From the NCBI GenBank assembly GCA_015056625.1, contig SVFY01000003.1:124001-188000 (forward strand): a DNA stretch of 64,000 nucleotides. Direction: 5' to 3'. A model generated the notes under the pieces. That model did no database searches and was not told where the DNA came from. It was given only the letters and a program-made list of their open reading frames with translations. The position numbers and the translations under genes were made by a program. Numbering within the stretch: position 1 is the stretch's first letter; every line of letters starts with the position of its first letter. Source of the DNA: Butyrivibrio sp. (GTDB lineage Bacteria > Bacillota > Clostridia > Lachnospirales > Lachnospiraceae). Below are positions 1 to 64,000 of the stretch, one piece after another.

Positions 1-817
1 TATCCTGTCTTTTATTGAGCCTTGCTCCCCAGAAGCTGAAGGTGGAGTTGGCGCAGATATTTCCTTTGCAGTGGCTCATGAGCATGAGATCCTGCACCGA
101 GTTTTTACCGGTATTCCAGTCAACTATGGTGTAAATCGATGGGTCAGAGAAGTGTTCCCTTGCGTATTCGTGATCGCTGGTAAAAATGTAGAAGTGGGTA
201 GATCCATCTTTTACCCTGAAATAATCCATGGCGCCCCTGTAATACTCCTCCGTGGCGATGTTGCCAAGGATGGCAGCATTTGGAGGATCCAGGTAATCTC
301 CCCTTCTTATGTGGACGCTGACAGAAGTCTCGTGCTCCATCTTGTCCACAAGAGCCATGTTCCTTGTATGGAGCATCTCATCTGTGTGATCTGGAAATTC
401 AAACTTCTCTATAAGCTCATCCATTATGTCGCCGTAGTACTTCTGGCATGCGAAATACCCTGTAATATACTTATCTTCCAGGGAAAAGAGCTCATCGTGG
501 TACATCTTTGATTCTGCAAAAACTTTTGGATTTTCATGCTGCCAGATGCCAAGCTTTTTAAGGCATTTGCCTGCTATTTTCTGGATGAGATTTCTCTTAA
601 GAAAGTAATTCCTCTCGTCATCCGTGCACTCCTCAAAGTCCACGTTCTTAAAAAGTGATAGTTCAAAGTCCCTTGGTGCCAGCATGATCTTCTGCGTGGA
701 CTTATCAAACCATGACAGGTCAAGCTTAACATCCTTTCCCATATCCCGAAGCTTGCAGTAAACTGCATATTGCTGCATTTGGTTCCCCAAACCTCCTGCA
801 ATCTGTACAATTAACAT
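1..817 (-). CDS. Alpha-1,2-fucosyltransferase-like (GT11), partial; 3' end runs off the window
   Basis: Manual minus-strand translation from ATG at 817: MLIVQIAGGLGNQMQQYAVYCKLRDMGKDVKLDLSWFDKS...SVSVHIRRGDYLDPPNAA...DLMLMSHCKGNICANSTFSFWGARLNKRQD, open to position 1. Has GGLGNQM, HIRRGDY and NSTFSFWGA motifs. Absent from the ORF track. GGGGGA RBS upstream. Confidence 0.93.
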   Translation of the reverse strand, partial: MLIVQIAGGLGNQMQQYAVYCKLRDMGKDVKLDLSWFDKSTQKIMLAPRDFELSLFKNVDFEECTDDERNYFLKRNLIQKIAGKCLKKLGIWQHENPKVFAESKMYHDELFSLEDKYITGYFACQKYYGDIMDELIEKFEFPDHTDEMLHTRNMALVDKMEHETSVSVHIRRGDYLDPPNAAILGNIATEEYYRGAMDYFRVKDGSTHFYIFTSDHEYAREHFSDPSIYTIVDWNTGKNSVQDLMLMSHCKGNICANSTFSFWGARLNKRQD

Positions 818-836
818 TTCGTAATCCCCCAATAGA

Positions 837-2048
837 TTATTTCCTGTTTTCCATGATCCACTTGTAGGAATTTATGAGAGACTGTGTGTCCTCAATTTCC
901 TGTACTGGAAGCACATAGTGGTCTGTGGTTCCAAAAAGATCTGTTGCGATTCCCCTGCTCTTTACAGAATAGCCAATTACAAGAGTTGGTACGCCGGTGC
1001 TGTAGGCCGCAATAGTGCTGTGGGTCCTGGCTCCAACAAAGAAGCTGCAGCACGAGATATATCCCTTAAGCACCTCTGCGGAATTGTCCTTAACCATCTG
1101 GATCCTGCCTGTATCCTTAAACTCCTCATAGAGTTCCCCAAGTGGCTTTCTATCATCTGTGTGGCCCCATATAACATGAGGCACTAAAAGGATGTCCTTG
1201 TCAGTGGTATCAAGGATGAACCTGATAAAGTTCCTGTAGCTGTCCCTTACCTTATCAGGGTACTTGGCCCTTTCAAGGACCATGGGGCTTAGGTTGATCC
1301 CCACAGGACCACCCTTTTGTATATCTTCAGGCACCTGCTTTAGATCCTTAAGCAGTTCAAATGCAGGGTCCTTTCTTATCTCCAGCTTGTCCTTGTTGAT
1401 GCCGGCTCCCACCAGAGCGCCATAGGTGATGGATTCCCTGGCGATTATATGTGTGTAGCTCCTCAGGTCATCAAGGAGCCTTGGGTTTTCTGATAATGAA
1501 TCAGGTTCGATGGAACATCCCCACAAAAGTGTATCAAAGCCCTTTTTCTTAAAGACATTGTGGGCCAGGATAAGATCATCCACCATCTCAGGGTAGCAGT
1601 AATTGTCGCCGCCAATGGAAACTGCCAGTGGCCGAAGGCCATTTTCTGAAGGCTCGTAGGCTGGCACTTCTACCTCGGCGCACATTTCCTCATATACTTT
1701 GAATGCATCTTTAAATCTGTATCTTAAAAAAGACTCTCTATCTCCAGTGATCTTTCTGTAGCCGTAATAAATAATGTGGTCAAATAAATGTCTGTCTATG
1801 TGGTTTTCTTCTACAATGGTGCAAAGACCACTCTTTTCAATATCCCCCAGTCGGTACTTTCTATCCTCCCTGGCACTGTTGGTCACCAGAACGATCGGAA
1901 GCCGCGAATCTGCGCCATTATATGCTCTGATCGCTTCAATGATCCTGATAAGGCTGTCTGCGATGGCCTCGCATCCATGATTGCCGGATCCTGCATGCAT
2001 ATACAGAATAATGGGTCTTCCCAGATCAATACTCATGATGTCTTTCAT
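837..2048 (-). CDS. Polysaccharide pyruvyl transferase family protein
   Basis: HAGSGNHGCEAIADSL N-terminus, SIGGDNYCY, FVGARTHSTIAAYSTGVPTLVIGYSVKSRGIA C-terminal motif typical of PF04230. Confidence 0.88.
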   Translation of the reverse strand: MKDIMSIDLGRPIILYMHAGSGNHGCEAIADSLIRIIEAIRAYNGADSRLPIVLVTNSAREDRKYRLGDIEKSGLCTIVEENHIDRHLFDHIIYYGYRKITGDRESFLRYRFKDAFKVYEEMCAEVEVPAYEPSENGLRPLAVSIGGDNYCYPEMVDDLILAHNVFKKKGFDTLLWGCSIEPDSLSENPRLLDDLRSYTHIIARESITYGALVGAGINKDKLEIRKDPAFELLKDLKQVPEDIQKGGPVGINLSPMVLERAKYPDKVRDSYRNFIRFILDTTDKDILLVPHVIWGHTDDRKPLGELYEEFKDTGRIQMVKDNSAEVLKGYISCCSFFVGARTHSTIAAYSTGVPTLVIGYSVKSRGIATDLFGTTDHYVLPVQEIEDTQSLINSYKWIMENRK

Positions 2049-3037
2049 CCCTTCTTGTGTTTATAGTATAGATCAAGGTAAGCTTTCGGACTTATCCTGA
2101 ACAGCATGACCTTGATCTTGTAGCCGAAAGACAGCCCCGCAAAGGCTCCTCTCGTCTTCAGAGCATGGCCGATCTGATCCATGGCCTCTGAAACTGCAAG
2201 ATCTGCAAGCACATCATCCCTCTCATTTTTCCCCTGAACTGCTACCTTGCCAACCACCAGAAGTGCAGTCATTATCTGGCTGCAGGAAAGGCTTACAAAG
2301 GCGTACTCTGACACCTGCTTCTTGTAGGGCAGGATCCTCTTTTCAGCCATTTTCCAGCACACAAACTGATCCATGTAGCTCTCCTTGAAGGCGCTCCCCA
2401 TGGCTCCATCCTGGTTGTCGTTATATATGTAATCTTCCTCAGTGATAAGCCTGATGGTGTGGTCCTTCTCCTGAGAAAGAGCAAGATCGATCAAAAATAT
2501 AAGATCCTCACCTATGGTGAGTTTCTCATTAAATCTGATATTCCTGTAATTGATGGTATGTCTGTCAAAGAGCTTACCCCAAACGTGGGTATTCTCATTG
2601 AGTATGGAATTTTCTATATACTGAAAGCCGCTGAGTTTCTGAGGGGAAACATACTTTTTGGTCTCATCCACAAGGACAGTTCCCTCGTCAGCGTACTTGG
2701 TCATGTTGTCTATGAGAGTCTCTTTTACCTGGTCGTCAGAGTCCACAAACACAAGAAATCTTCCGGATGCTCTCTCTATCCCAAGGTTACGGGCGTGGGA
2801 CACTCCGTGATTTTTGCTGTGGATCACCACTATGAGGTTTTCTCCGTACTCCTTTTGGAGCTCGTCACAGATATCTGATGAGCCATCTGTTGAGCCATCA
2901 TCCACCAGGATGATCTCCATTTCATCAGGCTCTACAAACTTCTGGTTTAAACAAGATAAGACACACGTTTTTAGTGTGTCTTTTGCCTGATAAACAGGGA
3001 TTATAATACTTGCTATTTTTTCTCTACTATCTGCCAT
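2045..3037 (-). CDS. Glycosyltransferase family 2
   Basis: ASIIIPVYQAKDTLKTCVLSCLNQ...ILVDDGSTDGSSDICDE...FVDSDDQ. Confidence 0.93.
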   Translation of the reverse strand: MADSREKIASIIIPVYQAKDTLKTCVLSCLNQKFVEPDEMEIILVDDGSTDGSSDICDELQKEYGENLIVVIHSKNHGVSHARNLGIERASGRFLVFVDSDDQVKETLIDNMTKYADEGTVLVDETKKYVSPQKLSGFQYIENSILNENTHVWGKLFDRHTINYRNIRFNEKLTIGEDLIFLIDLALSQEKDHTIRLITEEDYIYNDNQDGAMGSAFKESYMDQFVCWKMAEKRILPYKKQVSEYAFVSLSCSQIMTALLVVGKVAVQGKNERDDVLADLAVSEAMDQIGHALKTRGAFAGLSFGYKIKVMLFRISPKAYLDLYYKHKKG

Positions 3038-3043
3038 TATCTA

Positions 3044-4411
3044 TCAGTATCCTGTCCAGCTCTCTCTTTCTACGCCAATGATGTACCAAAGGCCGTAGTG
3101 CTCAGCATAGCTTAGGTTCAGCCAGTTGAATTTATCCTCACAAATATCTGAGTCATATGCCATTGAAAATCTGTTAACCCATTCCGGCCTCAGCATCGGA
3201 GCTTCCACTACCATTTCCTCACCCTGAGAAACTTCAGTAAGGTAAGCGTCTCTTTCGTCGAACTCTCTCTTTATCCTGGCGAGATTAGCACCATCTTCAA
3301 TGTAAGTAAACAAGAAGAGCACTGAAAGGACTGTAGCAAGCCCAGTTGCAAAGATCTGTATAAGGTCTTCAGAAAAACCTTCGTTGATGATCCAGCTAAA
3401 GCCATTCGCAATAGCAGTCATAAGAAACAGGCTTGCGCAATAGTAGGTACGAAGCTGTGAATCCGGAACTGCCACAAGAGCATAGCTTGTAACGAAAAAT
3501 GCAGCTCCAAACAAAAACATATCTGACACCGCAGGAACGAACTTATCACCAGAACCAGTCCTATAGGCTATGGCTATGACCATGACTATAAATACCAGGA
3601 TCAGTACCAGATAGTTTTCCTTAAGCGTAAGTGTAACCCTAAGGAACCTTGCAGCCATTGCCAAAAGCCCTGTGTGAGCCTCCTCAGCTGCTGCTGCTCT
3701 TGAGCTGTTTCCAGGAGATAAGATCATTATCAAAAAGCCGATGATATTTCCCAAAAGTCCGGAGACCATCCAACTTCTGATACCTTTAAAGTTCTTCGTC
3801 TTCATCCACTTAAGGAACATAAGAAGCAGAACGATAAAGATAACTCCGCCAGAGGAATTCTCATTGCACCAGCCGGCCAGCACTCCAAGAAGGAACATTC
3901 CGATAATTGATCTGAGGCTCCCTTTTTTATCTTCCCTGTAGGCCTTCCTGAACAGGAGAATGTAAATGAACATAATGGTGGCAGTAAACAGATAATTGCA
4001 GGCGCCGGTTTCCCAGAACACGTTGTTGCTGATAGCCGGATCAAAGAGCCACATAAGTATCAATATTCCTACATATACCCTGATGTCGTATTCTTTTTTA
4101 AAGTCAACACACTGGTAGATACATAGCGACAGGACCACAAAAACAAGTCCCGCAGCGATATTGAACACAGCCTTATTGCCAGTAAAGAAAAAGATCCTCA
4201 TGATAATGTGGGCTACGCTTCTGCCTGTGTGTTCCATATAGTGCTCATACTCCTGAACAAACAGATCAAAGAAACTATGAGCCTGCGCCACCTTGTCTCC
4301 ATAGATGACATCATCTGACATATTGGGCGTAAGGAACTCATAGATTGAAACCATTATGAAATTAACAAAAGCAACTGCATAGAACAGCTTTTTTCTGAGC
4401 TTGTCACTCAT
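3044..4411 (-). CDS. Polytopic membrane protein, DUF6056-like (putative GT-C/glucosyltransferase-like)
   Basis: Many TM segments; N-terminal SDDVIYGDKVAQ...HYMEHTGRSVAHIIMRIF and VFWETGACNYLF motifs. Confidence 0.7.
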   Translation of the reverse strand: MSDKLRKKLFYAVAFVNFIMVSIYEFLTPNMSDDVIYGDKVAQAHSFFDLFVQEYEHYMEHTGRSVAHIIMRIFFFTGNKAVFNIAAGLVFVVLSLCIYQCVDFKKEYDIRVYVGILILMWLFDPAISNNVFWETGACNYLFTATIMFIYILLFRKAYREDKKGSLRSIIGMFLLGVLAGWCNENSSGGVIFIVLLLMFLKWMKTKNFKGIRSWMVSGLLGNIIGFLIMILSPGNSSRAAAAEEAHTGLLAMAARFLRVTLTLKENYLVLILVFIVMVIAIAYRTGSGDKFVPAVSDMFLFGAAFFVTSYALVAVPDSQLRTYYCASLFLMTAIANGFSWIINEGFSEDLIQIFATGLATVLSVLFLFTYIEDGANLARIKREFDERDAYLTEVSQGEEMVVEAPMLRPEWVNRFSMAYDSDICEDKFNWLNLSYAEHYGLWYIIGVERESWTGY

Positions 4412-5585
4412 CTATTTTCCCCTTAAATAAACTACACAGATAAACCCCTGCGATCAGCAGGTAAAAGGCCCTTCCTATGTACCTTGATACAAAGGTTGCC
4501 TCGATAATAGTATATACAGACACAGATAGGGTTATCAACACTGACCAGATGTCCTTCTTTTTATAACACACGTATATCACCAGAGCCACTGCCACAGCAA
4601 TGAGCACAGTAGGCACGATACCATACCAGTAAAAGAGTCTGACCCAGCCCATATCAAAGTACCCGTCAGCACCTCTCCCGGCAAAAAGTTTCCAATTGCT
4701 GGCTATTCCTCCATGCTCAGGCACTGAATAGTAGAGATTGCTTATCCTGTAATTCAATGCAACATCCATTCTCCAAACCCAAACAGGTATCCCAATCCCC
4801 CCAGTAGTGTATTCTCCCTCGGCACACAATCCTGCAAACACAGCAGTTGTCATGCAAAATACAGGCGTTACCATAAAAGAAATGATATATGGCAGTTTGT
4901 AACTTTTAAGATTTTTTGTGATACGCAGGATCAGTGCTATAGCAAGCGTCATAAACAGCATGAGTATTCCTGTTCTTGACCTTGTTAAAAGAGAAAATAA
5001 TATCGACAGAATAATAACAAGACCATACTTTATGAGGCTTGCATTTTCACCATAAATCCACAGCCACATAAGAACAAGAACATATACACAGCCAAGAAGA
5101 GTATTGGGATGCCCAAAGCCAAGAACAAGTCTTGACTCATCAGCAATTCCCCTTCCATAATCTGCGATCAATACTACGTCTCCCAAAAACCCAAAAAGAG
5201 CCAGGGCAGCAATCACCAAAAAGCCTGCTATGCTGACAAAGAAACTGTACTTCATAGCTTTTTTCAGGTCTATGTCCCTGGTTGCCATCATAAACGTGGC
5301 AATTCTAAGAAGATCATTCTTCCCAGACAGGCGATAGCAAAGCGTAGTAAAGCACCATATTACAGCTATTACCACCCACTGTTTCCTGTCGTGCTTCATT
5401 ATGATCACAGCTAAAAAAGTCAAAAGAAATGTTACCCTAAAGACATAGCTCTCATATTCGAAAAGAATCTCACTCTTTTCAAGGATCATAAGAAAAAGCT
5501 CAATTGAAAGAGCTACATAGAAAAGTATCTGGGAGTATTTTTTTCTGTTTTCTTCTGATAGAATCCTGTTTATCATGTACGTCAT
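4404..5585 (-). CDS. Polytopic membrane protein, putative O-antigen/EPS polymerase (Wzy-like)
   Basis: About 10 hydrophobic segments; Wzy-like ...RLVLGFGHPNTLLGCVYVL...LLTRSRTGILMLF... Confidence 0.65.
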   Translation of the reverse strand: MTYMINRILSEENRKKYSQILFYVALSIELFLMILEKSEILFEYESYVFRVTFLLTFLAVIIMKHDRKQWVVIAVIWCFTTLCYRLSGKNDLLRIATFMMATRDIDLKKAMKYSFFVSIAGFLVIAALALFGFLGDVVLIADYGRGIADESRLVLGFGHPNTLLGCVYVLVLMWLWIYGENASLIKYGLVIILSILFSLLTRSRTGILMLFMTLAIALILRITKNLKSYKLPYIISFMVTPVFCMTTAVFAGLCAEGEYTTGGIGIPVWVWRMDVALNYRISNLYYSVPEHGGIASNWKLFAGRGADGYFDMGWVRLFYWYGIVPTVLIAVAVALVIYVCYKKKDIWSVLITLSVSVYTIIEATFVSRYIGRAFYLLIAGVYLCSLFKGKIDE

Positions 5586-6538
5586 CTAAAGATCATCCTT
5601 TTGATCTTACGAATGGCCTTTCTGAAAAATCTTCCAACTGTTATATCGAACCTGTGATAGATCTTTGAGAAAGCAGTTATCTTCGGCATCACCAAATGCC
5701 CATATTCCGTCAGATGTTCCCTTAAGTACTTGGGATAACTGCCATCGATCTCAACTCTTTCAAATCTTGCATCCCTGCCAAAGATATCCTGGCCAAGCAC
5801 AAGCCTGTCCATAGTCTCAAGGATTATTTCTCTCTCGTTGTACTCCTGATGAGCTGCTGCCTCAACCTTAACTCCAATCCTCTTTACAGGATTGGTCTCA
5901 TGGTCTCCACCCATATACCCAAAGTGCCAGCCTCCATTTGCAACTCTCACTGCATTTTCGTCAGTGACAGCGCAGAGGTCACGGAGCCTTACTATTCCCT
6001 CTTTAGGTATGTTATCGATGGAAGTTACCTTTGTGCCAAGCCACTTCCTGTCTTTTTCAGCAATCTGTGGAAATTCTCTGGTTATAGAAAGAAGCTTACC
6101 TGACTTTTCTTCCATGTTCAGAAATCCATAAAAATTCCTCTGAGCAAGGTGATAAACTTTCGTCTTGTCAAAACTCTTTATTATCTTTTCCAGTTCTATC
6201 GGGTTAGGTATCTCATCACAATCGCCAAAGATGACCATGTCATCGCTTGTTGCTCCGACTTCTTTTAGTCCCTCTATCAAACGGTTCTTTTGAAAATAAT
6301 CTCTCTGATGAGTTGTGCCCGTTGTCGGAGAATCCTCAACTGTCACATAAACAATCTTGTCTAAAAACTTCTTGAACCTATCTCTGTTAGCGTTAAAGCA
6401 CAGATCCTTCTCCTGTCCGGAGAAAGTCATAGTAGCTTCCTCGATGATAAACTTGTCTACAAATTTGTCCAGTATATTAAGCCGAAGCTCCAAAATATCA
6501 AGTTCATTGAAAAAAGGTATGCAGTCGTATACTTTCAC
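5582..6538 (-). CDS. Glycosyltransferase family 17-like protein
   Basis: MKVYDCIPFFNELDILELRLNILDKFVDKFIIEEATMTFSGQEK...FGDCDEIPNP...NGGWHFGYMGG. Confidence 0.85.
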   Translation of the reverse strand: MKVYDCIPFFNELDILELRLNILDKFVDKFIIEEATMTFSGQEKDLCFNANRDRFKKFLDKIVYVTVEDSPTTGTTHQRDYFQKNRLIEGLKEVGATSDDMVIFGDCDEIPNPIELEKIIKSFDKTKVYHLAQRNFYGFLNMEEKSGKLLSITREFPQIAEKDRKWLGTKVTSIDNIPKEGIVRLRDLCAVTDENAVRVANGGWHFGYMGGDHETNPVKRIGVKVEAAAHQEYNEREIILETMDRLVLGQDIFGRDARFERVEIDGSYPKYLREHLTEYGHLVMPKITAFSKIYHRFDITVGRFFRKAIRKIKRMIFR

Positions 6539-7587
6539 TTTCTGATCCTCGCTTTGATAAAAGCCTTAACTCTACACTTTAGTACATTGCGCATAAACAT
6601 CTTATATGGGTATGAACATGTTTGAATACTGTGATAAAAAATGTCTTCCTCAGATGCCCATTTTGGAAGGTTCCGCCCATAATACTCACGATAAAATGCA
6701 TCTGCAAAAAGCTCCTTGAGTTTTTCAGAAATCTCTTTTCTTCTCATGTCTGACATAACTATCGTCTTAGCGGCTATGCAGGTAGTGAGCGCTTTTCTCT
6801 CTGCAATCATATCAGAGTATTCCATGGGCTTGTCTTCCCATTTTTTTGCATATGCTTCAAGTTTTTCCCAGGCATACTTCTGATTTGGTAAAAACTCTTC
6901 ATGATATTTCCCGGTAAGTCCCTGATTATCACATCTGTATCTATAAATAGTCTTCTCCAGATAAGAAATTCTTTCAGCCCTGTCCAGGAACTGAGCGGTC
7001 TGCAAGAGGTCTTCTCCATGATTTAAAAAGATATTTTCATCTTCAGCCAATGATGCAGCTGCCAGCTCTTTTCTCACACATTTATTCCAGAGGGGATTGA
7101 GCAGATCTCCCTGGCACATGGTGTCATAGAACACCTTCTTATCTGCTTTCTCATAAAGTCTTCCGGGCACAAATGGAAAAGTCCTTAGTGAGACTCCTGA
7201 AGCAGAGAGTCTTTCATAGTTGTAAAAAATGATATCCGGAAATTTATCTTTTTCGCAACTGCCCAAAAAACTGTCAAGTTCAGCTACTGCCCCAGTCTTA
7301 AGCTCATCATCCGCATCCAAAAAAAGAAGCCATTCACCAGATGCCACTTCCATACCAAGGCGTCTGGCAGCATAGGCTCCAATTTTTCCCCTGTGGAAAG
7401 CAGTTACCATATGGTAAGTGGCCGCATAATCATCACATCTTTTGGCACTGTCATCGGTAGATCCATTCTCAATGAGGATCACTTCCACATCAAGGGATCC
7501 ATCATGGGTCTGCCCCAGTACAGATTCCATGGCTCTGTCTAAATATTCAACTCCGTTATATACGGGAATAATGACCGAAAACTTCAT
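6535..7587 (-). CDS. Glycosyltransferase family 2 (start corrected from ORF-track 7629)
   Basis: MKFSVIIPVYNGVEYLDRAMESVLGQT...LFLDADDELK; ATG at 7587 gives an ATGA overlap with the upstream stop at 7584. Confidence 0.92.
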   Translation of the reverse strand: MKFSVIIPVYNGVEYLDRAMESVLGQTHDGSLDVEVILIENGSTDDSAKRCDDYAATYHMVTAFHRGKIGAYAARRLGMEVASGEWLLFLDADDELKTGAVAELDSFLGSCEKDKFPDIIFYNYERLSASGVSLRTFPFVPGRLYEKADKKVFYDTMCQGDLLNPLWNKCVRKELAAASLAEDENIFLNHGEDLLQTAQFLDRAERISYLEKTIYRYRCDNQGLTGKYHEEFLPNQKYAWEKLEAYAKKWEDKPMEYSDMIAERKALTTCIAAKTIVMSDMRRKEISEKLKELFADAFYREYYGRNLPKWASEEDIFYHSIQTCSYPYKMFMRNVLKCRVKAFIKARIRK

Positions 7588-8351
7588 GTGATACCGTGCT
7601 CCCTCTTCCACTTGTCTGTCCTTCTCCAAAACAGAAGTGGGCGAATCGCCATCTTAAATCTCTTTTGGGGGTTGTAGAATCTTGGATATCCAGAATTCTC
7701 TCCCCACCATTTATGGAACACAAAGGGCTCAATTCCCTTATTTTCCGGCAGAGGATGCTCCCTTCCAAAGGTGATGGCAGTATCAAGATCTGCCCATTTA
7801 AGGCCTGCTTTTTCCATCTCATTTTTGTGGTAGCAGCAAAGGAAAATGTCCTCGTTGTAAAATCCATCAAAAACCTTTTCCCATTTAAGGTCATGAAGGG
7901 AAGGGTATTCAAGAAGTCTTTTTGACCTTAAGGATACACTGTTTCCAACCCTGCAGATCTCTCCATTGCTATCTCTGTAGAGGTAGTCGTTTTTGGGAAG
8001 TGGCCAGGGAGATCCTATATAGTCATAGTCAAGAAATACATCTCTCCAGTTCTCCGGGTGGATCACAAAACCATCGGCGTGGACCACCAGGCAGTAGTCA
8101 GTTTTAATGTGGTCTTTAAGCTCATAGACCATCTTGTAGTTGAACTTGTCTATACTGTCCAGCTTACTTGTGTGACTATACCTGATACTTTTTGGCAGAT
8201 ACCATGGCTTTTTATCAGTAACCAGCACTGCATCGCCAAACTCAATGCCGCGCATGCTGTACTTCATGGCCCTTACCGTCTCATATATATTTACACTTGT
8301 CATAGCCACCAGAGTAACCTGTGGCAACTGCAATTTCTGCTCTTTACTCAT
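7584..8351 (-). CDS. DUF5672-like putative glycosyltransferase
   Basis: QVTLVAMTSVNIYETVRAMKYSMRGIEFGDAVLVTDKKP...YDYIGSPWP...RVGNSVSLRSKRLLE...NEDIFLCC. Confidence 0.78.
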   Translation of the reverse strand: MSKEQKLQLPQVTLVAMTSVNIYETVRAMKYSMRGIEFGDAVLVTDKKPWYLPKSIRYSHTSKLDSIDKFNYKMVYELKDHIKTDYCLVVHADGFVIHPENWRDVFLDYDYIGSPWPLPKNDYLYRDSNGEICRVGNSVSLRSKRLLEYPSLHDLKWEKVFDGFYNEDIFLCCYHKNEMEKAGLKWADLDTAITFGREHPLPENKGIEPFVFHKWWGENSGYPRFYNPQKRFKMAIRPLLFWRRTDKWKREHGIT

Positions 8352-8363
8352 AAAACTCCGTCT

Positions 8364-9428
8364 TCAGGCTCTATAGGTCTTTATGATACCTGTACGCCTC
8401 TCAAGGGACCTCAATATCTTTTTTGCATAAAAAATCCCGTAAAGGCATTTTCTCCTGATGATCTGGCAAAAGAATCTTACCTTTCCCGGACGCTTATTGC
8501 GCCTTTTGTAGAGAGAAGATTTCTTTTTATATTCCTCAAGTTCTTTTTTACATTCATCAGCTGAAAAGAGCTTTCCCTTTTTATCCTGATATGTCAAAAA
8601 GCTGTAGATATTCTGCTCTGATGACCAGAATCCATCTGAAATATTGTGCCTTGCCCAGTACTTGGGAGCAATAGCCTTCTTAAGCTCTGTGCTCGACATA
8701 ACAGGAACCAGAGCAAATGATGAATTACTAAGTATGAGATACCTTGCATTTTTAAGAGTCACGTAGTCCTTACCCATGTCAAAGTGATGACATTCATATT
8801 CAGGAAGGACCTTTTTTGCAGACTCCTCATCTTCTGTGATAACCATAAAGCGCATCTTGGGATTTATCTTTTTCATGTTCTTTATGGCATTTAAGAAGTA
8901 GCGCCTGTCCAGATAGAGCTCCGGATGATCAGTATATTCGCCGCCTCTTAGGTTGATGATGCAAAGATCATCCGCTGTATACTCAAATGACTCTGCTTCT
9001 TCTTTTACATGAAGCCAGTTTTTGATCTCACCTCTATACTTTTCAAAGTACTCCTGAGCCTGCATGTTGCCATAGATGATGGTTCCATCCGAAACCTCCA
9101 TGAGCGCCTTATCCACGCCACTTATGTAGCAGCCGTTACTCATGTCATGTTTGGAATTGCCCATGTAAAGCCTGTCATCCTGCTCGTGATAGATCTTGTA
9201 GTCCTTCATCTCCTCCTTGGTGATCTCTTTTCCAAGATCAATAGGATCCATAAAGTACATCCCCTTGTTGGAATGAAAGACATTGCCTATCTGTCCGGGA
9301 TTTACAAAGCCAAAATCCACGCCCTTTTCCATTGATATACATCTTGTGGTTATGTAAAAAAATAACTGATTACCGAGACCGTAGCCTGGTATAAATTCTG
9401 TTCCGATCATTGCTCTCTCCCACTTCAA
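8364..9428 (-). CDS. GT11-like fucosyltransferase family protein (divergent)
   Basis: EFIPGYGLGNQLFFYITTRCISMEKG...CIINLRGGEYTDHPEL...ARYLILSNSSFALVPV. Confidence 0.7.
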   Translation of the reverse strand: MKWERAMIGTEFIPGYGLGNQLFFYITTRCISMEKGVDFGFVNPGQIGNVFHSNKGMYFMDPIDLGKEITKEEMKDYKIYHEQDDRLYMGNSKHDMSNGCYISGVDKALMEVSDGTIIYGNMQAQEYFEKYRGEIKNWLHVKEEAESFEYTADDLCIINLRGGEYTDHPELYLDRRYFLNAIKNMKKINPKMRFMVITEDEESAKKVLPEYECHHFDMGKDYVTLKNARYLILSNSSFALVPVMSSTELKKAIAPKYWARHNISDGFWSSEQNIYSFLTYQDKKGKLFSADECKKELEEYKKKSSLYKRRNKRPGKVRFFCQIIRRKCLYGIFYAKKILRSLERRTGIIKTYRA

Positions 9429-11200
9429 TGTATAACTGTTCTGCCTTCAAGAGACGTCTGTGTTATCTTTTCATCCTTAACTTCATAGATCACGTCACAG
9501 TTCTCAATGGTATTGAGTCTGTGGGCGATGATGATCATGGTCTTTCTACCATGGAAGCTGTTGATGGCTTCCATAACTGCTGCCTCTGTCTCGTTGTCCA
9601 AAGCACTGGTTGCTTCATCAAATACCAGTATCTCCGGGTTGTGATAAAGAGCTCTTGCAATACCGATCCTCTGACGCTGTCCGCCTGAGAGTCTTACGCC
9701 TCTGTCACCGATCTTGGTATCAAGTCCCTCAGGAAGTGACTTAACAAAGTCAGCAAGCTGAGCTTCTTCCATGACCTCCCAGATCCTGTCATCATCTATC
9801 TTATCTGCATCTATACCAAATGCGATGTTCTCTCTTATGGATTCATCCACAAGGTAGATGGACTGAGGAATATAACCAATCTGGGCAAGCCAGGATTCGT
9901 AGTTACTAAAGATATTGGTTCCATCGCACAGGATCTCTCCGGACTTAACGTGGAGAAGTCCAAGAAGGATATCAACTATTGTGGACTTACCGGCACCTGA
10001 TGGTCCCATAAGTCCCACAGACTGTCCTTTCTGGATGGTCATGTTGGCTCCGGTAAAAATATTGACGTCAGAGTCAGGGTATGCAAAAACAATGTCCTTC
10101 ATCTGGATCTCTTTTTCCAGATGGAGAGCTGGTCCTGCGATAGCTGCTCTCTCCGCCCTCATGGCCTTGTCTGTCTTCATGGACTCAGTCAGGTTGTTGT
10201 AGACAAAGTCCAGACTGTACTGGTTGTAGGCTATCTGGGTGAGGTAAGTATTTATCCTGTTGGCAGAAGGCATGATACGGATCGCCGCCATTCCGAAGGC
10301 CGTGATCTGTGGAAGCAGAGATGTTGCATCTCCTCCGCTTAAAAGGTAGAAAAGCACATACAAAAGAACCACTGCAATAAACACGGTCTCAATAAGGAGC
10401 CTTGGAATATTGTTCATTACAATATAGTTTCTGTCGATGTCAGCGCCTATCTTGCCCTGCTCGTAGTAGTTCCTGATAAAGAAGTCCTGTCTGTTAAGGA
10501 CCTTGACATCCTTAAGACCATAGATGGCCTGAAGTCTCCACTTCGCTATCCTTGACTGTGTCTCCTGATTTCTTCTGCCGATGACGTTGAGTCTTGGCTT
10601 TAATATCTTGGTGATGATCAGGGTCAGAACAATAAGAACAATAAGGATAAGGGCAGTCATCTGCCAGTTAACAAATAAAAGAACTATTCCAAGGCAGATA
10701 GAAACTACCATCTCTGTGGTAAGAGACAGTATCGAAAGCATTAAAGTAAACGTCTTTGGAATGTCACTGTCAGTTATTCTGAATACTGTAGGGATGTCTG
10801 CTCCGAGATAATCTTCGTAGGGCCTGTTCAAAAACTCCCTCATGACCCTGCTTATCATGTCGTTTCTGGCGTGGGATATGAAGGTATTCTGCTTGTAAAC
10901 AAGGAACAGAAGATAGAGATTTTTAAATATAAAAAGAAAGATCAGAAGGATCAAAAGAGCACTTGCAAGCTTAAGATCCGTATTGAGCCCAAGTCCCTCG
11001 ATGATGTTTTTAAGGGCAGGATACTTGTCTATCTGCCTGTGAAGCGACTCTGGTTTTAGTATAACTGAAATAACGGGGATCATCATTGAAACGCCCAGGG
11101 TTTCAACCACGCCCCCAATGAGTATAAGGACAGCTAAAAGTACAAGCTGTCCTTTTTGTTTTTTATCAAATATATAATTGATCTTTTTCAAAAGATTCAT
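9425..11200 (-). CDS. ABC transporter, fused permease/ATP-binding protein (lipid-linked glycan flippase candidate, PglK-like)
   Basis: N-terminal TM domain; Walker A GPSGAGKST, signature LSGGQRQRIGIARAL, Walker B EILVFDEATSALD. Confidence 0.93.
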   Translation of the reverse strand: MNLLKKINYIFDKKQKGQLVLLAVLILIGGVVETLGVSMMIPVISVILKPESLHRQIDKYPALKNIIEGLGLNTDLKLASALLILLIFLFIFKNLYLLFLVYKQNTFISHARNDMISRVMREFLNRPYEDYLGADIPTVFRITDSDIPKTFTLMLSILSLTTEMVVSICLGIVLLFVNWQMTALILIVLIVLTLIITKILKPRLNVIGRRNQETQSRIAKWRLQAIYGLKDVKVLNRQDFFIRNYYEQGKIGADIDRNYIVMNNIPRLLIETVFIAVVLLYVLFYLLSGGDATSLLPQITAFGMAAIRIMPSANRINTYLTQIAYNQYSLDFVYNNLTESMKTDKAMRAERAAIAGPALHLEKEIQMKDIVFAYPDSDVNIFTGANMTIQKGQSVGLMGPSGAGKSTIVDILLGLLHVKSGEILCDGTNIFSNYESWLAQIGYIPQSIYLVDESIRENIAFGIDADKIDDDRIWEVMEEAQLADFVKSLPEGLDTKIGDRGVRLSGGQRQRIGIARALYHNPEILVFDEATSALDNETEAAVMEAINSFHGRKTMIIIAHRLNTIENCDVIYEVKDEKITQTSLEGRTVIH

Positions 11201-12073
11201 TTAGATTGCCACCTTTGTCATGCGCTCTGTGTAGATGTCATCCATCTTTTTGTTGTTGATCCACTTTGATGGAGCGATGACCATTTTTTCCGGAGAGTCT
11301 CCGATCCACGCAGACCACCAGCTAAATGAACTGTTGGCCATGATGTGATGTTTGCATCTGCTCATGAGGAGCATATCTGCAACATCCGTGAACTCGCCCT
11401 CCTGGAGCTCAACATTGATAAAGTTGTGACCCTTGAAGTGTTCCTTGCACCACTCCTTGTCATCAGTAAAGATGAAGAACACAGCATTGGGGTGCTTCTG
11501 CCTTACCATTCTGATAGCATTCTTGTAGTAGGTCTCAGAGCATAGATTGTGGATCTTGATGTGTTCTTCATCAAGATAGTCTGTTCGTCTTACGTGAATG
11601 CTGACAGACTCACTGCACTCGATCTGCTGGAGAGTAGTCCAGCTGACTGAGTCGTGCATTATCTCCTGGGGTCTCTTAGCAAAAGTCTCCTGAAGCTCAT
11701 CAATAACTTCAGGTGAACTAAAGTATTTGTCTGACTGCCAGTACCCAACAAGGTAGGCTTCCTCAACCTCTAAGATCTTAGGATCAAAGATCCCTTCTGT
11801 CTCGTCTATCCTGTGGGTCTTGCGGCCAGTAAGTTTACGCCTGATACGGCTAAAGATATCCATTTTGGAATCTGTAATGGCCACTACCTCTTCAGGTGTT
11901 GCCCTCTCGTACTCTATTCCAAAACGATCCAAAACCGGGATCCTTAATTTGTCATTGACAAACCCCGTAACGTCATCAATCTTGACCTGTTTTCCTCTAT
12001 GAAGTAGTTCTCTGTAAAGGGCATATTGAAACATCTGGTTTCCAAGGCCGCCCTTAAGCTGGATTATTATCAT
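11201..12073 (-). CDS. Alpha-1,2-fucosyltransferase (GT11)
   Basis: MIIIQLKGGLGNQMFQYALYRELLHRGK...SIHVRRTDYLDEEH...IMANSSFSWWSAWIG. Confidence 0.94.
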   Translation of the reverse strand: MIIIQLKGGLGNQMFQYALYRELLHRGKQVKIDDVTGFVNDKLRIPVLDRFGIEYERATPEEVVAITDSKMDIFSRIRRKLTGRKTHRIDETEGIFDPKILEVEEAYLVGYWQSDKYFSSPEVIDELQETFAKRPQEIMHDSVSWTTLQQIECSESVSIHVRRTDYLDEEHIKIHNLCSETYYKNAIRMVRQKHPNAVFFIFTDDKEWCKEHFKGHNFINVELQEGEFTDVADMLLMSRCKHHIMANSSFSWWSAWIGDSPEKMVIAPSKWINNKKMDDIYTERMTKVAI

Positions 12074-12106
12074 AATTCCTCCGATAAAAGTGCATATACA
12101 TTTGTA

Positions 12107-12136
12107 ATTATACCATATATATGCACACTAAGTCAC
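12107..12136 (-). promoter_or_regulatory. Putative internal promoter upstream of the 11201..12073 GT11 gene
   Basis: Minus strand GTGACT-N18-TATAAT (-10 at 12107..12112) with extended -10 TGG immediately upstream; 9-bp inverted repeat GTGCATATA/TATATGCAC flanks the -10. Confidence 0.65.
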
Positions 12137-14043
12137 TTATGCCTCCCTGGGCCCTCCATCTCATACCACAGCTGGAACATAAGGATATACCAGATTTGTA
12201 TTCTGTAAATGCCTCTGTCTGTGAAATCCCTCCAAATCTTTTCTACAACTTCACAGTCAAGGATTCCTGCTTCCTGGATCTTTCTTTTATCAAGCAGCTC
12301 CTCTGCCCAGCTCCTTAGATCATCCTCAAGAAGCCACTTGGATATAGGAATTGAAAAGCCTTTTTTGGGTCTGTCCATCATCTCTTTTGGAACGTATCTG
12401 TAAAGCACATCCCTTAGTATCCTTTTCCCTGTTTTACCATCCTTCAGATAATCTATTGGCAGACTAAATGCAAACTCGACGACATCTTTATCAAGCATCG
12501 GAACCCTTGTCTCAAGAGAGACTGCCATAGCAGTCCTGTCAACCTTAACAAGAATGTCATCCGGATGATACAAAAGCATGTCCATCAACATCACATTGTG
12601 GTTTACTTCGCTTAGAAAATCTGCTGGAAGATCCATGCATTTGTATTTAGCAGTCCCCTTTTTCAAGGCGATCTTCTTAATGATGGGATCTGTTTCATGC
12701 TCAAATTTATGGAGTTCATATGGAGATGCTGCTCCTAGATACTTTGCTTTTAAATACCTGGTCTCAAGATCTTCTCTACCAGTGATCTCAGTTCCAGTTG
12801 CCATAAGTTCAATCGAAGATAATGGTTTTCTTAAAGGATATGGTATCCTCTTTATCTTGTTCCATACACGACTGACAGATTCATAGGATTTGTACCCGCA
12901 AAAGAGTTCATCGCCGCCATCACCGGAAAGTGATACTGTCACATGGTCTCTTGTCATTTTACTTACAAGATAGGTTGGAATCTGAGAAGAGTCCGCAAAA
13001 GGTTCTCCAAATATAAACGGTAACTTCGGGATAACTGACTTTGCATCTGCTTCGGAAATATAGAGCTCAGTGTGTTCTGTGCCAAGATGTCTTGCTATCT
13101 CTTTTGCATAGACAGCCTCGTTAAACTTTTCATCCTCCATTCCAATAGTAAAAGTCTTTACTCTTCCTGGAGAAATACTCTGCATCAAAGATACAACGGT
13201 GGAGCTGTCTATCCCCGCAGAAAGAAATGCTCCCAGAGGAACATCCGCTATCATCTGTCCTCTTATGGAGTCTTTAAGAAGTCTCTCAAGTTCAGATGAA
13301 GCTTCTTCAAAAGAGCCTTTAAAAACTGATGCCTGCCCCTTCTTTGCCACATCCTTCATGGACCAGTAGGTGGTCTTATCATTTTCTAAAGTCCCCACAT
13401 TTACAGTAAGAATGGTACCTGGCTCAAGCTTGAAAATACCCTTATAGATTGAATATGGCGCCGGAATATATCCATCCTCAAAATATATATCAAGTACATC
13501 TTCGTCAATTGGATTATCAAAACCATCAATGGCGCTTATGCAGCCTATATCAGATGCAAACACAAAAGCTCCGCAGGCATTGCCATAATACAAAGGCTTT
13601 TCTCCAACCCTGTCCCTTGCAAGAGTCACTGTGTTTTTTTCCTTGTCATAAACAGCTATGGCAAACATTCCCTTGCAGCCAGATAGAGCTTCTTCCATTC
13701 CATATCTCTCGATTGCTTCAAGGAGAATCTCCGTATCTGATGTGCTGCGAAACTGAAGATTCCCGTTGGTGGTTGCAAGAAGCCTTTCTTTAACACTACC
13801 TGCATTGTATATCTCACCATTGTAGACCATAACAGACCTTCCACTGGCAGAAACAAATGGCTGAGCCCCATTCTTAGAAAGGTCAACAATAGCAAGGCGC
13901 CTGTGTCCAAGCGCCACTTTTCTGTCTTTATCAATATATATACCGTCATCATCCGGGCCACGATGCGCCATTCTGTCATTCATTCTGGAAACGGCTGCTG
14001 ATGCATCGCCCTTATATCCTATAAGTCCAGCTATTCCGCACAT
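12133..14043 (-). CDS. asnB: Asparagine synthase-like glutamine amidotransferase (AsnB family)
   Basis: MCGIAGLIGYKG (Cys2 nucleophile), MAHRGPDDDGIY, VFNGEIYN-like VYNGEIYNA, LSAGIDSSTVVS, LSGDGGDELFCGY. Confidence 0.92.
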   Translation of the reverse strand: MCGIAGLIGYKGDASAAVSRMNDRMAHRGPDDDGIYIDKDRKVALGHRRLAIVDLSKNGAQPFVSASGRSVMVYNGEIYNAGSVKERLLATTNGNLQFRSTSDTEILLEAIERYGMEEALSGCKGMFAIAVYDKEKNTVTLARDRVGEKPLYYGNACGAFVFASDIGCISAIDGFDNPIDEDVLDIYFEDGYIPAPYSIYKGIFKLEPGTILTVNVGTLENDKTTYWSMKDVAKKGQASVFKGSFEEASSELERLLKDSIRGQMIADVPLGAFLSAGIDSSTVVSLMQSISPGRVKTFTIGMEDEKFNEAVYAKEIARHLGTEHTELYISEADAKSVIPKLPFIFGEPFADSSQIPTYLVSKMTRDHVTVSLSGDGGDELFCGYKSYESVSRVWNKIKRIPYPLRKPLSSIELMATGTEITGREDLETRYLKAKYLGAASPYELHKFEHETDPIIKKIALKKGTAKYKCMDLPADFLSEVNHNVMLMDMLLYHPDDILVKVDRTAMAVSLETRVPMLDKDVVEFAFSLPIDYLKDGKTGKRILRDVLYRYVPKEMMDRPKKGFSIPISKWLLEDDLRSWAEELLDKRKIQEAGILDCEVVEKIWRDFTDRGIYRIQIWYILMFQLWYEMEGPGRHK

Positions 14044-14044
14044 A

Positions 14045-15259
14045 TTATGAACCTATTACTTTCTCAAAATAATTCTTCCATTTAGCATTAACAACATCCG
14101 GCGACAATTTCTTTTGAAGCTCCGTGGCATTAGCTCCAAGCTTCTCCCTTAGAGCATCGTCTTCAATGAGCCTTCTAAGCGCATCCGCAATGGCATCTCT
14201 ATCACCAACCGGAACCAACAGTCCATTATCTCCATTTGTGATCAGTTCTCTTGGCCCACCACATGGACAATCCGTTGAGACACAGGCTAGTCCTAAAGTC
14301 ATGGCCTCGATAAGAGAATTGGGCATTCCCTCGTGATCAGAAGCAAGCACAAATATCATTGCCTTTTCAATATGCTCAGCCACATGGGTCACATTGCCCT
14401 TAAATAACACTCTGTCTTCTATTCCAAGAGAGACAGACAATCTCTGAAGTTTTGCTCTCTCAGGTCCGTCTCCGTAGAATACCAGTGAATAATCCTTATG
14501 GTTTTCCGTAGCAGCTTTAAAAGCTTCCATAACCAGCGCATGGTTTTTATTTGGGTGAAACCTGGCCACCATCACAATTTTCTTTTCTCTGTCCCCAATA
14601 TAGCGGGCTCTTATAAATGATGGATTTACGGAATTAGGAAGAATGGTGCATTTCTTTTGGATAAAAGAAGGAAACCTCTTCATTGCTCCCTTTGACTGTA
14701 CGATGACTCCAGCCGCTCTTCCAAAGGTTGCCAGCATCCCTGCCTTCATGGACCTTGAGCCATACTCTATATCAGGGTCTGCCCTGCATGATACTACTAC
14801 TTTGTATCCATCTCTTGTAGCGGTAGAAAGGGCCATGATATTGTTTTTTCCGCTAAAACTCAATATCAGATCAGGGTCTATACTCTTCCATATCCTGCGA
14901 AGCTTCTGACTTCTAAGTTTGAAATTGGTTAGCCTGTCCTTTTGCTCTGACTTAAGAAGCGCAGAAAAGACTCTGTCTATACCGTCCATCTCGCCGCCTT
15001 TTAGATCGACCCAGGCGGGATTTTCATCAGTATCCATAACAAGCTCAGCATTTGGAGCACCTGCAGGAACTCTTTTCCAGGCAGCATGTCTTACCTCATG
15101 CTCCTCCGGTGCCAAGTAGGTTGTGACCAGGGTAACCTGATATCCTTCCTCAAAAAAGAAATCTGCCAGGTTACACATAACTCTCTCTGCACCGCCCTTT
15201 TGAAGGGAGCCTATATACATTGCAATATGCCGTTTTCTATAAGAGGGATTTGTAGTCAT
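14045..15259 (-). CDS. Glycosyltransferase family 4 (start ambiguous: 15259 or 15220)
   Basis: IGSLQKGGAERVMCNLADFF...VARFHPNKNHALVMEAF...ASDHEGMPNSLIEAM...DCPCGGPRELI. GGAGAG lies upstream of ATG 15259. Confidence 0.92.
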   Translation of the reverse strand: MTTNPSYRKRHIAMYIGSLQKGGAERVMCNLADFFFEEGYQVTLVTTYLAPEEHEVRHAAWKRVPAGAPNAELVMDTDENPAWVDLKGGEMDGIDRVFSALLKSEQKDRLTNFKLRSQKLRRIWKSIDPDLILSFSGKNNIMALSTATRDGYKVVVSCRADPDIEYGSRSMKAGMLATFGRAAGVIVQSKGAMKRFPSFIQKKCTILPNSVNPSFIRARYIGDREKKIVMVARFHPNKNHALVMEAFKAATENHKDYSLVFYGDGPERAKLQRLSVSLGIEDRVLFKGNVTHVAEHIEKAMIFVLASDHEGMPNSLIEAMTLGLACVSTDCPCGGPRELITNGDNGLLVPVGDRDAIADALRRLIEDDALREKLGANATELQKKLSPDVVNAKWKNYFEKVIGS

Positions 15260-16337
15260 AACTCTCCAACATTTCCAAAAGATCTGCAAAATAACTGTCT
15301 ATGTTTTCTTCAGTTATTCTAAGGCGCCACTTGTCGACATTTAGACCATTGTTTTCGATGTCTGCAATTTCTGATTCTATAATTTCATTGACCTCAGGAC
15401 TAAAATGAGCCACGTCCCTATAAAGGTCAAGGTTACCTGTAATATCAGTCTGAAACCCAAAGCAATACACATGAATATTGTCACATTCAGTCATGAGATA
15501 AGCTGCTATTTTTACAAGCTCCAGGTACCTCTCAAGATTCCCTTCCTGCCTTACATCTCCCCAGTAAGCCATTGAATATGGTGGAAAGAAATAAATAAAA
15601 GTTGTTTCAGGATGCTCTTTTGCAAGAGCTACTATGTTCTGATCAACATTTGCTGTAACAGTCAATATATCATCGTTTGAAGCTTCATAAATCTGCTCCG
15701 GCTCATCAAAGAGCGTGCTTCTCATAAGTACAACAGCCCTTGAAAACTCATTCTCATCTCCGGTATAACTATACTCATCAAAAGATGTGATCCCCGGCTC
15801 TTTCCCCAGGAAAAAACCAGCAACTGCAGGAAGTGTGTAATTTATTATCACATCCCTGTTTAAAAGATACTTAACGTCATCAAAGGGATTTTTGTTTGTA
15901 AGCCATACAGGATAGTCTCCCATGTCTGTCCTCATGGCATCCTTGTCTTCTAAAAGGAGTGAGTAATCTATGGTGCGAAAGACATATCTGACATTGTGTC
16001 CACTGGCATAGGAAGCTTTTAAATTGTCATTGATCTCCTTGTATGTAGCCCCTGAATATACCACTTTCACAGAGTCAGTTCCAAACAGTTCATCAAACTG
16101 GGATGTCCTGAAGTTCTCTGCCATTGAAGTTCCTGTAATGATGGCATCATAATCAAACTGCCTCGTGATCCCGTCATTTTGTGACCGCTGGTCTACAAGT
16201 CTGTAGTAAAAGTAGTCTCTGGGGGATCTGTAGTGAAAAAATGGGTCCACAAAAGCAACCAGTCCTCCGATCATAACAAGGGCACAGAGGAACAATATTA
16301 TAAAAATAGAAAACCATTTCTTTCCAGTCATAATCAT
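15237..16337 (-). CDS. Membrane-anchored SGNH/DltD/AlgX-like protein, partner of the adjacent MBOAT
   Basis: N-terminal TM followed by FDYDAIITGTSMAENFRTSQFDELFG; directly downstream of the MBOAT gene; ORF-track start 16394 lies inside the MBOAT ORF. Confidence 0.72.
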   Translation of the reverse strand: MIMTGKKWFSIFIILFLCALVMIGGLVAFVDPFFHYRSPRDYFYYRLVDQRSQNDGITRQFDYDAIITGTSMAENFRTSQFDELFGTDSVKVVYSGATYKEINDNLKASYASGHNVRYVFRTIDYSLLLEDKDAMRTDMGDYPVWLTNKNPFDDVKYLLNRDVIINYTLPAVAGFFLGKEPGITSFDEYSYTGDENEFSRAVVLMRSTLFDEPEQIYEASNDDILTVTANVDQNIVALAKEHPETTFIYFFPPYSMAYWGDVRQEGNLERYLELVKIAAYLMTECDNIHVYCFGFQTDITGNLDLYRDVAHFSPEVNEIIESEIADIENNGLNVDKWRLRITEENIDSYFADLLEMLESYDYKSLL

Positions 16338-16344
16338 CTCGTTT

Positions 16345-17862
16345 TCAGAAATTAAAATACAAGAAGGTTGATATCCTGCTAAGGGATAGCACACTTATAA
16401 GCAATATTCCAAGAGTAAACAGTAGCGACAGCGCATTTTTCCGGTACTGTCTTTCATAATTATTTTTAAAGCAAAGGCACAGAACAAAAGCCATACCCAA
16501 AACAGAATAGAGACTAAAATACAAAACAACACTATCTGGATTGCCTGCACCCAATAATTCAAACAGATATCTTAATTTAGGTATCCTAAAACAGTCCAGT
16601 AATTCTGTTCGTATTTCATAATATGGCACAGAAAACCTTTTAAGAATACTAAGCCACTGTCCCACAGAGTCGGCCCTGAAAAGGAGCCATGCAACATTCA
16701 CAAAAGCAAATGTAACTGCCCACTGAATGCATTTTATGGCAGCCACAAAGAAAGTTCCCATCCTGCCTGCAGCCTCCAGGATCTTTTGGTTTATCCCTCT
16801 GGCCATACGGTTAATGCATTGTCCAAGCCCATGGATCACGCCCCATAGAATAAAGGTCCAATTTGCCCCATGCCATATACCACTGACCAGAAAGACTATC
16901 ATGATATTGATATAGGTTCTGGCTGCGCCTTTTCTATTTCCTCCAAGTGGTATGTAGATATACTGAGTCAAAAATCTTGTGAGAGTCATATGCCATCTCT
17001 TCCAGAAATCTGCAACCGAAAGAGCCTTGTAGGGGGAATTAAAGTTCATAGGGATATGGAAATTGAACATACTCCCAAGACCTGTAGCCATATCGCTATA
17101 CCCGCTGAAATCAAAGTATATCTGAAAGGTATACGACAGCATGACTATTACTATCTCGTATATCGAAAGAGCTTCATCTCCGGTAAAAACCTGTGCATTA
17201 TTAAACCCCCAGGTCACGGCTGTTCCAAAGGTATCCGCAATAAGAACTTTCTTTGCCAAACCTCTTGAAAAGAGCATTATGCCCTTAGAAAGGTTATCGA
17301 AATCAAGACTCTTTTTCCCTTTGTCCCTAAACTGGGGAATAAGCTCTGAATGGAGCACAATAGGGCCTGCCACAAGCTGCGGGAAATATGCCACAAATAA
17401 AGCATACTCCATAAAAGAATAATCTTTTGTCTCACCCTTGTAGGAATCCACAATAAAGGAAATTTGCTGGAAAGTAAAAAAGCTGATTCCCAGAGGGAGT
17501 GTTATATGCCTCAATACAAAATCAGTTTTAAATGCAGCGTTGACATTGGAAATGAAAAAATCATAGTACTTAAAGTAAAAGATCAGTGCCACATTAAAAA
17601 CAATCCCAATGTTCAATATGGCTTTCTTGGTGCTATCAGATCTACCATCGGAAACCATGGCTTTTGACAACAGATAATTGGCTGTTATGCTGCCACAGAT
17701 GATAAGGAGATAACTCACATTGAAGTAGCCATAAAACCACAGGGACATTATGAGCAAAAAAGCTTGTGCAAGTTTCTTTTTCCCAAGATTATTGAGCTCA
17801 AAATAGCCAATAAGGCTCAAGGGAAGAAAGCACAGTATAAAGATAAAGGAATTAAACTGCAT
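16345..17862 (-). CDS. MBOAT family O-acyltransferase (AlgI/DltB-like)
   Basis: MQFNSFIFILCFLPLSLIGYF...LPLGISFFTFQQISFIVDSYKGE...DFSGYSDMATGLG...FWKRWHMTLTRFLTQYIYIPLGGNRKG...SGIWHGANWTFILWG. Confidence 0.96.
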   Translation of the reverse strand: MQFNSFIFILCFLPLSLIGYFELNNLGKKKLAQAFLLIMSLWFYGYFNVSYLLIICGSITANYLLSKAMVSDGRSDSTKKAILNIGIVFNVALIFYFKYYDFFISNVNAAFKTDFVLRHITLPLGISFFTFQQISFIVDSYKGETKDYSFMEYALFVAYFPQLVAGPIVLHSELIPQFRDKGKKSLDFDNLSKGIMLFSRGLAKKVLIADTFGTAVTWGFNNAQVFTGDEALSIYEIVIVMLSYTFQIYFDFSGYSDMATGLGSMFNFHIPMNFNSPYKALSVADFWKRWHMTLTRFLTQYIYIPLGGNRKGAARTYINIMIVFLVSGIWHGANWTFILWGVIHGLGQCINRMARGINQKILEAAGRMGTFFVAAIKCIQWAVTFAFVNVAWLLFRADSVGQWLSILKRFSVPYYEIRTELLDCFRIPKLRYLFELLGAGNPDSVVLYFSLYSVLGMAFVLCLCFKNNYERQYRKNALSLLFTLGILLISVLSLSRISTFLYFNF

Positions 17863-17874
17863 CTACCCTGAACC

Positions 17875-19818
17875 TCACTCCATGTAGTAATTATACCATT
17901 GCTGGAAGATGTAGAATGACCATGCAATCTTGCTAAAGTTTGCGCCTGTTGCCGGGCCGGCATCTCCCTTGGCCACGTAATCACTTATAAACCTTGATAC
18001 ATACTCAGGGTCAAATACCCCCTGCTTCTTAAGATAAGACGTACTGCTGTAATCAAGGAGCGCTTCCTTTAAAGGACCGCGAAGCCATGCATCCATCGGA
18101 ACACCAAAGCCTGTCTTTGGGCGCTCAAGCATCTGCCTTGGAATATAGTCATAGGCGATGTCCTTTAGAATGTGCTTCTTGTCCCCTTTGTAGTACTTAA
18201 ACTTATGGGGAATCCTGAAGGAATACTCCATGACCTCAGTATCCATAATTGGGCATCTGTTTTCCAGCGAATACTTCATGGATGCCCTGTCCATCTTCAC
18301 AAGGATATCCTCAGGAAGGTAGGTATCCATATCAAGAAGCATTCTCTTTACCTGAAAATCCCTTGTGGGATAAAGGCTCTCTATTGGATACAGGACCGGA
18401 GCTTCGTTTATTCCAAGATTAAAATCGGTATTAATGTAATCAAGAGCGTGAACTGGTACATCTAATGTCTCTTTTCCTGAAATAAAGGCATGGGAGGCCT
18501 TAACATAACCTTCAGATACAAGCTGCGTTTTAGTCTCAATATCTCTGTTTCCGGCTATGACCTTGACTCTAAAGGGCATACGGTCAATCAGTCTTCTTCC
18601 GCCAACGCTGATCTGTCCGACAGCATTGACGATCGCTCCGGGAATCTCAAGTCTCTGAGCCTGCCATACATTGTCATAGACATTGTAGCCGCAAAAGAAC
18701 TCATCTCCACCATCACCTGACAAAGCTACAGTAACGTCTTTCTTTGCCAGCTTACTCACCAGCATTGAAGGGATCTCTGAGTTGTCTGCAAAAGGCTCAT
18801 CATAGTACTGAGGTATGCTGGCCACCAGATCAAACATCTCTTTTTCAGTGATGTACAGCTCTGTATGGTCACATCCGAGGTAGTTTGCTATCTCCTTTGC
18901 ATACTCAGCCTCATTGTAGCTGGGAACATCAAAGCCTATACAAAAAGTCTTTACAGGCTCATCAGAAAGCTCCTGCGCAATAGCTGTAACAAGAGATGAA
19001 TCGTATCCACCAGACAAAAATGTTCCAAGTGGCACATCAGCGATCATACGGGATGCAACGCTGTTTTTAAGTCTGAGCTTAAGGCCTTCCTTGGCCTCTT
19101 CATAATTATTTACCGGATCCTTGGACTTTTCTTTATAGACTTGCCTTATATCCCAGTACTTCCACTTTTTGATCTCGCCGTCTTTAAACCGAAGGACTGA
19201 TCCCGCCTCTAATTTATACACATCTGTAAATATTGTCTCAGGAGCGCTGATGTACTGATTGTATAAGTATCTGGGAAGGAGCTGTCTTCTGATCTCCCCC
19301 TTAAATCCAGGACATTTCATGATAGGTTTGAGCTCTGAACCAAAGATGATATTTCCGCCATCAATCCAATAGAAGAGTGGCTTTTTACCAATCCTGTCGC
19401 GAATGAGGAATACTTCGCCACTTTCCCTGTCATAGAGGGCTATGGCAAACATTCCATGGATATGGTCAACCATGTCAATGCCCCATTTAAGATATGCAGC
19501 AATTATCACCTCAGTATCACAGTTTGTCTTAAACTCGTAATCACTTATTTCCTCTTTAAGCTCGAGAAAGTTATATATCTCACCATTAAATATAACGGAT
19601 ACTCTGCCATTTTCTGAATGCATAGGCTGATGTCCAAGAGGAGACAGATCCAGGATCGCAAGTCTTCTCTGCGCAAACCCTATGAAGTAGTCATTTGCGC
19701 CTTGATATATCTCGACACCTGCATCATCAGGACCTCTGTGGTACATGGTGTCATTCATGATACGAAGCGCTTCTTCAGTTATTCTTTTTTTCGATACATA
19801 TCCGCAGATTCCGCACAT
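17875..19818 (-). CDS. asnB: Asparagine synthase-like glutamine amidotransferase (AsnB family), second copy
   Basis: MCGICGYVSKKRI, MYHRGPDDAGV, IFNGEIYNF, LSGGYDSSLVTA, LSGDGGDEFFCGYNVY. Confidence 0.93.
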   Translation of the reverse strand: MCGICGYVSKKRITEEALRIMNDTMYHRGPDDAGVEIYQGANDYFIGFAQRRLAILDLSPLGHQPMHSENGRVSVIFNGEIYNFLELKEEISDYEFKTNCDTEVIIAAYLKWGIDMVDHIHGMFAIALYDRESGEVFLIRDRIGKKPLFYWIDGGNIIFGSELKPIMKCPGFKGEIRRQLLPRYLYNQYISAPETIFTDVYKLEAGSVLRFKDGEIKKWKYWDIRQVYKEKSKDPVNNYEEAKEGLKLRLKNSVASRMIADVPLGTFLSGGYDSSLVTAIAQELSDEPVKTFCIGFDVPSYNEAEYAKEIANYLGCDHTELYITEKEMFDLVASIPQYYDEPFADNSEIPSMLVSKLAKKDVTVALSGDGGDEFFCGYNVYDNVWQAQRLEIPGAIVNAVGQISVGGRRLIDRMPFRVKVIAGNRDIETKTQLVSEGYVKASHAFISGKETLDVPVHALDYINTDFNLGINEAPVLYPIESLYPTRDFQVKRMLLDMDTYLPEDILVKMDRASMKYSLENRCPIMDTEVMEYSFRIPHKFKYYKGDKKHILKDIAYDYIPRQMLERPKTGFGVPMDAWLRGPLKEALLDYSSTSYLKKQGVFDPEYVSRFISDYVAKGDAGPATGANFSKIAWSFYIFQQWYNYYME

Positions 19819-19819
19819 A

Positions 19820-20920
19820 TTATTTACCGGTTATCTCTTCAAGATAATCCTTCCACTGGTTGTAAATAGCATCTACACTGGCTATCTCTTCTATCTTTCT
19901 GGCGTTTTCGCCAAAGCGTCTTGCCAGCTCCTTGTCTTCAATGAGTCTGCAGATCCTGTCTGCAAGCGCATCTTCATCTCCTACAGGAATAAGAAATCCA
20001 TTTTCTCCATCCCGTATGACTTCTCTTGGACCACCACAGGGACAGTCTGTTGACACCACTGGCATTCCCATAGCCATTGCTTCCAAAAGAGAATTTGGCA
20101 TTCCCTCGTAGTCTGAACTATAGGCATACACTTCACCCTTGGGTATCTCCTTTTCAAGGCTGTTGCTGCCGCCCATCAAAAGGACATACCCCTCAGCCTG
20201 GTTGTCCTTTATGAGTTTTTCAAGAATCTCCTTTGTTCCATCCCCTGAGTCAGGACCATATATCCTAAGCACATAATCCGGATGTTTTTTGTGCACCTTC
20301 AAAAAAGCTCTGACAAGCATTGGCTGATTTTTAAAATCCACAAGTCTCGCATGGTGGACCACAGCCTTCTCCCTTACCTCTGGCAATGGATTTCCAAAAT
20401 ACTTGGGATTGACAGGATTCATGATGATCCTTGAATTATCCTGAAGGTATGGTTTAAAGAAATCTTTCTGCTCCTTGGTTTGATACACGCATCCTGCAGC
20501 CTTTGGAAAAAGCCATCTGATCTGAACGCTGTCAGAAAAAGCATCATAATAACCTATAGGATTGATCCTGATGGATATCACCACTGGAATGTTGCTGTTT
20601 CCAGCTGCCATAAGAGCTCTGTAATTAGCCCTGTGAGCAAAGGCCACAAGCACATCTGGCTTATACTCTTTTACAAATTCTTTAAGGTACCTGACCCTTA
20701 GAAGAAACTTTACTATTCGATTTTTCCTTTCATCATCTTCACGAAGGCCCACATGGACTCTGGTAACTCTGGGGTCAAGCTCAAACTCATCCTTATCATA
20801 CCACTCTGTCGCTACATAAACCTTATACCCCTCCTTGGCAAACTGATTGGCAAGGTTTGAAACCACCCTCTCAGCTCCGCCCTGGCAGAGGCAGTTCAGA
20901 TGAAATGCAATACTCTTCAT
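19820..20920 (-). CDS. Glycosyltransferase family 4
   Basis: NCLCQGGAERVVSNLANQFAKEGYKV...SSDYEGMPNSLLEAMAMGMPVVSTDCPCGGPREVI. Confidence 0.94.
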   Translation of the reverse strand: MKSIAFHLNCLCQGGAERVVSNLANQFAKEGYKVYVATEWYDKDEFELDPRVTRVHVGLREDDERKNRIVKFLLRVRYLKEFVKEYKPDVLVAFAHRANYRALMAAGNSNIPVVISIRINPIGYYDAFSDSVQIRWLFPKAAGCVYQTKEQKDFFKPYLQDNSRIIMNPVNPKYFGNPLPEVREKAVVHHARLVDFKNQPMLVRAFLKVHKKHPDYVLRIYGPDSGDGTKEILEKLIKDNQAEGYVLLMGGSNSLEKEIPKGEVYAYSSDYEGMPNSLLEAMAMGMPVVSTDCPCGGPREVIRDGENGFLIPVGDEDALADRICRLIEDKELARRFGENARKIEEIASVDAIYNQWKDYLEEITGK

Positions 20921-20929
20921 GTTCGCTCA

Positions 20930-22129
20930 TCACTCATATCTTTTGAAAATCTCATGAATACTATCTTTATATCTGTCTGGTGTATAGTAAAGAGCTCTCT
21001 CATAGGCCTTTTTACTATATTCATCCCTGAGCTCTTTTGAGGCTATCAGTTTTTTGATCTTGTCAGCAAGGAGCTTCTCTCCTTCTGTTATCACTTCCGG
21101 ATCGAAGTTTTCATGCTCATCCATGTCAGGAACAAGTATTCCAAACTCACCCTCAACAGGTTCTGTGATGCTGCTGCCGTCTGGAATACGGCCTATAAGG
21201 TCCTCATACTCTTTTTCTGAAAGAAGTATCTCTCTTGGGCCTGTCTTACAGTCCGCTGATATCATTGGCTTTTTAAGAGCCATAGCTTCAAGTACAGCAT
21301 TGGGAAATCCCTCATGGTTGGAACTACATACATAGATATCAGAAGCCTTAACATAAGGGAACGGGTTCTTCCTAAGTCCTGGGAAAAAGACCTTATCCGC
21401 AACCCCCAGTGCGCTTGCAAGCTCTTTATACTTATCAAAATTGCCCGCGCCAAGAACTATCAGCCGAGCCTTTGGGTGATCCTTTGAAGCTATTGCAAAA
21501 GCCTTCAAAAGATGCCATATGCCCTTGATGTAATCGTTTCTTGCCATGCAGGATATCACGACATTATCCTCGTTAAAGGGATAATCCGCTATCTCTTCAC
21601 TGCCTTTTTTCTCAACATCCTCCACATCCAGAGGGTTGTAGATAAAAGTACTTCTAGTATAATCAAAGTCTCTCTCAAGCTGACGGACGATTTCTTTAGA
21701 ACAGGACAGCACCTGATCAGACCTTCCGCAAAAGAGCTTTACCTGCTTTGTGCTCTCCATATCTGTCTGGCAGCGAAGGCCTGTAAGGACTCTTTCCTGT
21801 GCCCTTGAAAGGACATTTACGTAGTTGGCAGAGCTTCCAAAGCTGTAGGAAATATCTATCTTCAGCTCTTTTTTTAGCTTTCTGACCTTACTTACCCTTT
21901 TTAGTACATTTATTACTTTGTTAAGTGTTCCTTTTTTTGCAGGAACATCAATGTCGATGACATTTAAACCTGATACGTCGTAGTTTATATCCTTTGAGCT
22001 GAAGATCAGGATATATACGTTGTAATAGTCCTGCATCAGTCTTGCGGTCTTTACACACACTCTCTCAAAGCCGCCCTGATGGAGCATTGGTACCATCAGC
22101 ATCAGATTTTTCTTTTCCAAAGAACCCAT
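20930..22129 (-). CDS. Glycosyltransferase family 4
   Basis: MLHQGGFERVCVKTARL...CSSNHEGFPNAVLEAMALKKPMISADCKTGPREIL. Confidence 0.92.
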   Translation of the reverse strand: MGSLEKKNLMLMVPMLHQGGFERVCVKTARLMQDYYNVYILIFSSKDINYDVSGLNVIDIDVPAKKGTLNKVINVLKRVSKVRKLKKELKIDISYSFGSSANYVNVLSRAQERVLTGLRCQTDMESTKQVKLFCGRSDQVLSCSKEIVRQLERDFDYTRSTFIYNPLDVEDVEKKGSEEIADYPFNEDNVVISCMARNDYIKGIWHLLKAFAIASKDHPKARLIVLGAGNFDKYKELASALGVADKVFFPGLRKNPFPYVKASDIYVCSSNHEGFPNAVLEAMALKKPMISADCKTGPREILLSEKEYEDLIGRIPDGSSITEPVEGEFGILVPDMDEHENFDPEVITEGEKLLADKIKKLIASKELRDEYSKKAYERALYYTPDRYKDSIHEIFKRYE

Positions 22130-23574
22130 TAAAAATGTCCTCTCTCGTAGAAATAGGCCATCATCTTGGCCTGGGACTTAACGTCAAAGCCTGCAGCCTT
22201 GAGCTTGCCAAGGATGTAGTCACTGCTCTGTGCCCTGTCACCAATCGAATACTCAATGGCTCTGTGGTGGTGACCTGTGGTCTTCTCAGGAATATTGAGA
22301 GCTTCGAAGCCTGTGCCGTTATCCAGCATATCGATGTCAGGAGCATCCTCCTGCTCAAATACGCTCTCACGCCTCTCTCCAGCTATCTTTGTGAAGGTCT
22401 CATTGACCTTGATCTCTTCCATGAGTGCATCCGGCTGGTAGTCTTCCCTGAGCATCAGATCGTCAAGTATCTTCCTTGCCCAGTCACGGGGCTGGGATGT
22501 TATGCTGCGGACTGATACAAGCTCCGTTACACACACCTCTTTTGTTATGGTGTCAGATACCAGACACTGAAGACCTGCAGCCTGAGCTTCCACAACGCTT
22601 CCAGGAAGTCCCTCATATCTTGATGGAAAGCAGAAGTAATCCATTGCCTGGTAATAGTCGCTGGCATTGGATTTGTTTCCTGCAAAGATGCATCTCTCTC
22701 TGATGTGGAGCTTGTCAGCAAGCTTTATCATATCCTCCATCAAAGGACCTCTTCCAAGCATAAGGAGCTTGACCTTCATGCCATGCATTATGCTGTACTG
22801 ATTGAGGTCGTCATTGTCGAGGAGCCTGCAAACCTGTGCAAAGACATTGAGCAAAAACTCATGGTTCTTGGCGTATCTAAAGCTCCCTACATGTCCGATA
22901 ACTACAGCGTTTGAAACGCCAAGCTCCTGCCTGATGGCATTTCTCTTTTCCTCGTTGTAGGCAAAGCGCTTAAGGTCAATGGCATTGGGGATGATCCTGA
23001 CCCTTCCAGCGTCCATAAGCTCTTTTCCAAAAACAGCAAGACCAGCTTCACTGGAGCAGGCAAAATTGTAGTCAGTTACCCCTTCCTTTTGAAGAGGAGT
23101 CCTGAAAAGCTTAGTTGCAAAGCCCTTAATACCATTGTCAACACCTGCGCTTCTTGAGTGGGCGATGCAGATAGGTATTCCTGCCTTCTTGGCGATGGGC
23201 AGATAGATCGAAGCAGTGCTTGTCATGTGGCCCTGCACAACCTTCCACTCATTGGGATGACTGTCAAAAAATCTCTTTATGGCAGACTTGTATTCAACAA
23301 TATTGGTACCTGTAAACTTGGGAAGGCAGAAAATCCTGCCACCGAGTTTATGTACGCTATTATCAAAATAGTCCGGCTCTCGAACTGCCATCAGTTCATC
23401 AGAAGTCGGACTCTTCTTTCCTGTTTTTTCAGGTGAATAGTGGACAAGGAAATCAAACTGTATCTTGTCCCTGTCCATATTCCTATATAGATCGATTATT
23501 CTGCATTCTGCTCCTCCAAGTCCTAATCCCCCGAGGACGTGGAGCACTCTGATCTGACCGTAGTCTTCTTCCAT
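22129..23574 (-). CDS. Glycosyltransferase family 4 (EpsF-like)
   Basis: RVLHVLGGLGLGGAECRIIDLYRNMDRDKIQFDFLVH...FPSRYEGLPGSVVEAQAAGLQCLVSDTIT. Confidence 0.92.
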   Translation of the reverse strand: MEEDYGQIRVLHVLGGLGLGGAECRIIDLYRNMDRDKIQFDFLVHYSPEKTGKKSPTSDELMAVREPDYFDNSVHKLGGRIFCLPKFTGTNIVEYKSAIKRFFDSHPNEWKVVQGHMTSTASIYLPIAKKAGIPICIAHSRSAGVDNGIKGFATKLFRTPLQKEGVTDYNFACSSEAGLAVFGKELMDAGRVRIIPNAIDLKRFAYNEEKRNAIRQELGVSNAVVIGHVGSFRYAKNHEFLLNVFAQVCRLLDNDDLNQYSIMHGMKVKLLMLGRGPLMEDMIKLADKLHIRERCIFAGNKSNASDYYQAMDYFCFPSRYEGLPGSVVEAQAAGLQCLVSDTITKEVCVTELVSVRSITSQPRDWARKILDDLMLREDYQPDALMEEIKVNETFTKIAGERRESVFEQEDAPDIDMLDNGTGFEALNIPEKTTGHHHRAIEYSIGDRAQSSDYILGKLKAAGFDVKSQAKMMAYFYERGHF

Positions 23575-23578
23575 ACCA

Positions 23579-24322
23579 TTACCCCAAAAATTTTCTAAGA
23601 TGAAGGAAAGTATACTTAACCTTAGCTGTTAAGTACTGCATAGCCTTGTCAAAAGTGGTCTTGTCCACGATCTCCATGCGGCTGTACTCTGTGTAGGAAA
23701 CAGCTTTTCCGCTAAGAAGGAGCTTCTCAAGCTTGTCAAAGTCCTTGTCGTTCATGCTGTTTGCGTGATAAACAAAGGTGACAATGCCGTCTCTTGTATC
23801 ATCCAAAGCCTTGGATCTGTTTACTGATATTGGATAGAACACCATTCCATTCTGTCTGAAGGGCGCTATTCCAAAGCCATCAGTAATGATAAAGAATCCA
23901 TTGTCCTTGAGAGCCCTGAGCGTATTTTTATCAAAAGAGTGGGAGGGCGCCATAAAGATATCTGTTACGATACCCTTTGCTGTAAGAGAGCGCTTTCCCT
24001 CCTTTATCATCTCGTATTGCCTGTCGTAGGATAATCCGGCAAATTCAGACTTATCTCCTATGGGAAACATACCCGGATTCTTGTTAGTGTATACATGATT
24101 GTAACCATGCATAGCCACCATCCAGCCATGTTCCTGAAGCTGTTTTACATAATTCCAAAAGCCTTCCCTTGGTTCTGTCTTTGAAAGGCTTCTGTCTCTG
24201 TTTTCCGGGATCACACCAATGAGCGGCTTGATGTCGTGCTCGTCCAAAAGATTCTTGAATCTCTTGAACCTGTTCCAGTCCATATCTGGCGTGATGTCAT
24301 CCATACGAATCGCTATCTTCAT
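23579..24322 (-). CDS. Polysaccharide deacetylase-like / DUF2334-family protein (start corrected)
   Basis: MKIAIRMDDITPDMDWNRFKRFKNLLDEHDIKPLIGVIPEN...HGYNHVY...FMAPSHSFD; ATG 24322 gives an ATGA overlap with the stop at 24319. Confidence 0.82.
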   Translation of the reverse strand: MKIAIRMDDITPDMDWNRFKRFKNLLDEHDIKPLIGVIPENRDRSLSKTEPREGFWNYVKQLQEHGWMVAMHGYNHVYTNKNPGMFPIGDKSEFAGLSYDRQYEMIKEGKRSLTAKGIVTDIFMAPSHSFDKNTLRALKDNGFFIITDGFGIAPFRQNGMVFYPISVNRSKALDDTRDGIVTFVYHANSMNDKDFDKLEKLLLSGKAVSYTEYSRMEIVDKTTFDKAMQYLTAKVKYTFLHLRKFLG

Positions 24323-25293
24323 AGATTGTTCCTGTACCATTCAATAGCAAGCTCAATACCTGCCTTGAAATCATAAGATGGGTCGTAGCCAAGGTTCTTT
24401 CTTGCCTTTGAAATATCTGCGTTTGAATCTCTGATATCTCCAGCTCTTGGTGGTCCAAAGATTGGCTCAACGTCTACGCCAAGAGCATCTGTGAGATGGT
24501 GGTAAACATCAATAAGATACTCTCTTCCACCTGCGCCGATGTTATAAGCTTCTCCTGCGGCGTCTGATGAAGCAAGACATGCACGAAGGTTACCTTCGAT
24601 AACGTTGTCAACATATGTAAAGTCTCTTGACTGCTTGCCATCGCCGTTTATTGTAGGAGTCTCGCCGTGCATGAGCTGGCGGAGGAACTTAGGAATAACA
24701 GCTGCATAAGCGCCATTAGGATCCTGACGTCTTCCAAATACGTTAAAGTATCTAAGGCCATAGGTATCAAGGCCGTAAAGCTTCTTGTAAAGCTTGCCGT
24801 ACTCCTCATCAGTCTTCTTGGTAAGGGCATAGGGTGAAAGAACATTGCCCTCCTGTCCTTCCTTCTTGGGAAGTACTGTTGAATCTCCATAAACTGAAGA
24901 GCTTGAAGCATAGACGAACTTCTTGACGCCGTTCTGTCTTGAAGCTTCCATCATGTTAAGTGTTCCTCTGATGTTGATCTCTTCGTATAAAAGAGGCATC
25001 TCAATACTTCTTGGAACTGAACCCCAGGCAGCCTCGTTAAGTACAAAGTCTACTCCCTTTGTAGCTTCCATGCAGGCATCCAGATCGCGGATATCCTTCT
25101 CAAGGAAAGTGAACCTTGGATTCTCCATGAAAGGCTGTATATTCTCAATGTGTCCTGTAGAAAGGTTATCCAGACAGCGAACTGTGTAGCCCATATCAAG
25201 AAGAGCTTCACAGATGTTTGAACCGATAAATCCTGCGCCGCCTGTTACAAGGAAGACGCTGCTCTCAGGAAACTTTAAATCTTTAAATCCCAT
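24319..25293 (-). CDS. NAD-dependent epimerase/dehydratase, UDP-HexNAc(A) 4-epimerase (WbpP/TviC-like)
   Basis: VFLVTGGAGFIGSNICEALLDMGYTVRCLDNLSTGH...VDFVLNEAAWGSVPRSIEMP...SSSSVYGDS...YALTKKTDEEY...YFNVFGRRQDPNGAYAAVIPKF. AGGAG RBS before ATG 25293. Confidence 0.92.
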   Translation of the reverse strand: MGFKDLKFPESSVFLVTGGAGFIGSNICEALLDMGYTVRCLDNLSTGHIENIQPFMENPRFTFLEKDIRDLDACMEATKGVDFVLNEAAWGSVPRSIEMPLLYEEINIRGTLNMMEASRQNGVKKFVYASSSSVYGDSTVLPKKEGQEGNVLSPYALTKKTDEEYGKLYKKLYGLDTYGLRYFNVFGRRQDPNGAYAAVIPKFLRQLMHGETPTINGDGKQSRDFTYVDNVIEGNLRACLASSDAAGEAYNIGAGGREYLIDVYHHLTDALGVDVEPIFGPPRAGDIRDSNADISKARKNLGYDPSYDFKAGIELAIEWYRNNL

Positions 25294-25315
25294 TTTTTTA
25301 CTCCTATACAAGAAA

Positions 25316-25369
25316 GTTCTGCTCTCGCTACGCTCGCCAGAACGACGTTCGCACTAAACTCGACAGAAC
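25316..25369. repeat. Candidate intergenic palindromic/repeat element
   Basis: GTTCTG(25316..25321)-16 nt-CAGAAC(25338..25343), then CAGAAC again at 25364..25369; odd-centre palindrome GAACG-A-CGTTC at 25340..25350; direct GCGAG repeats on the minus strand. Confidence 0.5.
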
Positions 25370-25387
25370 CTCATTAAGTGCTCTCAG

Positions 25388-26704
25388 TCACAGTCTCCAA
25401 TAATCAAACTCAGGCGCTGTGTAATCATTCATGTCATAGATGCCCTTGATATCCATGAAGACCTTTGTCTTGTGTGAAGGATTGAAGAACCTGGCAATGT
25501 CTGCTGGCTTGTAATCCTTGAAGTCCTCATGTGCAACAGCCATGATCACAGCATCCATATCCTTAACAGAATCCATGGAATCAAACTCAATACCATAGAG
25601 ACGCTTTGCCTCGTCTGAGTCTGCCTGAGGATCCACAACTACAGGTGTGATGCCGTATTCCTTAAGCTCGTTATAGATGTCGATAACCTTGGTGTTACGG
25701 GTATCGGGGCAGTTCTCCTTGAAAGTGAAGCCAAGGATAGCTACTCTTGCATTCTTAACAGGGATGTCATTTGCAATAAGACGCTTAACCAGGGACTCTG
25801 CTATATATTTACCCATGTCGTCGTTGATACGACGGCCAGAGAGAATGATCTGTGAGTGATAACCAAGCTCCTCTGCCTTGTATGTAAGGTAGTAAGGGTC
25901 AACACCGATGCAGTGTCCTCCCACAAGGCCTGGGAAAAACTTAAGGAAGTTCCACTTGGTACCTGCTGCCTCAAGAACGCTCTTGGTGTCGATGCCCATT
26001 TTGTGGAAGATCATGGAAAGCTCGTTCATGAAAGCGATGTTGATATCGCGCTGTGAATTCTCGATAACCTTGGCAGCCTCAGCAACCTTGATGGACTGAG
26101 CCTTGTAAACACCAGCAAGAGCAACCAGACTATAAACCTTGGCTACAGTCTCCAGTGTCTCCTCATCCATGCCAGATACGATCTTGGTGATGGTATCAAG
26201 TCTGTGAACCTTGTCACCTGGGTTGATACGCTCTGGTGAGTAACCAACCTTGAAATCAACACCGCACTTAAGTCCTGACTCTTTCTCAAGGATAGGTACG
26301 CAGATATCCTCTGTTACTCCAGGATAAACAGTTGACTCATACACTACTATAGAACCCTTAGTGAGGTATTTACCAAGAGTGTGGCTAGCTCCCTCAACAG
26401 GTGAAAGATCTGGTGTGTGATCGTCATTAACAGGAGTTGGAACTGCTACTACGTGGAACTTGCACTCACGGAGTTTTTCAGGGTCAGCTGTGAACTCTAC
26501 AGATGTCTCCTTTATAGCGTCGTTTCCAACTTCTCTGGTGGGATCAATACCCTTTTTATAAAGCTCTACTTTCTGAGCATTGAAATCATATCCAACAACC
26601 TTGATCTTCTTGGCATATGCTACAGCTATAGGCATTCCAACATAACCAAGTCCTACCAGTGACAGCTTTTCTTCTCCGGCAAGGAGCTTCTCATAAAGAT
26701 CCAT
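25388..26704 (-). CDS. Nucleotide-sugar dehydrogenase (UDP-GlcNAc/GalNAc 6-dehydrogenase, WbpO/TviB-like)
   Basis: KLSLVGLGYVGMPIAVAYAKKIKVVGYDFNAQKVELYKKGIDPTREVGN...YSPERINPGD...FFPGLVGGHCIGVDPYYL...TFKENCPDTRNTKV. Confidence 0.94.
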   Translation of the reverse strand: MDLYEKLLAGEEKLSLVGLGYVGMPIAVAYAKKIKVVGYDFNAQKVELYKKGIDPTREVGNDAIKETSVEFTADPEKLRECKFHVVAVPTPVNDDHTPDLSPVEGASHTLGKYLTKGSIVVYESTVYPGVTEDICVPILEKESGLKCGVDFKVGYSPERINPGDKVHRLDTITKIVSGMDEETLETVAKVYSLVALAGVYKAQSIKVAEAAKVIENSQRDINIAFMNELSMIFHKMGIDTKSVLEAAGTKWNFLKFFPGLVGGHCIGVDPYYLTYKAEELGYHSQIILSGRRINDDMGKYIAESLVKRLIANDIPVKNARVAILGFTFKENCPDTRNTKVIDIYNELKEYGITPVVVDPQADSDEAKRLYGIEFDSMDSVKDMDAVIMAVAHEDFKDYKPADIARFFNPSHKTKVFMDIKGIYDMNDYTAPEFDYWRL

Positions 26705-26721
26705 TTTAATTCCTCCAGGAT

Positions 26722-27831
26722 TTATTTGATAATCTCTTTTATCTCATTAATATACGTCAATATTATACTACGCCTGTCAAATTTCTGCTCCACATGGTTT
26801 CTGGCAGCTTTTCCCATGTTTGCCCGCTTTTGGAGCGACATTCCCATGAATTCTGAAATAGCTTTGTACAATGCTTCTTTGCTTCGGGGTTCACACAGAA
26901 TGCCAGATACATCCTTTTCAACAATCTCTTTACAACCACTTATATCTGTTGTAATGACAGGTCTTCCTGTAGCAGCAGCCTCCATGAGCACATTGCTCAT
27001 GCCCTCATGATAGGAAGGATGTACGATGGCATCAGCCTCTTTTATATATGGATGTATGTCCTTCTGATAGGGGATAGACTTAAAATACCCTGATGCTTCC
27101 GCCTCTTTTACCTGGTCCTCGAAATCCTCTTCAGAGTACCCGACAGCAGCAAAGGAAACCTTGTCTCCATACTCTTCATGGGCCTTTTTAGCCGCATACA
27201 AAAGCTCCTCTGTACCCTTTTCTTTCATAAGGCGCCCAATATAAAGGAATCTTGTGACATCGTCCTTATGTCCCGGATACTCTTCAAACCTGTGCTTATC
27301 AAGGTTTACTCCAGAGCCGTTTACTACAACAGCTTTTTTTCCTCTGATGCCATGTTTTTCGAAGACCTGATGATTATATTCATTCTGGAAAAAGAGACAT
27401 CTGCAACCCTTAAGTGATACCTTGTACATGGCAACTATGAGTTTAAGCAGAATCCCGCCCCTCTCGAAGGTAGAACCAAGGCCTGTTACCGTTGAGATAT
27501 AAGGTACTCCAAGGAGCCTGCTGGCAAAGCCTCCATAAATATTGGGCTTTATGGTATAGGTTATGACTATGTCAGGTCTCTCAGTCTTTAATAACCTCTT
27601 ATAAGCGCCAAAAAGAGCCATATCCTGTACAGGATTGACTCCGCGCCTGTTTATGTCAGTATGTATTACTCTGCAGCCCTCGTCCGTAAGCTCTTTTACC
27701 TTAAGGTCATCCGGAAGGCTCAGCACAACTTCAAAGCCTTCCTCCATAAGCCCTGTTAAAAGCTCATTCCTAAAATCAAAGAGCCCGCTGGATGAGTTGG
27801 CCAGTATCAACGCTTTTGGCATACTCTCCAC
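26722..27831 (-). CDS. Glycosyltransferase family 4 (PglA-like)
   Basis: KALILANSSSGLFDFRNELLTGLMEEGFEV...VITYTIKPNIYGGFASRLLGVPYISTVTGLGSTFE...HPSYHEGMSNVLMEAAATGRPVITTDISGCKEIV. Confidence 0.88.
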   Translation of the reverse strand: MESMPKALILANSSSGLFDFRNELLTGLMEEGFEVVLSLPDDLKVKELTDEGCRVIHTDINRRGVNPVQDMALFGAYKRLLKTERPDIVITYTIKPNIYGGFASRLLGVPYISTVTGLGSTFERGGILLKLIVAMYKVSLKGCRCLFFQNEYNHQVFEKHGIRGKKAVVVNGSGVNLDKHRFEEYPGHKDDVTRFLYIGRLMKEKGTEELLYAAKKAHEEYGDKVSFAAVGYSEEDFEDQVKEAEASGYFKSIPYQKDIHPYIKEADAIVHPSYHEGMSNVLMEAAATGRPVITTDISGCKEIVEKDVSGILCEPRSKEALYKAISEFMGMSLQKRANMGKAARNHVEQKFDRRSIILTYINEIKEIIK

Positions 27832-27834
27832 CTT

Positions 27835-28824
27835 TTACTTTGCAAGCTTGTCCTCAGCCATAATGCAAAGCTCGTTATATTTCATCATATAGATACCTTC
27901 CTGGTAATCTCCGATCCTGACCGGATTCTCATAACCATTCAGGTTATTGATGATGCACCTTGGGAAATTGACTCCGCAGGCGTAGGCATGAGGATATCCT
28001 CCGCCAAACCTTGGATTGACCTCTGACAGATACCAGGTATCTGTTGCATTATCGTAGAACAGGTCAATGTCGATCATTCCTCTGTAGCCAACAGTTTCAA
28101 CAAAAGATACGATCTGCTCAAAGAGCCTTTCATCCTTCACAGAAACGGATTTATCTGTCTCCCCGGCTCTCATCTTGATCTTCTCTTTTAAGAAGATATC
28201 TGTGCACTTGCCGCTTATGAGATCGATGTAAACATCAGCGCCATACTCCTGTCCCTTCATGTACTCCTGGATGATCAGGCCATCATGATCATGGAAAAGA
28301 GCTACCAGCATCTCTTTTGACTCTACTGCGTTTATGTTTATTGATGCACTGCCATTTCTTGGCTTAACAAAGACAGGATAGTCAACTTCTCCTTCGGAAA
28401 GAGCTGTCTCAAAAGCCTCCATGGTAAGATAACACTTTGCAGTAGGAATTCCCAGCTTAACAAGCATTTCATACATCCTGTACTTATCAAGGCTGGTCTC
28501 GCAAAGCTCATAGGAGGAAACTATTGGAGTTACGCCAATTTCGGTAAACCTGTCCGCATTGTCTGCAAGAAGAGAAAGCTCAGGGTCTATCAGACTGAAA
28601 ACTCCCTTGATGTTGTTCTTTTTACAGATGCCCAGGATCTCATCGATATAGAATGGATCCTTGATCTTTGGTACGATGATAGCCTCATCAGCATCATAGA
28701 TAGCCGGTCCTATATTGGAACAGTCTGTGGCAAATACCTTGCCGTTATTGGCAAGTTCCTGCTTAAATGCCTGTACAACCTTGTTTCTGGTTCCTGCGCT
28801 CAAAATAAGAATATTGGTTGCCAT
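27835..28824 (-). CDS. ATP-grasp ligase domain protein
   Basis: ILILSAGTRNKVVQAFKQEL...YPVFVKPRNGSASININAVESKEML...LIIQEYMKGQEYGADVYID...MIDIDLFYDNATDTWYLSEVNPRFGGGYPHAYACGVNFP. Confidence 0.88.
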   Translation of the reverse strand: MATNILILSAGTRNKVVQAFKQELANNGKVFATDCSNIGPAIYDADEAIIVPKIKDPFYIDEILGICKKNNIKGVFSLIDPELSLLADNADRFTEIGVTPIVSSYELCETSLDKYRMYEMLVKLGIPTAKCYLTMEAFETALSEGEVDYPVFVKPRNGSASININAVESKEMLVALFHDHDGLIIQEYMKGQEYGADVYIDLISGKCTDIFLKEKIKMRAGETDKSVSVKDERLFEQIVSFVETVGYRGMIDIDLFYDNATDTWYLSEVNPRFGGGYPHAYACGVNFPRCIINNLNGYENPVRIGDYQEGIYMMKYNELCIMAEDKLAK

Positions 28825-28828
28825 ATGT

Positions 28829-29770
28829 TCATCTCCTCATTTTGTCTAGTTCATCAAAAAACAGCGGCGTTCCTCCTGTGTGGATAAAGAGGATCTTTTT
28901 GTCTGAAAGATACTTGCGTCTGATGTACTGCTCCATACCCCAGAAGGCTTTTCCGGTATAAGTGCAATCCAGGGGCATTCCGTAGTTTACAAGGGCTTTT
29001 TCTATGGTCTTTGTTATCTCTTTGTTGTCCCTTCCATATCCATCGCCTGTATACTCATCTAAAAAGATAGTGTTTTCCTGGATCACATCCTCTGCGATCT
29101 GCCCTCTGCCGGGTTCTTCCTTCAGATAATCCCTTATGCTTTCAATAACAACATCTCTGCCTCTTGGATTTTTCCTTGCGATACTGATACCGATTATCTT
29201 TTTATCATCACCTTCAAGAAGCTGTCCGCACACAAGCCCAGCCTGAGTTGTTCCGGTTCCTGACGCCAAAAAGATATAGTCAAAGCTTATGCTGTTTTCT
29301 TTTTCAAATTCCTTTATCTCTCGGTAGCACTGGACATAGGCTCTTGTGCCTATATTGCCATGGCCTCCGCCCATGATAAAGTACGGATCATGACCAGCCT
29401 TCCTGAGCTCCTCAATCTTGGCATCAATAGTGCCCTTAACTTCATCCACAGGAACTGTTATGATCTCAGCTCCAAGGATATCCATAAGCTTGCTGTTATA
29501 AGTAGGATCACTGACTTCACTTGGTCCTATGATAAGACACTTAAGTCCGCGCTGGGCAGCCATATTGGCGATAACTCTGCAATGATTTGAATGGCTGCTG
29601 CCATAGGTGACCACATAGTCAGCTCCAAGCCTGTCTATCTCATCAAAAAACAGGACCGCTTTTCTTGCTTTGTTTCCGCCAAAAGAGTAGGGGATCATGT
29701 CCTCTCTTTTTACATAAAGGTCCTTGCAAAAGTCGCTATTAAGTTTGTATACAGGCGTTCTTACTTCCAT
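28829..29770 (-). CDS. PLP-dependent fold-type II enzyme, ACC deaminase / D-cysteine desulfhydrase family
   Basis: DLYVKREDMIPYSFGGNKARKAVLF...TYGSSHSNHCRVIANMAAQRG...FLASGTGTTQAGLVCGQ. Confidence 0.87.
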   Translation of the reverse strand: MEVRTPVYKLNSDFCKDLYVKREDMIPYSFGGNKARKAVLFFDEIDRLGADYVVTYGSSHSNHCRVIANMAAQRGLKCLIIGPSEVSDPTYNSKLMDILGAEIITVPVDEVKGTIDAKIEELRKAGHDPYFIMGGGHGNIGTRAYVQCYREIKEFEKENSISFDYIFLASGTGTTQAGLVCGQLLEGDDKKIIGISIARKNPRGRDVVIESIRDYLKEEPGRGQIAEDVIQENTIFLDEYTGDGYGRDNKEITKTIEKALVNYGMPLDCTYTGKAFWGMEQYIRRKYLSDKKILFIHTGGTPLFFDELDKMRR

Positions 29771-29776
29771 TAGACC

Positions 29777-30406
29777 TCAGTCCTTTGAAGATGTAGCTTT
29801 CCTGTACTCATCCAGGTCCGGCAGCGCATTTAATGCAACTCCGTCATGGGTAAGTACAGCCTTTACAGTATCTATAATGACCTTGACATCTGTAAGAAAC
29901 GTCAGATGCTCAACATAATATACGTCGTATTCAAATTTCTTTTCCCAGGAGATGGCATTCCTTCCATGGGCCTGGGCATAGCCTGTAAGTCCTGGGCGAA
30001 CGCTGTGGCGAAGTCTCTCCCTCTCGGTGTAGTAGGGAAGATATTTTACCAAAAGAGGTCTTGGTCCAATAAAGCTCATATCACCCTTTAGAATATTGAA
30101 AAACTCAGGAAGTTCGTCAAGGCTTGTTGCCCTAAGCTTTTTCCCGAAGGCGGTAAGCCTGACTTCATCCGGCAAAAGCTCTCCGTTTTCATCCCTCTCA
30201 TCAGTCATGGAACGGAACTTGTACATGCCAAATATCTTTTCATCCTTGCCTGGGCGCTGCTGCTTAAACAGCACAGGGCTTCCAAGCTTTATCCTTACAA
30301 GGACAAACAGGATCAGATACAGCCAGGAAAACAGTATTATCACAAAAAGTGACAGTACTATGTCCAAAAGTCTTTTTATGTACTTGGAATAAATTGTATT
30401 CTTCAT
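29777..30406 (-). CDS. Polyprenyl-phosphate sugar-1-phosphate transferase (PglC-like)
   Basis: YIKRLLDIVLSLFVIILFSWLYLIL...GSPVLFKQQRPGKDEKIFGMYKFRSMTDERDENG...ATSLDELPEFFNILKGDMSFIGPRPLLV...RPGLTGYAQ. Confidence 0.93.
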   Translation of the reverse strand: MKNTIYSKYIKRLLDIVLSLFVIILFSWLYLILFVLVRIKLGSPVLFKQQRPGKDEKIFGMYKFRSMTDERDENGELLPDEVRLTAFGKKLRATSLDELPEFFNILKGDMSFIGPRPLLVKYLPYYTERERLRHSVRPGLTGYAQAHGRNAISWEKKFEYDVYYVEHLTFLTDVKVIIDTVKAVLTHDGVALNALPDLDEYRKATSSKD

Positions 30407-30424
30407 ACCCGGTCGATGCCTTTA

Positions 30425-31696
30425 TTATTCAAAACACTTCTTGATAGCTGCGATCACTATATCCTGCTGCTCAGGAGTCATCTTGTTGTCACTTGGAAGG
30501 CAAAGGCCCCTGGTAAAGATATCCATTCCCACATCAGTGATAGCGCCTTCATCAATATAGGCGTTACTTCTTGCCCTTCCGTTTCCATCCTCTGTGATAA
30601 AAGGATTCATGCGGTAGATAGGCTGCATGTGCATTGGCTTCCAGATAGGTCTTCCCTCTGCATTGATGGCTGTGATCGCATCAAGGATCTCTGTAGGGCA
30701 GCTCTTACCGGGCTCTGACACATATAAAACATCCTTCTCGCCCCTTACCTGCTTGCACATTGCATCTTTATCTATGAGCATGCATGAAAGCCAGAAGTTA
30801 GGCTCTGATTTTTTCTCGTCATATGGATTCATTGAAACAGGAAGATCCTTGAAGCCTTCCTTGTATCTGTTGTAGATAGCTTTTTTCTGAGCGATGTGCT
30901 CTTCAAGGTGGGGAAGCTGTCCTCTTACAACACCAGCAATAACGTTACTCATTCGGTAGTTAAAGCCCATCTCCTCATGCTGATACCAGGGTGCATCTTC
31001 CCTGCTCTGAGTTGACCATTTTCTGATCTTGTCTGCGTCCTCAAGGGAGTTTGTCAGGAGCATTCCCCCTGCTGAGCCTGTTATGATCTTATTTCCGTTA
31101 AAAGAAATAACTCCGATATCTCCAAAAAGTCCTGTCTGCTTACCTTCATAGGTTGCGCCAAAGGACTCAGCGGCATCCTCTACAATAAGGGCTCCATGCC
31201 TGTCACAGACCTCTCTTATATCAGCGATCTTGCCTGGGGTTCCGTAAAGGTGAGCAACTACAACAAGCTTGACCTCAGGATATATCTCAAAGGCCTTCTC
31301 AAGAGCCTTGGGATTCATGTTCCAGGTGTCAGCCTCTGTGTCGATAAATACTGCCTCTCCGCCTTCGTAAGCAACAGGGTTTACTGTAGCATCGAAAGTC
31401 ATGTCAGAGCAGAATACCTTCCTGCCCTCCAGGGTTCCATGAGCGGTCCTGGGCTGACCATAGAGCTTTTCCCCTGCAAGTCTGATGGCAAGGTGAAGGG
31501 CTGCTGTTCCGGAAGAAAGAGCCACAGCAGCTTTACATCCGATCTTTTCTGCAACCGCTCTCTCAGACTCATTTATATTTTTTCCAACTGTAGACATCCA
31601 GTTGGTGTCATAGGCTTCCTGAATGTACTTTATTTCCTCACCATGCATTGTTGGTGAAGAAAGGTACAGTTTCTTTTCAAATGGTTTAATTTCCAT
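30425..31696 (-). CDS. DegT/DnrJ/EryC1/StrS aminotransferase (PglE-like)
   Basis: KKLYLSSPTMHGEEIKYIQEAYDTNWMSTVGKNINESE...ALSSGTAALHLAIRLAG...VEDAAESFGATYEGKQTGLFGDIGVISFNGNKIITGSAGGMLL. Confidence 0.92.
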   Translation of the reverse strand: MEIKPFEKKLYLSSPTMHGEEIKYIQEAYDTNWMSTVGKNINESERAVAEKIGCKAAVALSSGTAALHLAIRLAGEKLYGQPRTAHGTLEGRKVFCSDMTFDATVNPVAYEGGEAVFIDTEADTWNMNPKALEKAFEIYPEVKLVVVAHLYGTPGKIADIREVCDRHGALIVEDAAESFGATYEGKQTGLFGDIGVISFNGNKIITGSAGGMLLTNSLEDADKIRKWSTQSREDAPWYQHEEMGFNYRMSNVIAGVVRGQLPHLEEHIAQKKAIYNRYKEGFKDLPVSMNPYDEKKSEPNFWLSCMLIDKDAMCKQVRGEKDVLYVSEPGKSCPTEILDAITAINAEGRPIWKPMHMQPIYRMNPFITEDGNGRARSNAYIDEGAITDVGMDIFTRGLCLPSDNKMTPEQQDIVIAAIKKCFE

Positions 31697-33623
31697 TGAT
31701 ATCCTCCGCGGTCTTCTGAAGGGCCTCTCTTCTCTCTCTTGTCATTGTATATCTGTGTACATCTGGATGATAGGTCTCAACAATCTCTTTCACCAGATCT
31801 CTGATCTTTGGAGATTCCTCTTTTGCAGCCTCATTGAGCTTTTCAAGCTGTGAAAAGAATCTCATCTCGTCCATCTCGATTGGTTTTCCGATGTGGATCA
31901 TCTTGTTGGCTGTATCCTGGAGTCCCTCCTCGTCCATGAGCATCTCCTCATAGAGCTTCTCCCCGGGACGAAGGCCGGTGAACTCAATCCTTATGTCCTC
32001 TCCAACCTTGTAACCTGAAAGCTTTATCAGGTTCTCTGCAAGATCAAGGATCTTAACAGGCTCACCCATATCAAGGACAAATATCTCTCCGCCCTTGGCA
32101 AAGGCTCCAGCCTGCAGTACCAGCGATACCGCTTCTGAAATGGTCATGAAGTACCTGATGATCTCAGGATCTGTTACTGTAACCGGTCCGCCTGCAGCTA
32201 TCTGCTTTTTGAAAAGAGGGATAACTGAGCCATTGGATCCAAGTACATTGCCAAATCTGACAGCCACAAATTCTGTGTCATAGTGCTTGTTGAAGGTCTG
32301 GATGATCATCTCACAGATCCTCTTGCTGGCACCCATGATATTTGTTGGGTTAACTGCCTTGTCTGTGGATATCATTACAAACTTCTTACAGCCATTAGTA
32401 GCTGCTGCCATAGCGGTCTTCCAGGTACCAAATACATTGTTCTTGATAGCCTCGTTAGGGCTGTCTTCCATGAGAGGCACATGCTTGTGGGCTGCTGCAT
32501 GGTAGACAATGTCTGGCTTATATTTTTCAAAAATATTGTTGATACGAACTGTATTTCTGACTGATGCTATAAGAACCACCAGGTCCAGATCAGGGTACTT
32601 TTGCTTTAATTCCTGCTGTATCTCATAAGCGTTGTTTTCATAAATATCAAGAATGATAAGGCGCTTAGGATTATGACCTGCGATCTGTCTGCAGAGCTCA
32701 GAGCCAATGGATCCGCCGCCACCTGTAACCAGGATGGTCTTGCCACTTACATATCCTGCGATGGAATCAATGTCTACAGTAATAGGATCTCTTCCAAGAA
32801 GGTCCTCTACCTCTACGTCGCGAAGACGTGATACGTTTACCTCACCATTTACCAGCTGATACATTCCAGGAAGGGAACGGAGCTTACAGTTGGTGTTCTT
32901 ACAGATCTCCAGGATCTTTTTAAGCTCCTGCCTGGACACTGAAGGCATGGCAACTATGATCTCGTCGATGTCGTAAAGATCAGCGCACTCAACGATCTTG
33001 TCTCTTCCGCCAACTACGCGGATTCCCTGGATATACTTGCCCCACTTGTTGGTATCATCATCAATGATGCACTTGATGGACATGGTGGAGAAGTTACTTG
33101 TTATGATGTCCTTAATGATGATATTTGCTGCCTCTCCCGCACCAATTATCATCACCGCTTTACTGTTGTTCTTGTTTACAGCCTGATTCTTTTTACTCCT
33201 GAAAAACCTGTAGGAAAACCTGCTGACGAAGATCGCTGTTATCAGAAGGAAGGTGTACAGGAAATAATAACTTTGAGGAACAGGCTGGGTGTGGGATTTA
33301 AAAAACTGAAGTCCAATGGCGTTGCTCACTCCTGAGATAACGCACGCCATGACCAGATTCTGCATCTCCCGCTCTCCTGCATATGCCCAGAGACTGTCAT
33401 AGAGCTTGAACAGGTAAAACACAGCTACGGTAAGTGCTATGTTTATAGGCAAAAAAGTAGTTACCGGATTTAAAAAGTAGGATGGGATCTCATCAAGACT
33501 AAACTCATACCTCATGAGCACTGCCACATAGCTTGCCATGATTATGCTTATGATGTCATAGATGATAAGACCGGTCCTTCTATATAGTTTTGCAAAGTTA
33601 AATGGTTCTTTTTTCTTATTCAT
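31686..33623 (-). CDS. Membrane-anchored nucleoside-diphosphate sugar 4,6-dehydratase (PglF/CapD/WbpM family)
   Basis: N-terminal TM bundle; VMIIGAGEAANIIIKDI; ILVTGGGGSIGSELCRQI; HAAAHKHVPLMEDSPNEAIKNNVFGT; STDKAVNPTNIMGASKR. Confidence 0.94.
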   Translation of the reverse strand: MNKKKEPFNFAKLYRRTGLIIYDIISIIMASYVAVLMRYEFSLDEIPSYFLNPVTTFLPINIALTVAVFYLFKLYDSLWAYAGEREMQNLVMACVISGVSNAIGLQFFKSHTQPVPQSYYFLYTFLLITAIFVSRFSYRFFRSKKNQAVNKNNSKAVMIIGAGEAANIIIKDIITSNFSTMSIKCIIDDDTNKWGKYIQGIRVVGGRDKIVECADLYDIDEIIVAMPSVSRQELKKILEICKNTNCKLRSLPGMYQLVNGEVNVSRLRDVEVEDLLGRDPITVDIDSIAGYVSGKTILVTGGGGSIGSELCRQIAGHNPKRLIILDIYENNAYEIQQELKQKYPDLDLVVLIASVRNTVRINNIFEKYKPDIVYHAAAHKHVPLMEDSPNEAIKNNVFGTWKTAMAAATNGCKKFVMISTDKAVNPTNIMGASKRICEMIIQTFNKHYDTEFVAVRFGNVLGSNGSVIPLFKKQIAAGGPVTVTDPEIIRYFMTISEAVSLVLQAGAFAKGGEIFVLDMGEPVKILDLAENLIKLSGYKVGEDIRIEFTGLRPGEKLYEEMLMDEEGLQDTANKMIHIGKPIEMDEMRFFSQLEKLNEAAKEESPKIRDLVKEIVETYHPDVHRYTMTRERREALQKTAEDINGN

Positions 33624-36231
33624 TTCCTTGTGCCTTAAATGTTAATGGAGCTAAAGAGAGCATAAGTGCTACTGTCATAGGATTGCAGAAGTGGAATACC
33701 CATTCGGAGATACCTGCCACTGCAAATCCAATTATAATTCCACATGGAATAAGGGATAACATATCTTTCTTTCTGTTGTTCTTAAAGCTTATCAGAGATG
33801 CTATAAATGCAGCTATCATTGTCAGTATGAACAGAACTCCGCCCACGATACCATGGTCATATGCAACCTGTAAAAATGTGTTATGGGCATGAACTGCGAT
33901 CTCTCCGGTGGGAAGCATAGCTCCCATCTCATCATGCCCCCACATATTAAGCTCGGATATGTATGACTTAAAGATGGTGATACGTCCATTAGAGATCACG
34001 TCAAGCCTGTTGGACTCGTCCACATATTCTGCCATCTCCTCAAGGAGCATGTAATACTCAGCCCTTGTAAAGCCGGCAGCTGCCAACAGGTTATCTGCAT
34101 CACTGTCTATAGAGCCGTAGCCCTCATAGTTCTCGCTGTCCGGGTTCTGCGGGCTGTCTTCATAAGGCAGACCATAAAGATCATAAACCGGCTCTCCTGT
34201 ACCCTTAAGATCATAATTGTTTGCATCGTTAGGATACTCATAAGTGCCTACATCCATTCCCAGAACTTTACTTTCAAAGAGGTTAACAAATCTCTCAACA
34301 CACATAAAATTGGTGTTGTCCCAATCTGCACCACCTCTTACAAACTCATCTGTATCATCAATGGCATAAAATACCGGATCTGCCACCATTGTGGGAATGA
34401 TCCTCTGGAGAGTAAAGGCTGCAGGGAAGCACAAAACCAGTGACAGCACAAATACTCCAATGATCCTGAAAAACTGTTTCTTGTAATAAGAAACCACAAC
34501 GCAGATAACCAGAAGTGTTGAAACGATTATGGCAAGATAAGCTGTTTTAGAAACAGTAAAGATAGCATAGGACATGATGCATCCAAACAGGACTGTCTCT
34601 TTCCATGCTATAACAAAGATTTCCTTAAGGGTGCTTCCCTTGGGAAGTGATATTATCTTGACCATCAGAAGAACTGAAGCAACTGCTCCCATTACAGTCA
34701 GATACTCAGCGGTAACTGTAACTGTGTGGAACAAAAATCCAAATCTTCCAAGCATATAGCCGGCAAAATATCTGTGAAGCAGGCAGAATACCATGGAGAT
34801 ACCAAAGTTCATCATCAGTCCGCCAGCTAAGATATTGTAGTAGTCTTTTTTCTTTTCCCAGGCTGCAAGCCTTATAAACAGGCAGGTAAAGGTAAGTGCC
34901 AGATAAATGCCCCAGTCTCTGGTGTTTCTAAGAAGTATCAGGGCTACGAAGAATACTGCCAGAATAACACCAAATACACTTGGCCTTGCCTTGATCTTTT
35001 TATTGCGGATACCTAAAACCAAAAGTCTTATGAAATTGAGTATAAGAAGTCCGCAGAGAATAAATATGATAATGCTGCACTTTAATATAATGTTCTGCAG
35101 ATCTGCTTCTTTTTCGGTTTCTGCGATCTTATTTACTGAGTAGTAATGCACGCCATAAATAGCAGAGCCTGCTACCCACACAAGATTGTAGATGTTTAAT
35201 GCCTCTTTTATGGAAAAAGTAAGTACCATTCCAAGAAGAAGCCATATTACCATATGCTTTTCAGAGATGGTATGGAAAATGTCGTAGAGACCATTCATAT
35301 AATCTGAGGCATACCATATGGCCATGGCGATACAGAACATGATCAGCACATACTGAAGTCTGTCCTCGTTTTTAAGTCCCTGCCAGAAGGATACTCCCTC
35401 TTCATGGAAGATCACCTTGTGGTTGATGGCATAGAATGTAATGGCCGCGGAGATGATAAGTCCAATCTCATAAAAGATGATGTCCACAGGCCTTGAATCA
35501 AAAAGCTTAAGTGGAAATACCATGATCATCAGAGAAAGGAACACTATTGCCGCTACCGGATTAGCTGTAAACTGAAGCACTCTGGCAACGGTAAGGATGT
35601 TGTTTTTCTCAGGGTTCTTTTTAAAGAACAGATCTACTAACAGGCAGATCACTGCAGCAAAAGCAGCCACAGCCGCCATCCAGATAAGTGAGAGCTTTTT
35701 GGACATAGGAATGCGATAGTTGTACTTAGCACCCAGGTGATAGCCCTCAACATTAACGTAGTTCTCCGTAAAGTTCCCGGTATATTCAGATGATCCGGCA
35801 CTTTCAAGTCCAACTGAATATTTGGACCTGCAGGGCATCAGTCTGACTGCGTAGGTCTTACCAACTTCAACATTTACTTCCATTGGAATATTGACATATC
35901 CCGGAAGTTCCATCCCTTGCGTGTCAACATAGGTTGCCAGTGCGGATGCTCCATTTTCATCGTAGAGAATTGTGTGGATATATCTTCCACGCTCCATTTC
36001 TGAAACATAGATATCAATTGAGCTCAGTCTTTCGTACTGAGCTGTAAACTCCTGCATAATGGGCATGCTTTCGTAATTTATGAGCTTTGTAAGTGTCGTG
36101 ATCTCCCCACTGCCCGGTGCCTGCCAAACGCTGGTGAACAGCCTTACAGGATAGATAGCCAGTATCGCTATTAATGCAAAAATAAGCACAACAGCTCTTA
36201 TGGCTGTGCTTTTATTTATAACTTTTCTCAT
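33616..36231 (-). CDS. O-antigen ligase/polymerase (Wzy_C)-like membrane protein with N-terminal soluble domain
   Basis: 871 aa polytopic; C-terminal VHAHNTFLQVAYDHGIVGGVLFILTMI motif; long acidic extracytoplasmic loop. Confidence 0.82.
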   Translation of the reverse strand: MRKVINKSTAIRAVVLIFALIAILAIYPVRLFTSVWQAPGSGEITTLTKLINYESMPIMQEFTAQYERLSSIDIYVSEMERGRYIHTILYDENGASALATYVDTQGMELPGYVNIPMEVNVEVGKTYAVRLMPCRSKYSVGLESAGSSEYTGNFTENYVNVEGYHLGAKYNYRIPMSKKLSLIWMAAVAAFAAVICLLVDLFFKKNPEKNNILTVARVLQFTANPVAAIVFLSLMIMVFPLKLFDSRPVDIIFYEIGLIISAAITFYAINHKVIFHEEGVSFWQGLKNEDRLQYVLIMFCIAMAIWYASDYMNGLYDIFHTISEKHMVIWLLLGMVLTFSIKEALNIYNLVWVAGSAIYGVHYYSVNKIAETEKEADLQNIILKCSIIIFILCGLLILNFIRLLVLGIRNKKIKARPSVFGVILAVFFVALILLRNTRDWGIYLALTFTCLFIRLAAWEKKKDYYNILAGGLMMNFGISMVFCLLHRYFAGYMLGRFGFLFHTVTVTAEYLTVMGAVASVLLMVKIISLPKGSTLKEIFVIAWKETVLFGCIMSYAIFTVSKTAYLAIIVSTLLVICVVVSYYKKQFFRIIGVFVLSLVLCFPAAFTLQRIIPTMVADPVFYAIDDTDEFVRGGADWDNTNFMCVERFVNLFESKVLGMDVGTYEYPNDANNYDLKGTGEPVYDLYGLPYEDSPQNPDSENYEGYGSIDSDADNLLAAAGFTRAEYYMLLEEMAEYVDESNRLDVISNGRITIFKSYISELNMWGHDEMGAMLPTGEIAVHAHNTFLQVAYDHGIVGGVLFILTMIAAFIASLISFKNNRKKDMLSLIPCGIIIGFAVAGISEWVFHFCNPMTVALMLSLAPLTFKAQGNE

Positions 36232-36271
36232 AACTAATCCTTTAATATACGCATAATAAGTGCATCATAGT

Positions 36272-36300
36272 ATGATAACACACATTCAGGCCCTAATCAA
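36272..36300 (-). promoter_or_regulatory. Possible internal promoter upstream of the Wzy_C-like gene
   Basis: Minus strand TTGATT-N17-TATCAT (-35 36295..36300, -10 36272..36277), overlapping palindrome ATCATA-G-TATGAT at 36264..36276. Confidence 0.45.
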
Positions 36301-37949
36301 ACAGCCGCCTTTTCTTTGCCATGACAAGATCTCACCAGCAAAAGAGGAAGAGTTGTCCACAGATAAAGCACATATCTGACCAGATATGTGGGTCCTAAAA
36401 GCACTGTGCAAAAAGTGAGGATCATGGGCAAAAATGGCAGTATCTCCCCAGTCCTTTTTTTGGACAGCCTGTAGGCAAAAACAAACATGTAGATAAACAG
36501 ATATAGCCCAGGTGAAAAAAGCAGGTGCAGGATCGTTGCATCCTGCTGAAAGCTTCCAATGGATAAATATTTGTAAAGCTTGTCTATAACAGGAATAAAA
36601 CTCGTTCTCTCTCCGGGAGGCTCGACCTCATAGCCAAAATACGAGCTTTCCTCGTAGGTGAAAGAAAAGACCGTATTGCCCTTATATACATTTATGACAG
36701 CAGGCGGATAATAGTACCCGTAGGAAGTGAGCATCCAGGCATTTAAGTATGCCACAGGATGGTCCTTAAACACCTTTATCCAAACATTCCAAAAGCTCTT
36801 TTTATCCTCCTCATAAAGCTTATTGTTAAAGCCAACCTTTACCAGATCAGAAACCCTTGGGGTGTAGTTTTTAAGATTTTCTTTTGGGATGTAGCTTTCT
36901 ATCACCGCCTTATCCTCATCAGAAAGACTATCACCGTCATAAGTATAAACCCTGGCAAGCTGCATGATGGGCACAGTGAGCATCTCCTGATGGTGTGTTC
37001 CTTCTGAATTGCACACAATTGACAGGATACTGGAAAAGAGTAGATACAGGACCATAGGAAGTACCAAAACAGCTGCCATCAGTGGCTTTAGCTTTTTTCT
37101 GAAATAGATAATGGCAAATGGCACAAAGACCAGATACGCATAAAAACCGTTGTGTCTAAAAAGTGGCATAAGTACTGCTACAGCCACAAAAGAGACAACC
37201 TTTTTTCTATTTTCAAAAAATCCCTCAACATCCTCAACCATCTGCAGAAGAAACACTGTCATCAGCAGAAGAAACGCAGAAAAAAGTCCATCCTTGCACG
37301 AGCACAGGGTATACATGACTATTGTGGGAAAAAGCCCATAGAATAATATCCAAAAGACCCTTGCTTTCTTTCCTATTCCCTTCTTTTGCAAATAAGTCAC
37401 AACGTATGCATAGACCGCTGAGATCACAAGAAGCTGCAGGATCAGATATACAGCAATCCCTGCATTCCAGGAGCCAGACAGCTTGTGTACAAATGCGATC
37501 ACTCCGCCCAAAAGAAGGACATGAAACAGCGGATGATGAGTGGTGAAGGATCTGGTAAGAACTTCATTTAATTCTTCCTGAGCATCATATACAAAAAAGC
37601 CCGGGAACTCAGCAAGGAAAACCGGAATGCATAAAGCGACAAGAGAAACAAGATTTATCAGATAGTCCCTCTTTGAAAACTCATTTTCATCCCCTTTTTC
37701 TGGCAGGCGGATTATCCCAAAGAGCCTTCCCCCGTGCCTTGCCATGTCATAGTTTCTCCAGACATATCTGGTATCTACGGTAACAATGACCATTAATGCA
37801 AGCATTACCATCATTGCATTTTTGTCGTAAAGATCGATCACATCATTAGTTTCAAGCTGATATCCAAAGGTCAAAAAAACACCAGCCAAAATGCCAAACA
37901 AGCCTGACATAAGCCAGGCCAGTGTGTTTTCTTTATTCTTTTTCATCAC
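36297..37949 (-). CDS. Polytopic membrane protein, DUF6020-like
   Basis: Many TM helices; FPGFFVYDAQEELNEVLTRSFTTHHPLFHVLLLGG and SCKDGLFSAFLLL. Confidence 0.72.
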   Translation of the reverse strand: MMKKNKENTLAWLMSGLFGILAGVFLTFGYQLETNDVIDLYDKNAMMVMLALMVIVTVDTRYVWRNYDMARHGGRLFGIIRLPEKGDENEFSKRDYLINLVSLVALCIPVFLAEFPGFFVYDAQEELNEVLTRSFTTHHPLFHVLLLGGVIAFVHKLSGSWNAGIAVYLILQLLVISAVYAYVVTYLQKKGIGKKARVFWILFYGLFPTIVMYTLCSCKDGLFSAFLLLMTVFLLQMVEDVEGFFENRKKVVSFVAVAVLMPLFRHNGFYAYLVFVPFAIIYFRKKLKPLMAAVLVLPMVLYLLFSSILSIVCNSEGTHHQEMLTVPIMQLARVYTYDGDSLSDEDKAVIESYIPKENLKNYTPRVSDLVKVGFNNKLYEEDKKSFWNVWIKVFKDHPVAYLNAWMLTSYGYYYPPAVINVYKGNTVFSFTYEESSYFGYEVEPPGERTSFIPVIDKLYKYLSIGSFQQDATILHLLFSPGLYLFIYMFVFAYRLSKKRTGEILPFLPMILTFCTVLLGPTYLVRYVLYLWTTLPLLLVRSCHGKEKAAV

Positions 37950-38877
37950 GTGTTGTCTCCCGTATCACGTACTGCGGATTCTTGTTCTGTGAAATATACA
38001 TCCTTCCAAGATACTCACCTATCATTCCAAGCATGAGCATGATCATTCCCCCAATAAACATGATCGCACTCATAAGTGCAGCAAATCCCATAGGTGCTAC
38101 AGGATAAACGAATTTCTTGATGACTGTATAGATACCATAAAGAAAGCCTACAAATGCAAACACAAATCCTGACAGTGTGGCTATGCGAAGGGGTTTGATG
38201 CTAAATGCAGTAAAGCCGTTTATCCAAAGGCCAAAGAGCTTGGAAAGCGTATAGCCGCTCTCTCCTACCTCTCTTTTCCTATGGGTAACATCCACATTAA
38301 CTATATTCTTGGTTGTCCTTAAAACAAGGCCAATGACATAGGGGTATGACCCCTCATACTTGATCATCTCATCAACCACAAATCTCTTTGCAGCGAAGTA
38401 GCTTGAAACATAAAGCTCCTTGGGCTTGCCTATCATGGCGCTGGCCATCCATTCGTTCATGGCAGTGCCAAAATTCCTGAAGATATTATGCTGTTTATGG
38501 CTGTACCTTGCATATGCCACGTCAGCTCCGTCATCCAAAGCTTTTATAAGCTTGTCAGCCTCATCAGCAGGAGTCTGTCCGTCATCATCAAGGCATATCA
38601 CGATATCTCCCTTGCTGGCACCAAGTCCCGCCATAAGCGCTGCATGCTGTCCAAAGTTTTTTGCCAGATTTATACCAGTAACTGTATCACTGTTTTTTGC
38701 AACCACAGCCTTAATAGTCCCCCAGGTATCATCAGGGGAACCATCATTGACCAGGATTATCTCATGGTCATAGGCAGGAAGTCCCATCATGACCTGTCCT
38801 ATTTCATCTACTACCGCTTCTAGTGTATTCTCTGATCTGTAGCAGGGAATCACGAAAGAGATCAGTTTCTTTGCCAT
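37933..38877 (-). CDS. GT2, GtrB/ArnC/DPM1-like polyprenyl-phosphate glycosyltransferase
   Basis: ISFVIPCYRSENTLEAVVDEIGQ...ILVNDGSPDDTW...AKNFGQHAALMAGL...DDDGQTP, two C-terminal TM segments, GMIGEYLGRMYI. Confidence 0.9.
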   Translation of the reverse strand: MAKKLISFVIPCYRSENTLEAVVDEIGQVMMGLPAYDHEIILVNDGSPDDTWGTIKAVVAKNSDTVTGINLAKNFGQHAALMAGLGASKGDIVICLDDDGQTPADEADKLIKALDDGADVAYARYSHKQHNIFRNFGTAMNEWMASAMIGKPKELYVSSYFAAKRFVVDEMIKYEGSYPYVIGLVLRTTKNIVNVDVTHRKREVGESGYTLSKLFGLWINGFTAFSIKPLRIATLSGFVFAFVGFLYGIYTVIKKFVYPVAPMGFAALMSAIMFIGGMIMLMLGMIGEYLGRMYISQNKNPQYVIRETTRDEKE

Positions 38878-38889
38878 AAAATTACCTCT

Positions 38890-39426
38890 TTAGGAAAAAG
38901 TCTTTTTCATCAATATCATATCATCTTTCTGACCGTCACTGCACTGAACCTCAGGCAGAAAAGCGCATCTCTCAAAGCCGGCATTCTCATAGCTCTTTAT
39001 CGCACTTATATTTCGGACAAAGACCCTGAGGATCAGCTCTTTGAGGTGGATCCTTGTATTGGCATAGTCTGTCATCAAAAGAGCTGCTTCATTGCCATAG
39101 CCCTTTCCATTTGCATCGTCCTCTCCGATGAAAACTCCGTACTCTGCAGATCCGGATACTCTATCGATATCCCTAAGATATACGCTTCCTACAGGTCGTC
39201 CATCTCTGCTCTTTTCACATATGATAAACTGTATGACCTTCCCTGTATCCAGCATGGTGCGCTTCCAGTTCTGCTGACCTTCAAGGGTAAAGGGCTCTCT
39301 GTAAATGAAGTTTTCTCTGACTCTGCTGTTATTTCTCCACTTCACGATAAGAGGAAAGTCACTTTCTTCAATGAGCCTTAAGCCGATAAGCTCACCTTCG
39401 ATCTCATATTGTCTGTTACTCATCAT
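38890..39426 (-). CDS. GNAT-family N-acetyltransferase
   Basis: GLRLIEESDFPLIVKWRNNSRVRENFIYREPFT...GVFIGEDDANGKGYGNEAALLMTDYAN...VRNISAIKSYENAGFER. Confidence 0.88.
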   Translation of the reverse strand: MMSNRQYEIEGELIGLRLIEESDFPLIVKWRNNSRVRENFIYREPFTLEGQQNWKRTMLDTGKVIQFIICEKSRDGRPVGSVYLRDIDRVSGSAEYGVFIGEDDANGKGYGNEAALLMTDYANTRIHLKELILRVFVRNISAIKSYENAGFERCAFLPEVQCSDGQKDDMILMKKTFS

Positions 39427-39435
39427 ATCTCCTGA

Positions 39436-41247
39436 TCATTTATGTTCACTGACTTTATAGATCACAAACACATCTGCAACCGTGTCAGTCTTTTGAATAT
39501 CTACCTCATAGCCTTTATCAAGATAGTAGTCCTTTAGCCAGTCCACATCATTTACGGTTTTGGAAACCACATAGACATTGTCCATAGTAAGTATAGCATC
39601 CTGCATGGAGGATAATCCAAAGGCATCAAGTTTTTTATAATAGAGAGGGCTCTTGCATGCCCATCCACCCATAAGATCATGGTTAGCCAGGCTGTTGTCT
39701 ACATTTTCAAACATTTTTTCCGAGAATGTTCTCTCCTGGCCATCAGTTGCGGATACTCCTGTATAGACATCCACAAAATAGAAGGAATCCCCATGCTGAT
39801 CAAAGTATTCATAGAGAGCATCATAGTGATCTCTCATCTTGTCTCTTTCTGCCATCTCATCAGAAATAACACTTATTTGATTCGGGATAAAGATCATGGA
39901 TACAACAGCCGCAGCAAGAAGGAGCAGCTTTACAAAGTGTTTTTTGACCCCATCTTCTGAAATGATAAGGCCTGTTAAAACCGCTATTTCCATAATATAC
40001 AGAGGATGTGTGATCCTTATCGGGTCTCGTCCTCTGACTATTATGTAAAGCCACAGCGTCGACCTGCAGGCAAAGAGCAGCGCAATAAGAAGTATTGAAG
40101 CTGCCTTCCTGCCCTTTTCTCCCCAAAACAGGAAATATGCTCCTACTCCCAGATACAGGATAAGTGCTATCAGGTTAAGCGGTGCGTCTGTCATCGGATA
40201 TTCATAGCTCTTTTGATATGCAACGTATCTGAGTCTGTATAAATAAAATGGAATACTTGAAATAAGCCTTGATGGAAGGGGTACCTCGTCAGTCTTTAGC
40301 CTGCTGGCATACTCTGCCACGCTTCTAAGGATCTCAGTATCCACTTCATCATCAATACCATAGTTGTAATTGATAAGAAGCTGCTGCTCCGGCTTTGAGA
40401 GATTTATCTCATCGTAAAAATCCCTGTTCTCCCCATAATCCGGAATAAACTGAAAGTCGTAGAGCTCAGTCCTTGCATCAAACAGCGCATTGAACTGTTT
40501 CCACTCCGGGGAAGAATAAGCTACATTGTGAATGACGCTTGACAACACAAGGCCCAGGACTATCGCGGCGCACAGTGTAAAATACTTTTTAAAAAGGCAT
40601 TTCTTTTCCCCATATCTTGAAACACGGACGCCCGATACCACAGGCTCCTCATAGCAGCGCCACGACATGCAGAAACGGATCAGGATCCCCACACCGACAA
40701 TCGGGAGTGTAAGAAGCAACATCTCAGATCTTATAAGATAGGCCAGTACAATAAGGAAAACTGCAAGAACATGGTCTTTTTTTCCATCGCCGCTGTGAGT
40801 TAATACCAGAAAAGCTGCTGTGGCAGAAAGAAGTCCACAGGTAAAGGTGTACTGGACAAACACGAAATGAGAAAGCATTCCTCCGAGAACAAAAAGGATT
40901 ACAAAGGCCCCTGCTATTACTTCCCCTGCTTTATCTTCAGCCACTTTAAGCGCCCTTGAAAGCAGAATGAACACGCAGCCAAACTGACAGGTGCACAAAA
41001 AAATGCCATACCAGTCAAGACCTCTATATGCTCTGTACAAAAGAGCAATAAAGGCGCTGACAGGATACAGCATCTGTATGTTATGTCCCTGGGGAAGCCC
41101 TGTGTAGGCTCCCGACAGGATATCTTTCATTAGAACGTCATCGTTAAGGTCAAAATAGAAGTCCCCGAAATAAGCAGCTATAGCTACTACAGCCAATGTC
41201 AGGACAGCTGAAGCTATGAAGTTCACAGAAAAAATCTTTCTCTTCAT
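39436..41247 (-). CDS. Polytopic membrane protein (putative GT-C-like)
   Basis: 603 aa, multiple TM segments, DFYFDLNDDVLMKDILSGAYTG motif near the N-terminus. Confidence 0.6.
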   Translation of the reverse strand: MKRKIFSVNFIASAVLTLAVVAIAAYFGDFYFDLNDDVLMKDILSGAYTGLPQGHNIQMLYPVSAFIALLYRAYRGLDWYGIFLCTCQFGCVFILLSRALKVAEDKAGEVIAGAFVILFVLGGMLSHFVFVQYTFTCGLLSATAAFLVLTHSGDGKKDHVLAVFLIVLAYLIRSEMLLLTLPIVGVGILIRFCMSWRCYEEPVVSGVRVSRYGEKKCLFKKYFTLCAAIVLGLVLSSVIHNVAYSSPEWKQFNALFDARTELYDFQFIPDYGENRDFYDEINLSKPEQQLLINYNYGIDDEVDTEILRSVAEYASRLKTDEVPLPSRLISSIPFYLYRLRYVAYQKSYEYPMTDAPLNLIALILYLGVGAYFLFWGEKGRKAASILLIALLFACRSTLWLYIIVRGRDPIRITHPLYIMEIAVLTGLIISEDGVKKHFVKLLLLAAAVVSMIFIPNQISVISDEMAERDKMRDHYDALYEYFDQHGDSFYFVDVYTGVSATDGQERTFSEKMFENVDNSLANHDLMGGWACKSPLYYKKLDAFGLSSMQDAILTMDNVYVVSKTVNDVDWLKDYYLDKGYEVDIQKTDTVADVFVIYKVSEHK

Positions 41248-41261
41248 TTTGGGGCTCCAAA

Positions 41262-42398
41262 TCAGTTAAATTTGTAGTACTCCTTAATTCTCATGACTAC
41301 TTCATCAAGATCATCATTTGTAAGTTTATAATACATAGGAAGGCGAAGCAGTCTCTCGCTTTCTTTTGTAGTATATTTGTCCTCTCCTCTAAACTCACTG
41401 TATTTGACACCTGCCTGTGATGAGTGGAGTGGAACGTAATGAGAAGCAGGAAGGATATCGTTGCTTGTAAGGTATTTAATAAGTCCCTGTCTCTCCTCGA
41501 AATCCTTGCACTTGATATAGAACATATGGGCATTGTGAACACATTCCTTTGGAACATAAGGAAGTTCGATAAGCCCCTTCTCCTGTAAAGGCCTTAAAGC
41601 CTCCATGTATCTGTTGTAGTGATCTAACCTGTCGCTGTTTATCTCATCCGCCATCTGAAGCTGAGCATAGAGGTAAGCTGCGTTCATATCACTTGGAAGG
41701 AATGATGATCCAGGCATTATCCAACTGTACTTATCAACCTTACCAAGCTTGTAGAGAGTTCTGTTTGTGCCCTTCTCACGAATGATGATGGCGTTATCTA
41801 CGTAGGTCTCATCTCTGAGCAAAAGAGCTCCACCCTCGCCCATACTGTAGTTCTTGGTCTCATGGAAACTGTAGTTACCAAAATCTCCGATGGCTCCAAG
41901 GGCCTTTCCCTTGTAGGTTGCCATAAGGCCCTGAGCTGCATCCTCTATAACAAGGAGGTTATGTCTCCTTGCGATATCCATGATGGTATCCATCTCACAG
42001 CCAACTCCGGCATAGTGAACAGGCACGATAGCCCTTGTCTTGGGGGTGATAGCCTGCTCTATCAGGTTCTCATCTATGTTCATGGTGTCAGGTCTGATAT
42101 CAACAAATACTACCTTGGCACCTCTAAGTACAAACGCATTGGCAGTTGAAACGAAGGTGTAGGAAGGCATGATAACCTCATCCCCCTCCTTGATATCTGC
42201 CAGGATCGCTGCCATCTCAGTAGCATGAGTGCAGGATGTTGTCAAAAGAGCTTTTGTACAGCCTGTCCTTTTTTCAATCCACTCATTATCAAGTGCAGTG
42301 AATTTACCATCACCACAGATCTTCTGTGCTTCAACGCACTCTTTTATGTATTCAAATTCGTTCCCTGTATAGGGTGGTACATTAAAATTTATTCGCAT
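41262..42398 (-). CDS. rffA: dTDP-4-amino-4,6-dideoxygalactose transaminase (RffA/WecE-like)
   Basis: EVIMPSYTFVSTANAFVLRGAKVVFVDIRPDTMNIDENLIEQAITPKTRAIVPVHYAGVGCEMDTIM...SFHETKNYSMGEGGALL...IREKGTNR...GEDKYTTKESERLLRLPM, closely resembling remembered E. coli RffA. Confidence 0.94.
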   Translation of the reverse strand: MRINFNVPPYTGNEFEYIKECVEAQKICGDGKFTALDNEWIEKRTGCTKALLTTSCTHATEMAAILADIKEGDEVIMPSYTFVSTANAFVLRGAKVVFVDIRPDTMNIDENLIEQAITPKTRAIVPVHYAGVGCEMDTIMDIARRHNLLVIEDAAQGLMATYKGKALGAIGDFGNYSFHETKNYSMGEGGALLLRDETYVDNAIIIREKGTNRTLYKLGKVDKYSWIMPGSSFLPSDMNAAYLYAQLQMADEINSDRLDHYNRYMEALRPLQEKGLIELPYVPKECVHNAHMFYIKCKDFEERQGLIKYLTSNDILPASHYVPLHSSQAGVKYSEFRGEDKYTTKESERLLRLPMYYKLTNDDLDEVVMRIKEYYKFN

Positions 42399-42432
42399 TT
42401 ATCCCGCCTCCTGTCAAAATGCCTTTGACGTC

Positions 42433-42903
42433 TCAATCCTTTTTTCTAAAAACGATGAGCTTGCTTATAACATAATTAAGAGCTATTACCACAAAAGTTG
42501 CTCCCAGCTTAACTGGCATCTTGGGCCACGCCAGCAGTGTAATGAAAATAAAGATCAAAAGATCCTCAACCACAAGTGTAAACAGTCTTCCTGCAGTAAA
42601 GGATCCTGCCTGCTTAAGGAAGTCTTTTGTGTTATCCACTTTGCCATCAAATACCCAGGTCCTGTTAGTGAAGAACTGAAATGCCACGCAAATAACCCAG
42701 TCAATGGAGTTATTGATCACTTCATTGATGTGCATCACACTGTCCATGAACCAGAAAAGAAACAGGCTCAGGAAGAATGTAAGGCCACCAAAAAAGAGGT
42801 ACATAAGTCCTTCCTTATGTTTGGTATAAAAAGGTTCAAATATATTAAGAACAGGTAAAGACATGATCCTGTCAAAAATATCTTTTTTCTTGGTATCGTT
42901 CAT
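42433..42903 (-). CDS. GtrA family protein
   Basis: Four-TM small protein: LMYLFFGGLTFFLSLFLFWFMDS...AFQFFTNRTWVFDGK...SFTAGRLFTLVVEDLLIF...NYVISKLIVFRK. Confidence 0.92.
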   Translation of the reverse strand: MNDTKKKDIFDRIMSLPVLNIFEPFYTKHKEGLMYLFFGGLTFFLSLFLFWFMDSVMHINEVINNSIDWVICVAFQFFTNRTWVFDGKVDNTKDFLKQAGSFTAGRLFTLVVEDLLIFIFITLLAWPKMPVKLGATFVVIALNYVISKLIVFRKKD

Positions 42904-42927
42904 AAATGCTTAAGTGCTCCTATCTTT

Positions 42928-44688
42928 TTAATCACTGACAGTATAGACCATAAATCTATCACTCTCAAAGACCTTATTATAATCATTGGAGTCAATATAG
43001 TCCATCAAAATGTCATTCTTGTCCTTCAGGGTAGCATACTCAGTCTGGTTGGGTCCAATTATGAGAACCGGCAGCTCATCAAGAGTCTTTGGGACATTTT
43101 CCATCTGATCCCTGAATTTTGCAGTGCTGTAGCTGTCAAGCTCTGGCCATACAGTATTGATGGCAGGTTCAATATCAAAGATATAGGAAAGCCCCGGAAC
43201 TCCCCCGTAAAAGATAGCTTTTTTATCAAGAAGCTCAAGCTCCTCAAGGGCATGATACAGCTCATTTACAGAATCCGCATTGGAGGAGGTCGTTACCATG
43301 GAGGATGCCTTAGGGATCACCACATGGCTGTCTCTCTTTTCACCATCATCTCCGTCAAAGAATGAGAAGTTCATGTGGAAAACCGCTCCCTGGATAACAA
43401 GGACCACTATTACCATAGTAACCATTGCCTGCCATGGGAAATTAAAGTCCATCTCTCCCAGCCTGCACATAAAGCGTCTGAAGAGCCACAGGGTTATTGG
43501 GGCAACAAAGAACAGGTTGTTCACAAGAGGGAACGTATAGTTATTGCTGCCAAGAGGAGTTATCAATATGACCATCAGCGAGGTAAAGGCCAGGGTCTGC
43601 TCCTGTATGCTGCCATTCAGCACTCCTGTTGATCCTATAACAGCCAGCACCAGTGCGATTATTATGAACATCATGGCAGCCTGGAACATGCTGTCGTAGT
43701 ACTGATAGTTTCTGGTAAATACTCCATTTGCAAAATAATACCTGACTAGCACCAGTAAGCCCGCAATATACAGGATCTTTTTTACAATGACATAGCGCCC
43801 AGGCAGGATATTAAACATGATCACACCTGCTGCAACACATGGGATCATGATCAGCATCTCTTTTAAAGTGGTGATATATGCTGAAACCACAGAGCTGATC
43901 ATTCCTCCGGCGGTATAGTCAGCTGCACCTTCAGTCATTCCGAAAAGTCCAAATATCATATCAATGTAAGCTGTCGGTCCATACATCAAGGTAATGGCCA
44001 GAAATGGGATCGCAGCTCCCAGGACAAATCCACCTATGCAGATAAAGGTCTTTTTTATTGTTGAAACAAATCCATCCCTTGTGAGGAACTGATAAAACCA
44101 CAGGACCAGGATAAGTGAAACCTCAGTAATATTGGGGAATCTGACCATCACGTTAAGTCCAAGGCAGATTCCAGCAAGCATAAGAAAAAGGTTCTGTCTG
44201 TCCCATTCGAACATCCCGAGCAAAAGGCACAGGATCGAAAATGTAAAGAACAGATAGGTCAGGTAATTATATAGGATAACTCTTGGGCACCAGCACAGGC
44301 TGATGGCAATAAACTCGCCAATAAATATCATCCATCCAGGCATCCATTTCTGGAGCACGTAGTAGGACAAAAGGGCCACGATGCTGACAAAAAGGCTGCA
44401 GTATACATTCATCCCCAGCATTGTCCCTGCACCAGGAAAATGCATGATGAACCTGCCAACCACATTGCCCAGAAACGTAGATATTCCCCACATGGGGTCT
44501 ATCAGCGGTAAAAACTCATAGTTAGATAAGCCATAGGTTGTATCTGTAATATCAAGGCCCTGGTTCACTCCAAATAGCGGATACACAAGAAGTATCAATG
44601 GAAAAAGATACTTCTCCAAGGGAGCCTGGAGCCCTTTGAATTTAAAGAAATAGCTTCGTAAAGGTTTTAGCATATGTTGTCGTCCCAC
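42928..44688 (-). CDS. Polytopic membrane protein (putative GT-C-like)
   Basis: 586 aa; DITDTTYGLSNYEFLPLIDPMWGISTFLGN...multiple TM helices; next to gtrA. Confidence 0.65.
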   Translation of the reverse strand: MGRQHMLKPLRSYFFKFKGLQAPLEKYLFPLILLVYPLFGVNQGLDITDTTYGLSNYEFLPLIDPMWGISTFLGNVVGRFIMHFPGAGTMLGMNVYCSLFVSIVALLSYYVLQKWMPGWMIFIGEFIAISLCWCPRVILYNYLTYLFFTFSILCLLLGMFEWDRQNLFLMLAGICLGLNVMVRFPNITEVSLILVLWFYQFLTRDGFVSTIKKTFICIGGFVLGAAIPFLAITLMYGPTAYIDMIFGLFGMTEGAADYTAGGMISSVVSAYITTLKEMLIMIPCVAAGVIMFNILPGRYVIVKKILYIAGLLVLVRYYFANGVFTRNYQYYDSMFQAAMMFIIIALVLAVIGSTGVLNGSIQEQTLAFTSLMVILITPLGSNNYTFPLVNNLFFVAPITLWLFRRFMCRLGEMDFNFPWQAMVTMVIVVLVIQGAVFHMNFSFFDGDDGEKRDSHVVIPKASSMVTTSSNADSVNELYHALEELELLDKKAIFYGGVPGLSYIFDIEPAINTVWPELDSYSTAKFRDQMENVPKTLDELPVLIIGPNQTEYATLKDKNDILMDYIDSNDYNKVFESDRFMVYTVSD

Positions 44689-45800
44689 TGCCTTATCTTT
44701 TTAAACAACCAGGAATCGTGCAAAACTCTTCCAATGAATTCAAATACTGTTTGTCTGACCCAGTCCACAAAAATGCCTGCAAGGAACACCAGCAGTACTG
44801 ATCTTACAAGATGCCAGCAAAAGAGAAGAATACTCTCCGTTGGAACCGGTCCAAAAAGATGCTCCATCCACTCCACCCATCTGTTCTGTATCTCAAGATG
44901 CATGTGAAGAAGATATACTCCAAAGGTATACGGAGCCACAAACCTTACGACTCTGGTAAAAGAGCTCTCCCTTAAGCTCATGAACCTGAACAGGGAAAAC
45001 AGTCCCAAAGAGCCCGTAAGTATAAAGAAATAATTCATATGAAAAGGTACGCTGGAGTAGTAATTAAGTCCACCAAATCTATAGTTGTACATATATAGCA
45101 AAATACTCATGATGCTGCTGATCAGACAGGATACAACAAACACTATGGCACTGCGCTTTGCATTATAGAAAAGCACCACATCATATTTTCTCACATAGGC
45201 AGCTATCAGATACAGGCACAAAAACCATCCAAAGTCATACCCGTAGTGATCAGTAGGGAACATTACCGGAACAATGCTCTTGATGACACAGAACCATAAA
45301 AGAAGTCCCATTATGGTGAATTTCAGCTGTTTTCTGGAAAGTGTCTTAACAGCAGCGTTCATGACCGGTGCAAAAACGTACATTATCACGTACGCAGTCA
45401 CAAACCAATAGTGTTCAGATGAAATCGGGAAAAGATACTGAACCGTCTTAAAAACTGAGTTATCTGCATGAACCACGTATGTCCCAACTGCGATCATGGC
45501 AACAGATACCAGGATTGTATAAAAGTAAACCTGAGCTATGAGCTTTAAGATACGACTGGGCTTTACACTTGACTGTGACAAGAAGTAACCGCTAAGAAAC
45601 ACATAAGCATTCATTCCTGTCAGGCAAAAGCTCTCAAGAAAAGTCGCAAAGAGCTGAACCCCTGTTGCTGGAGATCCCAGCTCTAACATGGAATTGGAAT
45701 AAAGATTGTAATGCAAAGTTATGATCATAAACATAGCTATGATCCTTAAGAGCTCGAAATTTGCATTCCTCTTTTTTGTTGACCCCAAAGCTCCACTCAT
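44667..45800 (-). CDS. Acyltransferase family 3 (AT3) membrane protein (start corrected from 45854)
   Basis: KRNANFELLRIIAMFMIITLHYN...NAYVFLSGYFLSQS...HYWFVTAYVIMYVFAPVMN...GVYLLHMH; ATG 45800 preceded by GGAGG. Confidence 0.92.
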   Translation of the reverse strand: MSGALGSTKKRNANFELLRIIAMFMIITLHYNLYSNSMLELGSPATGVQLFATFLESFCLTGMNAYVFLSGYFLSQSSVKPSRILKLIAQVYFYTILVSVAMIAVGTYVVHADNSVFKTVQYLFPISSEHYWFVTAYVIMYVFAPVMNAAVKTLSRKQLKFTIMGLLLWFCVIKSIVPVMFPTDHYGYDFGWFLCLYLIAAYVRKYDVVLFYNAKRSAIVFVVSCLISSIMSILLYMYNYRFGGLNYYSSVPFHMNYFFILTGSLGLFSLFRFMSLRESSFTRVVRFVAPYTFGVYLLHMHLEIQNRWVEWMEHLFGPVPTESILLFCWHLVRSVLLVFLAGIFVDWVRQTVFEFIGRVLHDSWLFKKIRQWDDNIC

Positions 45801-45816
45801 AACGCCTCCAACAAAA

Positions 45817-47568
45817 TTACCTTTCCCGAACTGCCTTACCATCCTTAATGCCATAGATCATGTCACATTTTTCTATGGTCTGAAGCCTGTGGGCAATGAT
45901 AACCAGAGTCTTCTTACCATGGAGTCTGTTGATGGAATCCATAATAGCTGCCTCTGTGTCATTGTCCAGGGCTGATGTTGCCTCATCCAAAACCAGTACC
46001 TCAGGGTCTTCAAAAAGAGCTCTCGCAATACCGATCCTCTGTCTCTGACCGCCTGAAAGTCTGATACCTCTTTCTCCAATTTCAGTATCAAGCCCCTCTG
46101 GAAGCTCTTTTACAAAAGAATCAAGAGCAGCCTCGGAAAGAGCCTGCCAAACCTTGGCGTCGTCTATCTCATCATCCGGAACACCAAAAGCCACGTTCTT
46201 TCTGATAGTTGAATCTGTCATAAATATAGTCTGGGGAATATAGCCAATATTCTTAAGCCACCCCTTGTAGTTGGTCTTGACGTCCACGCCATCTGCCATT
46301 ATCTTTCCTGCTTCCGGTTCCAGAAGTCCAAGAAGTACATCAACAATGGTTGTCTTGCCGGCGCCTGAGGTTCCTACGATACCAACACTCTTTCCAACCG
46401 GGATAACCATATCTGCCCTGTCGAGAATGTACTTATCAGTTCCAGGATATTTATAGGTGATACCCTCCATGGAAATGGTATCCTTAACAGGAAGCTTTTC
46501 TACATTATCCTTGATCCTGTAGTCCTCACCGTTATAGGAGATGGACTTATCATGGATCTCATTCTGGAGATTCTCGCTGACGTTGTCCAAAAATGGCTCA
46601 AAGTAAGCAATTGAAGTCAGGTAGTTATTGATCCTGTTGGCACTTGGAAGGAGCCTTGCAGCTGCTGCAGCAAGAACTGTAAGCTGGGGCAGAAGGGATG
46701 TAAGACTTGTTCCCTGAGCCATGACAAAGAGCATATATCCAACCATTCCAGCTATGGCTATGGTCTCAATAAGGAGCCTTGGGGTTGAATTGTACAGGTT
46801 GTACTTCTGCACGGCATTTACATACCCTGCTCCACAATCTGCATAACCATTTATGAAGTATTTTTCCTTTGCTGCCACCTTGATCTCCTTGATACCTGTG
46901 ACAGACTCATATATCCATTTGTACAAGCCGCTGTAATAATCCTGATTGTCCTGTCCGGCCTTGACCATAACCGGTTTGATAAAGAACTTGATCACAAGAA
47001 GGACGATTACAAGAAGTGTTGCTATGGTAAGTGTCATCATTGCATCCTGGCTTATAAGTATGGCTACAAGGCATACAAATACGATGATCTCACTTATAAG
47101 CTGAAGGCAGCTAAGTATCATTGCATAGATATTGTTGACATCTGAAGTAATGTTCCTCTGTATGACAGTGGTATCTGCATTGAGGTAATACTCATAAGGT
47201 CTTTGCATGAAGTTGATCATCATCCTGCGGGAAGTGGCGAACTGATTGGTATAAACAAACTTAAGCTGCACCACATTCATGAAGTAAAGGAAAATGTTCT
47301 TGATAACAAAGACCAGGATCAGCGACACCATGATGATGGCAGCCAGCTGAGTAGTACTGGTCAGATTAAAAAAGTTGTATATCCCTGAAAGAATCTTGCT
47401 CTCCTCTACCTGCTGCGGATCCACAACTACTTGCATAACGGGTGCTATCATTGCAATACCAAGAGATTCCAGCACGCCTCCTATCAGCATCAGGAACACT
47501 ATTCCAACCATCTGAGTTTTCTGCTTCCTGTCAAGAAGCACTTGTAACTTGGTGTATATCTTACGCAT
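45817..47568 (-). CDS. ABC transporter, fused permease/ATP-binding protein (second flippase candidate)
   Basis: GTSGAGKTTIVDVLLGLL, LSGGQRQRIGIARALFEDPEVLVLDEATSALDNDTE; paralogous to 9425..11200. Confidence 0.93.
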   Translation of the reverse strand: MRKIYTKLQVLLDRKQKTQMVGIVFLMLIGGVLESLGIAMIAPVMQVVVDPQQVEESKILSGIYNFFNLTSTTQLAAIIMVSLILVFVIKNIFLYFMNVVQLKFVYTNQFATSRRMMINFMQRPYEYYLNADTTVIQRNITSDVNNIYAMILSCLQLISEIIVFVCLVAILISQDAMMTLTIATLLVIVLLVIKFFIKPVMVKAGQDNQDYYSGLYKWIYESVTGIKEIKVAAKEKYFINGYADCGAGYVNAVQKYNLYNSTPRLLIETIAIAGMVGYMLFVMAQGTSLTSLLPQLTVLAAAAARLLPSANRINNYLTSIAYFEPFLDNVSENLQNEIHDKSISYNGEDYRIKDNVEKLPVKDTISMEGITYKYPGTDKYILDRADMVIPVGKSVGIVGTSGAGKTTIVDVLLGLLEPEAGKIMADGVDVKTNYKGWLKNIGYIPQTIFMTDSTIRKNVAFGVPDDEIDDAKVWQALSEAALDSFVKELPEGLDTEIGERGIRLSGGQRQRIGIARALFEDPEVLVLDEATSALDNDTEAAIMDSINRLHGKKTLVIIAHRLQTIEKCDMIYGIKDGKAVRER

Positions 47569-47571
47569 TAC

Positions 47572-48636
47572 TTACTTTTTCCTTCCGCTCCTTAAGTCTC
47601 TGTAAAACCAAAGAAGCCTGTAGTAAATATAAAAAAACAAATGTGATTTCATCTGGAGACCAATGAGCTTTTTCTCCTCCGGATGTATCTTTTCCTGGTA
47701 GTAAAGGTTTTTCTGGAAATCAGGAAAGGTTTCCTTCATCTCTTTTCCCAGGGCCTTTGTAAAGTTATAACAATCTTTAACTTTGTATTTTTTCGGCATG
47801 GCTGAGAACAATGTGTTTACATAAAATAACACAGTGTATTGAAACTCTATCTCTTTCTTGTACTCATCAAAGTAGCCATTATCCCTGGCTTCACTGAGTA
47901 TCATTCTGCCAGCCGTCATTCTATCTTCCAGATTCTTTTTTGAAATGCTGTGCACTGTGGAAGCATCATGCTGATAGTAATAGTAAAGAGGCTCCTCGAT
48001 ATACTCAAAGTGCCTGGCTCTTATCATCCAGGTATTGCCAACAGCATTGTCCTCGTAGAATATATCTTCAGGGAAAACATCAAGCTTTTCCCTGGTACCA
48101 GGCTTGTAATCTCCAAGTATGAGCTCTCTTTTATAGACCTTGACCACAAGGCTTCCGGTCTCAAGCAGCAGCTTTTTATACTTGTCATGATCCATTACAC
48201 CCGTCTGCTCTTTATTATTGTTGTGGACCACCTCTCCGACCTTGAAGCTGTGCTCAAAGGTGAGATTGTAGTCGCACCCCACCATGTCTGCTCCGGTATC
48301 CTGGGCCTTTTTTAGAAGCCTTTCATAATAGTCAGGAACAACCCAGTCGTCCGCATCAATGAACCCAAGCCATTCACCCTTGGCCATTGCAAGTCCGATG
48401 TTCTTAGCGCCGCCCTGATGGTGATTTTTCTCTGAATGAACAGCAATAAATCGATCCGGGTACTTTTCCTGATATCTTTTAAGGATCTCATAAGAATCAT
48501 CAGTGGAGCAGTCGTCAACAGCTATGATCTCGTAGCTGCCCTCTTCAAGGCTCTGGGAAACAAGACTGTCAAGACAATACTCCAGTCGCCCACCATCTGC
48601 CATATTATAAACGGGAACAATAACACTAAGCTTCAC
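47572..48636 (-). CDS. Glycosyltransferase family 2 (GTG start)
   Basis: KLSVIVPVYNMADGGRLEYCLDSLVSQS...AVDDCSTDDSYE...GFIDADDWV; GGGGGA upstream of GTG 48636. Confidence 0.93.
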   Translation of the reverse strand: MKLSVIVPVYNMADGGRLEYCLDSLVSQSLEEGSYEIIAVDDCSTDDSYEILKRYQEKYPDRFIAVHSEKNHHQGGAKNIGLAMAKGEWLGFIDADDWVVPDYYERLLKKAQDTGADMVGCDYNLTFEHSFKVGEVVHNNNKEQTGVMDHDKYKKLLLETGSLVVKVYKRELILGDYKPGTREKLDVFPEDIFYEDNAVGNTWMIRARHFEYIEEPLYYYYQHDASTVHSISKKNLEDRMTAGRMILSEARDNGYFDEYKKEIEFQYTVLFYVNTLFSAMPKKYKVKDCYNFTKALGKEMKETFPDFQKNLYYQEKIHPEEKKLIGLQMKSHLFFYIYYRLLWFYRDLRSGRKK

Positions 48637-48679
48637 TGAACATCCCCCAAGATTCCCAAAATTACCACTTCATACAACA

Positions 48680-48713
48680 AAGGAAGCAATAGCCACTAAA
48701 GCCATGCTTCCTT
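48680..48713 (-). terminator. Intergenic stem-loop (possible attenuator/terminator) after the pseB-like gene
   Basis: AAGGAAGCA (48680..48688) / TGCTTCCTT (48705..48713), perfect 9-bp stem; no uninterrupted T-tract follows. Confidence 0.45.
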
Positions 48714-48735
48714 AATGTCAAGTTTAAAGCATTAT

Positions 48736-49746
48736 TTAGTGATCGACAGCCTCTGAAAGTCTGTTTCTGATCTCTTCTACGCTCATCCACTGAGTGTTGT
48801 TTCCAGAGCTGTAGTAGAAACCATCCGGAACCTTCTTGCCTGAAGGATCAGGAGCCTGGCACTCATTAAATATTACCTGCGGATATACGATAAAGTGCTT
48901 GTCAAATTCGTAAGTAAATGGAGCATCCTCAGTTGTTACCATGATCTCGTCAAGCTTCTCGCCTGGACGGATCCCGACTTCAACTGTCTTAACACCCGGG
49001 CACATAGCTTCTGCAAGGTCCTTGACGTGGAAAGAAGGGATCTTACTGATAAATGTCTCTCCGCCGTTAGCCTCTTTAAGTGCCTTAAGAACCAGTTCAA
49101 CGCCCTCTGGAAGGCTGATCCAGAATCTGGTCATACGGTAATCGGTAATAGGAAGCTCTTTTTCACCCTTCTCAATAAGGCTCTTAAAGAAAGGAATTAT
49201 GGATCCGCGGCTGCCTGCCACATTGCCATAACGGACAATTGAGAAATTGATATCCTTGGCACCAGCATATGCGTTAGCTGCAATAAAGAGCTTGTCTGAA
49301 ACCATCTTGGTCGCACCATAGAGGTTAACAGGATTAACAGCCTTGTCTGTAGAAAGAGCTACAACTCTCTTTACACCTGTGTTAAGGGCTGCATTGATAA
49401 CGCTCTGGGCACCTGTGATATTGGTTTTGATGGCCTCATCAGGGTTGTATTCACATGCAGGAACCTGCTTAAGGGCTGCTGCATGAACGATATAGTCTAC
49501 ATTCTCACAGGCTCTTTCAAGTCTTGCGCCGTCTCTTACGTCTCCGATAAAGAAACGCATCTTGTCAGCATTATCTCTATAAATCTTCTCGTTGGACATT
49601 GTGAACTGCTTGTACTCATCTCTTGAATAGATGATGATCTTCTTGGGGTTGTAGTGCTCAAGGACATACTGTGTGAAGCTGTGTCCAAAAGAGCCTGTTC
49701 CTCCAGTCACGAGAATAGTTTTGTTATCAAGCATTGATCTTTCCAT
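48736..49746 (-). CDS. pseB: UDP-GlcNAc 4,6-dehydratase (inverting), PseB-like (start corrected from 49764)
   Basis: LDNKTILVTGGTGSFGHSFTQYVLEHYNPKKIIIYSRDEYKQFTM...HAAALKQVPACEYNPDEAIKTNITGAQSVI...STDKAVNPVNLYGATKMVSDKL; GGAGAT RBS before ATG 49746. Confidence 0.92.
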   Translation of the reverse strand: MERSMLDNKTILVTGGTGSFGHSFTQYVLEHYNPKKIIIYSRDEYKQFTMSNEKIYRDNADKMRFFIGDVRDGARLERACENVDYIVHAAALKQVPACEYNPDEAIKTNITGAQSVINAALNTGVKRVVALSTDKAVNPVNLYGATKMVSDKLFIAANAYAGAKDINFSIVRYGNVAGSRGSIIPFFKSLIEKGEKELPITDYRMTRFWISLPEGVELVLKALKEANGGETFISKIPSFHVKDLAEAMCPGVKTVEVGIRPGEKLDEIMVTTEDAPFTYEFDKHFIVYPQVIFNECQAPDPSGKKVPDGFYYSSGNNTQWMSVEEIRNRLSEAVDH

Positions 49747-49796
49747 TTTAAATCTCCATATCATTATTAGGCTTACGCAGAGTCTTTAACTAACCA

Positions 49797-49825
49797 ATTA
49801 TATAATAAGACTCTGTAAAGGTCAA
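49797..49825 (-). promoter_or_regulatory. Putative strong internal promoter upstream of the pseB-like gene
   Basis: Minus strand TTGACC-N17-TATAAT (-35 49820..49825; -10 49797..49802) in a 94-bp gap; inverted repeat CAGAGTCTT/AAGACTCTG at 49778..49786 / 49807..49815. Confidence 0.75.
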
Positions 49826-49840
49826 AAACGCTGACTCTTC

Positions 49841-51466
49841 CTAGTTGATCTCAAAGGTTGTCCACATATCTTCCGAGCTTATCCAGGTAATATCAGAGAG
49901 TTTTTTGCAGCTGTCAACTAAACCTTCGATGGCTTCCTGCTCATGATCCTCATCTGCCACATAGAGGATCACCTTATCTGCATTTACGATCTCAGGCTCT
50001 GTGATACCTTCCAGGTTCGACTCATCCATGTAAAAGACCTTGTCATACTCAAGGATCTCATCTGTAAGACGCCAGACATTATGGGGCGTCAGCGGGTTAA
50101 ACATCACAATTGCAACTTCCCCTGAGTTTTCCCTTGCATACTCTATCTTTTCAGCATCCTCAGGGTATAAAAACAGTACGTTTTTGTCTGATACATGTCC
50201 CTTTAACAGCAGCGCCAGAAGGATAGCTGCAAACACATAAACAAGGGCTCTGTTTCTAAAACTGTCAAGGACATAAAAGGCGTCCATAAATATCAGCAGT
50301 ATCAGAAGGCTGTACACAGGCATCTCGTAGCGATTTGACGCGCTTCCAACTAAAAGTGCCGTCTTTGAAGCCATGAAGAAATATCCAAAGGTAGCAACAC
50401 AAAGCGCTGTGATTTCTGGTATGTGGCCGTTTTGTGGCTTCCTTTCTTTCTTTAAAGGAATCTCCACAAAGGGATTTTTCTTTTTCCCTGCAAGCTTTAG
50501 CATTGTTCCGATAAGGATGACTAAGAGGATTATCACAAGTCCTCCGGCAAATACAAAGGTGTTAACAAGCCCTGTAAAAAATGAAAGTCTCATCCCAGTA
50601 TTTTGCAGGTCAAAAAAGCTGCCACTTGCGCCGCTTCCTCTGTATCCTCCAAAGAGGTGGCTAAGGCACGCAGGGTAAGTGATGATGCAAAGCATCAGGG
50701 ATACTGCACAGCCCAGTACATAAAGCGCCGCATTTTTGATATCTTTTTTCACAAAAGCTATTATCCAGGCGGTTGCAATGCCTATAAACACGAAGAAAAA
50801 AATGTAAAAATACTGGATCAAAAATCCAATGTAGGAGGCTACCATTATTGGAAGCAGGAGGCTAACAAAATATGTCTTTAATTCATTGGCCTTTTTATCA
50901 TATTCCTGGATGAGCCTGATGTGCAGGTAGGCGCAGATAAGTACCAGCGCTCCAAGCCAGGCATACATCCTGACAAAAATATTTGCTGACACCGTCTGGG
51001 GATTAAGGCCATAGAACAAAAGGGTAAGTATCTCAACAATTGGAGAAACCTTAAGCCTATCCATAATAAGTGCAAGGAATACAAAGCTTAGTGCAAACGC
51101 CAGCAGATTGGTAATGATGCCTGTCCACTTGGTAAACACTCCGGGAACGAATGAACAGAGAGTGTGAAAGATGAAGTAGTAAAAAGGCGGATGTACATCC
51201 CAGGACTGAACCAATTTAACAAGCCCATAATTAAAGCCTTCGCCCTTTTTTACAGCAAATTCATCAAGAATGGTCTGTCTGTCCTGCCACTGCCTGTCCG
51301 GCTGATAAAGACCTAAGCTTCTGTTGCTGGAAAAGTAGGTGTAGTACTCATCTTCATGGAAGCCCTGCTTCTGAAAGCCGTAAAACAGGCTAAGAGCCAG
51401 GGATGCCACAAAGATCAGGCAAAATATGTATTTTTTTATATGTTTATAATCCTTTGATCCTGGCAT
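49841..51466 (-). CDS. GT39/ArnT-like polytopic membrane glycosyltransferase (start corrected)
   Basis: FHEDEYYTYFSSNRSLGLY...VKLVQSWDVHPPFYYFIFHTLCSFVPGVFTKW resembles the GT-C first-loop acidic motif; AGGAAGAGTC precedes ATG 51466. Confidence 0.75.
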   Translation of the reverse strand: MPGSKDYKHIKKYIFCLIFVASLALSLFYGFQKQGFHEDEYYTYFSSNRSLGLYQPDRQWQDRQTILDEFAVKKGEGFNYGLVKLVQSWDVHPPFYYFIFHTLCSFVPGVFTKWTGIITNLLAFALSFVFLALIMDRLKVSPIVEILTLLFYGLNPQTVSANIFVRMYAWLGALVLICAYLHIRLIQEYDKKANELKTYFVSLLLPIMVASYIGFLIQYFYIFFFVFIGIATAWIIAFVKKDIKNAALYVLGCAVSLMLCIITYPACLSHLFGGYRGSGASGSFFDLQNTGMRLSFFTGLVNTFVFAGGLVIILLVILIGTMLKLAGKKKNPFVEIPLKKERKPQNGHIPEITALCVATFGYFFMASKTALLVGSASNRYEMPVYSLLILLIFMDAFYVLDSFRNRALVYVFAAILLALLLKGHVSDKNVLFLYPEDAEKIEYARENSGEVAIVMFNPLTPHNVWRLTDEILEYDKVFYMDESNLEGITEPEIVNADKVILYVADEDHEQEAIEGLVDSCKKLSDITWISSEDMWTTFEIN

Positions 51467-52451
51467 GACTCTTCCTGACAAATCCCGGAGCTACTGACAA
51501 TATCATAAGATAAGCCTTCTGCTTACCTGTCAGATAGTGATTGCTTATGATCTTTCCCCGGTTTTTTCTGATATTCTTAACAACCTCCCTGTAAAAGAGA
51601 TTGTCGCTTCTCATTTTTGACGTTGGGATGTGCAAAAGATAATCGAGCCTTTGTACAAAGCCAAACCTCTCTGCAACCTCCACAAGATCACTGGCATTTT
51701 CCCTGACCAGCTCAAGGGCAACATCTGAATTTCTTACGATGTCTGTAAATACAGATGGGAAATAATCCTTATCCTCTTTCTTTTTTCTGGAGTTACTTCC
51801 TGTCCTGTAAAAGACGTGGTAGCACTGCTTCGGCAGTATCACCAGCTTGTTCACCTTCATGAGCATATGTATCATCAGGTAGAAGTCCTCGTTGAGCTCA
51901 CCCTCAGGGAATCTTAAGTCTTCAGTAAAGAGACTCCTCTTTGTGAGCTTGGTGCAAAAGGAAGCATCTCCTGTGTGCATCAAAAGAGTTCTAAGGTGCT
52001 CTTTGGGGGATATCACAGTCTCTTTTTCCGGCGGGATCACCACATCAGGGAGCCTGTCACCGTTTTCAGAGATCTCATCCCTTGATATCTGCACCATATC
52101 TGCGCCGTTGCGGATCGCTGCGTCCATTAAAAGACTGTACATCTCAGGGGAAACATAGTCGTCGCTATCAACAAATCCAACGTAATCTCCTGTAGCTACA
52201 GCCAGACCCGCATTTCTTGCGCTGCTGGAGCCCCCATTTTCCTTGTGGATCACCTTTACATTTTCATATTGAGAGGCAAGCCTGTCAGCCACAGCGCCAG
52301 TGCCATCACTTGAGCCGTCATCTACTACAATTATCTCAAGAAGAGATTTAGGATAATCCTGCTTGGCAACTGAACTTACACATTTCTCCAAAAGATCTTC
52401 AATGTTATAAGCAGGGATGATAACCGATATGGTCTTATTCTGATCAGTCAT
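51444..52451 (-). CDS. Glycosyltransferase family 2
   Basis: ISVIIPAYNIEDLLEKCVSSVAKQDYPKSLLEIIVVDDGSSDGTG...GFVDSDDYV. Confidence 0.94.
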   Translation of the reverse strand: MTDQNKTISVIIPAYNIEDLLEKCVSSVAKQDYPKSLLEIIVVDDGSSDGTGAVADRLASQYENVKVIHKENGGSSSARNAGLAVATGDYVGFVDSDDYVSPEMYSLLMDAAIRNGADMVQISRDEISENGDRLPDVVIPPEKETVISPKEHLRTLLMHTGDASFCTKLTKRSLFTEDLRFPEGELNEDFYLMIHMLMKVNKLVILPKQCYHVFYRTGSNSRKKKEDKDYFPSVFTDIVRNSDVALELVRENASDLVEVAERFGFVQRLDYLLHIPTSKMRSDNLFYREVVKNIRKNRGKIISNHYLTGKQKAYLMILSVAPGFVRKSHARIKGL

Positions 52452-53661
52452 TTTTCTCCTCCGCTCTTCTTATCTGCATATACAGGTCGTATCCAATTGC
52501 CAGTATGATGGCCAGGTTTATAAAAGCAAGTGGCCACAGCTCTTTCACCGTTGATCCAAACAAAAACCTTGAATAGGTAATGACCGAAACAGCCTGGACC
52601 ACTGCACATATCCCCATCCGTTTGTAGGATGTGATCCCATAGACCGCCAAAAGAAGCTCTGCAATGTAGCCATATCTTTCGTGCATCACAGGAAGTGCAT
52701 ACAGGCACAAAAGCACTGTAAATACAGCCAGGGTTACCATGGATAAAAAGCTGCCATCAAAAGCCTTGTCTCTCATGTAGTAAGCAACCATCCCCAAAAG
52801 CAATATGCAGCAGACTGTTCCACAGGAGATCAGCATAAGCCTGGACTCCTTAGAAAGCCCCTCTGAAACAAAGCTGTATATATTTGGATAGTTCATAGTA
52901 AGTCTTGAATAGGTTGTAACCTGTTTTAAATATATAGATATCAGTTCAAAAAAGTCCCTTCCAGCAATCAGTGCAGGCACAAGGGTCAACAGGATAATTA
53001 CGGGGAAAATAAAAATATATCGTATTTTAATTTTGCCCTTAAGCCACATGATTATCGCAAACGGAACAATAAATACCGCCTGTTGCTTAAAACTGTAGGA
53101 GATGGCCAGATAGATAAAAAATCTTGCGTTATTTTCTTTCATCAGGTGATAAACAGAAAGAAGAGCAAAGGCTGTGTACACAGAATCACACTGAGCCCAG
53201 GCTCCGCTGTTCAGCACGCAGGTTGGAAGAAACATCACTACGCCAAATGCCATCAGTGACTTTTTAACATCTCCATCTGTGACCAGGTAGGCGATCCTTA
53301 GTATCGTGACTGCACAGATCATGTCAAAGAACACCGATACAGTCTTCAAAAGATGCAGATCATTTCCGCCTATATAGTGAAGAAGAACAATTATGTACTG
53401 GTACATGCAGCCATAATTGATGGTGCTGTCATCAGAAATCCCCGGAGTTATGGATAGATATGAAAAGCCTCCTGCATCATGGCACTCCTGCATCCAGGTA
53501 GATAGAAAAAACGAATAATCCCCGGATTCAAAATCAAAGAGTGCAAGCCTTACTGCTATGCCAAGTCCCAGCATCACTGCTCCAAAAAGCAGGTCAAGCA
53601 TTCGAAGCTTCACTCCAGATACCGATATTTCAGTGTCAAAATAATCATCAATAATTCGCAT
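52444..53661 (-). CDS. Polytopic membrane protein (putative GT-C mannosyl/glucosyltransferase)
   Basis: IRLALFDFESGDYSFFLSTWMQECHDAGGF...SGAWAQCDSVYTAFALLSVYHLMK...FKQQAVFIVPFAIIMW...HERYGYIAELLL. Confidence 0.75.
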   Translation of the reverse strand: MRIIDDYFDTEISVSGVKLRMLDLLFGAVMLGLGIAVRLALFDFESGDYSFFLSTWMQECHDAGGFSYLSITPGISDDSTINYGCMYQYIIVLLHYIGGNDLHLLKTVSVFFDMICAVTILRIAYLVTDGDVKKSLMAFGVVMFLPTCVLNSGAWAQCDSVYTAFALLSVYHLMKENNARFFIYLAISYSFKQQAVFIVPFAIIMWLKGKIKIRYIFIFPVIILLTLVPALIAGRDFFELISIYLKQVTTYSRLTMNYPNIYSFVSEGLSKESRLMLISCGTVCCILLLGMVAYYMRDKAFDGSFLSMVTLAVFTVLLCLYALPVMHERYGYIAELLLAVYGITSYKRMGICAVVQAVSVITYSRFLFGSTVKELWPLAFINLAIILAIGYDLYMQIRRAEEKND

Positions 53662-53662
53662 C

Positions 53663-54862
53663 TTACTCCAGATGATTCTTCTCCTTAAGGGTCCTTAAAA
53701 AGCCAGGGGCTTTTAGCACCTTCGCTATGCTCATTGGGCCCTCCAAAGAAGGAGATGGATTTCCATTATCAAAATATTCTCTGCAGAACCTGATCAGCTC
53801 AGTTGCTGCGTTTTTAGCATTCCACTTGTTATTTATAGTATCCCTGGCGTTTCTGCCAAGGCTGTCTATCATCTCTTTATCCTGCAATAGTTCCTTTGTC
53901 TTTTCCAAAAAATCCTTAAGGCTTCCATCTCTGTAGGTAAGTCCGTTTGCATTATCCTCAATAAGGAAAGGTACTGCTCCAGCCTCCTTGGTAGCTACTA
54001 CAGCGCAGCCACACTGCATGGCTTCATTTACTACAGCTCCCCATCCTTCAAGGTAGTTACTGGTAAATAAAAATACGTGACTCCTGCCCATCTCCTGGTG
54101 TACCTTTTCAGGCTTCATCATGCCCCTAAAGCTTACAACATCCAGAAGGTCAAGGGCTTTTACTCTTTTTTCAAGCTCCTCTCTCATTGGTCCATCGCCA
54201 ACTATATCAAGGCTAAAGTCCACTCCCATATCTTTAAGGGCCTTAGCTGCCTCTATGGCGAATTCAGGGTGCTTTAAGTCAATAAGCCTTCCAGCCCAGA
54301 GGATCCTTATCTTATCGGATTTTCCAGCCTCATCTTTTTCTATTTCACAGGAAACGGAAGGGAAATACCCCCACTTAAGACGCTTTCCCGGATAGCTCTT
54401 TATAAGCTCAAAATCTGAAGCCACATAGGCTCCTGTACACAATAGATACACAGGTTTATTCCTGTAGACAAAGTGCTGATGATATTTGTCTATAAGGCCC
54501 CTGGGGCTTATGAACTTCCACTGACCTTCCCTGTACAGCCTTTCACTTACTCTAAAGGACAGCTTTCCGGATGAGAGTCTTTTTTTCTCAAGAAGCTTCG
54601 TCTCCCCTTCAGTCCAGCCAAAGAGCACAACGTCGCTTTCAAGTATCAGCTTTTCTGCTCTTTCCTTCTCCTCGTAGTATAAAACCACGAAATCAAGGGT
54701 CTTCTCATCTACTGCCCAGCCCATGCTGACTCTTTTTTCTTCCATTGGCATGACCTGAACAAAATGAAAGTCTATATCCTCTCCCGCCTCAAGCATAGCT
54801 CTGCAAAAGGGGAGTTGGTGATGATTTATGTAGTTGGACACAAAGGTTATCTGCATGCCCAT
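53663..54862 (-). CDS. Glycosyltransferase family 4
   Basis: ITFVSNYINHHQLPFCRAML...ILWAGRLIDLKHPEFAIEAAKAL...IVGDGPMREELEK...FTSNYLEGWGAVVNEAMQCGCAVVATKEAGAVPFLI. Confidence 0.93.
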   Translation of the reverse strand: MGMQITFVSNYINHHQLPFCRAMLEAGEDIDFHFVQVMPMEEKRVSMGWAVDEKTLDFVVLYYEEKERAEKLILESDVVLFGWTEGETKLLEKKRLSSGKLSFRVSERLYREGQWKFISPRGLIDKYHQHFVYRNKPVYLLCTGAYVASDFELIKSYPGKRLKWGYFPSVSCEIEKDEAGKSDKIRILWAGRLIDLKHPEFAIEAAKALKDMGVDFSLDIVGDGPMREELEKRVKALDLLDVVSFRGMMKPEKVHQEMGRSHVFLFTSNYLEGWGAVVNEAMQCGCAVVATKEAGAVPFLIEDNANGLTYRDGSLKDFLEKTKELLQDKEMIDSLGRNARDTINNKWNAKNAATELIRFCREYFDNGNPSPSLEGPMSIAKVLKAPGFLRTLKEKNHLE

Positions 54863-54868
54863 GCTCCA

Positions 54869-56152
54869 TTACTCTTTGATGATCTCATTGTATATTTCCA
54901 GAAGCCTTTTATAATTGGTGTCTGGATTGTGGGTTATCCTTGCATGGCTGCTGGAGTTGTCACCATAAACAGCCGCTATCACAGGCTCATCCCAGATCTG
55001 GAGGATCTTATCTGCAAGGTCCTTGTAGTCGCCCTTTTCAAACAAAAGTCCGTCTTTATTTTCGTTTAACATGCTGGGGATCCCGCCAGTTCTTGCTGCA
55101 ACTACAGGAACTCCAAGGAGCATGGCTTCCCCAAGGGAATTGGGGGAGTTTTCAACAATTGAAGGGCAGACAAATACGCTGCTTTTTAGATACTGCTCCT
55201 TCATGGCCTGCTCGTCCAAAATGCCCAGCATCGTCACTTTTTTCTTTAATTTATTTTTTCCGATAAGGCTCTTTATGTACTTGCCATAGGCGCTTGCCCT
55301 GAGGAAATATGGGTATCTGCTCTTGCCCTTTCCAATGATGTTGTTCCCTCCCACATACAGATGCGCGTCAGGATACTTCTCTAAAAGGGCTGGCATAGCC
55401 TGTAACATAAAATGAAATCCCTTAAGAGGATAATCCCCCTGGGATAAAAAGATGCTGTGGGGCTCTGCTTTTTTCTCACTCCACTTGCCCATGTAAAAGC
55501 AGGGGCGCATGGTCTCATTCATCTCAAAATACTTAGCTTCAGGGTTAATTGCAGAGGTTTCCTTTTTATCAAAAGCCGTACGGCCAGTGATATTGCCGGT
55601 CAGCATGATGGACTCCCTCTCATACTCGGCTCTGATCTTGAACTTCTCCTGCTGCTGTTTTAAGGAATCCTCCTTGAGCCTGTCCCTGAAGGTTGTGGAG
55701 GCCTGAACCTCCTCAGGAATGTTTGCCATATATTCGCTGGCGATTGCCCCGCAGACTCCCTGAATCCCGAGAAGCACCCTTTCTGGTCTTCCAAAGGCTC
55801 TTATCACAGCCAGGGTGTGAGGGAACTCTGTTCCAAAAATATGGACAATATCAGGCTTAAAATCATCCAGGATCACATGAAACCTGTTTTCCACAGTTCC
55901 GTCATACACCTCAGGATGAGCAAGATCTTCTCTGAATCCATAATATGTAATCCCATCCAAGACCTCTCTGGAGGTGGAAATAGGACCATCTGCCGGAAAA
56001 CATATCCCCAGCTCTATAGCCTCATCGCCCTTTTTTCCTTCAGACATTCTGTTAAGGCATCCTGACAGCCAGCCTTCCCTACTGGAATAGGGCATATTGT
56101 GGGCTATGGCATAAGCCGGAAGCATGATATTACATACCCAAAGAACTCTCAA
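54869..56152 (-). CDS. Glycosyltransferase family 4
   Basis: VLWVCNIMLPAYAIAHNMPYSSREGWL...DIVHIFGTEFPHTLAV...VCPSIVENSPNSLGEAMLLGVPVVAARTGGIPSML. Confidence 0.92.
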   Translation of the reverse strand: MRVLWVCNIMLPAYAIAHNMPYSSREGWLSGCLNRMSEGKKGDEAIELGICFPADGPISTSREVLDGITYYGFREDLAHPEVYDGTVENRFHVILDDFKPDIVHIFGTEFPHTLAVIRAFGRPERVLLGIQGVCGAIASEYMANIPEEVQASTTFRDRLKEDSLKQQQEKFKIRAEYERESIMLTGNITGRTAFDKKETSAINPEAKYFEMNETMRPCFYMGKWSEKKAEPHSIFLSQGDYPLKGFHFMLQAMPALLEKYPDAHLYVGGNNIIGKGKSRYPYFLRASAYGKYIKSLIGKNKLKKKVTMLGILDEQAMKEQYLKSSVFVCPSIVENSPNSLGEAMLLGVPVVAARTGGIPSMLNENKDGLLFEKGDYKDLADKILQIWDEPVIAAVYGDNSSSHARITHNPDTNYKRLLEIYNEIIKE

Positions 56153-56169
56153 TTTAAGCTACCCCTCAC

Positions 56170-57045
56170 TTAGCGTTTTCTCTTTAAAAGATAAATTAGC
56201 TCTTTTACCGAATTGTAAAGTCCCGCTGTAAGTCTGTTAGAAGAAAGAGCTGTCCTTAGTTTTGAAAGTGTCAGTACACGTAAAATGTCGTATTTACGAA
56301 TCTGGGCGCTGGTCAGATACATCTGGATGATCTCCCTGCGCTCGTTTTCAGAAATCTTATGATTCTGGGCTGAGTATCCGCCCCCCTCGTAGTCAGCGAT
56401 GAGTACAGGCATATAGACTGTCTCAGCCTTTTCCCTGTAAAAGCACCTGAGGAACTGCTCGTAGTCAGCTCTTACCTTGTACTTAAGATCAAAGGGATTT
56501 CTGTATATAAGCCTCTCATCGTAGAAGCAGGCCTGATGAGAAGGCACATTTCTGTAGCAGGCATGATCGTCGATCTTGGGATTTGACGCAACCCTTGCCC
56601 CTGCAGATCTGTCGTAGATATCACCATAAAAAATAGCAGGAATTGTAGTTCCTTCCTTGAGATTCCTGTCAAGGATCAGCTTGTGCACATCCCTTAGGAC
56701 ATTCTCATTCTTGAAGTAATCGCCGCAGTTTAAAAAGAACACGTAAGAGGGATTGCCCCCAGCCTTCACCTTGCCCTCAAGGTGCGAGGTTGCAATGTTC
56801 ATGGCGTGGTAAATACCGTTGTCACAGCTTTCAAGAAGGGTTATCCTGCAATCCTCCTGATCATTTATGTTTCCTACCTGGTAGGCCTTTTTTAGCCTCT
56901 CAATAGAGCCATCTGTAGACATTCCATCCTTGACCAGTATCTTATAGTCAGTGTAGGTCTGCCTTACAACGCTCTCCACGGTCTTAAGGAGCTTATCTCC
57001 GGCGTTATATGAAACTATAATGATGGTAAAAAAAGTCTTTTTCAT
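56170..57045 (-). CDS. Glycosyltransferase family 2 (WcaA-like)
   Basis: FFTIIIVSYNAGDKLLKTVESVVRQTYTDYKILVKDGMSTDGSIERL...LNCGDYF. Confidence 0.92.
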   Translation of the reverse strand: MKKTFFTIIIVSYNAGDKLLKTVESVVRQTYTDYKILVKDGMSTDGSIERLKKAYQVGNINDQEDCRITLLESCDNGIYHAMNIATSHLEGKVKAGGNPSYVFFLNCGDYFKNENVLRDVHKLILDRNLKEGTTIPAIFYGDIYDRSAGARVASNPKIDDHACYRNVPSHQACFYDERLIYRNPFDLKYKVRADYEQFLRCFYREKAETVYMPVLIADYEGGGYSAQNHKISENERREIIQMYLTSAQIRKYDILRVLTLSKLRTALSSNRLTAGLYNSVKELIYLLKRKR

Positions 57046-57866
57046 GAAATAGTACTCCCGTGCTTAACCCCTTTTATAAGGAGCCCCCAGCACTTAAGCA
57101 GTCCTTTTTCCTTGCACATCTCTTTCCTGTTTTTGAAAAGAAATCTAAATCCCAGTATCACAGCCATTTTACCATAAAGGAAATGGTACAGAACTCCCCT
57201 GTCAAAGAAGAACTTGTCAGTGTATCCCTTAAACCAGGTGGACTGGCCCTGTTTTTCTTTTCCAATGGCCACAGTGGTCCTGTAGATAGCAAGCCCCGCC
57301 TTAAGGCAGTCATGTAAAAACAGCGAATCCTCGCCGTTCATGTATGGCGCTCCGCCTCCAAACAGCAGGGAATACTTAACACCGCTGGCTATCAGTTTGT
57401 CTCTTCTTGCGCAGATGGCATAAGCCGGATATCTACCGTAGTTTGCAAAAGTAACCCTGGCAAAATCCTCATTCCAGTAGGTTTCCCTGCCCTCCTGAGC
57501 CTTGACGTTAAACAGGAGCATGTCCGCCTCCGGGTGAGCATCAAACTCAGCTATAACCCTGGACACATATCCATTGTCATAGACAATATCGTCGTCGCCA
57601 AACTGGATAAGCTCGTGGTCAGAAGCTCCAAGAGCAGTGTTTCTTGAAAGTCCCACGCCCTTTTCCCTTCTGCTTATGATCCTGGCTTCGTAATCACTAA
57701 AAGGCTGAATATGGTCGCTGTTACCGTCATTTACAGTCTTTTCATCGTAGTCACCAATCAGCTGATTGACTATAACTGCATCGCAGTCAAGGTTCATGCT
57801 GGTGATAAGCTTTTCCGGGTCTTTATTTACTGCTGATATCAGTATCTGTAGTCTCTTCTGATCCAT
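57042..57866 (-). CDS. Glycosyltransferase family A (GT2-like)
   Basis: LQILISAVNKDPEKLITSMNLDCDAVIVNQ...REKGVGLSRNTALGASDHELIQFGDDDIVYDNGYV. Confidence 0.82.
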   Translation of the reverse strand: MDQKRLQILISAVNKDPEKLITSMNLDCDAVIVNQLIGDYDEKTVNDGNSDHIQPFSDYEARIISRREKGVGLSRNTALGASDHELIQFGDDDIVYDNGYVSRVIAEFDAHPEADMLLFNVKAQEGRETYWNEDFARVTFANYGRYPAYAICARRDKLIASGVKYSLLFGGGAPYMNGEDSLFLHDCLKAGLAIYRTTVAIGKEKQGQSTWFKGYTDKFFFDRGVLYHFLYGKMAVILGFRFLFKNRKEMCKEKGLLKCWGLLIKGVKHGSTIS

Positions 57867-59283
57867 CGATCTTCCTATCTATCTTTTTCTGCGCTGTGAT
57901 CTGGTTTTCCTCAACACCCTCTGTACTGTCAGGGGTGAAAAGAATCTTGACTGTGAGCAGCATCAGCTTGATATCAAGCCAGAAAGAATAGTTCTCAATA
58001 TATGTAAGATCAAGTTTTAGCTTGTCGTAGGGCGTGGTGTTGTACTTGCCATAAACCTGGGCATATCCGGCAAGTCCGGCCTTGACCCTCATCCTGAATG
58101 CAAACTCAGGCATCTCTTCAAGGTACTGCTCGATGATCTCAGGTCTCTCAGGTCTTGGTCCGATAAAGGACATATCGCCTGCCAGAATGTTAAAGAGCTG
58201 AGGAAGCTCATCTATCCTGCAGGATCTTATGAACTTGCCAATTGGTGTTATCCTGTCGTCGTTCTTGGCTGCAAGACGTGCAACGCCGTCCTTTTCTGCA
58301 TCCTCTCTCATGCTCCTGAACTTCATGATCTTGAACTGCTTCAGGTCTCTTGTGCATCTTACCTGCTTGTACAGGATAGATCCGCCGTCATAGGCCTTGA
58401 TGGCAATAGCAGTTACCAGCATGATGGGGGATGTGACTATTATCAATATTAGAGACAGCACAATATCAAAAAGTCTCTTCACTGCCCTCTGCTCGATCTT
58501 GATGGAATATCCTCTCAGAAGAAGCACCGGTGTATCAAAGAGATGAAGCTGTGAGGAGCCTTTGAGCAAAACATCTGTTATTTTTGGCATTACATAAACT
58601 CTTATGTTGTGGCCATAGCAGTACTTGACAAGTCCATTTCTGAACTGGCTTGGAACGTCCCAAACTACTACGCCGTCATACTTGCCAAGACACTCCTTGT
58701 AGATCTCATCGATACCCTCTGAGATGTTCATCTTCTTTGCGATGTGGTATTTATCTTTTCTTGTGTTGAACTTGCGCTCTATATCGTCCACAGGATATCT
58801 TCCGCTGATGAGAAGCAGTTCCCTCGGCGGAAAGGTCTTCATATAAATACCATTCGTTATGTATGCCCAGACAAAGGCTATTACCAGCTGGAGTAGGAAA
58901 ATGATCACCATTGGGCTGACCTTGACCAACCAGTTATTTAAAAGAGCTATCTGGAAATAGCTTATGAAATTGGCCATGAAAAGAGCAAATATCTGCGAAA
59001 AGAACACATCCATAGGACGCAGATATCCAATCTTCAGACCACCATAGGTATTTGAAAAGAACAAAAGAAGGATAAAGTAGATGGCCAGGATAAGCAAATG
59101 TCCACGGAAATAGAGCTTAAGTCCATTACCAAGAGCATAGCCATCACGGCTCACACGGGGGCTAGACACCACCGGATAATACACATTAAACCAAAACCAG
59201 GCATATACAGCAGTCTGCATGCAAAGGCCAATAAAGCCCAGAAGCAGTACCATTACCCTCTTTTTTGATTCTCTTTTTTTCAT
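57823..59283 (-). CDS. Polyprenyl glycosylphosphotransferase (WbaP/CpsE-like, large form)
   Basis: N-terminal TM helices; AVKRLFDIVLSLILIIVTSPIMLVTAIAIKAYDGGSILYKQVRCTRDLKQFKIMKFRSMREDAEKDG...IDELPQLFNILAGDMSFIGPRPERPE. Confidence 0.94.
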   Translation of the reverse strand: MKKRESKKRVMVLLLGFIGLCMQTAVYAWFWFNVYYPVVSSPRVSRDGYALGNGLKLYFRGHLLILAIYFILLLFFSNTYGGLKIGYLRPMDVFFSQIFALFMANFISYFQIALLNNWLVKVSPMVIIFLLQLVIAFVWAYITNGIYMKTFPPRELLLISGRYPVDDIERKFNTRKDKYHIAKKMNISEGIDEIYKECLGKYDGVVVWDVPSQFRNGLVKYCYGHNIRVYVMPKITDVLLKGSSQLHLFDTPVLLLRGYSIKIEQRAVKRLFDIVLSLILIIVTSPIMLVTAIAIKAYDGGSILYKQVRCTRDLKQFKIMKFRSMREDAEKDGVARLAAKNDDRITPIGKFIRSCRIDELPQLFNILAGDMSFIGPRPERPEIIEQYLEEMPEFAFRMRVKAGLAGYAQVYGKYNTTPYDKLKLDLTYIENYSFWLDIKLMLLTVKILFTPDSTEGVEENQITAQKKIDRKIDGSEETTDTDISSK

Positions 59284-59298
59284 ACACTCCCTTGGGTA

Positions 59299-60045
59299 TC
59301 AGAGTCTTCGAAGTGTCGCTCTGACAGCCCATCCTCCAAAATAAAATAATGATTCCGGAACAGACAGCCCGGCTATGTTCCTGTAGAGGAACCATATCCT
59401 GTATATAGCCTCCAGCTTATTGGAAGAAAGAGACTTCCCAGGGCGCCTGTATATGGTCAGATTCTCATCAAGGCCAAAGGCTTCATATCCGCTCTTTAAA
59501 ATTCGCCACCAGGTGGCTGTATCCTCACTTGGAACCTGAGGCATATGGATTATCTCCATATCTATCTTCTCTGTATCAAACATCACAGTAGATGTAAATA
59601 TCACGGTCCTTGAAAGGGCCTGCCTGTACCTCAGCGTCTTTGGTGCATGGACGATCTTGCCTGTAGGAGTCGCGTTTTCATCTCCAAACTCATAGGAATG
59701 GAAAGCAAAAGCAGCGCCGGTCTTTTCCATGAAAGCCACCTGCTTCTCAAGCTTGTCCTCTTTCCATACATCATCTGCATCAAGAAAAGCGATAAACCTT
59801 CCGGAGCAGGCATCAATACCAGTGTTTCGGGCTGCTGCAGCCCCGGCGTTTGCATCTTTTTTGATAAGTCTTATTCTCTTTTTCTGACTGCTTATCACAT
59901 CCTCAATGACCTGAACGCTGTTGTCTGATGATGCGTCATCCACAAGGATCAGCTCCCAGTCCTTGTAGGTCTGTGAGCAAACCATTTTGATGGTATTTTC
60001 TATGTAGTTTGCGGCATTGTACACCGGAACAACAATACTTACCAT
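59299..60045 (-). CDS. Glycosyltransferase family 2
   Basis: MVSIVVPVYNAANYIENTIKMVCSQTYKDWELILVDDASSDNS...AFLDADDVWKEDKLEKQVAFM. Confidence 0.95.
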   Translation of the reverse strand: MVSIVVPVYNAANYIENTIKMVCSQTYKDWELILVDDASSDNSVQVIEDVISSQKKRIRLIKKDANAGAAAARNTGIDACSGRFIAFLDADDVWKEDKLEKQVAFMEKTGAAFAFHSYEFGDENATPTGKIVHAPKTLRYRQALSRTVIFTSTVMFDTEKIDMEIIHMPQVPSEDTATWWRILKSGYEAFGLDENLTIYRRPGKSLSSNKLEAIYRIWFLYRNIAGLSVPESLFYFGGWAVRATLRRL

Positions 60046-60983
60046 TACAGTTCCTCTTTGACAATATATAAGGGGCGTCTCTTAACCTCCAGATAAGCCT
60101 TGGCAAGATACTGTCCCACAACTCCAACGCAAAAGAGCTGAACGCCGCTTACAAACAATATGATGCAGACCATTGATGCCCATCCAACCAGGTTGTGGGG
60201 GTCTCCCACTGTCTGCTGCCTGATGATTATCAGGATAATGAAAATAAATGCCACGATACAGAAGAAAATTCCAAGGAAGGAAGCAACTGCAAGAGGCGCT
60301 GTAGAGAACGCCATGATGCCATCAATGGCATATACAAGCAGCTTCCAGAAAGACCATTTTGTCTCTCCCTTCTTCCTCTCAATGTTCTCAAATTCAAGCC
60401 ACTTGTTCTTAAATCCAACCCAGCCAAAGATTCCCTTGGAAAAACGGTTGTACTCCTCCATGGACAGGATGGCATTTACAAACTTCCTGTTCATGAGCCT
60501 GTAATCTCTTGCGCCATCTACGATCTCGGCCTTGGTCATCCTGTTGATGAGCTTGTAGAACTTCCTTGCAAAGAAGGACCTGATAGGAGGTTCACCCTTT
60601 CTGTTAACTCTCCTTGTTGCCACAGAGTCGTAGCCTTCCTCTTTTATGGCTTTGTACATCTTGGGCAAAAGAGCCGGCGGATCCTGAAGATCACAGTCCA
60701 TGATGGCCACATAGTCGCCCTTTGCACTGCTAAGCCCCGCGTACATAGCAGCCTCTTTTCCAAAGTTTCTGGAAAAGCTTATGAGATGGACTCTATCATC
60801 CTTGGCTATAAGCTCTTTTACTCCAGCTACAGTTCCGTCAGTTGAGCCGTCATCTACAAATATAAGTTCAAGTTCAACACCTTCGCCCTTAAAAAACTCT
60901 TCATTCTTCAAAAGCTCATGATAAAAATCAGAAATATTCTCCTGCTCATTGAGGCAGGGTACTATCACACTCAAAAGTCCCAT
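60045..60983 (-). CDS. GT2, GtrB/DPM1-like polyprenyl-phosphate glycosyltransferase (start corrected from GTG 61025)
   Basis: LLSVIVPCLNEQENISDFYHELL...FVDDGSTDGT...SFSRNFGKEAAMYAGL...MDCDLQDPP, two C-terminal TM; AGGGGA RBS before ATG 60983. Confidence 0.93.
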   Translation of the reverse strand: MGLLSVIVPCLNEQENISDFYHELLKNEEFFKGEGVELELIFVDDGSTDGTVAGVKELIAKDDRVHLISFSRNFGKEAAMYAGLSSAKGDYVAIMDCDLQDPPALLPKMYKAIKEEGYDSVATRRVNRKGEPPIRSFFARKFYKLINRMTKAEIVDGARDYRLMNRKFVNAILSMEEYNRFSKGIFGWVGFKNKWLEFENIERKKGETKWSFWKLLVYAIDGIMAFSTAPLAVASFLGIFFCIVAFIFIILIIIRQQTVGDPHNLVGWASMVCIILFVSGVQLFCVGVVGQYLAKAYLEVKRRPLYIVKEEL

Positions 60984-61050
60984 AAAGGAATCCCCTAAAC
61001 AAGTATTATGCGCCTCCAAGAACACCTAAAAATGCGCATTCCTATTCAAT

Positions 61051-61079
61051 ATTTTACACTTAAAGTGCCAGTCTTTCAA
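61051..61079 (-). promoter_or_regulatory. Putative principal promoter of the minus-strand glycan cluster
   Basis: Minus strand TTGAAA-N17-TAAAAT (-35 61074..61079; -10 61051..61056) in the divergent intergenic region. Confidence 0.65.
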
Positions 61080-61181
61080 CGAACAAAAAAATTGCATTAA
61101 TATATGAATATATAGTAAAGTATGATAGAATGAAGTCTTGCCAAACGGACAACAATTTAGTTTACATATAAGGAGATACAA

Positions 61182-62273
61182 ATGGCAAAAAAAGCACTTA
61201 TTACAGGTATTACTGGACAGGATGGATCTTATCTTGCTGAGTTTCTTTTAGAGAAAGGCTACGATGTTCACGGTATCATAAGAAGATCATCCGTTGACTA
61301 CAGAGAGAGGATCGCTCATCTCGAGGGAAAAGAGCACTTCCACCTTCACTACGGCGATCTGGGTGACTCTATGAGCATCATTGGTGTTGTATCCAAAGTT
61401 CGCCCTGATGAGATCTACAACCTTGCTGCTCAGTCACACGTTCAGGTTTCATTTGATTCACCTGAATTTACCGCTGACGTTGATGCTACTGGTGTCCTCA
61501 GAGTACTTGAGGCAGTCCGTCAGTGCGGGCTTGCAGATACCTGCCGCATTTACCAGGCTTCAACTTCAGAGCTCTATGGTAAGGTTGAGGAAGTTCCTCA
61601 GAACGAGAAGACTCCTTTCCACCCATACAGCCCATATGCTGTAGCCAAGCTCTATGGCTACTGGATCGTAAAAGAGTACAGAGAAGCTTACAACATGTTC
61701 TGCTGCTCAGGTATTCTTTTCAACCACGAATCAGAAAGAAGAGGCGAGACTTTCGTTACACGTAAGATCACTCTTGCAGCTTCAAGGATCGCTCAGGGCA
61801 AACAGGACAAGCTCTATCTTGGAAACCTCTCAAGTCTTCGTGACTGGGGCTACGCCAAGGATTATGTTGAATGCATGTGGCTCATCCTTCAGAACGACAA
61901 GCCTGAGGACTTCGTAATCGCTACAGGTGTTCAGCACTCAGTAAGAGAATTCGCACAGCTTGCTTTCCACTATGCAGGAATCGAGCTTGAGTTCAAGGGC
62001 GAAGGCGCTGACGAGAAGGGCTACGACAAGGCTACAGGCAAGGTTCTTATTGAGGTTTCACCTGATTTCTACAGACCTACAGACGTTGTTAACCTCTGGG
62101 GCGATCCTACCAAGGCAAAAGAGAAGCTCCACTGGAATCCACAGTCAACATCCTTCGAAGAGCTTGTTAAGATCATGGTCGAGCACGACATGGCCAAGGT
62201 TGCTGTTGAGAGAGCCAGCGAGCATGTAGAGTTTAACCTTGCTGAGTTCCTTGAGAAGGGAATAGATAAATAA
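61182..62273 (+). CDS. gmd: GDP-mannose 4,6-dehydratase
   Basis: [36 protein letters not shown]...[26 protein letters not shown]...[47 protein letters not shown] at 61171. Confidence 0.97.
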
Positions 62274-62295
62274 TATTAACGAAGGTACAAAAATC

Positions 62296-63240
62296 ATGAT
62301 GGAAAAGAACGCTAAGATTTATGTAGCTGGCCACAGAGGAATGGTTGGTTCAGCCATCGTAAGAGAATTAAAGAAACAGGGCTATAACAACATTATCACC
62401 AGAACCCACAAAGAACTGGATCTCACAAGACAGGATCAGGTTGAGAACTTCTTTGCTGAGCAGCGTCCTGAGTATGTTTTCCTTGCTGCTGCCAAGGTTG
62501 GCGGTATCATGGGTAACTCCGAGGCTCTTGCAGATTTCATGTATGAGAACATGATCCTTGAGATGAACGTTATCAACTCAGCCTGGAAGAATGGATGCAA
62601 GAAGCTTGAGTTCCTTGGTTCATCCTGCATTTACCCAAGAATGGCTCCTCAGCCCATGAAAGAGAACTGCCTTCTTACTTCAGAGCTTGAAAAGACCAAT
62701 GAGGCATACGCTCTTGCCAAGATCTCAGGTCTTAAGTACTGCGAGTACTTAAACAAGCAGTACGGCACAGATTACATCTCCGTAATGCCTACAAACCTTT
62801 ACGGACCAAACGACAACTATCATCCAACACACTCACATGTACTTCCAGCTCTTATCCGTCGCTTCCACGAAGCCAAGGAGCAGAATCTTCCATACGTTAC
62901 ATGCTGGGGAGATGGAAGCCCACTTAGAGAGTTCCTCTATGTTGATGACCTTGCAAACCTGTGTGTATTCCTTATGAACAACTACAGCGGCAACGAGACA
63001 GTTAACGCTGGTACAGGAAAAGAGCTTACTATCAAAGAGCTCACTGAGAAGGTAGCGGGGATCATCGGCTATACTGGCGAGATCCGCTGGGATCCCAGTA
63101 AGCCAAACGGAACACCAAGAAAGCTTCTTGATGTATCTAAGGCCAAGAACCTTGGCTGGACATATACAACAGAGCTTGATGACGGTATAAAACTCGCATA
63201 CGAGGATTTCCTTAACAATCCTATGCGTGCAGAAAGATAA
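62296..63240 (+). CDS. fcl: GDP-L-fucose synthase
   Basis: KIYVAGHRGMVGSAIVRELKKQGYNNIITRTHKELDLTRQDQVENFFAEQRPEYVFLAAAKVGGIMGNSEALADFMYENM...FLGSSCIYPRMAPQPMKE. Confidence 0.97.
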   Translation: MMEKNAKIYVAGHRGMVGSAIVRELKKQGYNNIITRTHKELDLTRQDQVENFFAEQRPEYVFLAAAKVGGIMGNSEALADFMYENMILEMNVINSAWKNGCKKLEFLGSSCIYPRMAPQPMKENCLLTSELEKTNEAYALAKISGLKYCEYLNKQYGTDYISVMPTNLYGPNDNYHPTHSHVLPALIRRFHEAKEQNLPYVTCWGDGSPLREFLYVDDLANLCVFLMNNYSGNETVNAGTGKELTIKELTEKVAGIIGYTGEIRWDPSKPNGTPRKLLDVSKAKNLGWTYTTELDDGIKLAYEDFLNNPMRAER

Positions 63241-63266
63241 AAACATAAATAAAGGCGAGCTTTTTT

Positions 63267-63338
63267 GACAAGACACGGGGACGGTTCTACTGTCTCATTG
63301 CACGCAATGAGACAGTAGAACCGTCCCCGTGTCTTGTC
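63267..63338. repeat. Perfect inverted repeat, 35-bp arms with 2-nt centre (REP/MITE-like palindrome; possible bidirectional terminator)
   Basis: GACAAGACACGGGGACGGTTCTACTGTCTCATTGC - AC - GCAATGAGACAGTAGAACCGTCCCCGTGTCTTGTC; every arm position checked. Confidence 0.95.
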
Positions 63339-63358
63339 AGGGAAGCAGCCCCCTTTTC

Positions 63359-64000
63359 TTATGATCCCTCTTGTGTTGAAATAAAACCTTCCCTAATAGT
63401 ATCTCCCATAAGCTTCACATTACCGCTTACATCATTAGTAGCTCCGGGAAATGGATCATATCCGATCCTGTCCCCTTCAGCTGGATAATAAAATGTTTCA
63501 TCCCCGAGCTTGAACTCTTTTGTTTCATAGTGACCATAGTCCTGCTGATCTACAAGATACTGGGGATTAAACCTTGAACTATCCTCAATGACCAGGTTTA
63601 CGCACTTAAAGAACATCCAAAAAGCAAACAGTCCCACAAAGATTTTAAGGATCATCTCCCTGAGATCCTTACTGATCCTGTTGTTGATGACTATAAAGAG
63701 CCTTCCCATTATCACAGCAGGAGCAAGCCATACATATACAACACCATAGCGTATAAGAGGCGCACTTAAGAACCAGAATATAAGGCATCCTATAAGCGTT
63801 CCTCCAATAGTCAAGAAGTCTGCCGTAGCCATCATGCTCCTGCTGCTGAGCTCAAAGACTTTTCCATTGCCAAAGCTTCTTATCTTTTCGTTTTTTCTGC
63901 CCATGGCAGCTATCAGGAAATAGATAAGATAACCAATATACAAAAATACTGAAATGATCGCCAGTATCAGCATTATCTTGTTAAGACCTGTAACTGTAGA
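63359..64000 (-). CDS. C-terminal part of a polytopic membrane protein (5' end off the window)
   Basis: Frame stays open to 64000 (upstream residues STVTGLNKI precede the ORF-track Met at 63973); TM segments, then YYPAEGDRIGYDPFPGATN...KLMGDTIREGF C-terminus resembling polysaccharide-locus membrane proteins (LIC_10190-like, low certainty). Confidence 0.65.
   Translation of the reverse strand, partial: STVTGLNKIMLILAIISVFLYIGYLIYFLIAAMGRKNEKIRSFGNGKVFELSSRSMMATADFLTIGGTLIGCLIFWFLSAPLIRYGVVYVWLAPAVIMGRLFIVINNRISKDLREMILKIFVGLFAFWMFFKCVNLVIEDSSRFNPQYLVDQQDYGHYETKEFKLGDETFYYPAEGDRIGYDPFPGATNDVSGNVKLMGDTIREGFISTQEGS

Follow-up and report, generated by a model that had tools for sequence, protein, structure and literature searches.

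The window, a stretch of 64,000 nucleotides from a rumen Butyrivibrio genome, carries on the minus strand, from 33.6 down to 26.7 kb, six genes in the order dehydratase, 4-aminotransferase, phosphoglycosyltransferase (PGT), PLP enzyme, ATP-grasp ligase and GT4 glycosyltransferase. Order and gene families are those given in a preliminary description of the locus, and all genes lie where it placed them. The first gene (31686..33623) encodes a PglF/EpsC-type membrane UDP-HexNAc 4,6-dehydratase of 645 aa (PF02719, Polysacc_synt_2, 409 bits, and PF13727), which scores 194 bits against the PseB model, under the cut-off of 407.75. It is followed by a PglE/LegC-like 4-aminotransferase of the DegT family (30425..31696, 423 aa; PF01041, 253 bits; TIGR04181 LegC, 295.8 bits, under the cut-off of 420) and by a PglC-like PGT (29777..30406, 209 aa; PF02397, Bac_transf, 205 bits). 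Next come a fold-type II PLP enzyme of the ACC deaminase/D-cysteine desulfhydrase fold (28829..29770, 313 aa; PF00291, PALP, 118.9 bits), a predicted ligase of the PylC/PRK12767 type with PylC-like_N and ATP-grasp domains (27835..28824, 329 aa), and a PglA-like GT4 glycosyltransferase predicted to add the second sugar (26722..27831; PF00534, 107.6 bits). TviB-like and TviC-like genes follow the GT4 gene, just downstream of the cassette. The order of the cassette is not due to chance, because it recurs in independent genomes.

Other genes of the glycan cluster suggest a second 4-amino sugar: a WecE-type aminotransferase (41262-42398, over cut-off), a PseB-type dehydratase (48736-49764) and a PseH-like GNAT acetyltransferase on the minus strand (38890..39426; PF13302; TIGR03585 PseH, 67.3 bits, under the cut-off of 93.1). 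Two asparagine-synthase-type amidotransferases are encoded inside the cluster, at 12133-14043 and 17875-19818.

Comparison with known pathways

PglF- and PglE-type enzymes produce a UDP-4-amino sugar. In the Campylobacter Pgl system (PglF/E/D/C/A) dehydratase, aminotransferase, PGT and GT4 have, by family, roles equal to those in the window, but here an ATP-grasp gene stands for PglD, and a PLP gene is inserted. No hexapeptide (PF00132) protein is encoded in the window, in line with the lack of PglD reported earlier. PglD_N (PF17836), the mark of a Pgl diNAcBac pathway, was not found in the genome of origin, which is 85% complete. The five hexapeptide proteins of this genome are, as read from their sequences, of the maltose/galactoside O-acetyltransferase, serine acetyltransferase, GlgC/GlgD and GlmU-like types. 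A PglD encoded elsewhere, which would weaken the proposed substitution, is also missing from most relatives carrying the PLP gene: PglD_N is absent from 9 of 13 such Butyrivibrio genomes, including 4 at 99% completeness, and in the remaining 4 resides outside the cassette locus. None of 56 Butyrivibrio stretches has a PglD gene between PGT and GT4.

The closest precedent is Neisseria PglB2, made of a PGT and an ATP-grasp domain, which yields a glyceramido sugar (GATDH pathway; PMC11130364, PMC6959607). In both systems a 4,6-dehydratase and a 4-aminotransferase come first, and PGT plus ATP-grasp stand where an acetyltransferase would be expected. ATP-grasp genes are linked to PGT, 4,6-dehydratase and 4-aminotransferase genes in the window as in most Butyrivibrio loci, and the parallel already drawn with PglB2 is a good one, the PGT and ATP-grasp genes being close together. 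The likeness is one of gene context and published description. Unlike in the PglB2 fusion, PGT and ATP-grasp are separate genes in the window, and the PLP gene lies between them. The PglB2 product is a glyceramide, and the cited passages of PMC11130364 and PMC6959607 describe no PLP partner. No paper on a PLP–ATP-grasp sugar module was found in the literature searched.

The PLP enzyme and the ATP-grasp ligase

The PLP protein has the PALP domain, the catalytic lysine and the fold of fold-type II PLP enzymes. K34, S61-N62, Y245 and Y271 are kept. Its predicted model has the 7ysl/7ysk and 4d8 entries as best matches (TMq 0.81–0.88), which supports an ordinary D-cysteine desulfhydrase-type fold. 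Fold and catalytic residues are shared with D-cysteine desulfhydrase, ACC deaminase and CuyA, but the enzyme forms part of a clade of its own, has an ATP-grasp partner, and scores below all curated cut-offs: 178.9 bits against D-cysteine desulfhydrase TIGR01275 (cut-off 289.4), 146.8 against PRK03910, also D-cysteine desulfhydrase (429), and 142.5 against ACC deaminase TIGR01274 (392). The Tyr-Glu pair found near the C-terminus of ACC deaminase is missing, as Thr replaces Glu (YTGK, vs YEGK in the Rhizobium enzyme). In a tree with a small outgroup (four sequences and L151), ATP-grasp-linked PLP enzymes, that of the window included, make one clade (support 100/99) that excludes annotated desulfhydrases and an ACC deaminase. 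Its members keep a YTGK-like motif, the SN segment and the catalytic Lys, and nearly all retain the tyrosine of the GY motif. The subfamily is uncharacterised, and is otherwise known by scores below cut-off against families that include D-cysteine desulfhydrase, cysteate sulfo-lyase and ACC deaminase; a partner, a pathway slot and a probable acceptor can now be proposed for it.

The ATP-grasp protein scores 528 bits against NF009406 (PRK12767-type; cut-off 271), a family for which NCBIfam offers no name more specific than "carbamoyl phosphate synthase-like". It matches PDB 2pn1, an Exiguobacterium ATP-grasp, by sequence (E=4e-97, 47% identity) as by fold of the predicted model (TMq 0.89), which supports an ordinary 2pn1-like fold. 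The title of 2pn1, "carbamoylphosphate synthase large subunit", is a sequence-based name only. The L-amino acid ligases BL00235 and RizA are ATP-grasp enzymes forming amides, as proposed for the window protein, but this is of the PylC/PRK12767 type, unlike them.

The loop MRAGETDKSVS of the window protein aligns with a GETD loop in 2pn1. GETD is found in 31 of 34 PLP-partnered ATP-grasps, and is kept even at 30–35% identity to the window protein. The 12 ATP-grasps partnered by a HAD phosphatase all feature R[AS]GE[VI] instead. Among partnerless proteins, 23 (type B, see below) have IGGANK and 11 (type A') GETD. A single clade (support 89/89) holds the HAD-partnered ATP-grasps; those partnered by PLP are scattered across the opposite side of the tree, where several sub-branches lack PLP, and two divergent ATP-grasps (L132, L133) fall outside both parts. 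The correlation of loop and partner partly reflects descent, although GETD persists, as noted, at low identity. The loop may contact the donor acid; loop motif and partner gene together make a testable sequence rule for predicting the group that an ATP-grasp adds to amino sugars.

The PGT–GT4 interval in Butyrivibrio and the pair in other bacteria

With the PGT as anchor, 61 Butyrivibrio genomes were surveyed and 56 stretches typed. An ATP-grasp gene was found in the PGT–GT4 region in 52 of 56 loci, nearly always between the two genes, and the view that it occupies the PglD slot is thereby upheld. An orthologue of the aminotransferase resides in 58 of 61 genomes. The slot is filled in four ways: by the window-type ATP-grasp with PLP (kind A), by the same type without PLP (kind A'), by a partnerless ATP-grasp about 40% identical (kind B), and by an ATP-grasp about 30% identical, with a HAD phosphatase fused or alongside (kind C). 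Whole genomes of the genus sample were searched to verify where PLP is absent. Kind A' ATP-grasps are up to 97% identical to that of the window (L095), so the ligase can do without the PLP gene. ATP-grasps fused to or near HAD phosphatases (L085, L109, L110, L112–L115; L078; L138–L141) were observed in Butyrivibrio, Priestia, Segatella, Ensifer and Labrenzia, in glycan loci in all; the phosphatase may mark phospho-acid donors, e.g. phosphoglycerate. Long open frames hinted at PGT–ATP-grasp fusions in the genus, but on inspection turned out to be PGT–GT4 and ATP-grasp–HAD fusions, and no PGT–ATP-grasp fusion was found in the genus sample. One-chain PGT–GT4 fusions occur in L102, L112 and L115.

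Changes of the PLP label (presence or absence) were counted on trees of the 33 Butyrivibrio loci having all six genes. One change suffices on the PGT tree, vs 6 for ATP-grasp, 7 for aminotransferase and dehydratase, 8 for GT4 and 9 for UGD. Among GETD-type loci alone the counts are 1 (PGT) vs 5–7 (other genes of the locus), and in a wider set including other genera, 3 (PGT) vs 8 (ATP-grasp). The ATP-grasp and PGT genes are equally distant from the PLP gene, so closeness alone does not explain the coupling. Poor recombination across divergent PGT alleles could account for part of it. Since PLP presence tracks the PGT lineage in Butyrivibrio, most simply, the PGT probably recognises a UDP-sugar with a PLP-dependent structure.

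Outside the genus, 397 Lachnospiraceae genomes were searched at a threshold for PLP homologues (E<=1e-55) set before neighbourhoods were seen. All 19 homologues not from the genome of origin are fused to an ATP-grasp, next to one or no more than a few genes away: 8 lie by a PRK12767-type ATP-grasp, 4 have a ligase-type ATP-grasp nearby, 7 are single chains of about 700 aa. The order ATP-grasp, then PLP was confirmed by Pfam in L134 and the related L035, where the ATP-grasp half contains the Pfam C-terminal domain of L-amino-acid ligases. Six further matches came from a phylum-wide sample; the pair is present in five (L146–L150), while in L151 the PLP gene lies at the contig start and no ATP-grasp was found. 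No PLP homologue was found in phages at E<=1e-20. The PLP enzyme had been described as a dedicated partner of the ATP-grasp, and this linkage bears it out; nor was the pair seen outside glycan loci among the module loci examined. The idea of a two-gene module holds as far as recurrent pairing goes, but PLP is one of several partner choices at the slot (PLP, HAD, none), and outside Butyrivibrio a GNAT often joins the pair. GNAT is fused to PLP in L034 and L116, and an ATP-grasp–GNAT fusion adjoins PLP in L130. An E. coli plasmid carries the series aminotransferase, GNAT, PLP, ATP-grasp, GT, with rfbA and a dTDP-glucose dehydratase gene; a Sphingobium plasmid the series PGT, PLP, GNAT, ATP-grasp, aminotransferase, with polysaccharide export genes. 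In E. coli, 4 of 5426 genomes have small plasmids with these O-antigen-like clusters (L136, NZ_LR890610.1, and three others), and transposase genes lie near their aminotransferase, GNAT, PLP and ATP-grasp genes. In Butyrivibrio, GNAT was considered as a PLP-specific partner and ruled out, as the protein encoded at 38890-39426 is present in 57 of 61 genomes, whether or not they have PLP.

Proposed pathway and alternative readings

We infer chemical steps, acceptor, acid and order of steps from gene order, recurrent pairing, fusions, catalytic residues, clade structure, and the correlations of loop with partner and PGT with PLP. Dehydratase and aminotransferase would make a UDP-2-acetamido-4-amino-4,6-dideoxyhexose. 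In place of acetylation by PglD, the ATP-grasp would convert an amino acid to its acyl phosphate and couple it to the 4-amine through an amide bond. The PLP enzyme would work on a free alpha-amino acid, making or tailoring the acid used by the ligase, most likely an uncommon amino acid of the alanine/serine type, D-configured or beta-modified. A matching PGT would then load undecaprenyl phosphate with the acylated phospho-sugar, and the GT4 extend the lipid-linked sugar. The pair thus probably makes an unusual amino acid and adds it to the amino sugar before the surface glycan is started; that PLP follows PGT is expected if the UDP-sugar already bears the group by the time it reaches the PGT. 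Against the scheme stand the near-identical ATP-grasps in loci devoid of PLP, which imply that the acid is available otherwise, or that the ligase takes two acids. Most reactions known for the fold of the PLP enzyme break amino acids down, which also speaks against it, as does the lack of an aminotransferase gene in the stretch of two module loci, L029 and L030. We hold this amide-ligation scheme, in which the PLP enzyme supplies or modifies the acid, to be somewhat better than an even bet, and the earlier interpretation is partly supported.

Among alternatives, it is unlikely that the cluster GNAT acetylates the 4-amine, the ATP-grasp having another acceptor, as if it amidated a TviB/TviC-like uronic acid with ammonia or an amino acid given by the PLP enzyme. 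The PseH-like GNAT at 38890-39426, conserved as noted in nearly all genomes, and the TviB/TviC-like genes directly downstream fit this arrangement, but the GNAT may serve the WecE-type branch, whose aminotransferase scores 602.8 bits vs a cut-off of 375. Amidation of a uronate by the ATP-grasp is less likely because most module loci outside the genus include an aminotransferase gene but few one for a UDP-sugar dehydrogenase, and because the window has its own two asparagine-synthase-type genes.

We give similarly little weight to a PLP enzyme acting after the ligase, epimerising or eliminating on the aminoacyl group bound to the UDP-sugar, with a common amino acid as ligase substrate. This order of events would account for a change of PGT allele between loci with PLP and loci lacking it, although their ATP-grasps are nearly identical. 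The S-N-H segment, which binds the substrate carboxylate in ACC deaminase and D-cysteine desulfhydrase, is however largely kept in the PLP enzymes, and suggests a free amino acid as substrate.

Less probable still is a ligase that, as in the GATDH pathway of Neisseria, adds a hydroxy or phospho acid, with the PLP gene having another role. Same-slot relatives fused to or beside HAD phosphatases would suit a phospho-acid donor, but their ATP-grasps cluster apart in the tree and carry another loop motif, and ATP-grasp–PLP fusions exist. Fold and active-site residues of the PLP enzyme are identical in kind to those of an ordinary D-cysteine desulfhydrase; that it is one, present by coincidence, is very hard to reconcile with its own clade, the consistent ATP-grasp linkage and scores under every curated desulfhydrase and ACC deaminase cut-off, the more so as a second, 36% identical homologue in the genome (L135, C28) lies beside cysteine-synthase-like and amino-acid ABC transporter genes, an ordinary desulfhydrase context.

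Beyond the amide-ligation scheme favoured here for the window, it is nearly an even chance that a new dedicated PLP subfamily feeds a non-standard amino acid to the ATP-grasp, and that several phyla decorate 4-amino sugars via a swappable PLP/HAD donor module read by the PGT.

Two further features mark related loci. In L033 (7191-10005) a second ATP-grasp gene and a gene for a BCCT (betaine-type) transporter lie between PGT and PLP. A gene encoding c. 350 aa, whose start resembles, by eye, an AAA-type ATPase, is found just upstream of the PGT gene in L064–L067, L088, L098 and L113.
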